The notes under the pieces: generated by a model
Told to the model about the DNA's origin: nothing
Seen by the model: the letters and a program-made list of their open reading frames with translations, nothing else
The model's database searches: none
Part shown: piece by piece, positions 1 through 43,341 of the stretch
Layout: each line of letters begins with the position of its first letter
Position numbering within the stretch: position 1 is the first letter of the stretch
DNA from: Prosthecobacter sp.
Lineage (GTDB): Bacteria > Verrucomicrobiota > Verrucomicrobiia > Verrucomicrobiales > Verrucomicrobiaceae
Assembly (NCBI RefSeq): GCF_029946185.1
Contig: NZ_JAQSEA010000133.1
Span: 1 to 43,341, forward strand
DNA: 43,341 nucleotides
Direction: 5' to 3'
Translations under genes and position numbers: made by a program

Positions 1-327
1 ATGCAAGTTGCTGAACTCGTGAAATCCCTCGAAGAGAAGTGGGGCGTTAGCGCCGCTGCTCCTGCTGCCGCCGCCGCCGCTGGTGCTGGCCCTGCAGCCG
101 TCGTGGAAGAAAAAACCGAGTTCGACGTCATCCTGACCGAAGCTGGCACCAACAAAATTGGCGTCATCAAAGAAGTCCGTGGTGTTGTTCCTGGCCTTGG
201 CCTTGCAGAAGCGAAGAAGCTCGTCGAGAGCGCTCCGCAGACCCTCAAGGAAGGCTGCAAAAAGGAAGAAGCCGAAGAGATCAAGAAGAAATTGGAAGCC
301 GCTGGCGCCAAAGTCACGATCAAGTAG
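1..327 (+). CDS. rplL: 50S ribosomal protein L7/L12 (5'-truncated by window)
   Basis: Large-subunit stalk protein L7/L12, which recruits and stimulates translation factor GTPases on the ribosome. The visible 108 residues begin at a Met that aligns with an internal position of E. coli L12 (before the VVELISAMEEKFGVS segment), so about 15 N-terminal residues probably lie upstream of the window. The alanine-rich hinge is at about residues 18-35. The conserved C-terminal domain follows, with the [31 protein letters not shown] and APQTLKEG segments. It heads the rplL-rpoB-rpoC order typical of bacteria. A 381 bp gap separates it from rpoB. Confidence 0.95.
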
Positions 328-708
328 TCCTCGTTCCCTCCTGTTCTTTTCCGCGTGGCGTTTGCCATCAATCCGCAGCGCCGCGCGGTCAGGAGCAATT
401 AGTCAGTGTCAGTTTCAATCCCCCGTTTGTTTCGTTACATCGCATGCCCGCATCCGCTCGTGATCCCCGCCAGAACCTCCGCAGCCATTGCTACGGTTCC
501 GGGGCACCTCGCGAAGTGCCGCATGCTTCTGACCCCTTTACTGGCCTGAATCCGGACTCGTTTCTGGATTCCGGCTGCTTCGTTTTTGCGACCATCGTAA
601 ATAATGCCGGGCTGGCCGCCTGACATTATTCTTTTGTTGCTTCGCGGAACTCACATTCCGCATCCCGTGCCACCGCCCATCGCCCCCTAACCGCCTCATC
701 ACTGCCTT
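328..708 (+). other. rplL-rpoB intergenic region
   Basis: This 381 bp spacer has no convincing coding sequence. It holds a near-perfect palindrome at 503-520 and a smaller hairpin, GAATCC (548-553) with GGATTC (566-571). In E. coli the equivalent spacer carries an attenuator and an RNase III site that set the ratio of L7/L12 to RNA polymerase. A similar role here is inference only. I see no clear sigma-70 promoter and no Shine-Dalgarno sequence before rpoB. Confidence 0.5.
503..520. repeat. Near-perfect 18 bp palindrome upstream of rpoB
   Basis: GGCAC and GTGCC arms flank a TCGCGA centre, with one mismatched pair (C/A) between arm and centre. It lies in the rplL-rpoB spacer, about 190 bp before rpoB. 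It could be an RNA processing or attenuation hairpin, or a protein operator. No T-run follows, so a simple intrinsic terminator is unlikely. Confidence 0.4.
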
Positions 709-4569
<3,861 letters not shown>

Positions 4570-4622
4570 CTCATCTTCCCCAGAAACCCAGCGCATAAAC
4601 CTGCCACCCATCTCCACACATC

Positions 4623-7600
4623 ATGAATGCTGACGCGAGCTTGAAAGAAATCTTCGGGGAACCCAAACACGGCGAGGAGTTCGACTATGTGTCGATCTGT
4701 ATCGCCTCTGCGGACCGCACCCGCTCCTGGTCCTCCGGTGAAGTTAAGAACCCAGAAACCATCAACTATCGTACGTTCAAGCCTGAAAAAGGCGGCTTGT
4801 TCTGCGAGCGTATCTTCGGACCCACCCGTGACTGGGAGTGCGCCTGCGGCAAGTACAAGCGCATCAAGCACAAGGGGGTCGTTTGCGACCGCTGCGGTGT
4901 TGAAGTGACTCTGTCCCGCGTTCGTCGCGAGCGCATGGGCCACATCGAACTCGCTGTGCCAGTGACGCACATCTGGTTCTACAAGTGCATGCCTTCCCGC
5001 ATCGGCCTCATGCTCGACATGACCGCCCGTTCGTTGGAGCGCGTGATCTATTATGAAGACTACATGGTCATTGATCCAGGCAGCACCCCGCTTCAGCGCG
5101 GCCAGCTCCTGACCGAAGTCGATCTTCGTGAAGCCGAAGAGCAGTACGGTGCAGACGCCTTCCGCGTCGGCATGGGTGCTCAGGCCATCCGCGACATCTT
5201 CGCCCAGCTCAACCTGGCGGACGTGACGAAGGAACTCGAAGAGGCGATGACCAAGACGCGCTCCAAGCAGATCCGCAAGAAGCTCGCCAAGCGCCTCAAG
5301 CTCTGCCAGGGCTTTGCTGAAAGCCACAGCCGTCCGGAGTGGATGATCCTCGAAGTGCTGCCGGTCATCCCGCCAGACCTTCGCCCCCTCGTTCCTCTCG
5401 AAGGCGGCCGCTTTGCGACCTCCGACTTGAACGATCTCTATCGTCGCGTCATCAACCGCAACAACCGTCTCAAGAACCTTCTTCAGCTTCGCACACCGGA
5501 TGTCATCATCCGCAATGAAAAGCGCATGCTGCAGGAAGCTGTGGACGCCTTGTTCGACAACGGCCGCCACGGCCGCCCAGTGACCGGCGCAGGCAACCGC
5601 CCGCTGAAGTCCATGTCCGACATGCTCAAGGGCAAGTCCGGCCGCTTCCGTCAGAACCTTCTCGGCAAGCGCGTCGACTACTCCGGCCGTTCCGTCATCG
5701 TTATCGGACCTGACCTTCTGCTGCACCAATGCGGTCTGCCGAAGAAGATGGCCCTCGTGCTGTTCGAACCCTTCATCATCCGCCGTCTCAAGGAGATGGG
5801 CTTGGTGCACACCGTGCGCTCCGCGAAGAAGATGATCGAACGCCGCACCCCAGAAGTGTGGGACATCCTTGACGAAGTGACCAAGGGTCACCCCGTCCTC
5901 CTCAACCGTGCTCCGACCCTCCATCGTCTTTCGATCCAGGCTTTCGAGCCGAAGCTCATCGAAGGTGACGCCATTCGCGTGCATCCCCTCGTTTGTACGG
6001 CCTACAACGCCGACTTCGACGGTGACCAGATGGCCGTCCACGTCCCGCTTTCCATCGAAGCTCAGATGGAAGCCCGCTTGCTCATGCTCGCGCCGAACAA
6101 CCTGTTCAGCCCTGCCAGCGGCAAGCCGGTGATGAATCCTTCCCAGGACATTCCTCTGGGCTGCTACTTCCTCACCTACCTGCGTGAGTTCCCGAATCAG
6201 GATGCCAAGGCCAAGAAGGGTGATGTCGAAGGTCGCGTGCCGATCTTCAACGACGCCTCCGAAGTTGAGTTCGCCATTTCCGAAGGCGGCTTGACGGTGA
6301 ACGACAAGGTGCGTTTCCGCAATCCTGACTGGAACATGCCGAAGCGTCCGTTTGGTGACGGCAGCAAGGCCGTGATCGAAACCACCGCAGGTCGTGTTCT
6401 CTTCAACGAAACCTGGCCTGAGGGCCTCGGCTTCATCAACACCACCGTCGGCAAGAAGCAGATCTCGGACATCATCTGGCGCTGCTTCCAGACCGTGGGC
6501 CAGAAGGAAACCGTCAACGCGCTCGACCGTCTTAAGACGCTCGGCTTCCGCGAAGCGACTCGTTCCGGTTGTTCCATCGGTATCACCGACATGGTCATCC
6601 CGACCGCCAAGGCCGCTGGTCTTGAGAACGCCTACAAGCAGATCGAAGAAATCGAGAAGCAGTATCGCCGTGGTATTATCACCAACGGTGAGCGCTATCA
6701 AAAGATCATCGACATCTGGACGCAGGTGGGTGAAATCGTCGCCGACGAACTCTTCCGCACGTTGGAATACAACGAAGGCAAGAAGCACCACAATCCGCTC
6801 TACGTCATGGTGAACTCGGGTGCCCGAGGCAACCGTACGCAGATCAAGCAGCTTGCAGGTATGCGCGGTCTGATGGCCAAGCCTTCCGGTGAAATTATCG
6901 AACGTCCGATCACCTCGAACTTCCGTGAAGGTCTGAGCGTGCTCGAATACTTCATCTCCACTCACGGTGCTCGTAAAGGCCTTGCCGATACCGCACTTAA
7001 GACGGCTGACTCCGGGTACATGACCCGTAAGCTCGTCGATGTGTCTCAGGACGTCATCGTCACTGAGGAAGATTGCGGCACGGTCAACGGCATCACGCTT
7101 GCTTCCATCTATCAGGGTGACGAAGAAATCGTCGATCTCAAGACCCGCGTCTATGGCCGTGTCTCCTGCGAAACGATTCACGATCCCGTGGACAAGAGCG
7201 TCGTCATCAAGGCCGGTCAGCTCGCTTCCGAAAAAGAAGCCGCTCACCTCGCCAAGATCGGTGTCGAGAAGCTCAAGATCCGCTCCGTGCTCACTTGCGA
7301 AAGCAAGCGTGGCTGCTGCTCGAAGTGCTACGGCCTCCACCTCGCCACGCACAAAATGGCGAAGATCGGCGAAGCCGTCGGCATCGTCGCTGCTCAGTCC
7401 ATCGGCGAACCCGGAACTCAGCTCACCATGCGTACCTTCCACGTGGGTGGTGCTGCCACGGCCTCCTTCAAGCAGCCCTTCATCAACGTCAAAAACGCTG
7501 GTACCGTCAAGTACACCGACATGCGTGCGGTTACCACGATCGAAGGCACCTGGATCGCTCTTACCAAAAACGGTATCCTCTCCATCCATGACGACGACGG

Positions 7601-8762
7601 TCGCGAACTCGAAAGCCACAAGCTGGTCACGGGTGCCGTTATCGCTGTCGAAGACGGTGGCAAGGTCAAGAAGGGCCAGCAGGTCGTCACTTGGGATCCG
7701 TATAACGTGCCAATTATCACCGAGAAGGCTGGTAAGCTGGAGTTCCGCGACATGATCTCGGGCATCACCATCACCAAGGAAAAGAACGAGTCCACCGGCA
7801 ACGAAGAAACCGTCGTTATCGAGCACAAGGAAGATCTCCATCCGCAGGTCGTCGTTGTGAATCCGAAGACGCACGAAGTTCTCGCCAGCTACACCATTCC
7901 AGCGGGCGCTCACTTGAGCGTGAAGAACAACGAGAAAGTCGAAGCGGGTACCACCATTGCCAAGACGCCACGTAAGGCATCGAAGACGAAGGACATCACC
8001 GGTGGTCTTCCACGTGTGGCAGAACTCTTCGAAGCCCGTAAGCCGAAGGACGCCTGCGAAATCGCCCGTATCGACGGCACCGTCGAAATCGGTGGTCTGG
8101 TCCGTGGCAAGCGCCGCGTGATCGTCACCGACAACAAGACCGGCCAGCAGGAAGAACATCTCATTCCCCGCAGCAAGCACATCTTGCTGTTCAACGGCGA
8201 CCACGTCAGCAAAGGCGACCAGATCACCGATGGTCCAGTCGTTCCGCATGACCTCCTCGAAATTCTTGGCCCACAGGCTCTCCGTGAGCACTTGGTCACG
8301 GAAGTTCAGGAAGTGTACCGCGCCCAGGGTGTGGAAATCAATGACAAGCACGTTGAGATCATCATCCGTCAGATGCTCCGCAAGGTGAAAGTCACCGACA
8401 CCGGCGACACCGAGTTCCTCTGGGGCGACCAGATCGACCGCGGCGAGTTCGAGAAGGAAAACAACCGTGTCATCGAAGAAGGCGGCAAGCCTGCGGAAGC
8501 AGAGCCCGTCCTCCTCGGCATCACCAAGGCTTCCATCGAAACCGAATCCTTCATCTCGGCAGCTTCCTTCCAGGACACCACCCGTGTGCTCACCGAAGCC
8601 GCCACCCTTGCCAAGTCCGACTTCCTGCGCGGCTTCAAGGAAAACGTCATCATGGGTCACCTCATCCCAGCCGGCACGGGCTTCATCACCAACCGCAACT
8701 TCGAACTCCACGAAACCGAGCGCCCTGCGCTGCCTGTCCTCGTGGACGAAGACGCGGCCTAA
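4623..8762 (+). CDS. rpoC: DNA-directed RNA polymerase subunit beta'
   Basis: Catalytic beta' subunit, 1379 residues. The N-terminal zinc site is at about residues 73-91 (Cys-Ala-Cys-Gly and Cys-Asp-Arg-Cys pairs). The universally conserved [12 protein letters not shown] loop, whose three aspartates hold the active-site magnesium, is at about 462-473. The second zinc site (one Cys, then CCSKC) is at about 892-905. The trigger-loop/bridge-helix region is recognisable by [15 protein letters not shown] just downstream. The length is typical of Gram-negative-type beta'. It lies 53 bp after rpoB, without a Shine-Dalgarno sequence, and is closed by the terminator at 8788-8823. The opposite strand carries a 1404-codon shadow frame that is not a gene. 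Confidence 0.99.
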
Positions 8763-8787
8763 GCCCGACCGTCCGTTCAAACCTCAC

Positions 8788-8823
8788 CCGCCTCCCTCGG
8801 TGCAAACCGTCGGAGGCGGTTTT
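8788..8823 (+). terminator. Intrinsic terminator of the rpoBC operon
   Basis: A perfect 8 bp stem, CCGCCTCC (8788-8795) with GGAGGCGG (8812-8819), is followed directly by TTTT. Inside the loop a second stem, CGGT/ACCG (8798-8801 with 8806-8809), is capped by a GCAA tetraloop. It starts 26 bp after the rpoC stop codon. It is the clearest rho-independent terminator in the window. Confidence 0.88.
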
Positions 8824-9111
8824 GCGTACCGGGGGGCGGTTGCCATGGTTGCATCCCATGCGTCGGTTCGCGGTTTTGAAGGTGGATTTGAAACGGGTCG
8901 GATTGTTTGGCTTCTCCCAAGGAGCGGTGGTGGCTGCTGATCTTGCCACTCTTTATCCGAACTCGAAACCGAACGCCCAGCGCGGCCGCCCTCCCTGATG
9001 AATCGCTCAGGCGTCCAATCGACGCTGTTGGGACGAAACCATGATTGAAACCAAGCATGGCATCCGATCGCCCTGAGACTTTCTTCACTCATTACCTCCC
9101 CCCAAATACAG
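8824..9111 (+). other. Gap between the rpoC terminator and the CsbD-like gene
   Basis: About 290 bp with no convincing gene. Short frames here overlap one another on both strands and show no recognisable protein features. The promoter of the CsbD-like gene must lie here, but I do not see a good -35/-10 pair. Confidence 0.35.
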
Positions 9112-9333
9112 ATGAACACGATCTTAATCCAAGGCGTCTGGAACATCCTCAAGGGCAAGCTCAAGCAGACTTGGGCGTTGATCACAGGCGACCGTGTGGA
9201 CTACCAGGAAGGGCGGGCGGAGGTATTTCTCGGACGCATCCAGAAGAAGGCTGGCGTAAAACGTGCGGCGATCAAGAGAGCCCAGCGTGAGTGCGAGAAA
9301 TTGTGGCTGCAGATCGACCCGTGCTCGAAGTGA
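9112..9333 (+). CDS. CsbD family stress-response-like protein
   Basis: A 73-residue protein of the CsbD/UPF0337 type. These are small helical proteins often induced by general stress, with unknown biochemical role. The family pattern is visible: a GxWxxLKGK-like start (GVWNILKGKLKQTWALITGD), an acidic/glycine turn, then EGRAEVFLGRIQKKAGV. The C-terminus is more basic and longer than usual and carries two cysteines. It is monocistronic between the rpoC terminator and a convergent gene. Recognition rests on the motif pattern, and the basic tail is atypical. Confidence 0.75.
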   Translation: MNTILIQGVWNILKGKLKQTWALITGDRVDYQEGRAEVFLGRIQKKAGVKRAAIKRAQRECEKLWLQIDPCSK

Positions 9334-9401
9334 TTGTCCACGCGGGATGCTGACTGTTCATGGTTGGCCCTGCAACCGTCAACCAGGTTAAACTTCCCCT
9401 C

Positions 9402-10277
9402 TCAGCGTGGCACAATGCCGATGTAGTTCCGCACCGTGCTCCAGCCGGGATCGGTATGTTCGCGGCCGTCGTTGGTGCGGTAGTAGAGGGCGGAGGAGCG
9501 GCCGCCGTCGAGATTGAGGGCACGGTTGACGGTGAATGCTGGCATGATGCCGGGAGTGGTGAGGAGCTCGGCGAGTTCACTCAGACTGATGTCGTGGGCG
9601 GTGCCGATGAGCCATTGATTGCCGCCGTCGTTGGCGATGAAGGTGCGGTTGCTGCGCTTGCGGCTATCGAGCTTGGGCACGGCCTGACCGCCATCGACCA
9701 GACGCGGGCCTGCTTGCACCAGCTCAGTTGCTGCGTCGGAGTTCACCTCCGCATTCCAGAGCAACTGGAGTTGCGACGTGACAACGACTGCTCCCGTGAG
9801 CAGCGGGCCTGTCTGCCAGGAGCCGGTGCGCTGACCATTGGCGATCATGAGACCCATGGGCTTGAATTCAGGTGTGAAGAAGCCGCCATTCACGCCCGCG
9901 ACGGCTGCGGCGCCGTGCATGCATTCGGTGATGCGGCTGCCGCCGGACCAGTCTTCGGGCTGGTCGATGACCTTGAGATCAAACTGACGGCTGTCGAAGA
10001 CTACGACCTGCACTTGGAAGGAGTGGTGTTCGCGGCCGATCTTGTACTGGATCAGCGAGGCACCGCCGAAAAGCGGCTGACCGTTGAAATCGGAGATGGC
10101 GGTCCACTTCGCCGACGGGGTTGGCTTGGGCGGAGGTTGGGCGGCCACTTCATCCGCCGAAGGATAGGGCGGGGCGAGGGGCGTCGGCGGCTCTGGATCT
10201 GCAATGGCCGGCGCTTGCCGTGGCGGTGTGGCGCAGCTTGCCAGCGCCAGGGAGAGGATGAAGATCAGCGGGCGCAT
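9402..10277 (-). CDS. Phosphodiester glycosidase family lipoprotein (NAGPA/DUF2233-like)
   Basis: Predicted exported lipoprotein of 291 residues. The signal peptide ends in the lipobox Leu-Ala-Ser-Cys, with the modified Cys at residue 15, followed by a proline-rich linker to about residue 55. The remainder resembles the phosphodiester glycosidase (NAGPA) domain found in human uncovering enzyme and in spore and cell-wall associated bacterial proteins. Conserved segments are AGVNGGFF, LDSRKRSNRTFIA, and the C-terminal ALNLDGGRSSALYY. Family members cleave phosphodiester-linked sugars; the substrate here is unknown. It starts 4 bp after the rdgB stop, so the two are very probably cotranscribed. 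Confidence 0.85.
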   Translation of the reverse strand: MRPLIFILSLALASCATPPRQAPAIADPEPPTPLAPPYPSADEVAAQPPPKPTPSAKWTAISDFNGQPLFGGASLIQYKIGREHHSFQVQVVVFDSRQFDLKVIDQPEDWSGGSRITECMHGAAAVAGVNGGFFTPEFKPMGLMIANGQRTGSWQTGPLLTGAVVVTSQLQLLWNAEVNSDAATELVQAGPRLVDGGQAVPKLDSRKRSNRTFIANDGGNQWLIGTAHDISLSELAELLTTPGIMPAFTVNRALNLDGGRSSALYYRTNDGREHTDPGWSTVRNYIGIVPR

Positions 10278-10281
10278 GGGT

Positions 10282-10878
10282 TCAGGCCAATGAGGCGAGT
10301 TGTTCCTTCATTTCCGCGAGGGCGCGGGCACGGTGGCTGAGCTGGTTCTTGGTCTCGGCAGGCAGGACGCCGAAAGTCTCCGTGAAGCCCTCAGGAATGA
10401 AAAGGGCATCGTAACCGAAGCCACCCGCACCCACTTCCTCGGTGAGGAGCTGGCCTTCGACACTGCCATGCGTGACGTGCAGAACTTTGCCATCGCGTGC
10501 AAGGACCATGCAGCACTGGAAGCGCCCGCTGAAGGGTGCAGGCTGTCCCAGTTTGGCGAGTTCGGTTTTCAGTTTGGCACGGTTGTCAGCGGCATTGGCA
10601 TCTTCTCCCGCATAGCGGGCGCTGCGCACTCCAGGTGCACCGCCGAGAGCATCCACCTCAAGACCGGAATCATCCGCGAGCACCAGCAGGCCTGGGGTGC
10701 CACGGCTGCCGCTCACGGCTTTGATGATGGCGTTGGCCTCGAAGGTATCGCCAGTTTCTTCATCGAGCATGACCCCGGGATGGCCCCGGAGATCTTCAAC
10801 CTGCCATGCGTCTCCGAGGATGGCGGCGACTTCTTCAGTCTTGTGGGCGTTGGAAGTGGCGAAGATGAGACGGGGCAT
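10282..10878 (-). CDS. rdgB: Non-canonical purine NTP pyrophosphatase (RdgB/HAM1)
   Basis: House-cleaning enzyme that hydrolyses dITP, ITP and XTP to monophosphates, keeping deaminated purines out of nucleic acids. 198 residues, normal family length. The N-terminal FATSNAHKTEE substrate loop, the ADDSGLEVDAL metal-binding motif at about residue 67, and PGVRSARYAG are all present. The start is preceded by no Shine-Dalgarno sequence. It is the first gene of a two-gene unit with the NAGPA-like lipoprotein. Confidence 0.96.
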   Translation of the reverse strand: MPRLIFATSNAHKTEEVAAILGDAWQVEDLRGHPGVMLDEETGDTFEANAIIKAVSGSRGTPGLLVLADDSGLEVDALGGAPGVRSARYAGEDANAADNRAKLKTELAKLGQPAPFSGRFQCCMVLARDGKVLHVTHGSVEGQLLTEEVGAGGFGYDALFIPEGFTETFGVLPAETKNQLSHRARALAEMKEQLASLA

Positions 10879-10928
10879 GGGGGAGTGACGAAGGTGGAGG
10901 TCAAGGAATAGTCAAAGGATGGTCAGGA

Positions 10929-10950
10929 GGTCAAGGCTCGACTCTTGACC
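10929..10950. repeat. GGTCAAG/CTTGACC hairpin element, copy 1
   Basis: Perfect 7 bp stem GGTCAAG (10929-10935) with CTTGACC (10944-10950) and an 8 nt loop. Further partial copies surround it: GGTCAAGG at 10899-10906, GTCAAAGG from 10911, GGTCAGG from 10921, CTTGACAA from 10954 and TTTGACC from 10971. It lies between rdgB and the CNNM-like gene. The same arrangement recurs at 36818-36857. Confidence 0.55.
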
Positions 10951-11048
10951 CTGCTTGACAACATTGGGCCTTTGACCGCGATACCGACGAATGAATCGTG
11001 GGCTTGGAGCCAACCATCGTCAACCACCGTGAGCTCCGCCTTTCCCCT

Positions 11049-11984
11049 TCAATGCATCAGCGGTTCGAGCAAACGCTCCTCCGTAATCAGTCCCAGAGGC
11101 TGCTGGCGTTCATCGACGACGATGGCGAGGCGGCGGCCGGATTTGCGCATGCGCTGCAGGGCGTGCAGGGCTGGCAGGCTGGCAGAAATGACGTCGAGCG
11201 TGCGCATGTGGTGCCGTACGAGGCGGTCAGGTGGAATGATGGCGGGCAGTTCGGTGGTGTCCAGCAGACCGATGAAGCTGCCGCTGTCACCGAGCACGGG
11301 GAGCAGGGTGCAGTTTTGTTCCCGGGCGACGATCAAGGCCGTGCTAAGCGGGATCTCAGCGGCGAGGGCGATGCTGCGTGCCAGAGGCTGCATGACGTCG
11401 CCGGTGCGCAGTTTTTTGTAATCCAGCACGCGTTCGATGAGATGCGTGGCATTGGCAGAAAGCTGATGCTGGGTGGCAAGCTGCTGTGCCAGCGCTTTCA
11501 GATCTTCGCGGCCGCGTGTCTGACGTGCCTCACTCGGTGCTGCGGTGGGGTCGGCGGTGCGTCTGCCTGCCACCACGCGGAACAGGGGGCGGGCCAGACC
11601 GACGAAATGAACGAGCGGCGAGACGCTGCGCATGGAGCGGAAGGGATAGCTGCGGAAGATCTTCTTGGGCATCACTTCGAGGCCGATGAGAAAAACCGGC
11701 AGAGCGAGGGTGAAAGCGAGCACATAGCCCCACAGGCTCGCATGGTGAATGACGGGAAACGCGATGAGCAGGAAGGCGGCGAGATTGGTGAGGTGATTGG
11801 CCACGGTGATGCAGCCGATCAAGGCATCCCGATCTTCCAGCAGCGGCAGCAGGTTGCGTGCGCGGCGGTCTCCAGCGCTGGCCGCATGACGCACACGCAC
11901 ACGGCTGACGGCCATCACCGCGCTTTCCAGACCGGAGAGCATGAAGGACAGGACCATGAAGAGGATGAGCAGGAGCCAGGTCAT
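11049..11984 (-). CDS. CNNM/DUF21 and CBS-domain membrane protein, short form
   Basis: A 311-residue protein with an N-terminal DUF21/CNNM-type membrane domain (hydrophobic helices around residues 1-20, 60-110 and 125-150; VMPKKIF motif of the family). A cytoplasmic region with paired CBS-like repeats follows (TGDVMQPLARSIAL and LLPVLGDSGSFIGLLDTTEL). It stops at the second CBS repeat and lacks the C-terminal CorC_HlyC domain present in its upstream neighbour. Relatives are implicated in magnesium or cobalt efflux and divalent-metal homeostasis. It lies 15 bp downstream of the longer paralogue. The pair probably acts together, possibly as a heterodimer (inference). Confidence 0.88.
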   Translation of the reverse strand: MTWLLLILFMVLSFMLSGLESAVMAVSRVRVRHAASAGDRRARNLLPLLEDRDALIGCITVANHLTNLAAFLLIAFPVIHHASLWGYVLAFTLALPVFLIGLEVMPKKIFRSYPFRSMRSVSPLVHFVGLARPLFRVVAGRRTADPTAAPSEARQTRGREDLKALAQQLATQHQLSANATHLIERVLDYKKLRTGDVMQPLARSIALAAEIPLSTALIVAREQNCTLLPVLGDSGSFIGLLDTTELPAIIPPDRLVRHHMRTLDVISASLPALHALQRMRKSGRRLAIVVDERQQPLGLITEERLLEPLMH

Positions 11985-11999
11985 GCGGGAGTGATGAAA

Positions 12000-13262
12000 T
12001 TAGCTGTCGCTGGATTCATCGGCAGGTTTGGGTTTGAGGCGAAGTTCCACCTCCTGAATGCGGGCACGCACGATGCGGCGCACCTTGAGGTCGGCGTTGT
12101 CGAGGGTGATCCGCTCCCCCGGCTTGGGCACATGGCCGAGCTGATTGAAGACCAGCCCGCCGATGGTGTCGATGCCGTCAGCTTCCAGATCCACACCGAG
12201 CTCTGCTTTGAGGTGATCGAGTCGAGTGCCGCCATCCAGCAGAAAACGACCTGCTCCCAGATCTCGGATCTCCGAGGTTTCCCCATGCCAGGGCGCCGCT
12301 TCATAGAGCAGCCAGTCGGCGATTTCCCGGCGGGTGATCATGCCTTCGAGACCGCCGTATTCATCTGCGATGATCACGGGTTGGTCATCGTTATGCAGAT
12401 GGTGCTCCAAAGCTTCGAGCACCGGCATGGTCTCAGGAACAAAGGCGGGCGTGCGCATGAGTGTGCGCCACTCCGGACGGTTCGCGAGCTTCCAGGCGCT
12501 GGTATCGATCACGCCTTCGACGAAGTCGGGGGTCTCGCCGTAAACGACGACAAAACGCCCGGCGGATTTTTCCAGAATGGCGGTCGTCTTCTGCGGCGAG
12601 TCATCGCTGCTCATGAGCGCGAGATCGACGCGCGGGATCATGCAGTCGCGCACGGTGAGCGCCTCGATGTCGAGTGCTTCATGGATCATGGCGCTCTCAT
12701 CGCTGTCCAGCAGGCCCTGCTCCTGGCGCATTTCGACGAGGGTTTCGAACTCATGACGCGTCACAGGCATACGGGTCTTGATATGCCGGGTGACGAATTT
12801 TTGCAGCAGCACATCCGTGGTGCGGTCAACGAGCGCGGCGAGGGGGTCGATCACGTTGCGCAGCGGGTGCAGCAAACGCAGGCTGCCGAGCAGAACCACC
12901 GAGGGATTGTGAGCGGCAAAAAATTTAGGAGCCATATCTCCTAGCAGGACCGTTGCCAAGAATATGGCGGATGCTGTGATCCACCCATTCCAGCCCAATG
13001 CCAGCAGCGGCCCAGTCACCAGCCACAGGCCGAGTGCGGCGAGGGCGAGATTCAGCGCCGCAGAGAGCAGCATGGTGCGGTGCAACTGAGCAAAGGGATT
13101 CGCGGTGATGGCACGCAGTCTTTTGGCCACGGCCCCTTCACCGGCGGCGAGCAACTGAGCCTCAGTGTCGCGCGCGCTGTGGATGGCTGTTTCCGCAGCG
13201 GAAGTGACCGCGAGCAGCAGGAGCAGCGCGAAGTAGAGCAGAAAAGCGACAAACAGGGACAT
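12000..13262 (-). CDS. Hemolysin C/CorC family (CNNM) transporter, full length
   Basis: A 420-residue member of the same family, with the full architecture: DUF21 membrane domain (residues about 1-180), two CBS repeats (about 200-320, including LTVRDCMIPRVDLALM), and a C-terminal CorC_HlyC domain (about 335-410, with LLDGGTRLDHLKAEL, DTIGGLVFNQLGHVPKPGE and a final RRIVRARIQEVELRL strand). Likely role is divalent cation (Mg2+/Co2+) handling at the inner membrane. It is first in a two-gene minus-strand unit and transcribed divergently from the ThuA gene. Confidence 0.92.
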   Translation of the reverse strand: MSLFVAFLLYFALLLLLAVTSAAETAIHSARDTEAQLLAAGEGAVAKRLRAITANPFAQLHRTMLLSAALNLALAALGLWLVTGPLLALGWNGWITASAIFLATVLLGDMAPKFFAAHNPSVVLLGSLRLLHPLRNVIDPLAALVDRTTDVLLQKFVTRHIKTRMPVTRHEFETLVEMRQEQGLLDSDESAMIHEALDIEALTVRDCMIPRVDLALMSSDDSPQKTTAILEKSAGRFVVVYGETPDFVEGVIDTSAWKLANRPEWRTLMRTPAFVPETMPVLEALEHHLHNDDQPVIIADEYGGLEGMITRREIADWLLYEAAPWHGETSEIRDLGAGRFLLDGGTRLDHLKAELGVDLEADGIDTIGGLVFNQLGHVPKPGERITLDNADLKVRRIVRARIQEVELRLKPKPADESSDS

Positions 13263-13373
13263 TTAGGGAACTGCTCAGTGTGGGTGACGGCACCGAGGGT
13301 CAAGGTGTATTACGAACTCTTGCGCAGGTTCGTTCTTGCCAAAAGTTCGCGGGACTGATAGCAAGGTCACACC

Positions 13374-14285
13374 ATGCGCTCCATCCTCTTTACTTTCCTC
13401 CTGTGTGCCGCCGCCAGCCTGCAGGCCGCCGACAAACTGAAAGTCCTCATTGTGGACGGTCAGAATAATCACAAGTGGGACATTACCACGCCCGTGCTGC
13501 GCCATATTTTGGAGAGCAGCGGTGCCTTCTCCGTGGATGTCAGCACCACCCCGCCCAAAGGATCGCCCAAGGAGGCCTGGCATGCGTGGAAGCCGATGTT
13601 CAGCGACTACCAGGCCGTGGTGAGCAACTACAATGGGGAGCCCTGGCCGCAGAACGTGAGAGATGCGTTCACGAAGTATGTGGCTGACGGCGGTGGTTTT
13701 GTCTCGATCCATGCGGCGAACAATTCCTTTCCTGAGTGGAAGGAATACAATGACATGATCGGTGTTGGTGGCTGGGGCGGACGTAATGAAAAGTCCGGCC
13801 CATGGCTGTACGTGAAGGACGGCAAGCTCTTCCGCGACACCGTGGAGGGCAACGGCGGCGCACACGGTGCGCAACATGAGTTCGTTGTCGAAATTCGGAA
13901 TCAAGATCATCCGATTACGAAGGGTCTCCCCAAGCGCTGGCTGCACGCGAAGGATGAGCTTTACAGCAAGCTGCGCGGCCCTGCGGAAAATGTGGACGTG
14001 CTGACCTCCTCCGTGTCCGATCTGACCGCAGTGGGCGAGCCGAACAACATGGTGCTCAGCTACCAAAAAGGCCGGGTGTTTCACACGACGCTGGGACATG
14101 CGGACTACTCGATGCTGGATCGCGGCTTTTACACGATCCTGCAACGCGGCACCGAATGGGCTGCTACCGCCAAGGTGGAACGCACAGCGGCAGTGCCTGC
14201 GGACTTCCCAACTGAAACGGCGGTGAGCGTGGTGAAGCTGGAGGGTTATCCCAAGCAGGTAGCGCCGAAGCCGAAGACCAAGTAG
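13374..14285 (+). CDS. Secreted ThuA domain-containing protein
   Basis: A 303-residue protein with a cleavable signal peptide (residues 1-19, ending LQA-AD). A ThuA (trehalose utilisation-like, class I glutamine-amidotransferase-like fold) domain covers nearly the rest. Diagnostic segments are VLIVDGQNNHKW near the start, DYQAVVSNYNGEPWP, YVADGGGFVSIHAANNSFP, the HEFVVEIRNQDHPITKGLP block and a C-terminal RVFHTTLGHADYS. Such secreted ThuA proteins are abundant in Verrucomicrobia and Planctomycetes and are associated with carbohydrate turnover. The reaction is not established. It has a weak AAGG 9 bp before the start codon. It is convergent with ribF, sharing the hairpin at 14282-14310. Confidence 0.92.
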   Translation: MRSILFTFLLCAAASLQAADKLKVLIVDGQNNHKWDITTPVLRHILESSGAFSVDVSTTPPKGSPKEAWHAWKPMFSDYQAVVSNYNGEPWPQNVRDAFTKYVADGGGFVSIHAANNSFPEWKEYNDMIGVGGWGGRNEKSGPWLYVKDGKLFRDTVEGNGGAHGAQHEFVVEIRNQDHPITKGLPKRWLHAKDELYSKLRGPAENVDVLTSSVSDLTAVGEPNNMVLSYQKGRVFHTTLGHADYSMLDRGFYTILQRGTEWAATAKVERTAAVPADFPTETAVSVVKLEGYPKQVAPKPKTK

Positions 14286-14310
14286 CCCTGTTACTGAGGA
14301 ACAAGGCTAC
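14282..14310. terminator. Shared bidirectional hairpin between thuA-like gene and ribF
   Basis: Stem GTAGCC-(C)-TGTT (14282-14292) pairs with AACA-(A)-GGCTAC (14300-14310) around a 7 nt loop. On the plus strand it is followed by TTT. The left arm contains the TAG stop of the ThuA gene and the right arm the complement of the TAG stop of ribF. One compact hairpin therefore ends both convergent genes. Confidence 0.6.
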
Positions 14311-15218
14311 TTTGCTGCCGCGACATCGCGCGCGATCTGCGCCTTGAGTTCATCCAGCCCGTTGAATTTCATCTCGCTGCGCAGGTGGCGGGTGAAGCGT
14401 ACTTCCAGGTCTTTGCCATAGAGGTCGCCGCTCCAGTCGAGCAGGTGTACTTCGAGGGAGGGATCGGCATCTGCCGCGACGGTGGGCCGGCGGCCGAGAT
14501 TGGCCACGCCGGGGAGCCACTGGGTGTCGATGCGCGCTTGAACCGCATAAACACCGAGCGGCGGGAGCTGTTCGTTTTCGACATCGACATTCGCAGTGGG
14601 GAATCCGAGCTGGCGGCCGAGTTTCTGGCCTTCAACGACGGTGCCAAAGACGGTGTAGTCGCGGCCGAGAAAGGTGGCGGCCTTGACGAAATCACCGTTC
14701 GAGACCGCCTCGCGGATCAGAGTGCTGCTGACGACTTGATGGTCGATTTTTAAGGGCGGAACGCCATACACGGCAAAGTCATGCTCCTGGCCCATATCCA
14801 TGAGCAGGTGGATGTTGCCTTCACGCCGGTGCCCAAAGCTCCAGGTGTAACCCACCGAAATGCAGCCCAGCGGGCGCGAGGCGTGCACAAGCTGCTGGAG
14901 GAAATCGCGGGCGGGCGTTTGGGCGGTCTCTGCGGTGAAGGGGCAGGCCAGCAGGCAGGCAATGCCGGCTTGAGCAAGGATGAGCTGCTGGTGGCGCGGG
15001 CCGCAAAGCAGCTTGGGGGCGGAGCCGGGGCGCAGAACCTGCAGCGGATGAGGGGCAAAGGTCACGACGACTGCCGTGCCGTGGTGCTGCGTGGCGTGCT
15101 CTTGGGCCGCGCGAATGACTTCCTGATGGCCGAGGTGGATTCCATCAAACACACCCACAGCAAGGGCGAGGGGGCCGGGAAGGGTGGAAAGGGCGTCAAT
15201 GGAGCGAAGAACCTGCAT
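14307..15218 (-). CDS. ribF: Bifunctional riboflavin kinase/FMN adenylyltransferase
   Basis: Makes FMN from riboflavin and then FAD. 303 residues from the chosen start MQVLRSIDAL; an in-frame Met ten codons upstream (15248) is possible. The N-terminal FAD synthetase domain shows the nucleotidyltransferase signature VGVFDGIHLGHQEVI. It continues with VVTFAPHPLQVL and the VSSTLIREAVSNGDF turn. The C-terminal riboflavin kinase domain shows GQKLGRQLGFPTANV and a later LEVHLLDWSGDLYGKDLEVRF. Both halves look intact. No FMN riboswitch is visible in the short upstream gap. Confidence 0.96.
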   Translation of the reverse strand: MQVLRSIDALSTLPGPLALAVGVFDGIHLGHQEVIRAAQEHATQHHGTAVVVTFAPHPLQVLRPGSAPKLLCGPRHQQLILAQAGIACLLACPFTAETAQTPARDFLQQLVHASRPLGCISVGYTWSFGHRREGNIHLLMDMGQEHDFAVYGVPPLKIDHQVVSSTLIREAVSNGDFVKAATFLGRDYTVFGTVVEGQKLGRQLGFPTANVDVENEQLPPLGVYAVQARIDTQWLPGVANLGRRPTVAADADPSLEVHLLDWSGDLYGKDLEVRFTRHLRSEMKFNGLDELKAQIARDVAAAK

Positions 15219-15291
15219 GCGTGGGGGTGAGCCATACCAAGCAGCCATGCAGAGCGCAAGGCGAAGGGCGTGGTTAGGAACCCGCCGTTGC

Positions 15292-15477
15292 TTACTTGAG
15301 ATTGCTCAGAGTGCTCCAGAAGCTCTTCAGGACGTTCATCTTGCCGAGGCTGATGCTGCTCTTCAGGTCAGTGTGGGCGGTGCCGATGACCTGGGTCATC
15401 ACTTCACCGTAAGCAGGCATTGCGTTCCAGCCGAGGGTGATCTGTGGGGCGATAGCGGAGGTAGATTTAGTTTTCAT
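15292..15477 (-). CDS. Small hypothetical protein (61 aa)
   Basis: A 61-residue frame starting MKTKSTSAIA, with no signal peptide, membrane helix or recognised domain. It is the only reasonable frame between ribF and the NlpC/P60-like gene. Its start lies in an AT-rich stretch that contrasts with the surrounding coding DNA. It lies 105 bp downstream of the NlpC/P60-like gene on the same strand, so it may be read from that transcript. I do not recognise the family, and conservation elsewhere would decide whether it is real. Confidence 0.45.
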   Translation of the reverse strand: MKTKSTSAIAPQITLGWNAMPAYGEVMTQVIGTAHTDLKSSISLGKMNVLKSFWSTLSNLK

Positions 15478-15582
15478 AGGATTCGTAGTTAAAAGATTTT
15501 TCAGAGGTGATTTACGCTTTGATATTCAGATTTGATTGAAGCTTGGTTTACGAGTGTGATAATAGCGTCGCAAAAATGAGAA

Positions 15583-16281
15583 TTAAAAGCCCGAAGGATG
15601 ACGAGGGGAGAAACCTGCGTAGTTGCGGCCCTTGACGCGCCAGCGGGGGCCTTCGCCCGTGACCTGGCCGGAGGTGTCCATGCGAAGACCACAGATGGTG
15701 ATGAAAACATGCTCCCCAGGCTTCACCCAGATGGTGATGAAGCGGCCGGCACCTGCTTCGCCGTAATTGGCGAACTCCCTGCTGGACAGGCAGCGTTTCA
15801 GCAGCCCAGCCTTCATGAGGACATAGGAAGTGCTGCTGCTGCAGTCATAAGCGCTGTCCTCGATGCTGCGATGGCCGCCACCCAGCACGTAGGGCTTGTT
15901 TTGAAGGGTGTTGGCGGCATAAACAGCGAACTGAAGGGCCTGAGGGGCGGTCTGACCGACGGAGGCAAAGCGACCGTCAAAGCGGATCTGAGAATTGCCA
16001 ACGGCAGGGCGGGCAGCGGCGGTGCGCTGAGCTGCGGCGCGCTGGGCAGCTGCCTGAGCTGCGGCCTGGTCAGCATAGTAGCGAGCCCAGCCGGCTGCAT
16101 TGGCCTGCTGCTGAGCATTGTAGGCGGCCCAAGCCTGCGCGTTGACCTGTTCCTGAGCGTAAGCAGCCTGTGCCTGAGGGGCGGCATAATAACCGGCGGC
16201 AGAGTAACCATTCTGAGCGTTCGCGGCGGCGCCAAAGGCGAGGAGGCTGACGGTGAGTGCGAGGCGGATGAGTGTTTTCAT
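15583..16281 (-). CDS. Secreted NlpC/P60-like peptidoglycan hydrolase with Ala/Gln/Tyr-rich linker
   Basis: A 232-residue protein with a signal peptide (cleavage after about residue 22, ANA-QN). A long low-complexity Ala/Gln/Tyr-rich region follows (about 23-93), then a C-terminal papain-like NlpC/P60-type domain. Catalytic Cys147 sits in the YDCSSSTSYVLMKAGLL motif and His191 in PGEHVFITI. The RHPSGF ending is typical of this subgroup. It presumably cleaves peptide bonds in peptidoglycan in the periplasm or outside. The low-complexity linker is unusual for so small an enzyme. A sigma-70-like promoter lies just upstream (16314-16341). Confidence 0.82.
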   Translation of the reverse strand: MKTLIRLALTVSLLAFGAAANAQNGYSAAGYYAAPQAQAAYAQEQVNAQAWAAYNAQQQANAAGWARYYADQAAAQAAAQRAAAQRTAAARPAVGNSQIRFDGRFASVGQTAPQALQFAVYAANTLQNKPYVLGGGHRSIEDSAYDCSSSTSYVLMKAGLLKRCLSSREFANYGEAGAGRFITIWVKPGEHVFITICGLRMDTSGQVTGEGPRWRVKGRNYAGFSPRHPSGF

Positions 16282-16313
16282 GGCTGCGTAAGTGGTTCTT
16301 GATTCTGCTAGTA

Positions 16314-16341
16314 TTTATAACAGAAATTAGAATTAGTGCAA
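16314..16341 (-). promoter_or_regulatory. Putative sigma-70 promoter of the NlpC/P60-like gene
   Basis: On the minus strand, TTGCAC (16341-16336) is followed after 16 bp by TATAAA (16319-16314). This gives a predicted transcript starting about 25 nt before the start codon at 16281. It is the best -35/-10 pair I can find in this AT-rich gap. Confidence 0.5.
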
Positions 16342-16607
16342 CAATCATATCAGAATTAACTCACGATTTTGTAAATTTGATAATTTTTAGATGTGTTAAA
16401 TCGCGTAACCCATTCTAAATAAACAAACTATATGAATGCCCAGATGGCGGCAGAAACGAGAAATTTAGATCTCAGCCTTTATAAAACTACAATAATTGAT
16501 AAATATGCGTTTATATTCCATTAAATAACCGTTAATTACGATCATTATAGAGAAGGGTTAAAAATCTCTTTTCCCTATTTCTTGCGTTCAAACCGACACC
16601 TCTGAAA
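16342..16607. other. AT-rich divergent intergenic region
   Basis: About 265 bp, markedly richer in A/T than the rest of the window, between the divergent NlpC/P60-like gene and the two-repeat secreted protein. No gene is supported. It must hold the promoter for the plus-strand gene, but no clear -35/-10 pair with correct spacing stands out. The base composition could mark a regulatory region or foreign DNA. Confidence 0.4.
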
Positions 16608-17183
16608 ATGGCGACCATGAACTCACGGCTGCAGTCATTCCTAATTCCGGTGGTGGCCCTCTTCTTGTTTGCGACGTGCGTGTGGGGTGCTGAGCCGCCG
16701 AAGCTGACTTATTTTTATGACGAGGAGGGCATGCGCTATCTGACCCTGCGCCAGACTTCCGCCACAGGAGTGGAAGTGATCACGCGCTGGGCCTCGGAAC
16801 CGGGATCGACTGGCGTGTGGACAGGGCAGGGGATTCGCAAAGACAATGCGGTCAGCTTTGCTGCCGTGGTGGATGAGGGGCAGGACCGTGGCTCGTATTT
16901 CATCGCCAGAGGCGGGGAGTCGAAAATGGAGATCCTGTTCAAGCCGGGGCAGAAGATGCCGCAGGACCCGGGCATCCTCGGCATCTACCGCCGTGTGAGT
17001 GATGAGAAGCGCTTGCAACTGGCCCGCAAAGAGTACCAAGCGGCGGACGAGCGGCTGACCATGGCTTTGAAGGAGGCTGCACACGCTTGGACAGGGGCGG
17101 ATAAGACCGTGCCTGCCGATTGGAAGGCACGCTGGCCGGCGCTGCTGGGCCGCTGGATGAAAATCGCCTATCAGCCGCCGTAG
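16608..17183 (+). CDS. Secreted two-repeat protein, N-terminal part (ends at in-frame TAG)
   Basis: A 191-residue frame with a signal peptide (best start MNSRLQSF at codon 4; cleavage near VWG-AE). It has a beta-rich domain ending PGILGIYRR, then a helical stretch around EYQAADERLTMALKEA that resembles an LprI/DUF1311-like segment. It stops at a TAG (17181-17183). Translation in the same frame continues without another stop to 17681 and supplies the rest of the helical segment. It then supplies a second copy of the beta-rich domain, ending DGIYRW. The gene therefore looks like one 357-codon frame broken by a single stop: pseudogene, sequencing error or readthrough. Confidence 0.65.
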   Translation: MATMNSRLQSFLIPVVALFLFATCVWGAEPPKLTYFYDEEGMRYLTLRQTSATGVEVITRWASEPGSTGVWTGQGIRKDNAVSFAAVVDEGQDRGSYFIARGGESKMEILFKPGQKMPQDPGILGIYRRVSDEKRLQLARKEYQAADERLTMALKEAAHAWTGADKTVPADWKARWPALLGRWMKIAYQPP

Positions 17184-17192
17184 CCTACGAAG

Positions 17193-17681
17193 GTGGTGAA
17201 GCCTGCTCTCCCGTTCCCCGCAGGCAAAGACGCCTTCTCACCGGAGAAGGATGTCCAGTACTGGCTCAAGTTCGCGCAAGTCACTGCGGCTGCTTACGGC
17301 TTCATTCAGCAGCCGGCTGTGATGAAGCGCTCCGCCTGGGATGGCGAGTATGACGATGGATTAGGCGGCCACGTGAGCATCCGCCGTGCGAAGGACGGCA
17401 AGCTACGCGTGAATCTGAACTGCACACGCGTGAATGAAAATCAGGGCTCCGACCTCGCGGGGCAGATTCCCGCCGAGGCGGTGAAATCGCAGAATGACGA
17501 GGACACAGCGGCCGCCGTCTTCATTGAGGCAGACGTTCCGGAAAATGCCAAGGAGGTCAGCATCACGCTGAAGCGCAAAGGCAGCTTCCTCTGGCTGGAA
17601 ACCAAACGCAAAGCATCACCGCCCGGCAGCCTGTCCTGGTTCGACGGCATCTACCGCTGGTCGCCGGTGCCGGTGGAGTGA
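17193..17681 (+). CDS. Secreted two-repeat protein, C-terminal part (downstream of in-frame TAG)
   Basis: A 162-residue continuation in the same frame as the preceding 16608-17183 segment. The first possible start is a GTG 9 bp after the TAG. It has no signal peptide of its own, although its partner domain is exported, which argues against an independent gene. The DVQYWLKFAQVTAAAYGFI helix looks like the end of an LprI-like region begun upstream. The following WDGEYDDGLGGHVSIRR through LSWFDGIYRW parallels the upstream domain. It is best read as the distal half of one interrupted gene. Confidence 0.6.
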   Translation: MVKPALPFPAGKDAFSPEKDVQYWLKFAQVTAAAYGFIQQPAVMKRSAWDGEYDDGLGGHVSIRRAKDGKLRVNLNCTRVNENQGSDLAGQIPAEAVKSQNDEDTAAAVFIEADVPENAKEVSITLKRKGSFLWLETKRKASPPGSLSWFDGIYRWSPVPVE

Positions 17682-17913
17682 GGTGGCGGAGCCAATGCTT
17701 CTGCCAGCATGTCGCGCTGTGTGCAGACATGCATCGCAGTGAACGTGCTGGGCAAAAAGGTATCCAAATCTCTACGGAGCGACATGTTCGGAAGCGCTTA
17801 GCGCTGACAGAATCGTAGCCGTGAGTGCCAAGCCACGGATTGCGCGCGCCAGATGCATTGGTATCCGGTGGAACCGTGTAGCGGTGATACTGAGGCGTGG
17901 CATATCCCATCGC
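17682..17913. other. Non-coding gap beside repeat copy A
   Basis: No gene is supported. An odd-centred perfect palindrome, AGCGCT-T-AGCGCT, lies at 17793-17805. The stretch adjoins dispersed repeat copy A and may be part of a larger composite repeat filling the whole 17690-18010 gap. Copy B at 20243 shows no matching extension on this side. Confidence 0.35.
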
Positions 17914-18008
17914 TGACTCCGCCAAACCGCCCGACTCTGGGGGGAGTTCGTACGCCACAGAGCCCGTCACACGCTGGAGGACGGGCGGGCTGTCGCCACA
18001 CCCATCCC
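17914..18008 (-). repeat. Dispersed intergenic repeat, copy A
   Basis: Read on the minus strand, this ~95 bp block matches the plus-strand block at 20243-20335. Both contain GTGTGGCGACAGCC near one end, AGCGTGTG in the middle and the same GTCGGGCGGTTTGGCGGAGT 20-mer at the other end, with more diverged DNA between. Copy A lies directly downstream of lspA. The two copies are inverted relative to each other and flank the lspA/dehydrogenase/release-factor genes. Confidence 0.75.
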
Positions 18009-18030
18009 ACGATCGCGCTGCTTCGTCTCG

Positions 18031-18564
18031 TTATGCCTTCTTGGTTGGCGTCGGCGTTTCAAAGAACGACGCGAGCGCCAGCAGGATCGCTGCGCAGACG
18101 ACGCAGGAATCCGCCACATTGAAGGAAGGCCACGGATGAAACGGCCAGAAGCCGAAGTCGAAGCGCAGGAAGTCCACGACGTAGCCGTCGAAGAAGGTGC
18201 CGTCCAAAAGCTTGCCGCCGTCGTGATTGCGGAAGAGGCGGTCGGTGAGATTGCCAAAGATGCCGGAGACCAGCAGCGCGACGGCAAGGCGGCTGAGCTT
18301 GCCGGGAAACAGGCCCTTGCCGTGCATCACATAAATGAAGACGAGCGCAGCCACGGAGATGGCGGCGAAGGCGTAATTCGCATACTGCGTGCCATTGAAC
18401 ATGCCAAAGGCCACTCCGGTGTTCGACGCGTGGTGCAGCCAGAAGATGCCGGGGATGACTTCCTGCTCGTTGTCGTAGAGCCTGAAATGCTGCACGATCC
18501 AGCTCTTGGTGAGCTGGTCGAGAATGTACAGTGGGAGCGAGAGGAGCAGGAAAAGGCGAATCAT
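18031..18564 (-). CDS. lspA: Lipoprotein signal peptidase (signal peptidase II)
   Basis: Membrane aspartyl protease that removes signal peptides from prolipoproteins such as the lipobox proteins encoded at 9402 and 34224. 177 residues with four predicted membrane helices. Conserved boxes are present: LDQLTKSW near the N-terminus, NTGVAFGMF, GNLTDRLF with the first catalytic Asp, VVDFLRFDF, and SFNVADS with the second catalytic Asp. There is an insertion-like stretch between GNLTDRLF and VVDF (NHDGGKLLDGTFFDG). It is the last gene of the minus-strand run release-factor-like/dehydrogenase/lspA, 8 bp after the dehydrogenase stop. Confidence 0.96.
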   Translation of the reverse strand: MIRLFLLLSLPLYILDQLTKSWIVQHFRLYDNEQEVIPGIFWLHHASNTGVAFGMFNGTQYANYAFAAISVAALVFIYVMHGKGLFPGKLSRLAVALLVSGIFGNLTDRLFRNHDGGKLLDGTFFDGYVVDFLRFDFGFWPFHPWPSFNVADSCVVCAAILLALASFFETPTPTKKA

Positions 18565-18572
18565 AGAGATGT

Positions 18573-19709
18573 TCAGGCGGGCTGCAGCACGACCTTGAGC
18601 AGGCCTTCTTTGTTGTCATGCAGGCGCTTGAACCAGTCTGCGCCTTCGGAGAGGGGGACGACGGCACTGAGCAGGGGCTCCACCTGAATGCTGCCGTCTT
18701 GAATGCGGCGGATGGCTTCGGGGTATTCACCGGCGCATGAGCAGGAGCCCTTGATGGTGAGCTGGCGGGTGACGACTTCCTGCAGCGGGAAGGGGGTGTT
18801 GGGCTGGAGATTGCCGATCAGCACCACCTGGCCGCCTTTGCGCACGCTGCGGATCGCGAGGTCGAGAGGAGCGCCTGCGCCCACGACTTCAAAGCTGGCA
18901 TCTGCGCCGTCGCCACCGCAGATCTCACGGATGTGCATGGCCAGGCCTTCCTGCTTGGCGTTGAAGGTTTCCTCGGCACCGAGCTTGCGGGCGAGTTCCA
19001 GACGGCTGTCATCGAGATCCACAGCGATCACTTTTTCCCAGCCGCGTGCTTTCAGCGCCTGAATGACCAGCAGGCCGATCAAGCCCGCGCCCACCACCAC
19101 GGCGATGCCACCATTGGCTTCTGCCACGTCTTCTTCGACTTCGGCTCCATGGTTGTGCTCGCAGTCATGACCGCAGCCTTCGCCGTGAACGTGCTGGAAG
19201 GCTTCGCCTACTTCGATGCCATCGGCCAAGTTTACCGCATGCAGAGCGATGGACACCGGCTCTGCAAAGGCTGCCTTCTCATAAGAAAGGTCGTCGGGGA
19301 TGCGGTAGAGGATGCGCGTTGGCAGGGCGATCTTTTCAGCAAAGCAGCCATGGCGGCGGTATTCGCCGGGGGAGACACCCAGCACACGGCGGTTCGGGCA
19401 GAGGTTCACAAAGCCCGCTTTGCAATCTTCGCACTCGCCGCAGTATTCGGTGGAGTCAAAGGTCACGCGGTCACCGAGGTTCCAGCCTTCTACGCCTTCG
19501 CCCAGGGCGATGATTTCTCCCGCTGCCTCATGGCCCATGACGATGGGCATCTGGCGGCGGCCACTGCGGCCGTCCATGCCGTGGATGTCGCTGCCGCAGA
19601 TGCCGCAGGCGGCGATTTTCACCAGCACTTCGCCGGCGGCTGCGGTGGGTTCAGGAAATTCGAGGTCGTAGTTGAACTCGGAGGGGGCGGTGAGGACGAG
19701 CGCTTTCAT
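18573..19709 (-). CDS. Zinc-dependent MDR dehydrogenase (sorbitol/threonine dehydrogenase-like) with His/Cys-rich insert
   Basis: A 378-residue medium-chain dehydrogenase. Catalytic zinc ligands are Cys38 (CGICGSD), His60-Glu61 (GHEAAGE) and Glu150. The structural zinc site is Cys90, Cys93, Cys96 and Cys104. The NAD(P)-binding GAGLIG is at 207-212. The oddity is a roughly 35-residue insert between the catalytic lobe and the Rossmann fold. It carries HVHGEGCGHDCEHNHG at residues 173-188, followed by an acidic tract. That insert looks like a metal-binding strip and is not usual in the family. The substrate, probably a polyol or sugar alcohol, cannot be read from sequence. It lies 52 bp downstream of the release-factor-like gene. 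Confidence 0.9.
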   Translation of the reverse strand: MKALVLTAPSEFNYDLEFPEPTAAAGEVLVKIAACGICGSDIHGMDGRSGRRQMPIVMGHEAAGEIIALGEGVEGWNLGDRVTFDSTEYCGECEDCKAGFVNLCPNRRVLGVSPGEYRRHGCFAEKIALPTRILYRIPDDLSYEKAAFAEPVSIALHAVNLADGIEVGEAFQHVHGEGCGHDCEHNHGAEVEEDVAEANGGIAVVVGAGLIGLLVIQALKARGWEKVIAVDLDDSRLELARKLGAEETFNAKQEGLAMHIREICGGDGADASFEVVGAGAPLDLAIRSVRKGGQVVLIGNLQPNTPFPLQEVVTRQLTIKGSCSCAGEYPEAIRRIQDGSIQVEPLLSAVVPLSEGADWFKRLHDNKEGLLKVVLQPA

Positions 19710-19761
19710 GGGGAGCGCGGATCATGCCCCGAGAGAGGCCGGAGGCAAGAAGGTTCGCAGT

Positions 19762-20166
19762 TCAGTCGTCGCCACCTGGCTTGCCTCGCCCTTCTTTAAT
19801 CCCAGCGCGGTGCCGCTTTCCCGCCACATAGCGCCGCTTCAGCCCCCGGGGCCGGGCGCGGGTTTGGCGGCGGAGTTTTTCGCGGTCGTTTTGGATCTCG
19901 AGCTTCGCGGCTTGAAAAGCTGCCTCCAGGCGGTCGCACAGTTCCTGGCGGGCGATGAGGCGGTTCTGTGACTGGGAGCGCTCGCGCTGGCAGCGCACCT
20001 CCAGGCCGCTGGGGACGTGCCGCAGCACCACAGTGGAGCTGGTCTTGTTGATCTTCTGGCCGCCCGCGCCGCCGCCACGAATGAACGACTCCTCCAGATC
20101 CTCCTCACGGATGCGGAGTTTCTGCATGCGGGTGCGCAGGGTGTTGTCTTCAGGCAGATCGGCCAT
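19762..20166 (-). CDS. Release-factor-like peptidyl-tRNA hydrolase domain protein
   Basis: A 134-residue protein with only the class I release factor catalytic domain. The GGQ tripeptide (residues 35-37) lies in the GGGAGGQKINKTSS motif. A strongly basic C-terminal tail follows, rich in Arg/Lys with GLKRRYVAGKRHR. This is the layout of ribosome-rescue factors such as ArfB/YaeJ and mitochondrial C12orf65, which free stalled ribosomes without codon recognition. The KINKTSS/VVLRHVPSGLEV pattern is closer to the C12orf65-like group than to classic ArfB (inference). It starts the minus-strand run to lspA and is divergent from thyA. Confidence 0.88.
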   Translation of the reverse strand: MADLPEDNTLRTRMQKLRIREEDLEESFIRGGGAGGQKINKTSSTVVLRHVPSGLEVRCQRERSQSQNRLIARQELCDRLEAAFQAAKLEIQNDREKLRRQTRARPRGLKRRYVAGKRHRAGIKEGRGKPGGDD

Positions 20167-20242
20167 GGCGCAATATCGGGGCAGGGGAGGTGGGGTGCAA
20201 GTGAGATGCGGAGGCAGAGTATGGCCGCGCGGGTCGTAGAAT

Positions 20243-20335
20243 GAGTGTGGCGACAGCCGCCCGCCTGTTCATGAGCGTGTGGCAAGCTCCATGGCGCAAC
20301 GGACACCCTCGAAGTCGGGCGGTTTGGCGGAGTGG
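20243..20335 (+). repeat. Dispersed intergenic repeat, copy B
   Basis: Plus-strand counterpart of the block at 17914-18008. It shares GTGTGGCGACAGCC (from 20245), AGCGTGTG (around 20274) and the 20-mer GTCGGGCGGTTTGGCGGAGT ending near 20333. It sits in the divergent gap between the release-factor-like gene and thyA. Short open frames across it are coincidental. Confidence 0.75.
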
Positions 20336-20441
20336 GACGTGGGAATAAGAGGGCCGCGAGCGCCAAACACACCCAACCTACGACCAGATTCCCCGCAACC
20401 GAATCCATTGCATCCCCCCCGCTCCCCGCTATGTCTGCGCG

Positions 20442-21239
20442 ATGGAAGAATACCACCGCCTGCTGCGCAAAGTGCTCGAACACGGAAGCTACCGTGAGGA
20501 CCGCACCGGCACGGGGGCGTACTCCGTTTTCGGCGAGCAGAGCCGCTACGACCTCAGCACCACCTTCCCGCTCGTCACCACCAAGAAACTGCACCTGCGC
20601 TCCATTATCCATGAGCTGCTGTGGTTCCTGAAGGGAGACACGAACGTGAAGTACCTGCGCGACAACAAAGTCACGATCTGGGACGAATGGGCGGACGAAA
20701 ACGGTGATCTCGGCCCCGTCTATGGCGCGCAGTGGCGGCGCTGGCAGGGCTCACCTGGAGCGGAGACGCATGATCAGATCGCCCGTCTCATTCAGGGCAT
20801 CAAAACAAGCCCTTACAGCCGCCGCCACATCGTCAGCGCGTGGAATGTGCCGCACATTGAGAAGATGGCGCTGCCACCCTGCCACTGCCTGTTCCAGTTC
20901 TTCGTCGATAAGGGCAAGCTGAGCTGCCAGCTCTACCAGCGCAGCGCGGATCTCTTCCTTGGCGTGCCCTTCAACATCGCCAGCTACGCGCTGCTCACCC
21001 AGATGGTCGCGCAGGTCTGCAACCTCCAGCCCGGTGAATTCGTCCACACTTTCGGCGACCTCCACCTCTACAAGAATCATTTGGAGCAGGCCCAGCTCCA
21101 GCTCACCCGCCAGCCCCGTGCGCTGCCCGTGATGAAGCTGAATCCTGAAGTGAAAGAAATCGACGCCTTCAAATACGAAGACTTCACCCTCGAAGGCTAC
21201 GATCCCCATCCGGGAATCAAGGCGGAGATCGCGGTGTGA
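20442..21239 (+). CDS. thyA: Thymidylate synthase
   Basis: Converts dUMP to dTMP using methylenetetrahydrofolate. 265 residues, the E. coli length. Conserved elements are DRTGTG with the phosphate-binding Arg, the WDEWAD and GPVYGAQWR blocks, catalytic Cys147 in [11 protein letters not shown], the [20 protein letters not shown] dUMP-binding block and [12 protein letters not shown]. No Shine-Dalgarno sequence is seen at the ATG. A dTMP supply gene of the ThyA type fits with the folate gene folP at the end of the window, but no dihydrofolate reductase gene is next to it here. Confidence 0.98.
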
Positions 21240-21460
21240 GGGCTGGACGTCGTCATTTGGGTGTTCTTCACAACCTCGCGGCCAGTATCTCGCTGGTGTC
21301 GATCATCTACCGGCTGACTCCCGACACGAAGGCGGACAAAAGGGTGTAGCCGTTGCAGGGACCATTGCTGGATGCGAGCCCGTATTTGATCGAGTAGTTG
21401 CGGGCAACATCCGCACGCGATGAAACCATTGACTGCACCGCAGAGGTCCAGAATGGATCA
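21240..21460. other. thyA-carA convergent gap, plus-strand half
   Basis: No gene is supported in this 220 bp. It leads into the long hairpin at 21461-21513 and a cluster of CTTGAC words at 21548-21568 just before the carA stop. Those words resemble the dispersed GGTCAAG/CTTGACC family but do not form the same clean hairpin. Confidence 0.35.
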
Positions 21461-21513
21461 ACCACCGAATACACGGAAAATCAGTCACACTCAGTTTCCG
21501 TGTATTCCGTGGT
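21461..21513. terminator. Long hairpin between convergent thyA and carA
   Basis: A 19 nt left arm (21461-21479) pairs with a 19 nt right arm (21495-21513) with one mismatch, around a 15 nt loop. The arm core is GAATACACGGAAA. It is probably a bidirectional terminator or a palindromic intergenic repeat. The arm words resemble intergenic repeats I recall from Verrucomicrobia and Planctomycetes, which is recall and not verified. Confidence 0.6.
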
Positions 21514-21579
21514 CAACCATCAGGCCCCGATCAATCTTGGCACAATTCTTGACCCTTGACTGTCTTGACGGCTCGGCTC

Positions 21580-22746
21580 CTACCTTCCCGTCTCGATCAT
21601 CCGGGCGAACTCGGCGAAGAAGTATTTCGCGTCGTGCGGGCCTGGGGCGGCTTCGGGGTGGTATTGGACGCTGAGCACGGGGGCTTCGCGGTGGCGCATG
21701 CCTTCGACGGTGCCGTCGTTGAGGTTGATGTGCGTGACTTCGACGTTGCTGGGCAGCGAGGAGGGATCAATGGCGAAGCCGTGGTTCTGGCTGGTGATGG
21801 ACACCTTGCCATTGCGCAGGTCCTTCACGGGCTGGTTGCCGCCGCGATGGCCGAACTTGAGCTTGAAGGTCTTGCCGCCGTAGGCGTGGCCGAGAATCTG
21901 ATGGCCGAGGCAGATGGCGAAGATGGGCATCTGGCCGATGAGCTGCTTCACTTCCGTATGGATGTAGTCGAGCGCGGCGGGATCGCCGGGGCCGTTGGAA
22001 AGGAAGACGCCGTCGGGCTTTCGGGCGAGCACGTCCTTGGCGCTGGTGGTGGCGGGGACGACGTCCACGCGGAAGCCATGCTGGCGCAGGCGGCGCAGGA
22101 TGTTGCGCTTCACGCCGAAGTCGTAGGCCACGATGTGGTGCTTGGCTTCGGGAAGGGGGTGGCGCACTTGGCCGTCGGCACCGGGTTCGCGGTTCTGGGA
22201 GGGGCTGGGGATGTCCCAGTCGCCGCTTTCGAGGCTTTCAGGGTCCCAGAGGTAGGGGGACTTGGTGGTGACTTCCTTGACGAAGTCGCTGCCTTCCATG
22301 AGCGGGCTGCTGGCGGCCTGCTTCACGGCTTCCTCAGCCGTGGCACCGGTGGTGATGACGGCGCGCATGGAGCCGCGGGTGCGCAGGTGGGCGGTGAGGG
22401 CGCGGGTGTCCACGCCCTGGATGCCGGGGATGTTCCATTCCTTGAGGTAGGAGTCCAGGCTCTGCGTGCTGCGCCAGTTGCTGGGCACGTCGCAGAGTTC
22501 TTCGATGACGAAGCCGCGCACATGGGGGCGGTCGCTTTCCATATCGAGCGGATTCACGCCGTAGTTCCCGATCATGGGATACGTCATGGTCACGATCTGA
22601 CCGCGGTAGGAGGGATCGGTGAGGACCTCCTGATAACCGCTCATGGAGGTGTTAAAGCAGATTTCGCCGGTGTGGGTAGCATCGGCGCCAAACGCCGTGC
22701 CTTCAAACACTCGGCCGTCTTCGAGGGCGAGGAGGGCTTTCTTCAT
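21580..22746 (-). CDS. carA: Carbamoyl-phosphate synthase small subunit (glutaminase)
   Basis: Glutamine-hydrolysing subunit that feeds ammonia to CarB for arginine and pyrimidine synthesis. I chose the start [16 protein letters not shown] at 22746, giving 388 residues, the normal family length. The frame stays open another 82 codons upstream, but that part is low-complexity and unlike the family. The N-terminal domain shows [21 protein letters not shown]. The class I amidotransferase domain has catalytic Cys279 (AICLGHQ) and the His/Glu pair at about 363 and 365 (YHPEAAPGP). SNGPGDP is intact. carB is not in the window. Confidence 0.97.
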
Positions 22747-22922
22747 CAAGGTTGCGCTGTGGTTATAGCCAGAAGGGCGGGAGGGGCAAGAGAGAAGCGG
22801 AGGAATGACAAAGAGTGTGGCCGCAAGGGGCGCAAAAAGGAAAGCCGAGAAAAGAAAAGAGAGCGGCGGGGAAGGGCGCCGCCCACGCTGGGAGGAAGGA
22901 TTCGGCCGCAGCGACAAGCGCA

Positions 22923-23387
22923 TCACTGCCGGCCCAGTGCGCGCCTCAGCCGCGCCATCGTGCGGGCCTGCTGCTTGCGGGAGAGGGCGCATTCCCAGAG
23001 GCGCAGGACCGCCCAGCCGGACTGGCGGAGGGCACGGGTGACGTGGCGATCACGCTTTTGATTGCGGGCGATTTTGTCGTCCCAGAACGGGCGGTTCTGC
23101 CGGGGGCGTGTGGCGTGGCGCGGGCAGCCGTGCCAGAAGCAGCCGTCCACAAAAACGGCGAGGCGCTGTTGGCGAAAGACGAAGTCCGGCCGCACGCGGG
23201 GCTTGCGCAGCTTCTTGCCAGCCACAGCCTTGGGCGGCGGCAGGGGCAGCGAGAGGTGCCGCCGCCAGCCGGTGATCTTCCCGGCACGCAGGAGGGCCAC
23301 CAGCCGTAGCTCCGTGGCGGCGTTGCCGGTGGAGCGGATGCGGCTCATCACCTCGCTGCGCTTGGCTGGGGTGAAGACGTCGGGCAT
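22923..23387 (-). CDS. vsr: Very short patch repair endonuclease, no partner methylase nearby
   Basis: Vsr nicks DNA 5' of T in T:G mismatches that arise when 5-methylcytosine deaminates. 154 residues. The family pattern is clear: [21 protein letters not shown] at the N-terminus, catalytic Asp68 in RPDFVF, and the zinc-linked core DGCFWHGC (81-88) with His91. Trp-Glu-Cys follows in RLWECAL. There is a basic, proline-containing insert at about residues 46-62 between the usual KxxLP and RPD motifs. Vsr genes usually accompany a cytosine-5 methyltransferase, and none is present in this window. It lies 176 bp upstream of carA on the same strand. Confidence 0.92.
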
Positions 23388-23433
23388 GGGCTGGATGCTG
23401 GAGGTTTCCTCATGGCGCCTCGATTCATCGCTC

Positions 23434-23462
23434 CTTGAAACTTGAAACCTTTAACTTGAAAC
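23434..23462. repeat. Heptamer repeat CTTGAAA upstream of vsr
   Basis: CTTGAAAC starts at 23434, 23441 and 23455, so the units are phased by 7 bp with one degenerate unit (CCTTTAA) between. It lies 47-75 bp upstream of the vsr start. It may be an operator array, or a fragment of an intergenic repeat. Confidence 0.4.
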
Positions 23463-23493
23463 TCGGCTCCCTAACGGCTTCGACGGAGCTTTT

Positions 23494-23513
23494 CAGAGCG
23501 AGCTAAAGCTCTG
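23494..23513. terminator. Weak hairpin downstream of the SGNH hydrolase gene
   Basis: Perfect 6 bp stem CAGAGC (23494-23499) with GCTCTG (23508-23513) and an 8 nt loop, about 15 bp past the SGNH hydrolase stop. There is no U-run on the minus strand, so termination is uncertain. Confidence 0.3.
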
Positions 23514-23528
23514 GAGTACTTTCTTTAC

Positions 23529-24500
23529 TCACGGCCTGCGCGCCTGCTGCAAGGCTTCTTCCTTGAGCTTCTGGATCTCTTCATCCGCCTTGGCGATGAG
23601 GGGATCAAACATGGGGATTTCTTTGGCATTCTGACCTTGCTCGTGTTTGCGGAAGCCGAAGAGGTAGGTCTCGTTGTGCGGACGCCAGCGGTTGAAGAAG
23701 AGGGTGTCTTTGGCGATGACGGCACGGCGCAGGTTTTCGAGGGCGGCAGAGGGGGCATCGGGCAGCTTGAGGCCGAGGCCTTCGATGAGCCTGGCGCTGA
23801 GAATCTCATACCCGGCGCGGGTGTAGTGCACGCCGTTTTCGGTGAGGGGCTTGCGGATGATGCCGGGCTTGGGGAGGCCACCCATGAGCTCGAACCAATC
23901 GACAAAATACGCGTTCTGCATGAGGGCAAATTTGTGCAGGGCATCGCGCAGGCTGGAGAGGTTGCGGTTGGCGGCGCTGAGGTCCGGCAGCGGCGGCGGC
24001 AGGGTCTCCAAAGGAGGCGGGGTGGCGATTATGACGCGCACGCCGGGGGACTTGGCGCGGATGAGGTCGATGAGATTGCGGTAGCCGGTGAGGAACTCGG
24101 GCAGGCCACCGAGGCGTTCAAACGCAAGCTCGGAGCCGTAGCAGAGGATGACGACAGTGGGCTTGAGCATTTCTAGATGCACAGAGAGGCGCTGCAGGCC
24201 CTCCTCAGGCGGACCGAAGTAGGAGCGCGCATGGCCAAAGACGGTGTCACCGCTCCAGGCGAGATTGCGCACGGTGACTTTTTCTTCGCCTAGGGCGAGG
24301 GCGAGGCGGGGCTCAAAGGAGCCGTAGTTGTGCTCGCGCTCCAGCACGGTGTTGCCGAGAAGGACGAGGCGGTCGCCGTCTTTGAACTGAAAGGTCTTGG
24401 TCTGCGCAGACACCGGCAGCGCCGTCGGCTCAGTGATTTGAGCGGATGCAAAGGAGGCGCACAGGAGCGCGACGAGGCCGGCCAGGGAGGGGAAGTTCAT
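23529..24500 (-). CDS. Secreted SGNH/GDSL-like hydrolase with non-canonical block I
   Basis: A 323-residue exported protein (signal peptide to about residue 20, ASA-QI) of the SGNH hydrolase fold. Block I reads LLGNTVLERE (residues 47-56), where the canonical motif is GDS. Block II is LAWSGDTVFGH (80-90). Block III is YGSELAFERLGG, lacking the usual Asn. The C-terminal catalytic block is ENGVHYTRAGY with His225. The layout matches the PVC-group SGNH proteins that often precede large heme-binding domain proteins (recall). Loss of the nucleophile Ser suggests a non-hydrolytic or Thr-based role. A helical C-terminus with charged residues follows from about 290. Confidence 0.82.
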   Translation of the reverse strand: MNFPSLAGLVALLCASFASAQITEPTALPVSAQTKTFQFKDGDRLVLLGNTVLEREHNYGSFEPRLALALGEEKVTVRNLAWSGDTVFGHARSYFGPPEEGLQRLSVHLEMLKPTVVILCYGSELAFERLGGLPEFLTGYRNLIDLIRAKSPGVRVIIATPPPLETLPPPLPDLSAANRNLSSLRDALHKFALMQNAYFVDWFELMGGLPKPGIIRKPLTENGVHYTRAGYEILSARLIEGLGLKLPDAPSAALENLRRAVIAKDTLFFNRWRPHNETYLFGFRKHEQGQNAKEIPMFDPLIAKADEEIQKLKEEALQQARRP

Positions 24501-24673
24501 GCGGGGCGTATTGGAGCGGAGAGGTCGGGAGTTGTCTAGGGGGAGGTGTGGGGAGTTTGCGGGGGTGGAATCTTTCTCCTCCTTTCCTCTTACTCCCGTA
24601 ATTCAGAGTTCCAAACCAAAGGGAGGAAGAGTAAGAGGTGGATTTTTCAGAAGAGAGCGGCGGCCTGCTTTGC

Positions 24674-25468
24674 TCATTTCTTCCGCAGCACCAGCAGCAC
24701 ATCGGCGTAGCTGTCGTCAAATTTGCGGGGCTCGGTGATGTCGTAGGTGAAGTCGTAGCATTCGAGGTACTCCAGCTCGGGCACTTTGCGCAGCAGGGCC
24801 TTCATTTGCGCGGCGCTGTAAGTGCGGAACTGCCAGCGCGTCTCCTGGGTGTGGGTGCGACCGGAGTCGGTGATCTTGAGGCGCGTGCGCAGGTCTTCCA
24901 GGCGCGTCTTGGGGTTGGCGGGCCAGGTGTGGGTGTTGCACACGACGGAGATCTCCCCGCGCTGCGCCACCCAGCGCTCGTGCTCGGCGCTGGCGCGTGT
25001 GTAGTCCGTGAGGTGCAGGCCCAGGAAGAACACGCCACCGGGGCGCAGGGAGGCCGCGACACGCCGCAGACACTCGGCGGCATCTTTTTCCGTGTGCAGG
25101 TACTTGAAGGTGCTGACGAGGCAGTGGGCCATGTCAAAGCCGCCCTTCACCCCTTTCGGCAAGGTGAAGCTCTGCATCCAGTCCTCCCACAGGCGGGCCT
25201 TCAGCCCTGACGTGTCGAGGCGCTCGCGGGCAAACTCGAGCATGTGCGCATTCCCATCGAATCCGCTGACCGCCCAGCCGCGCCGGGCCAGTTCCTGCGC
25301 CAGCCGGCCACTGCCGCAGGCGGGCTCCAGCAGTCGGTGGCCTTTGGCAGGTCGCGCGTATTTCGCGAACGCCGCCTCCAGAAAGTCCGCCTCCAGCACG
25401 GTGCCGGCGTCAAATACGATGTCGTAGTAGAGCGGTGTGTCGTACCAGTCGTGCAGTTCGGTGGGCAT
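24674..25468 (-). CDS. Class I SAM-dependent methyltransferase
   Basis: A 264-residue protein with a Rossmann methyltransferase fold. The SAM-binding motif I is LLEPACGSGRLAQELARRG (about residues 45-63), followed by the motif II acidic end in VSGFDGNAHML. A post-motif region (GFDMAHCLVSTFKYL, then LRPGGVFFLGLHLTDY) is typical of small-molecule methyltransferases. The substrate cannot be inferred. It is transcribed in the same direction as metG upstream, separated by 267 bp, and is probably a separate unit. Confidence 0.85.
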   Translation of the reverse strand: MPTELHDWYDTPLYYDIVFDAGTVLEADFLEAAFAKYARPAKGHRLLEPACGSGRLAQELARRGWAVSGFDGNAHMLEFARERLDTSGLKARLWEDWMQSFTLPKGVKGGFDMAHCLVSTFKYLHTEKDAAECLRRVAASLRPGGVFFLGLHLTDYTRASAEHERWVAQRGEISVVCNTHTWPANPKTRLEDLRTRLKITDSGRTHTQETRWQFRTYSAAQMKALLRKVPELEYLECYDFTYDITEPRKFDDSYADVLLVLRKK

Positions 25469-25700
25469 GAGGCGCAGGATGGCGAGTTTGGGGGGCTGCG
25501 CTAGAAGGAGGCGCGGGAGAATGTGGAATGCGGCACCGCGCAGGGCTGGTGTGGGCGCTGGGGTCTAAAGGCCTGCTTGCAACATGGATGAGCTTCCAGC
25601 ATTCGGCCATGCCGCGGAGATGTGCGCTCCCGGTTTCTCTGCGCCTGTTTTTGTACAAGACTGCCTCCTCAAAACGTGAGGGTCACATTTAGGACGCAGC

Positions 25701-25729
25701 GGACTCCACCAGACCTCCTGGTGGAGTCC
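25701..25729 (-). terminator. Perfect 12 bp hairpin just after metG
   Basis: GGACTCCACCAG (25701-25712) pairs perfectly with CTGGTGGAGTCC (25718-25729) around a 5 nt loop, beginning 6 bp past the metG stop codon. It has no U-run on the minus strand. It probably acts as a 3'-end stabilising or rho-assisted terminator hairpin. Confidence 0.55.
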
Positions 25730-25735
25730 ATGAAC

Positions 25736-27307
25736 TCACTTCTCTTCCGCGATTTCCAGCCTCGGAAACAGCGGTACGGGTGTGCCAAGCTGGTGGCCGC
25801 TGGGCAGCAGGCCCCATTGAAGATCGCTGATTTTAAAGCCGTCGGGCAGGACCCAGCCGAGCTGGGCCCTGGCGATGCCCATGGCGGTGGGCATGATGGG
25901 ATTGAGCAGAACGGTGACGTGCGTGAATGCCTCCGCCAGATGGTAGAGCACGCTGTCCAGGCGGGCGGCCTGCGCGGGGTCTTTGGCGAGGGAGAATGGC
26001 TTGGTGCTGTCCACGTATGCATTGGCATGCGAGACGATCTTCCACGCGGCGGCGATGCCTTCGTGGATGTCCCAGCCGTTCATCTTTTCAAGGTAGAGCG
26101 GGGTGGCCTCCGCGACGGTCTGGCGCAGGGCTTGATTGATCTCGTCATCGTAGTCACCGGGGGTGAGCAGGCCTTCGCGGTACTTCTGCGCCATGTTGAT
26201 GGAGCGGTTGAGCAGATTGCCCAGTCCACCTGCCAGCTCCTTGTTGTAGGACATGATGATGCGCTCGTCGCTGAAGTCGGCGTCATAGCCGGTGGCGATG
26301 TCGCGCATGAGGTAGTAGCGCAGGCCGTCTGGCGTGAAGGTGTCGGAGAGCACGTTCGGATCAATCACGTTGCCGAGGCTCTTGCTGATCTTCGCGCCCT
26401 TCATGTTCCACCAGCCATGCACGATGAGCTTGGGGATCTCCGCGTCGGGGAAGCCGAGCGCATGCAGCATGATGGGCCAATAGACCGCATGCGCGGGCAC
26501 CAGGATGTCTTTGCCGATGATCTCGGCATCCGCAGGCCAGAGCTTCTTGAAATCGGGCATGCCTTCGTTGCCGACTTCATCGGCCATGTAACCGGCAAAG
26601 CTGATGTAGTTCGTCAGCGCGTCGAACCACACGTAGTTGACGAATTTTTCGTCAAAGGGCAGGGGAATGCCCCAGTTCAGGCGCTCCAGCGGGCGCGAGA
26701 TGCAGAGGTCCTGCGCGTTGCCTTCGAGCGAGTTGAGCACGTCGTTGGCACGGTGCGGCGGGTAGATGAAATCGGGATTGCCACGGATGTAGTTTTTCAG
26801 CCACTCCACATGGTCGCTGAGGCGGAAGTACCAGTTCTCCTCCTGCAACTCCACGACCTCGCCCCACTCCGCGCCGAAGTTGCCATCAGGGCCGCGTTCT
26901 TTGTCGGTGAGGAACTGCTCCTGACGCACGGAGTAGAAGCCGGCGTAGGCCTTCTTGTAAAGCTGGCCGCAGTCGTGCAGCTTTTGCAGCATGGCCTGCA
27001 CCACGCGCTTGTGTTTGATGTCGGTGGTGGCGGCCCAGCCGTCGAAGCGCACGTTCAACTTGTCCCACAGCGCGGTGAAATGCTGCGTGATGCCATCGAC
27101 GAATTCCTGTGGCGACTGTCCGACTTTGTCGGCGCTCTTTTGCACCTTCTGGCCGTGCTGATCGACGCCGGTGAGGAAGTACACCTCGCGCCCGTTGAGC
27201 CGCTGAAACCGCGCCATGACGTCCGCCAGCACCTTCTCATAAGCGTGGCCGATGTGCGGCGGCGCATTGGTGTAGTCGATGGCGGTGGTGATGTAGTAGG
27301 GCTTCAT
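25736..27307 (-). CDS. metG: Methionyl-tRNA synthetase
   Basis: Charges tRNA-Met. 523 residues, the short form without the C-terminal tRNA-binding (EMAP-like) dimerisation domain. The HIGH motif is PPHIGHAYEKV (residues 16-26) and the KMSKS-type motif is GAKISKSLGN (about 303-312). The connective-peptide zinc knuckle is replaced by a Cys-free loop (YSVRQEQFLTDKERGPDG), so this is the zinc-free class. The C-terminal anticodon-binding domain is helical, with ADFSDERIIMSYNKELAGGLGNL. The start has no Shine-Dalgarno sequence. The hairpin at 25701-25729 follows its stop. Confidence 0.97.
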   Translation of the reverse strand: MKPYYITTAIDYTNAPPHIGHAYEKVLADVMARFQRLNGREVYFLTGVDQHGQKVQKSADKVGQSPQEFVDGITQHFTALWDKLNVRFDGWAATTDIKHKRVVQAMLQKLHDCGQLYKKAYAGFYSVRQEQFLTDKERGPDGNFGAEWGEVVELQEENWYFRLSDHVEWLKNYIRGNPDFIYPPHRANDVLNSLEGNAQDLCISRPLERLNWGIPLPFDEKFVNYVWFDALTNYISFAGYMADEVGNEGMPDFKKLWPADAEIIGKDILVPAHAVYWPIMLHALGFPDAEIPKLIVHGWWNMKGAKISKSLGNVIDPNVLSDTFTPDGLRYYLMRDIATGYDADFSDERIIMSYNKELAGGLGNLLNRSINMAQKYREGLLTPGDYDDEINQALRQTVAEATPLYLEKMNGWDIHEGIAAAWKIVSHANAYVDSTKPFSLAKDPAQAARLDSVLYHLAEAFTHVTVLLNPIMPTAMGIARAQLGWVLPDGFKISDLQWGLLPSGHQLGTPVPLFPRLEIAEEK

Positions 27308-27387
27308 GGTTGGGGCGCGGCTTTCCCATGCCGCCCTTCGCCCTGCAATTCAAGTGTTCCTGCGCTGGAAAGCACCGCAGCCGGGGT

Positions 27388-28125
27388 TCAATGCGCCATG
27401 CTGCCGAGGCCAACCCCCGCCACCATCAGCAGGAGGAACAAGGCGGCGAAGATCAGGTAGATGAGGGTGATGATGCCGTAAAACTTCCAAAACCGCCGCT
27501 GTTCCGCGAGTGCGGCGGTCAGGTCGGTGAATGACTGCGACTCGGCGAGCCGGCTGATGCACGAGGCATATTTGCTCAGCTTCAAAGTGGGATAAACGAT
27601 GAGCATGGCGGTGATGCCAAAAAACACCATCATGAAGACCAGCATGCCAAAGCCCATGCCACCGTTGCCTTTGTCGGCCATGGCGCTGGCGGTGACCACC
27701 CCGATGATCAAATTGCCCACAATGGACAGGAGGAAGAGCGCACAGACCAACCACATCAATATCGAGATCAAGCGCACCCAGGGTTTGGTGCCGGTGAGTT
27801 CCGCGATGATGGGCAACGGCACCGCCCCGATGGCCCCGCTCTGCGTTTTGGCGCTGGGTGCCGCATAAGGATTGACGTTGGCAGGTGTCAGCCCCTTGGG
27901 TTTCGTGATCGGGGCGCTGCTGGGAGCTGCATTGGTCCTGGCCTGCGGCGCGGTGTTGGCTGGCGCTGCGGTGCCGACAATTTCAGTCAATCCCTGCCAC
28001 CCGGTCATGCCTTCACGCCAGCCCCAGTCGGTGGCTTGAAAAAAACCGGTCTTCAGACCTTCTTGAATCTGGGTGGCATCAAAGGAGCCAAGTTCCTGGC
28101 CGTCGCGGGTGATCAAATAAGCGCT
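27388..28125 (-). CDS. GYF_2-domain membrane protein (DUF4339-type, DUF5362-like)
   Basis: A 245-residue protein from the MSAYLITRDG start; a Met 4 codons upstream (28137) is also possible. Residues about 1-48 form a GYF_2 domain (GQELGSFDATQIQEGLKTGFF, then WREGMTGWQGL). This domain is common in Verrucomicrobia and thought to bind proline-rich peptides. A Pro/Ala-rich linker follows, then a membrane domain with four hydrophobic helices between about 120 and 245. No enzyme motif is seen. It lies downstream of the cytochrome/WD40 protein on the same strand, and another GYF_2 protein lies just upstream of that gene. Function unknown. Confidence 0.75.
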   Translation of the reverse strand, partial: SAYLITRDGQELGSFDATQIQEGLKTGFFQATDWGWREGMTGWQGLTEIVGTAAPANTAPQARTNAAPSSAPITKPKGLTPANVNPYAAPSAKTQSGAIGAVPLPIIAELTGTKPWVRLISILMWLVCALFLLSIVGNLIIGVVTASAMADKGNGGMGFGMLVFMMVFFGITAMLIVYPTLKLSKYASCISRLAESQSFTDLTAALAEQRRFWKFYGIITLIYLIFAALFLLLMVAGVGLGSMAH

Positions 28126-28218
28126 CATGAGTGCCACGGTTTTAAGGGTGATCGGGCACCGGTGTCGAGGTATATTTAGGCGGAAGACGGGTAAGGAGTG
28201 TGCTTATGGGGAAGGCGG

Positions 28219-28255
28219 CTGGGATCGCGGCGGCATTGGAATGCTGCGGTCCCAG
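28219..28255 (-). terminator. Hairpin after the cytochrome/WD40 gene
   Basis: CTGGGA (28219-28224) pairs with TCCCAG (28250-28255). Pairing extends inward through imperfect CGC/GCG and GCATT/AATGC segments with a small bulge. It starts a few bases past the stop of the 1211-residue protein. No U-run follows on the minus strand. Confidence 0.45.
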
Positions 28256-28258
28256 GGC

Positions 28259-31200
28259 TTACTTCGGCAGCATCGTGAGATACTGCTCGTTCATCTGCTT
28301 CACTTTGGCGCGCATCGGGTCGAGCTGCGGCTGGAGTTTGGCGAGTTCGGCAGTGGCTTCGGCGATGATCTTGTCCTTCTCGGGGATTTCCTTGGTGGCT
28401 GCGGCGATGGTGGCCTCGGCGTCGGTCTTCTTCTTCTTCGCACCTTCGAAATCACCGCTCGCTTTGGCAACTTCAGCCTTCTTGGCGTCGAGCACCTTTT
28501 GCTCTGCGTCCAGCTTGCCATGGGCGGCGGCGTAGGCCTGCTCCAGTGGAGGCAGGGTGGTCTTGGCAGCGGCGAGAGCGGCGTTGATCGGCGCAATCTT
28601 CGCGGCGTAGTCCTTCTCGATCGCGGCAGGGGCAGCCTGCTTGTCGGCAAGCGCCTTGCCCTGCGCTTCGATTTCCTTCTGAATGGCGTCTCGCTGCGCA
28701 CGCGGCGTGGCGGTCTGCTTCTCAGCGGCGGCGAGTTCGTTTTTGGCCTGGGCAAGCTGCTGCTCAGCGGTCTTGATCGCGGCCAGCGCCTTGGTCACGT
28801 TCTGCGGGTTGTTGGCGGCTTTGGCTACGTCCCTGGCCTTGGTGGCGGCGTTCGTGGCATTCTTCTTCGCGCCTGCATCGCCTTCAGTGGCCTGGAGGGC
28901 GCTGGCGATGTCGGCCAGCGCTTTTTCAGCTGCGGTCACTTTCGCGGTGAGGGCTGCATCACCCGCCTTGGCGGCGAGTTCCTTCTTCGCCGCAGCTACG
29001 GCGTCAGTCGCAGGCTTCTGTTTGGCGCGGACTTCATTGAGCGCTTTCTCAGCAGCGGCCTGGGCTCCCGTGGCTGCAGCCAGGGCGGCTTCTGTGTCCT
29101 TGGCAGCCTTTGCCTTGTTGGCGAGGTCAGCGGTGGCGTCGGTGTGGGCTTTCTTCGCAGCGGCCAGGGCGGCGTCTTTCGGCACAACGGCATCCTGCTT
29201 CGCCTTCACGATCTTTTCAGGACCGGCGAGCTTGGCGGCGACTTCGGCGAGGCTCTTCTTCTTGCCTTCGATCAGCTTGGCAATGTCAGCGGCGGCTTTC
29301 TTGACGGCGGCGATGCTGTCCTCTTTGGCTTTGGCGGCGGCGGCGAGTTCAGCCTCCTTCGTGGCGGCGATGGTCTTTTGCTCATTCACCTTGGCGGCAG
29401 CAGCGGCGTCCGCATCGCGCGTGGGCTTGATGGCGGTTTCGAGGCCACCCTGTTCGCCCTGCGCTTTTTTCAACACTGCTTCCAGGCCGGGCTGGGCGGC
29501 GGTGGCTTCGGCGATGGCTTTTTTGGAATCCTCAATGCGGGCGGCGGCGGAGATCTTGGCAGCTTCGGCATCTTTTTTGGCCTCGGTGAAGTCGGTGAAA
29601 TCACCTTCGAGCTTGGCGAGTTTTTCCTTCTCGACGAGCACGCCGGTGTTGAACTGCGCGGCCTTCAATTCGGTGGGCACTTTTTGCAGAATGCCGATTT
29701 CATTGCTGGCGGATTTTGCAGCGGTCTGCGCGTTGGCAAGATTGGTTTTGCCGGTGGCGGCATTGCTCTCGGCTCCTTTGATGCGATCGGGCCCGGCTTT
29801 GACAAGCGCTGGCAGTTTCGGCAGTTCAGCCTTCTTCGCAGCGATGCCATCGACAGTGGCTTTGATCTTGGCGTCGGTCTCCGTGATGAGTTTATCAAGA
29901 TCCGCCGGGGCGGCTGGTACGGCACCCAGCTCTGCCTTGGCTTTGGTGATGGCTGCGGTGAGTTGGTCGGCCTTCGCCTTGGCTGGAGCAATCTTTTGCT
30001 GCGTGGCTTTCGCGGCGGCGAGCTTGCCTTCGCTGTCTTTCACCTTGGCGGTAAGAGCGGCGTCACCGGCTTTTGCGGCGAGTTCTTTTTTAGCGGCTTC
30101 GAGCGCGGCAGTGGTGTCAGTCACGGCCTTGTCCGCAGAGGTCAGCTTGGCGGCTTCGGCGGCGACAGGTGCGAGTTCTTTTTCCTGGGCCGCGATCTTG
30201 GCGGATTTCTCTGCGAAGGTTTTGATGGCGGCGGTGCGCGCGGCTTTGTCCTGCTCAGCCTTGGTGCGGGCGGCCTTGAGGGCGGCGAGGGCTTTTTCGT
30301 CAGCGGCAATTTCGCCGGGCAGATTCTTGCTGCGTGCTTCAGTGGCGGCGACTGCTGCGCGCATTTTGACGAGGGCTTCATCGCGTGCCTTGGCGTCGGC
30401 CTCGGCTGTTTTGATGGCTGCCTGCAGAGCCGGGAGCTTGGTGGTGAGTTCGTCCAGACGCTGCTCGGTCTGCACGATGCGCTGGGCGATGAGCGAGGGA
30501 TTGCTGGTGAAGCGGGCGGTTTCAGTCAGCGCGGTAGCACCGAAGCGCCACTGGATGACTTCGCCGCGCCAGTTGGCGGAGATGGCGGAATTGGAGTCGA
30601 AGGCGGCGATGACCTTGGTGACTAGATCTCCCTGGTTGGGAGCTTCGCCGAGTTTGGTGCCGTTGATGTCCCATACGCGGACGAGGCCGTCGTTGCCGGA
30701 GGAAACGATCTTGCCATCCGGCGTGAAGGAGACGGACTGTACGCCACCCCCGTGAGCCGCCCAGTTCTTGACCTGCTTGCCCTCGTTCATTTCCCAGGTG
30801 CTGATGGTGCCGTCCATGGAGCAGGAGGCGAGGATGTTCGAGTCGGCGCGCCAGGCGACGTCCACGCAGGAGGCCTTGTGCTGGCCGAGGGGGTAGAATT
30901 CACCGCCGGTGGCGGCTTCCCAGACGTTGACATTGCCATTGCGGTCGGTGGTGGCTAGCAGCACGCCATCGGGGCTGAACTCGGTGCTCATGACCCACTC
31001 CGTGTGCTTGTTGATGATATATTCCTCTTCGCCGTTGGAGGTTTTGTACACTTTGACCTTTTTCGAGGGGCTGCCGATGACGATCAATTTGTGATCCGGG
31101 CTGATGTCGGCGGACATGACCTGATCGAACTCTTTACCCACTTCGGTGATGCGTTTGCCCGTTTTGACATCCCACACGATGGCGTGGCCGTTTTTGCCCG

Positions 31201-31885
31201 CACGACCGCCACCCATGATGAGCAGGGAGCCGTTGCGGCTGAAGCTCAGGCTGCGCGCATAACCTTCAGTGTAGGGGAAAATGCCGACGAGCTGTTTTGT
31301 GTCGGTGTCGTAAAGCAGGATCTGCTTCGGCGCGGCGAGCGCCATCAGCGAGGTCCACGGACTGGCGGCCATGGCCGTGACGGCGGTGGTGCGCTGGGTG
31401 ACGATGACGGGCTCCAGCAGCACATGCTCGGGCTTGGCGATGGGGCCTTCGGGTTTGCCACTGGTGACGGCCACAGCCATGTCCACCTTCGGTTTGGCGG
31501 ATTTTTTGGCGATGCTCGACTTGGTGTCGAGGATGCCACCTTTGATCCAGGCGGCGAGGAGATCGAGATCCTTTGGCCCCAGCGGTGTGCCTTCCGGTGG
31601 CATGAAGGGCTCTTCCTTTTTCGCACAGGTGGTCCAGATGCGGCTGCTGTCCGCGTTGCCGGCATCCACCACGGAACCGCCGCCGCCGCCATTCATGAGC
31701 GCGCCGAAGCTGGTCAGGTCCAGGTCACCCTTCTTTTTATCGGGATTATGGCAGGAGAAGCATTTGTTCTCCAGCAGCGGGCGGATGTGATCCTGATAGG
31801 TGATTTTTTCGACAGCGTCCTGGGCATGAAGAGACACTGCGGCGAAAGCCGCACAGGTCAGCGAAAGGGTGGTTTTGGACATCAT
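28259..31885 (-). CDS. Exported PVC-type cytochrome c, WD40 propeller and giant coiled-coil fusion protein
   Basis: About 1210 residues; the start may be 31885 (used here) or 31894. Residue numbers count from 31894. A signal peptide ends at HAQ-DA. A planctomycete-type cytochrome c domain has the heme motif CFSCH (45-49) and a probable axial Met in PFMPPEGTPLG (about 97). Roughly residues 165-475 form a seven-blade WD40-like propeller (VWDVKTGKRI, ADISPDHKLIVIGS, VNVWEAATGGEF, SFTPDGKIVSSGNDGLVRVWD). The last ~700 residues are an Ala/Lys/Glu-rich coiled coil with internal repeats, including AAKKELAAKAGDAALTAKV at about 600 and 966. Its base bias leaves long open frames on the opposite strand. 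The role is unknown; electron transfer or cell-surface scaffolding is inferred. Confidence 0.9.
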   Translation of the reverse strand: MMSKTTLSLTCAAFAAVSLHAQDAVEKITYQDHIRPLLENKCFSCHNPDKKKGDLDLTSFGALMNGGGGGSVVDAGNADSSRIWTTCAKKEEPFMPPEGTPLGPKDLDLLAAWIKGGILDTKSSIAKKSAKPKVDMAVAVTSGKPEGPIAKPEHVLLEPVIVTQRTTAVTAMAASPWTSLMALAAPKQILLYDTDTKQLVGIFPYTEGYARSLSFSRNGSLLIMGGGRAGKNGHAIVWDVKTGKRITEVGKEFDQVMSADISPDHKLIVIGSPSKKVKVYKTSNGEEEYIINKHTEWVMSTEFSPDGVLLATTDRNGNVNVWEAATGGEFYPLGQHKASCVDVAWRADSNILASCSMDGTISTWEMNEGKQVKNWAAHGGGVQSVSFTPDGKIVSSGNDGLVRVWDINGTKLGEAPNQGDLVTKVIAAFDSNSAISANWRGEVIQWRFGATALTETARFTSNPSLIAQRIVQTEQRLDELTTKLPALQAAIKTAEADAKARDEALVKMRAAVAATEARSKNLPGEIAADEKALAALKAARTKAEQDKAARTAAIKTFAEKSAKIAAQEKELAPVAAEAAKLTSADKAVTDTTAALEAAKKELAAKAGDAALTAKVKDSEGKLAAAKATQQKIAPAKAKADQLTAAITKAKAELGAVPAAPADLDKLITETDAKIKATVDGIAAKKAELPKLPALVKAGPDRIKGAESNAATGKTNLANAQTAAKSASNEIGILQKVPTELKAAQFNTGVLVEKEKLAKLEGDFTDFTEAKKDAEAAKISAAARIEDSKKAIAEATAAQPGLEAVLKKAQGEQGGLETAIKPTRDADAAAAAKVNEQKTIAATKEAELAAAAKAKEDSIAAVKKAAADIAKLIEGKKKSLAEVAAKLAGPEKIVKAKQDAVVPKDAALAAAKKAHTDATADLANKAKAAKDTEAALAAATGAQAAAEKALNEVRAKQKPATDAVAAAKKELAAKAGDAALTAKVTAAEKALADIASALQATEGDAGAKKNATNAATKARDVAKAANNPQNVTKALAAIKTAEQQLAQAKNELAAAEKQTATPRAQRDAIQKEIEAQGKALADKQAAPAAIEKDYAAKIAPINAALAAAKTTLPPLEQAYAAAHGKLDAEQKVLDAKKAEVAKASGDFEGAKKKKTDAEATIAAATKEIPEKDKIIAEATAELAKLQPQLDPMRAKVKQMNEQYLTMLPK

Positions 31886-31927
31886 AGAGGGCATCCAAAC
31901 ATACGCTCGATAAAGGCGTGGACTTTC

Positions 31928-31948
31928 GGATAGGATTACAGCCTATCC
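31928..31948. repeat. Hairpin spanning the stop codon of the GYF_2/DUF4328-like gene
   Basis: Perfect 7 bp stem GGATAGG (31928-31934) with CCTATCC (31942-31948) around a 7 nt loop. It overlaps the last codons of the GYF_2 protein gene and lies about 35 bp upstream of the cytochrome/WD40 gene start. It could attenuate readthrough between the two genes. Confidence 0.35.
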
Positions 31949-32889
31949 ACATCTTGCCACTGACTGCTCGAATTTTGCCAGTGGGCGTCGTCGTCCCAGT
32001 GGGTGTAGAGCCGCCTTTGCTGAAGGAAATTGGTGATCACAAGGACCAGCAAAGTGACGTCGATACCGATGATGGCAAAATTTTGGACCTGATTTATGGC
32101 GGCGCGATGCGAGGAGGAGTCAAACATCGCGAAGACGTTGATGGAGAAGCAAAGCAAAATGAAAGCTTCCAAAGTGATGAGCAAAAGGCCGAAAGAAGCC
32201 TGAGGGTGGGGAACGTCGCGGCGTGTGCGGCTCAGATACCGCATGTCTCGCAGGCATAGCAGGGGCTTGAAAAAGCTGGCGATGGGAACCAGCCACCAAA
32301 GCCCCGAAGCAAGGCTGCGGCGGACCAGACCTCCGTATAAATGCCGCAGCGAAGCAAAGGCACAACCCTGCCATATGACGACGGTGATCGTGCCCACTAT
32401 GGACGAGGTTAAAGCCTGGTCATGGCTCACGAAATCCTTCAGCCTCACGGCAAATAGCTGCAATCCCTGCGGCCATGCCGCCCCGCCAGAGAGTCCGGAG
32501 TAATGAATGAAAATCATTGAAATCCAGCAGGCAATTTCAAACAGCAACGCCCCCGTACAGAGGATGAAACCGAACCAGAGCACAGCAGGCAGCCGGGTCT
32601 GTGGCAGCGCTAAAAGCCCTGACTGCGGCGGCGCATAAGCAACCGAGGCACCGGGCAGACTGGAGTCGAAAGGTTGTGCGCTGGAAGGCTGCTCCGGGGA
32701 AGGTGGCGCAGCTTCTGGAACGGGCGGTAGATCGGGCCGGATTTGCGCGACGGTGCTCCACTCTGCCGCGTCAGACCTTCTGACGCGGGAGCTGCCCAGC
32801 AAGCGCCCGCGCTGGACGAGGTTGTGCATCATGACGCCGGTGATCGGACCAAAGGTGGTCTCACCGCGTTGATAGTACCATTCGTCCAT
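31936..32889 (-). CDS. GYF_2-domain membrane protein (DUF4328-like)
   Basis: A 317-residue protein from the MDEWYYQRGETTFGP start, where the GYF_2 domain begins. Ten upstream in-frame codons were rejected because they precede the domain. The GYF_2 domain is at residues 1-50 and a Pro/Ala-rich linker at 55-95. A membrane domain with about five or six hydrophobic helices follows, including FGFILCTGALLFEIACW and the WWLVPIASFFKPL motif typical of DUF4328. The C-terminus is charged and hydrophilic. It lies directly upstream of the cytochrome/WD40 gene, with 50 bp between its stop and that gene's start. Function unknown, possibly peptide binding at the membrane. Confidence 0.75.
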   Translation of the reverse strand: MDEWYYQRGETTFGPITGVMMHNLVQRGRLLGSSRVRRSDAAEWSTVAQIRPDLPPVPEAAPPSPEQPSSAQPFDSSLPGASVAYAPPQSGLLALPQTRLPAVLWFGFILCTGALLFEIACWISMIFIHYSGLSGGAAWPQGLQLFAVRLKDFVSHDQALTSSIVGTITVVIWQGCAFASLRHLYGGLVRRSLASGLWWLVPIASFFKPLLCLRDMRYLSRTRRDVPHPQASFGLLLITLEAFILLCFSINVFAMFDSSSHRAAINQVQNFAIIGIDVTLLVLVITNFLQQRRLYTHWDDDAHWQNSSSQWQDVDRL

Positions 32890-32937
32890 GTGAATGGAAG
32901 ACCTAGCCGCCGCTACCACAGAAAAGCAAGAGGCTGC

Positions 32938-34110
32938 TTATTTTGCGAGCTTGTAGATCGCCCCATTAAAGTCGAGCACCAGCATTTCCCCGGCGGCATT
33001 CGCGCAGAAGGCGGTGGGCTTGACGAGCACCATCGGTTTCTTTTTGGGATCAGTGGCCGGTGTTTGCGGGCTGGTGTAGAGCAGTTCGTTGCTCAGTTTC
33101 TTGCCGCTGTCATCGGTTTTGAGCGCCCAGACCTTGCCGAGAATGAAGTCGCCATAAACGTAGGCACCTTGCAGTTCCGGCAACGCCTTGCCAGTGTATA
33201 CAATGCCGCCCGTGACGCTGAGGCCTTCGGCGTGATTGTAGGCATGGACGGGCTCGATGAACTTGGCGTCAGCGGGTGGCGTGTCGGTCATCAAAGGGAA
33301 GGCGGCGGGGCCTTCGCGGAAGTTCCAGCCGTAGTTGCCGCCGTTGGTGATCCAGTTGATTTCTTCCCAGATGTCCTGACCCACGTCGGCGCACCAGAAG
33401 TGGCCTTTGGCATCAAAGCTGAGGCCCCAAGGATTGCGGATCCCGTTCGCATAGATCTGTGGCAGGGCGTTCACGCCGCTGGCATACGGATTGTCGGCGG
33501 GAATGCCGTAGGCCTTGGCGTAATCGCGATTGTTGACGTCGATGCGGAGGATTTTGCCGTACAGGGTGGCATTGAGCTGGGACATCTTCAGTTCGCCATT
33601 GCGCTTCGAGTTGTCGCCGACGCCGATGTAGAGGAAGCCGTCGGGGCCGAAGACAATGTTGCCGCCGTGGTGGTTCCAGTTCACGAGGGGGATTTCGATC
33701 AGCGAGCGTTCGGTGCTTTCATCCGCCTTGTCGCCATTGGCCTTCATCTCGGAGATGACGAGACGCTTGGGCTTCTGCATTGTGTAGCAGAGGTAGAAGA
33801 GGCCGTTATCCTTGAACTTCGGGTGGAAGGCCAGACCGTTGAGCCCTTCTTCAAAAAAGCCGTCCTTCGCTTCCATGCCACGCGGGGAGAGGTCGAGAAA
33901 GGTCTTCGCCTCAGCGCCCTGCTCGTCCTTCGGCAGGATCACAATCTGCCCGCGCTGGAGTGCCAGGAACTCCCGACCAGTGCCATCCTCCGGCATCACG
34001 ACCGCGATGGGGCGCTCGGTGGTGAGCTTTTCATAAACCCGGGTGAGTTTGTGCGTGTCAGCCGCAAAAGCAGCGGAGGAGAGGAAGGCGAGGCAGAGAA
34101 GGGAGCGCAT
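32938..34110 (-). CDS. Secreted PQQ-dependent sugar dehydrogenase (glucose/sorbosone dehydrogenase family)
   Basis: A 390-residue protein from the MRSLLCLAFLSSAAFAA start; 47 earlier in-frame codons lack a signal and were rejected. The signal peptide is cleaved near FAA-DT. The rest is a six-bladed propeller of the glucose/sorbosone dehydrogenase family. Diagnostic segments are GLNGLAFHPKF, NHHGGNIVFGPDGFLYIGVGD with the family His, YGKILRID, YANGIRNPWGLSFD, and the DVGQDIWEEINWI block. It oxidises sugars at the periplasmic face using PQQ or acts as a related hydrolase; no PQQ synthesis genes are nearby. It is divergent from the 34224 lipoprotein gene. Confidence 0.9.
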   Translation of the reverse strand: MRSLLCLAFLSSAAFAADTHKLTRVYEKLTTERPIAVVMPEDGTGREFLALQRGQIVILPKDEQGAEAKTFLDLSPRGMEAKDGFFEEGLNGLAFHPKFKDNGLFYLCYTMQKPKRLVISEMKANGDKADESTERSLIEIPLVNWNHHGGNIVFGPDGFLYIGVGDNSKRNGELKMSQLNATLYGKILRIDVNNRDYAKAYGIPADNPYASGVNALPQIYANGIRNPWGLSFDAKGHFWCADVGQDIWEEINWITNGGNYGWNFREGPAAFPLMTDTPPADAKFIEPVHAYNHAEGLSVTGGIVYTGKALPELQGAYVYGDFILGKVWALKTDDSGKKLSNELLYTSPQTPATDPKKKPMVLVKPTAFCANAAGEMLVLDFNGAIYKLAK

Positions 34111-34223
34111 AAGTTCGAATGAGTCAGTCAGTCTATGCAGGCCGAGTCTTGCAGGGCAATGAAGATTTTTCGCGGGTGGGGAAGTGGATTGCCATCCATA
34201 TACCCACCCGATAGGCTGCTGCC

Positions 34224-34706
34224 ATGAGTTCGGTTGTTCGCAATCTACCACGCATCACGCTGCTGCTGGCCTTCAGCATGGGCCTCGCGTCATGCACTTC
34301 TACGCCGGTGCCATCCCCTCCGCCGCAGGCTGCCAAGCCGGAGCATAAAAAGGATTACTCTGCTTTGCGCATCGGTGGCCGCGAAGAGCTGCAACTGCCC
34401 GGCATCGGCCTCATTCATGCCGACAATCGTGAAAATTCGCCCGGCGGCGAGATGCTGTTCTCTGGCCGTGTGTTTCTAGATATAAAAAGCTCCGAAACTG
34501 ACCTGTTATTGCTTGGGAAGGCGCATCACGCCTACGCTGAAAAAGCCCGCTGGAATCGTGAAACGGGTGTTCTCCGTCTGGAAGGGTTGTCGATCGTCGA
34601 GTTTGACAAGGTGGTAGCCGAGGGGACTGAGGCTGGTACTCTGGTTTTTTTTGACAGGAGTGGCAAGATCACCACCCGAGGTGCCCATACGCATACCTTT
34701 TATTAG
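34224..34706 (+). CDS. Lipoprotein, LptC/OstA-like fold suspected
   Basis: A 160-residue lipoprotein with a Leu-Ala-Ser-Cys lipobox (Cys24) and a proline-rich linker to about residue 43. The remaining ~115 residues carry a repetitive beta pattern (IHADNRENSPGGEMLFSGRV, LLLGKAHHAYAEKARWNRETG, LRLEGLSIVEF). This pattern recalls OstA/LptC beta-jellyroll proteins of lipopolysaccharide transport (inference, no motif match claimed). It is a single gene, divergent from the sugar dehydrogenase. Confidence 0.7.
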   Translation: MSSVVRNLPRITLLLAFSMGLASCTSTPVPSPPPQAAKPEHKKDYSALRIGGREELQLPGIGLIHADNRENSPGGEMLFSGRVFLDIKSSETDLLLLGKAHHAYAEKARWNRETGVLRLEGLSIVEFDKVVAEGTEAGTLVFFDRSGKITTRGAHTHTFY

Positions 34707-34783
34707 CCGGGGATGGTGCGGCCTCATCAGGGGTCCTCAAAGTATCAGTTGCCTTCAAACGCCAAGGAAATAGAATTTGTGTC

Positions 34784-34984
34784 ATGAGTCTGGAGACCAT
34801 CATGCAAGAAGCTCGCAAGCTGGGCCTGCCGGAGCGTCGCCGGCTGGCGGCTTTCCTGACCACGCTCAGGGAGCCCGGCGAACCTGGCTTTGCAGAAGAA
34901 ATGGCCCGTAGGATTGACGACAACACGCCCGGACACTGGGTGACTGTGGAAGAACTGAGCACAAGATACGCGGCTGATTCATGA
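34784..34984 (+). CDS. Antitoxin-like small protein of a type II toxin-antitoxin pair
   Basis: A 66-residue, mostly helical, charged protein (SLETIMQEARKLGLPERRRLAAFL then an acidic stretch). This matches the general antitoxin pattern of an N-terminal DNA-binding or dimerisation part and an acidic C-terminus that binds the toxin. Its stop overlaps the ATG of the next gene (ATGA at 34981-34984). The call depends mainly on this coupling with a ParE-like toxin. Confidence 0.7.
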   Translation: MSLETIMQEARKLGLPERRRLAAFLTTLREPGEPGFAEEMARRIDDNTPGHWVTVEELSTRYAADS

Positions 34985-35238
34985 TCGAATACCGACTGCT
35001 GCTGGCGCATGAGGTCATCGTGTTTCTTGACTCCATCAAGGCGGCGGATCGGAAACGATTGATCAAGCGTTTTCTGGAGATCACCAGCTATCCAGCGCGA
35101 TATGCTGACTACGAAGAGCGTGACGCGGTGGGGCGCAGACTCGATGTGCATGTCCATGCCGGCTACGCGATTGTCTATTGGGAGGACTTTGCCGACCGGC
35201 ATTTGAAGGTGCTCGATGTCAGGCCAGCCGATCATTGA
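34981..35238 (+). CDS. ParE/RelE-family toxin-like protein
   Basis: An 85-residue protein of the RelE/ParE type: EYRLLLAHEVIVFLDSIKAADRKRLIKRF, then the central beta hairpin DVHVHAGYAIVYWEDFADRHLKVLDVR. The pattern with a terminal LKVLDV segment is typical of the ParE family, whose members poison gyrase, while RelE members cleave mRNA. The class cannot be fixed by eye. It is translationally coupled to the antitoxin. The next gene, proS, starts 43 bp after its stop. Confidence 0.78.
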   Translation: MIEYRLLLAHEVIVFLDSIKAADRKRLIKRFLEITSYPARYADYEERDAVGRRLDVHVHAGYAIVYWEDFADRHLKVLDVRPADH

Positions 35239-35281
35239 CCGCCTGCCGAATGCTTCTATCCTACGCGTTCCCAATCCTCCC

Positions 35282-36796
35282 ATGAGCAACGCCACCGCCA
35301 TCACTCCCACACGCGCCCAAGATTTCCCCGAATGGTACCAGCAGGTCGTTCGTGCCGCCGACATGGCGGAGAACTCCGAGGTGCGCGGCTGCATGGTCAT
35401 CAAGCCCTGGGGCTACGGCCTGTGGGAAAACATCCAGCGCCAGCTCGATGTGAAGTTCAAGGAAACCGGCCACGTGAACGCCTATTTTCCATTGCTGATC
35501 CCCCTGAGCTATCTCGAAAAGGAAGCGCAGCATGCAGAGGGCTTTGCCACTGAGTGCGCAGTGGTCACGCATCATCGCCTGGAGGCGCAGAAGCAGCCCG
35601 ATGGCACAGTCAAGATGATCCCTACCGGCGAACTGGCCGAGCCGTTTGTCATTCGCCCGACTTCGGAGACGATCATCGGCGCCGCTTTCGCCCGCTGGGT
35701 GGAAAGCTACCGCGACCTGCCGCTGCTCATCAATCAGTGGTGCAACGTCATGCGCTGGGAGATGCGCCCGCGTCTCTTCCTGCGCACCGCCGAGTTCCTC
35801 TGGCAGGAAGGCCACACCGCACATGAAACCGCCGAGGAGGCCATCGCGGAAACCCGCACCATGCACAAAGTGTATGAAGACTTCATGCGCGATCACCTCG
35901 CCATTCCGGTGATCCCTGGCGAGAAAACGGAGCGCGAACGCTTCCCTGGTGCTGTGCAGACCTTCACTGTCGAAGCGATGGTGCAGGACAAGAAGGCCAT
36001 CCAGGCCGGTACGTCGCACTATCTCGGCCAAAACTTCGCCAAGGCTGCGAACATTCAATTCCTCGGCCGCGACAACACACGCCAGCTTGCCCACACCACA
36101 AGCTGGGGCGTCAGCACGCGCATGATCGGCACAGTCATCATGGCCCATGGCGATGACGACGGCGTCATCATCCCACCACGCGTGGCCCCGAATCAGATCG
36201 TCATCCTCCCCGTCACGCCCAAAGCGGACACTCGGGATGAAGTCATCGCCGCCTGCGAGGCGCTGGCCCAGACGCTGCGTTTGCAGACGTTCGCCGGCGA
36301 GCCGTTGCGCGTGCACGTTGACAAGCGCGACCTTCAGGGCGGCGCGAAGAACTGGGAATGGATCAAGAAAGGCGTGCCGATGCGTCTTGAAATGGGCCCC
36401 CGCGACATCGCCAACCGCAGCGTCGCGGTCTGCCGTCGCGATCAAGGGCCAAAAGCCAAGGAGTTCGTGCCCAAGGAGGACTTCCTCCAGAACGTGACCG
36501 AGCGGCTGCAGGAGATTCAGGATGCGCTGCTCGCACGTGCCACCGCCCTGCGGGATGCGAACATGAAGAAGATCGAAACGCTGGAAGAATTCAAAGCCTT
36601 CTTTGCCGAAGACTCCGAAGGCGGCTTTGCCCTGATGCATTGGGCCGGCAGCAGCGACGATGAGGACACCCTCAGCAAGGACCTCAAGGTCACCATCCGC
36701 TGCATCCCCCACGGCGATCAGTTTGCCGAGGAAGGGAAATGCTTCCTCACCGGCAAGCCAAGCTCACACCGCGTGGTGTTTGCGCGGAGTTACTGA
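35282..36796 (+). CDS. proS: Prolyl-tRNA synthetase, archaeal/eukaryotic type
   Basis: Charges tRNA-Pro. 504 residues from MSNATAITPT; 22 upstream in-frame codons overlapping the toxin gene were rejected. Class II motifs are visible: TSETIIGAAF (motif-2 region), RWEMRPRLFLRTAEFLWQEGHTAH, and the HTTSWGVSTRMIGT block with motif 3. The INS editing domain of the bacterial type is absent. There is a C-terminal domain with IRCIPHGDQFAEEGKC and a final aromatic-rich end (FARSY), as in archaeal-type ProRS. No Shine-Dalgarno sequence is seen. It ends in the GGTCAAG hairpin region. Confidence 0.96.
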   Translation: MSNATAITPTRAQDFPEWYQQVVRAADMAENSEVRGCMVIKPWGYGLWENIQRQLDVKFKETGHVNAYFPLLIPLSYLEKEAQHAEGFATECAVVTHHRLEAQKQPDGTVKMIPTGELAEPFVIRPTSETIIGAAFARWVESYRDLPLLINQWCNVMRWEMRPRLFLRTAEFLWQEGHTAHETAEEAIAETRTMHKVYEDFMRDHLAIPVIPGEKTERERFPGAVQTFTVEAMVQDKKAIQAGTSHYLGQNFAKAANIQFLGRDNTRQLAHTTSWGVSTRMIGTVIMAHGDDDGVIIPPRVAPNQIVILPVTPKADTRDEVIAACEALAQTLRLQTFAGEPLRVHVDKRDLQGGAKNWEWIKKGVPMRLEMGPRDIANRSVAVCRRDQGPKAKEFVPKEDFLQNVTERLQEIQDALLARATALRDANMKKIETLEEFKAFFAEDSEGGFALMHWAGSSDDEDTLSKDLKVTIRCIPHGDQFAEEGKCFLTGKPSSHRVVFARSY

Positions 36797-36817
36797 GGCG
36801 GAAGGGAACGGTCAAAG

Positions 36818-36857
36818 GTCAAGGAGTGGTCAAGACTTGGATCTTGACCACCTTGAC
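36818..36857. repeat. GGTCAAG/CTTGACC hairpin element, copy 2
   Basis: Outer stem GTCAAGG (36818-36824) pairs with CCTTGAC (36851-36857). Inner stem GGTCAAG (36828-36834) pairs with CTTGACC (36843-36849), with an 8 nt loop and a 3-to-1 nt internal loop. It sits between the convergent stops of proS and the beta-propeller gene and probably doubles as a bidirectional terminator. Further CTTGAC words follow at about 36861 and 36870. Copy 1 is at 10929-10950. Confidence 0.6.
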
Positions 36858-36882
36858 AATACTTGACGCTCTTGACTGCACT

Positions 36883-37770
36883 TCATCGCAGCACCTCGCC
36901 CTTCGTCACATCCCCCGGCACATCCAGCAGCATGATCTGATTGATCGTCTTGAACTGGCTGTGGTCGGCTACTTCCCAGACGATCTTTTTGTCACGGGTG
37001 ACTTCGATGACCTGGGCCTGCTCGCCGAGGTGGCCGTGGCCGAGATAAACGCAGAAGACGGTGTTGCCGTTTGGCAGGCGCTGGCAGCCGGCCATGAGGC
37101 GCAGGGTGTAACCGGGGATGTCGTTTTCCGCGAGTTCCCACACGATGTTTTCTTTGGCATCAAGCTCGCGCACTTGGTGGCCATCGCCGCAGGTGATGAG
37201 CATGCCACCTTCGGGCAGCGGCACGACTTCATGCGGATCTCCGGGGACTTTGATTTCGCGCAGCACTTTGCCGTCGCCATCGAGTTCGACGATTTTGCCT
37301 TCGCCTTTGAATGTCACGAGGTAGTGGCCGTTGGCGAGCTTGCGCGCGCCCCGAAACTGGTTGTGCAGTTTGATCTCAGGGGCTGTGGTCAGTTTGATCT
37401 CCTTGGCGATTTTCCCGGCGCGATCGACCTCGATGATGCGGCTGGTGCCACACTCCACGATCATCACATTGCCGTCTGGCAGCGGCTGGCAGGAATGCAC
37501 TTCGACCTTCACATCCGTCGGCGCTTTGTATTCCCAAACGATCTTCTTGTCTGGAGTCACCTCCAGGGCCCCGCTGACAAAGCAGAAGAGGTAGTTTCCA
37601 TTCGGCAGCTTCCAGCAGTCCTGCGGGCTTTTGCAGTCCCACTGCCATTCGATTTTGCCTTCGGCAGACACCACGCAGACCTTGCCGCCCCCGTAGTCGC
37701 AGCAAAGAAACGGATGGGCCGCAGAAGCGGTGGAGACGAGGGCGAAGAGAAAGGCGATGAGTCGGATCAT
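36883..37770 (-). CDS. Secreted beta-propeller (PQQ/NHL-like) protein
   Basis: A 295-residue exported protein (signal peptide to about residue 17, ASA-AH) built of repeating blades of roughly 40-45 residues. Each blade alternates GxxxWxW/VWEY strands with LPNGNxLxxx turns (WKLPNGNYLFCF, LPDGNVMIVECG, RKLANGHYLVTF, PLPEGGMLITCG, RLPNGNTVFCVY). The pattern resembles PQQ-like or NHL repeats of PVC proteins. No catalytic residues are assigned. It is convergent with proS and lies downstream of rex on the same strand. Confidence 0.8.
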   Translation of the reverse strand: MIRLIAFLFALVSTASAAHPFLCCDYGGGKVCVVSAEGKIEWQWDCKSPQDCWKLPNGNYLFCFVSGALEVTPDKKIVWEYKAPTDVKVEVHSCQPLPDGNVMIVECGTSRIIEVDRAGKIAKEIKLTTAPEIKLHNQFRGARKLANGHYLVTFKGEGKIVELDGDGKVLREIKVPGDPHEVVPLPEGGMLITCGDGHQVRELDAKENIVWELAENDIPGYTLRLMAGCQRLPNGNTVFCVYLGHGHLGEQAQVIEVTRDKKIVWEVADHSQFKTINQIMLLDVPGDVTKGEVLR

Positions 37771-37854
37771 GGTGAATGTCGGGGATGGAGTCGGACATCA
37801 ACGCATGCAGCAGCGCGTTTGCTTCAAATCATTCGCAGCGTCTTAGCGCCAAAA

Positions 37855-38472
37855 TCAGCGGATGAAGTAGCTCAAATTTTCCAGCTCCACCGCCAGATCG
37901 ACGCTGTTCACCACCACATGCTCCGGCACGTCGAGCACGGTGGGGGAGAAGTTAAGGATGGCCTGGATGCCATGCTGCACCAGATCATTGACCACGGACT
38001 GGGCGTTGCTGGCTGGCACAGTGAGGATGGCCATTTTCACGTTCTGGCGGCGGATGAATTCGGCCATGTCGGTCATCGCCAGCACGGGCACATTGACCTG
38101 AGGCAGCTTGCGCGGCGAGAGGTCAAATGCTGCAGCGACTTCAAAGCCCTCTTTGCGAAAGCCACCGTAGCGCAGCAACGCGGAGCCGAGATTGCCGACG
38201 CCGACGAGGATGACGGGCTGCAATTTGTTTTGCCCCAGCACATCGCCAATAGTGCCGCTGAGGGCATCCACATTGTATCCCAGACCCCGGGTGCCGAGCT
38301 GACCGAAATACGCCAAATCCTTGCGCAATTGCGTGGACTTCACCCCGGCAGCCTTTGCCAGGGCGGCAGAGGAAACGGTGTCCACCTGGTTCTCACGCAG
38401 ACGCTGGAGGCAGCGCTGGTAGATCGACAGGCGGTAGATCGACTTGCGGGGAATGTCTATTTTGGCAGGCAT
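37855..38472 (-). CDS. rex: Redox-sensing transcriptional repressor Rex
   Basis: Dimeric repressor that binds DNA when the NADH/NAD+ ratio is low and releases it when NADH rises. 205 residues from MPAKIDIPRKSIYRL (four in-frame codons upstream were rejected). The N-terminal winged helix shows SSAALAKAAGVKSTQLRKDL followed by YFGQLGTRGLGYNV. The Rossmann domain has the NADH motif VGVGNLGSALL. The C-terminal swapped helix ends ELENLSYFIR. Three TTCAC/GTGAA half-sites lie just upstream (38486-38511), suggesting autoregulation. Confidence 0.95.
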   Translation of the reverse strand: MPAKIDIPRKSIYRLSIYQRCLQRLRENQVDTVSSAALAKAAGVKSTQLRKDLAYFGQLGTRGLGYNVDALSGTIGDVLGQNKLQPVILVGVGNLGSALLRYGGFRKEGFEVAAAFDLSPRKLPQVNVPVLAMTDMAEFIRRQNVKMAILTVPASNAQSVVNDLVQHGIQAILNFSPTVLDVPEHVVVNSVDLAVELENLSYFIR

Positions 38473-38483
38473 TAGTAGGAACA

Positions 38484-38513
38484 ATGTGAAAATTCACCCG
38501 AAAGTGGTGAATG
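38484..38513. promoter_or_regulatory. Candidate Rex operator upstream of rex
   Basis: GTGAA (38486-38490), TTCAC (38493-38497) and GTGAA (38507-38511) form two overlapping inverted repeats 14-39 bp upstream of the rex start. Classic Rex boxes are GTGAA-n4-TTCAC. Here the first pair has a 2 bp spacer and the second (TTCAC then GTGAA) runs the other way with 9 bp. Autoregulation is plausible but the spacing is not canonical. Confidence 0.45.
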
Positions 38514-38538
38514 TCAACCGGGCTAGGCTTCTAACCTA

Positions 38539-39330
38539 TTAACGCTGCGGCCCCGCCTGAGGATCAGCACTTTTTCTGACGGGGCTGGCATCCGGGATGC
38601 GCTGAGCCGCAGGGATGTGAAGATTCTGTTCCAGCATCTTCAGGAATTCGATCAGTCCGGGGGTGGCCTTTTTCTCGTCGTAGAGCTTTTTCAAGATCGC
38701 GTAGCCCTTGGCCCATGAAGCCGGGTCGCTCGACTGCGCATAGGCAAAGCCAGCGAAGCGCTCGCTGAAGTTCAGACCGCCGTGCTGAAAGGAGTTCAAA
38801 TAGGCATCTCCTGACGCCTTGAAGTCCTTGCTACGGTTCCAGTGCAGTTCAGCCAGCTTCTGCCATAGCCGCGAGTTGTCCGGCATGAGCTTCAGCCCTT
38901 CCTCTAAAATGTCGGTGCCACGCTTCACATAGTCATGGTACAAGCTTCCACGCAGCCCCGGTTTCAGCTCTTTATTGTAGAGGTAATAGGAGGCCGCATT
39001 GTAGGCCATGTGCCATGACGCCTCCTCCCAGTAGCGGGAAACACGCGGCTGCAACTGCGTCACAAAGCCATAGTACTTGTCCACCTGCGCCCAGTTCACC
39101 CGCGTGAACTCCACATGGGCCCGCAGTTGGAAAATGGTGGCGATCAGCCCGCGCAAACCGCCGAACGCTGCCGCCAGCCCCATCTGCCCCATGTTGCCTT
39201 TCACGCCCAGATTCAGGGGCGCATCCACCAGATGCATCGCGCGCAGATCATGCGTCACCCGCTGCTCCAGCGGCAGTTTTAGAACACCAAAAATCAGCAG
39301 CACAGCGACAGCCTGGAGTTTTCGTTTCAT
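38539..39330 (-). CDS. Membrane-anchored helical-repeat (TPR-like) protein of the ABC operon
   Basis: A 263-residue protein with an N-terminal hydrophobic segment (residues about 5-18) and a second weak one near 50-65. A helical-repeat region with TPR character follows (RGTDILEEGLKLMPDNSRLWQKLAELHWNRSKDF) and a Pro/Ala-rich end. No enzyme motif is seen. Its ATG overlaps the permease stop (ATGA, 39327-39330), so it is translationally coupled to an ABC-2 type exporter. It may be an accessory or periplasmic partner of that transporter (inference). Family not recognised. Confidence 0.7.
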   Translation of the reverse strand: MKRKLQAVAVLLIFGVLKLPLEQRVTHDLRAMHLVDAPLNLGVKGNMGQMGLAAAFGGLRGLIATIFQLRAHVEFTRVNWAQVDKYYGFVTQLQPRVSRYWEEASWHMAYNAASYYLYNKELKPGLRGSLYHDYVKRGTDILEEGLKLMPDNSRLWQKLAELHWNRSKDFKASGDAYLNSFQHGGLNFSERFAGFAYAQSSDPASWAKGYAILKKLYDEKKATPGLIEFLKMLEQNLHIPAAQRIPDASPVRKSADPQAGPQR

Positions 39331-40250
39331 AGTTCCTTTTCCACAAAGACCAGGTGCGTGACAAAGAGATAAACCGTGATGTACAGAGCCGCGATGCCGG
39401 TCATTTCATACACCGCTGCCCAGGGCACGATCTCGCCGTTGGCCACGCTGTCCACGACGTCGAATTGCGCGAGGTCTGGGCAAATCGCAGCCAGCACAAA
39501 GGTGGAGATGCGCGTGGCAGTACTCCCGAGATTTGGCTGGAATACGAATTCGCGGATCATCGCATGACCATGGCCGATGATGGTGATGCAAAAGGTGATG
39601 ACGATGGTGAACAGCGTCGAACTCGCGATGCATGAGAGCAGCAGGGCCACGGTCGTCACCACGGAGGCCTTCAGGAAGATGGCCCACACCGCCCAGTGCA
39701 GATTCCAAGTGAGCCCCTGTCTGGCCACGATCTCGCGCATCTGCGCCACAGCCTCGGGCGAATCCTGATTTTCTGTGTGAAGCTGGGCCACTGCGGCATT
39801 GAACAGCATAGACTGCTGCAGCCACAAAATGAAGCTCAGCACGGCATCGATGATGACCAGGCCAGAGGCGATGAGCATCAGTACGCCGAGCAGCTTTCCT
39901 AGCACATAGTCAAAACGCGGCACTGGCTTTGACAAGATCGTGTACAACGTGCGGTCTTCGAGGTCTTTCGGCAGCAGCAGGGCGGTGGCCACAATCCCAA
40001 ACACGATGCTGAAAACCTGCAGGACGCCCAGTGACATGGTCTTGAACTGGGTGAGCTGCTGCTCGGGATTGATCACGGAAAAGCCAAAGCCCATGGCCGC
40101 TACCAGCGCGCAAAAAAGCAGCAGGAAGGGCAGGATCTTCATCCGCATCAGTTGCGTCATCGTCGCATAGGCAAGCGTCCACACGCGTCGGGGCGAGAAG
40201 CGCACCGGAGTCACGGAGGCAGGTGCGGAACTTGAGGAGGCGTTGCTCAT
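39327..40250 (-). CDS. ABC-2 type transporter permease
   Basis: A 307-residue membrane protein with six predicted transmembrane helices: residues about 40-65, 80-105, 120-145, 185-210, 215-240 and 280-300. The segment LEDRTLYTILSKPVPRFDYVLGKLLGVL is typical of ABC-2 permeases that work with a separate ATPase. A hydrophilic N-terminus lies in the cytoplasm. It overlaps the ATPase stop by 4 bp (ATGA) and the helical-repeat gene start by 4 bp. The substrate is unknown; an exporter role is likely from the family. Confidence 0.9.
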   Translation of the reverse strand: MSNASSSSAPASVTPVRFSPRRVWTLAYATMTQLMRMKILPFLLLFCALVAAMGFGFSVINPEQQLTQFKTMSLGVLQVFSIVFGIVATALLLPKDLEDRTLYTILSKPVPRFDYVLGKLLGVLMLIASGLVIIDAVLSFILWLQQSMLFNAAVAQLHTENQDSPEAVAQMREIVARQGLTWNLHWAVWAIFLKASVVTTVALLLSCIASSTLFTIVITFCITIIGHGHAMIREFVFQPNLGSTATRISTFVLAAICPDLAQFDVVDSVANGEIVPWAAVYEMTGIAALYITVYLFVTHLVFVEKEL

Positions 40251-41110
40251 GGTTTTTTCGGTTCGTTGGTTGCTTCAATGAACAGGCGTTCCAGCGTTGT
40301 GCGTGGGTGGCCGCTGCGCAGGAGGCGAGTGCCGCCCCCTTCGGCCTTCACCAGCGCATCAATCTTGGCCAGCAGGTCAGGGGAGGCGTTTTCAAAAACC
40401 AGTTCGGTTTGGTTTTCCACGGCGATCAGATCTTCCAGTCGTCCTTCGCGCACCATGCGCCCGTGCGCCATGATGCCCACGCGGTCGCACACCTCCTGCA
40501 TCTGCTCCAGCAAATGCGAAGTCACCAGCACCGTAATGCCACGCGAACGGAACTCGATGATCAGGTCTCGAATGATGCGGGAGCCGGAAGGGTCCACCCC
40601 TGCGGTGGGTTCATCCAGAATGAGCAGCTGCGGCTCATGGATCAAAGCCTGCGCCAGGCCGAGTCGTTGCAGCATGCCTTTGGAATAACCGCCCACACGC
40701 CGCGTCGCCGCATCTTCGAGGCCGGTCAGTGCCAGCATTTCCTCGGTACGGGATTTCAATTGATCACCCGCCATGCCGCACAGCTTGCCGTAGAAGTGCA
40801 GGGTCTCGCGTCCGTTCAGGTGTTTGTAGAAATACGGGTTCTCTGGCAGGAATCCCACGCTGCGGCGGCTGGCCACTTCCATGCTCGGGATGCCGAAGAT
40901 GCTGGTGTCGCCTTCGGTCGGCTTGATCAGGCCCAGGATGGCCTTCATCGTGGTGGACTTGCCCGAGCCATTAGGACCGATGAGGCCATAGACCTCGCCT
41001 GCTTCCACGGTGAGCGACACATCATGCACGGCGCGAAAGGCACCTTTACCAAGGTGGCCTTTGAAGACTTTGGTCAGATGGTTGACTGAAACGGCGGGCG
41101 TGGCGCTCAT
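40247..41110 (-). CDS. ABC transporter ATP-binding protein
   Basis: A 287-residue ATPase from MSATPAVSVNHLTKV (59 upstream in-frame codons were rejected because they overlap acyP in another frame). Walker A is GPNGSGKST, followed by the Q-loop region (SVGFLPENPYFYKHL), signature GGYSKGMLQRLGLAQ, Walker B LLILDEPTAGVDP and the switch His in VTSHLL. The C-terminal extension is as in exporters with ABC-2 permeases. It drives the permease encoded by the following gene, to which it is coupled. Confidence 0.96.
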   Translation of the reverse strand: MSATPAVSVNHLTKVFKGHLGKGAFRAVHDVSLTVEAGEVYGLIGPNGSGKSTTMKAILGLIKPTEGDTSIFGIPSMEVASRRSVGFLPENPYFYKHLNGRETLHFYGKLCGMAGDQLKSRTEEMLALTGLEDAATRRVGGYSKGMLQRLGLAQALIHEPQLLILDEPTAGVDPSGSRIIRDLIIEFRSRGITVLVTSHLLEQMQEVCDRVGIMAHGRMVREGRLEDLIAVENQTELVFENASPDLLAKIDALVKAEGGGTRLLRSGHPRTTLERLFIEATNEPKKP

Positions 41111-41123
41111 AGGTTGGGACAGG

Positions 41124-41401
41124 TTAATCACGCAGAATGCTAAATCCACGCAAGTTTGGTTCTGCGGCAATGGCGGTGACCTCTCGCTGCTTGATGTGCG
41201 AGCCCAAGCTGCTCTGCTGGATGTCTTCAATAAAGGCGTCCAATTCATCGGCTTCCAATGCCTGCGCCAGCATTTCCACGCGACCATCGGGCAGATTTTT
41301 GACCCAGCCGGTCACATCAAATCCCGAAGCGATGCGCTTCGTGCTGTAGCGAAATCCCACGCCCTGGACGCGGCCTGAATAGAGAACATTTTTTGCAGTC
41401 A

Positions 41402-41402
<1 letters not shown>
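41124..41402 (-). CDS. acyP: Acylphosphatase
   Basis: Hydrolyses the carboxyl-phosphate bond of acyl phosphates such as acetyl phosphate or 1,3-bisphosphoglycerate. 92 residues, the standard family size. The phosphate loop GRVQGVGFR carries the catalytic Arg, and [13 protein letters not shown] carries the catalytic Asn. The start ATG at 41402 overlaps the stop of the preceding gene as TGATG, so translation is coupled. It sits 13 bp upstream of the ABC ATPase gene in the same operon. Confidence 0.95.

Positions 41403-43341
<1,939 letters not shown>

Follow-up and report, generated by a model that had tools for sequence, protein, structure and literature searches.

According to the survey by Belinky et al. 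(2021, PMC7918605), in-frame stop codons are common and widespread in bacterial genes, the genes concerned show dN/dS values below 1, and most of the stops are short-lived and on the scale of polymorphism. The same survey expects a substantial fraction of the raw cases to be artefacts. A literature search on pseudogenes in Prosthecobacter found nothing relevant. The locus described here lies in the window, i.e., the whole stretch of DNA that was analysed, which is a complete contig of 43,341 bases (C133) from the draft genome, 6.19 Mb in 317 contigs, of an aquatic Prosthecobacter-like bacterium. Among named records, those nearest to it that also carry this gene are metagenome assemblies of Prosthecobacter and Verrucomicrobiaceae.

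Layout of the Interrupted Frame

In the window sequence, a single TAG (17181–17183) cuts one frame that extends from 16617 to 17678. A further in-frame ATG lies at 16608. The frame continues in the same phase past the stop and is closed by a TGA (17679–17681), with a GTG three codons past the TAG, at 17193 (Table 1). The interrupted gene is alone on the + strand and is flanked by two conserved genes on the opposite strand (15583–16281 and 18031–18564). The frame, the stop and the single-frame homologues agree with the earlier note, in which the locus was read as one secreted gene split by a single in-frame TAG, and the second part was confirmed to be devoid of a signal peptide of its own. Elsewhere in the window, at 35207–36793, the corresponding ORF of the closest relative is 753 codons long, of which about 250 at the N-terminal end are extra and unmatched in the window; in two other relatives it has about 550.

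Table 1. Features of the interrupted gene and its 5' region, in window coordinates.
Feature	Position	Strand	Basis or remark
Gene-proximal 5' region with blocks conserved in relatives	16535–16616	+	Changes unique to the window at 16574, 16578 and 16606
In-frame ATG and two codons, probably 5' untranslated	16608–16616	+	Upstream stretches of relatives and alignment
First part: signal peptide, beta-barrel-like domain 1, two helices	16617–17183	+	Start from relatives; layout from model of closest relative
Predicted beta-barrel-like domain 1, residues 30–126	16704–16994	+	L059 model; numbering transfers without gaps
In-frame TAG in variable linker	17181–17183	+	Sense codon in 17/27 aligned homologues, gap in 10/27
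Second part, in phase with the first: linker, third helix, beta-barrel-like domain 2 and closing TGA; lacks a signal peptide	17184–17681	+	
Two GTG codons, sole near candidates for re-initiation after the TAG	17193–17198	+	Not preceded by an AGGAGG-like sequence; starts not conserved in relatives
Predicted beta-barrel-like domain 2, residues 243–349	17343–17663	+	Model of closest relative (L059) and separate domain model

Homologues in Related Genomes

The genus was searched with a profile built from 15 named relatives, and a homologue was detected in 38 of 48 genomes, 35 of the 38 carrying it as one stop-free match over at least profile positions 20–352. The three exceptions were the window itself, a fragment with an in-frame TGA in genome G034 (a 162-codon piece at the very start of its contig) and genome G340, where the match is divided between two contigs, the first piece beginning at base 11. 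The gene was undetected in the other 10 of the 48 genomes, some of which are incomplete. The same type of search gave matches in 41 of 68 genomes of the family, 38 of them stop-free, and in 4 of 286 genomes drawn from the class, all four in the same genus. A protein search over 56 genomes, the source genome included, gave 28 matches, of which 26 were stop-free and the remaining two were the window and the G034 fragment. A second copy of the gene was not found in its own genome by either the protein or the profile search.

The earlier note had drawn attention to homologues of one half only, as the observation that would speak against a single gene, and to the codon found at the stop in close relatives. 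Genuine half-only homologues were not found in any of the three genome sets (48 for the genus, 68 for the family and 286 for the class), where the only partial matches were fragments at contig ends or on split contigs, and the TAG was absent from all 35 stop-free homologues of the genus. At the stop column of the 27 aligned homologues, the sense codons encode four different residues. The single-frame homologues L059–L073, from Prosthecobacter and Verrucomicrobiaceae drafts, show identities of 46–86% and the same architecture as the window gene, the close ones sharing its 5' blocks as well, and differ from it in the lack of an internal stop. Judged by these sequence comparisons, the two ORFs of the window are one gene, and the annotation should record them as one interrupted gene, which matters little beyond this.

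The in-frame TGA of G034 (L028:145-147, in G034:C337) falls at an invariant tryptophan column of a contig-start fragment in a draft of 1230 contigs. Since RF2 scored above the cut-off in that genome, a local mutation or error is likelier there than UGA recoding. In a few relatives (L017 and L073; e.g., 788 codons in G014), an open frame runs far upstream of the gene; this is probably a chance frame antisense to a neighbouring gene.

Start Codon and 5' Region

An ATG aligned with window position 16617 was present in 12 of the 15 named relatives (L059–L070). In 11 of these 12 close relatives no in-frame ATG, GTG or TTG occurs between the aligned ATG and the upstream stop, the twelfth, L070, having a GTG 6 nt upstream. 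Because the relatives start at this codon, mostly without an earlier start, the real start is probably ATG 16617, and ATG 16608, which lies 9 nt too far upstream and which the earlier note had taken as the start, is probably untranslated.

The 5' comparison involved the window and 12 relatives, was made after the alignment had been seen and rests on small numbers. The window alone was changed at 3 of 34 otherwise invariant 5' positions, compared with 0–2 in each of the 12 relatives. On the promoter side of the divergently oriented neighbour, 1 of 83 positions was changed in the window and 0–4 in the others. The 5' changes would fit a decay of expression alongside the decay of the frame. The block itself (window 16535–16616; upstream of L059–L071) has a core that is invariant in the 12 close relatives, kept in L071 and altered in the window. 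When its exact pattern was searched for in five genomes, one match was found in each of three, just upstream of this gene, and none in the source genome or the closest relative; no regulon was found. The block looks gene-specific rather than a regulon signal, since each of the three genomes has one match, upstream of this gene. Promoter-like matches were few and weak, with one of three inside the gene, at 16818–16847, and they made no case for the second part having a promoter of its own.

Predicted Protein Architecture

The closest relative, L059 (86% identical and gapless against the window), was modelled from 15 sequences with a mean pLDDT of 78.5 and a pTM of 0.74. The model displays a hydrophobic N-terminal helix, strands over residues 30–126, three helices (129–157, 160–184 and 213–231) and strands over residues 243–349, with a linker at 192–205 that falls below pLDDT 50. 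The stop aligns with residue 189, between the second and third helices and just before the low-pLDDT stretch; the helical stretch that the earlier note had placed across the stop is thus present in the predicted model, with helices on either side. The second barrel, when modelled alone, reached a mean pLDDT of 87.8. The protein is predicted to be exported and to consist of a signal peptide, barrel 1, a three-helix stretch and barrel 2.

Each of the two barrel models is made up of eight or nine strands, arranged as a meander. In VIA-align searches with the two barrels, the top two chains were identical and the remaining rows were mostly avidin or streptavidin; the best values were Z 8.6 (rmsd 3.5, 97 aligned) and Z 9.2 (rmsd 3.1, 95 aligned), with many tied rows and near the range that the tool calls common. 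The whole model gave no Foldseek match at E ≤ 0.001. The two barrels were not found to be similar in sequence (hhalign probability 0.4), so that the parallel beta domains proposed in the earlier note are supported at the level of the predicted fold, both being meander barrels, but not by a sequence signal. Both predicted domains may resemble avidin/streptavidin-like small meander barrels (VIA-align Z 7–9, in the tool's common range) in strand order and size, but no sequence similarity to these was found for either domain, and no ligand is proposed from the likeness.

The LprI/DUF1311-like label that had been attached to the helices was not upheld, as Pfam PF07007 matched one of 15 members with 13.2 bits, below its cut-off of 22 bits, and gave no hits for the two window parts. 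No NCBIfam model matched. The best Pfam alternatives, Sugarporin_N in five of 15 members (best E 0.036) and VanA_C in one of 15, were weak. When the family profile was run against PDB sequences, only weak, partial matches to Disks-large/SAP97 chains were obtained (E 0.083–0.27), and these were taken as chance. A search of a plasmid collection with the region found nothing. By its sequences the family appears largely restricted to the genus, and a by-product of this work is a sequence-defined family of predicted exported two-barrel proteins, mainly of one genus, that is covered by no Pfam or NCBIfam model.

Constraint around the Stop

Parsimony counts on the window branch were too few to use, and a codon likelihood model was fitted instead to seven sequences on a tree with weak internal support (46–92). 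Over the 164 codons after the stop, omega was 0.103 on the window branch and 0.139 elsewhere (likelihood-ratio 0.38), so that relaxed constraint after the stop was not found by this model. Setting the window-branch omega of this part to 0.25, 0.30 or 1.0 costs 3.57, 5.12 and 17.9, respectively, and omega = 1 is rejected. For the part before the stop, the corresponding values were 0.223 and 0.147, a difference that is not significant (likelihood-ratio 0.78). Pairwise NG86 omega values for the second part were similarly low, with 0.149 and 0.134 between the window and its two closest genomes and 0.121–0.191 among five intact genomes. From our own arithmetic on the likelihood profile, if the stop released the region from selection, it did so for at most about 14%, or roughly the last seventh, of the window branch. 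As constraint persists after the stop, the stop is young, an error, or bypassed.

Origin of the Stop

The most likely explanation is a recent nonsense mutation or polymorphism, followed by a consensus error. A genuine stop of recent origin, be it a nonsense mutation or a polymorphism among strains, in a gene whose exported product is dispensable, is considered probable. The gene is 86% identical to its counterpart in the closest genome, compared with about 91–99% for the conserved neighbours, and this lower conservation, together with its absence from the matches in 10 of 48 genus genomes, suggests that the gene may be dispensable; such a gene can carry a nonsense change for some time. Several observations weigh against this reading or leave it no better off than its rivals: a consensus error would give the same sequence, unchanged constraint is equally expected of a bypassed stop, constraint on the first part is likewise not significantly relaxed, and the 5' changes, which were sought after the fact, are small in number (3 of 34, compared with 0–2 in the 12 others). 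An error in the consensus or the assembly, or a minority allele that entered the consensus of the 317-contig draft, would mean that living cells mostly carry an unbroken gene. This is unlikely by comparison, but has a substantial share of the probability: the genome is a draft whose named genus neighbours are metagenome assemblies, the frame shows no other damage and is under normal constraint before and after the stop, and no relative has the stop. Against an error stands the condition of the remaining contig. Compared with the closest genome, two of the 33 best matches to relative ORFs carry an in-frame stop, namely this gene and an ORF at 15139–15504 (126 codons, 63% identical) that partly overlaps a conserved gene in antisense, and over the contigs of six relatives this is the only conserved full-length window gene with an in-frame stop against all six. 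The other stops concerned low-identity or overlapping mechanical ORFs, or a 601-codon ORF of G021 aligned to window 25739–27370, where the other relatives show no stop. The contig is not visibly error-rich, though a single wrong base may still be present. The chance presence of two separate genes in the same frame is scarcely credible, as nothing beyond the two mechanical ORFs speaks for it, while in 35 of the 38 genus homologues one frame runs uninterrupted through this site and the sole separate-half matches are a contig-start fragment and a gene on two contigs.

A functional bypass, by UAG readthrough or by re-initiation at GTG 17193 or 17196, would yield the full-length protein or a separate second domain. 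It stays in consideration because persistent constraint is what a bypass predicts, the constraint after the stop being as strong as in intact relatives; the stop also falls in a linker predicted to be disordered, which would tolerate a break or an exchanged residue, and a GTG lies 9 nt past the TAG. Positive support for a bypass is lacking and it is rated improbable. The stop occurs in none of the 35 stop-free genus homologues, so that the conservation expected of a programmed UAG readthrough was not found. RF1 (prfA) is present with 457.6 bits against a cut-off of 423.25, TAG serves as an ordinary terminator (54 of 291 long frames in 834 kb of the source genome, with 72 TAA and 165 TGA), and a CUA anticodon was found in none of 46 tRNA matches (44 read by ARAGORN and two by eye) in a genome listed as 95.86% complete; these three results rule against a UAG-recoded genome, including one with pyrrolysine. 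With regard to re-initiation, no ribosome-binding-like sequence precedes the GTGs, which are not conserved as starts; GTG 17193 is also GTG in some relatives, where it is an ordinary valine codon inside the single frame, and a re-initiated second part would be without a signal peptide. A codon-usage scan for TAG-interrupted genes over 834,263 bases (50 stretches, the window included, about 13% of the genome) was non-discriminating, as it placed this stop 86th of 1686, and was used for the terminator counts only; its highest-ranked rows appear to be mainly adjacent genes that share a frame. A compact array of eight tRNA matches, several of them low-scoring and for amino acids that mostly have a tRNA elsewhere in this genome, was observed at G000:C199:7367-8700 (L077) and is possibly a mobile-element tRNA array. 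Even more improbable than a bypass in general is a tolerated or useful cut of the linker, in which barrel 1 alone would be the main export and a little full-length protein would arise by UAG readthrough; if true, one mutation would have converted the two-barrel protein into two forms with tuned dosage.

Probable Outcome and Comparison with Known Interrupted Genes

In the favoured reading, that of a recent nonsense mutation, a single change would have struck the linker of an intact gene for an exported two-barrel protein. The likely outcome would be a truncated exported product of barrel 1 and two helices, whereas the second barrel would not be made, or would arise only in cytoplasmic traces via re-initiation. 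The mutation would be young, and would probably represent either a polymorphism between strains or an early stage in the making of a pseudogene. The comparisons show that relatives have a single gene, that the stop is confined to this genome, that constraint persists behind it and that the genetic code is standard. We infer a genuine base at the stop, as opposed to an error in the consensus, as well as the lack of a second-part product and the dispensability of the gene. Out of the three options proposed in the earlier note, a recent pseudogene or polymorphism and a sequencing error are thus the ones favoured, while readthrough found no positive support.

The set of Belinky et al. (2021, PMC7918605) was composed of stops shared by at least two species, which limits artefacts, whereas the present stop is known from one genome only. 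The cases described there and the gene reported here have in common a single in-frame stop in an otherwise constrained frame with low dN/dS around it, and to that extent the present case fits the picture drawn in that survey.

Follow-up and report, generated by a model that had tools for sequence, protein, structure and literature searches.

An exported PSCyt1-WD40-coiled-coil protein of Prosthecobacter is a likely subunit of a DUF1501/PSD1 module whose genes are scattered in its genome

Genomic clusters containing DUF1501 genes have been described in PVC bacteria (Kamneva et al. 2012, cited in PMC4452313), as have Planctomycetes WD40 genes with DUF1501 neighbours (PMC5587647). The Planctomycete-specific cytochrome proteins PSCyt1, PSCyt2, and PSD1 are documented by Studholme et al. 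(via PMC2754498) and in PMC5615132, and a redox role has been suggested for PSD1/PSC2 proteins (cited in PMC2754498). The clusters, the PSCyt/PSD domains, and the Planctomycetes DUF1501-WD40 neighbourhood are already published. Planctomycetes and Verrucomicrobia have DUF1501, DUF1549/DUF1553, and PSCyt1 in abundance, but the function of these families is uncharacterised. Here, we describe a 1211-residue protein, BIG, and its relation to these systems. Like the clusters in the accessible portions of PMC4452313 and PMC5587647, loci of BIG orthologues encode an exported DUF1501 protein and a WD40 protein. Unlike the clusters described there, the WD40 protein adds a PSCyt1 domain, a long coil, and a conserved tip, the gene block includes a PPC-domain protein, and the genes are scattered in the clade of the DNA analysed. 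BIG shares PSCyt1 with the published cytochrome proteins, and its partner, here called PSD1, shares PSCyt1, PSCyt2 (DUF1549), and PSD1 (DUF1553). The coil-bearing WD40 subunit, its tip, and the four-gene set with its break-up were not found described in the largely open-access literature searched. The DUF1501/PSD1 module with BIG is probably a redox system, so far poorly understood, of these bacteria, and the co-inherited four-protein set with its distinctive rod gives a defined gene list for experimental work.

The window, i.e., the whole stretch of DNA analysed, comprises 43,341 nucleotides from Prosthecobacter sp. The features of BIG and its neighbours are as follows.

27388..28137, minus strand: GYFb, membrane protein with GYF_2 and a weak DUF5362 match (ORF, Pfam)
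28259..31894, minus strand: BIG, exported PSCyt1-WD40-coiled-coil protein, 1211 aa (ORF, domain matches, model, orthologues)
31820..31894, minus strand: BIG signal peptide, residues 1-25 (M-K-hydrophobic core-HAQ)
31589..31762, minus strand: BIG PSCyt1 domain, residues 45-102 (PF07635, E = 1.7e-14)
31748-31762, minus strand: CxxCH of BIG, C45-F-S-C-H49
30506..31372, minus strand: seven-bladed WD40 propeller of BIG, residues 175-463 (Pfam, model, fold match)
28271..30490, minus strand: helical coil of BIG, residues about 469-1208, ~740 aa, of variable length among orthologues (alignment, periodicity, model)
29603..29668, minus strand: conserved mid-coil stretch LKAAQFNxGVLxEKEKLAKLE, residues 743-764 (conservation)
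28262..28282, minus strand: C-terminal tip of BIG, Y-L-x-x-L-P-K, residues 1205-1211 (orthologue comparison)
31936..32919, likely start 32889, minus strand: GYFa, membrane protein with N-terminal GYF_2 (ORF, Pfam)
32938..34251, minus strand: exported GSDH-type (PF07995) propeller, upstream of BIG (Pfam)

BIG is a real, ancient exported protein. A preliminary description of the sequence had presented it as an exported fusion of a heme domain, a WD40 propeller, and a coiled coil, and on this point the open reading frame, Pfam, periodicity, and structural model agree. Orthologues keep the hydrophobic N terminus; Cys14 was rejected as a lipoprotein site because it is not kept among them. The "CxxCH cytochrome domain" of the preliminary description does contain a CxxCH motif, the only one in BIG, but is not generic: it belongs to a named Pfam family, PSCyt1 (PF07635; score, 54.6 bits; cut-off, 22). 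A domain search of the translated protein placed WD40 repeats at residues ~180-450; eukaryotic WD40 Pfam matches, mostly far under their own cut-offs, were set aside as generic propeller similarity. We modelled the mature protein with AlphaFold2, supplying 43 orthologues (mean pLDDT, 80.7; pTM, 0.48). The propeller was confident (mature residues 150-438) and was followed by helices to residue 1183, with the heme domain in the low-confidence part of the model. The best Foldseek match in the PDB was a 7-bladed WD40-type propeller (7bie_A; TMt, 0.92).

BIG is orthologous to genes within DUF1501-PSD1 clusters, as judged by the complete loci and a tree (see below). A tight same-strand arrangement, DUF1501-PPC-PSD1-BIG with BIG last, was present at 27 of 80 named loci, and block-bearing loci come from Opitutae, Verrucomicrobium, and Prosthecobacter lineages. 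The complete block also occurs in genomes G009, G019, and G055, and is present with divergent transcription at L184 and in G040; at eleven further loci of the 80, PSD1 lies beside BIG with or without PPC, several of these loci being at contig ends. Between the PSD1 stop and the beginning of the BIG match lie 24-248 nt. The leader of the DUF1501 protein contains SRRDFL, as is typical for the twin-arginine pathway, the PPC-domain protein has about 810 residues, and PSD1 combines PSCyt1, Ig-like domains, DUF1549, and DUF1553 (Pfam) with two CxxCH motifs and one Cx4CH in most orthologues. The AlphaFold model of PSD1 (mean pLDDT, 56.8) was too poor for a fold search. Structure searches found no credible solved relative for PSCyt1, DUF1549/DUF1553, or DUF1501, so the substrate and redox role of the block are guesses. 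A possible kinship of DUF1501 to the sulfatase/alkaline phosphatase group received no confirmation from the structure search. The conserved block contains no porin gene. Conduits of the porin-cytochrome type, which serve extracellular electron transfer (PMC5615132), resemble BIG in having an exported c-type cytochrome; they differ in pairing a multiheme cytochrome with an outer-membrane porin, whereas only one heme motif is present in BIG and its partners include no porin.

The distribution of BIG follows that of PSD1 and PPC. Within the genus, BIG was found in 34 of 35 genomes, one holding part only, and the genome without it is 68% complete; outside the genus, several further families of the order also have BIG. 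Across an even sample of 288 genomes from the phylum, scored with hand-chosen thresholds, strong matches to BIG, PSD1, and PPC coincided in the same 19. A twentieth BIG match (G262) was partial and of WD40 type, and only BIG was matched there. Two of the 19 (G242 and G259) have short BIG-like open frames (568 and 595 aa), indicating PSCyt1-WD40 relatives without the long coil. One family (f2) includes one genus with none of the three genes and four genera with all three. Among 56 closer relatives, nearly all relatives compared being metagenome-assembled genomes, the profiles of BIG and PPC agreed except in G020 (68% complete), G034 held only part of BIG, and all three profiles were concordant apart from these two incomplete genomes. 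A simple probability for the co-occurrence would mislead because the genomes share ancestry.

The window's own copy of BIG sits outside any DUF1501/PSD1 cluster. BIG is on contig C133, and orthologues of the block genes lie elsewhere in the same genome: PSD1 (76% identical) on C274, PPC (75%) on C235, and DUF1501 (60-61%) on C240 and C301. In the single-contig genome G302, the BIG, PSD1, and PPC genes are likewise widely separated, at 2.55, 2.67, and 3.92 Mb, and the scattering is therefore not purely an assembly effect. We built a tree of the BIG head region (95 rows, quick method, rooted on paralogues); its open forks and long branches restrict what can be claimed in finer detail. The window falls within a 22-row clade (support, 100) that does not have the block, with operonic lineages on both sides; the short-paralogue outgroup is also operonic. 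The simplest reading, given these flanking lineages and outgroup, is that the window's clade lost linkage to the block. Because the block order, the co-occurrence of BIG, PSD1, and PPC, and the retention of the genes though scattered all point the same way, we consider it fairly probable, although the window copy lies apart from its proposed partners, that BIG serves as the subunit with cytochrome, propeller, and rod in a coil-bearing subtype of the PVC DUF1501/PSD1 module.

Five intact paralogous clusters are also present in the window's genome (C270, C59, C37, C169, and C181; loci L069 and L192-L195), in which PSCyt1 and WD40 sequences related to BIG occur with DUF1501 and PSD1, and three of them (C270, C59, and C181) also have a PPC-like match. 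The paralogue on C270 (L069), within a DUF1501-PPC-PSD1 cluster, is 36% identical to BIG over the head; unlike BIG, it has about 455 residues and lacks both coil and tip. On C37, the open frames that hold the PSCyt1-WD40 and PSD1 matches are equal in length (1162 aa) and on one strand, so the two may be a single fused protein.

The preliminary description had instead grouped BIG with its two neighbours, as one possible membrane-anchored system. The placement of BIG between two same-strand membrane proteins stands; their GYF_2 matches are marginal (25.6 and 22.2 bits for the translated proteins against a cut-off of 25.8, with one of the two exceeding the cut-off in a genome-level search), and the span originally given, 28219-32889, omits the downstream GYF gene (27388-28137). 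That GYFa, BIG, and GYFb make up a single complex for surface electron transfer or scaffolding, held in the membrane by the GYF_2 proteins, now seems most improbable. The three genes share a strand with gaps of 41 and 121 nt, and the order recurs in G001 and G013, but conservation in relatives, on which the proposal had been made to depend, does not extend further: the order was found only in G000, G001, and G013, i.e., 3 of the 56 relatives, and GYFa matches in only 6. Most relatives have no GYF genes beside BIG. In G029, the GYFa homologue, BIG, and the GYFb homologue are on three contigs (C110, C13, and C117), an outcome that the preliminary description had itself named as refuting its proposal; of the nine GYF_2 matches in the window's genome, seven are away from the BIG locus. 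Of the 14 BIG loci adjoining metG (window included), 9 have GYFb beside BIG, and in the other five metG comes directly after BIG. No GYF gene separates BIG from metG at L043, L109, L110, L111, L113, and L114. In relatives whose BIG is 84-92% identical, the GYF proteins are just 40-60% identical. A hairpin directly 3′ of the BIG stop (28190-28262, minus strand; −17.5 kcal/mol; z = −2.4), which has no T run, hints weakly at a transcript end and so also speaks against a shared unit; a promoter and terminator scan gave counts near those of shuffled sequence. We read the two GYF_2 genes beside BIG as probably incidental or specific to the lineage, accessory rather than conserved partners. There is indeed a multi-gene system, but what BIG belongs with is DUF1501, PPC, and PSD1, and a scaffold or electron-transfer role is still the likeliest type of function for BIG. 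The case is a warning that in scattered genomes gene adjacency misleads on partnership; the likely partners of BIG are on other contigs.

The upstream neighbour invites a similar pairing. The exported GSDH-type propeller (32938-34251) lies beside BIG in most metG-site relatives and not elsewhere. That BIG now partners this protein in a sugar-oxidising pair would fit the upstream position of the GSDH gene at the majority of metG-site loci; the arrangement is, however, restricted to the window's clade, and the original partners of BIG are still in the genome, so we regard the pairing as very unlikely.

Probable membership in the DUF1501/PSD1 module leaves the rod of BIG to be accounted for. Alanine makes up 29% and lysine 15% of the 747-residue C-terminal part, whose hydrophobic period of 3.48 residues has a power of 1.33, whereas none of 200 shuffles exceeded 0.72; the coiled coil thus exceeds what composition would give by chance. 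SMC-type NCBIfam matches on the coil were far under cut-off and were dismissed as generic coil similarity. An exact 19-residue repeat (AAKKELAAKAGDAALTAKV) occurs at residues 600-618 and 968-986; since the DNA of the two copies differs at several bases, the coil may have grown by an old internal duplication. The model shows the coil as helices up to about 180 residues long. A propeller followed by helices, in a protein of the PVC lineage, recalls the PVC membrane-coat-like proteins. Those proteins are cytoplasmic with a stacked alpha-solenoid, whereas the helices of BIG are predicted to be long and continuous, extending beyond 100 residues with a heptad period, instead of short and stacked, and its signal peptide and c-type heme motif point outside the cytoplasm; we find a membrane-coat-like identity scarcely credible.

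Among orthologues, coil length runs from about 270 to 740 residues, and conservation within the coil is poor save for the mid-coil stretch (conservation of 0.73 compared with about 0.45-0.6 for most of the surrounding coil) and the tip. The pattern Y[LFVMQ]xx[LVN]P was present near the C terminus in 77 of 79 complete orthologues. Because the length varies while the ends stay fixed, the comparison suggests that the coil is a spacer joining two fixed interfaces. At the other end of BIG, C45, C48, H49, and M98 show no variation across 44 aligned sequences, in keeping with a c-type heme ligated by methionine; Met98 (in Met98-Pro-Pro) is the probable distal ligand. The same observations bear on whether BIG is purely structural, i.e., an envelope tether whose propeller and rod link PSD1/DUF1501 to peptidoglycan or the outer membrane, with a heme no longer relevant to electron transfer. 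Conserved ends on a coil of about 270 to 740 residues would suit a tether, as would the presence of only one CxxCH in BIG, but a CxxCH and Met98 invariant in all 44 sequences are what a working heme site would show. We consider a purely structural role unlikely, though by no means negligible.

We favour BIG as a redox subunit of the module, and a working scheme can be put together from the domains. The four exported proteins, DUF1501 (with its twin-arginine-like leader), PPC, PSD1, and BIG, would work as a cell-envelope complex. BIG is predicted to bind heme and exchange electrons, so that PSD1 (two CxxCH and one Cx4CH) and BIG (one CxxCH) could pass on electrons taken from a substrate on which PSD1 and DUF1501 act. 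Partners would dock on the propeller of BIG, and the long coil with its near-invariant tip would act as a spacer that fixes how far the heme-propeller head stands from a second partner or another layer of the envelope. A bolder version, which we put forward tentatively and think improbable as a whole, is an undescribed envelope-spanning redox machine: a DUF1501/PPC/PSD1 enzyme core with the heme-propeller head of BIG on a rod tens of nanometres long, the conserved tip docking on another envelope layer, rod length tuned by lineage, and the genes remaining functionally together after break-up of the operon.

Other genes in the window were also noted. The rpoB and rpoC genes at 709-8762 (plus strand) are ordinary housekeeping genes. 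An 85-residue open reading frame at 34981-35238 (plus strand) has no Pfam match and has copies, 89-93% identical, beside proS at L037 and L039. The gene at 36883-37770 (minus strand) encodes a leader-bearing propeller-like protein, Mala_s_1-like and arylsulfotransferase-like; the nearest relatives have it close to proS, with 88-95% conservation.
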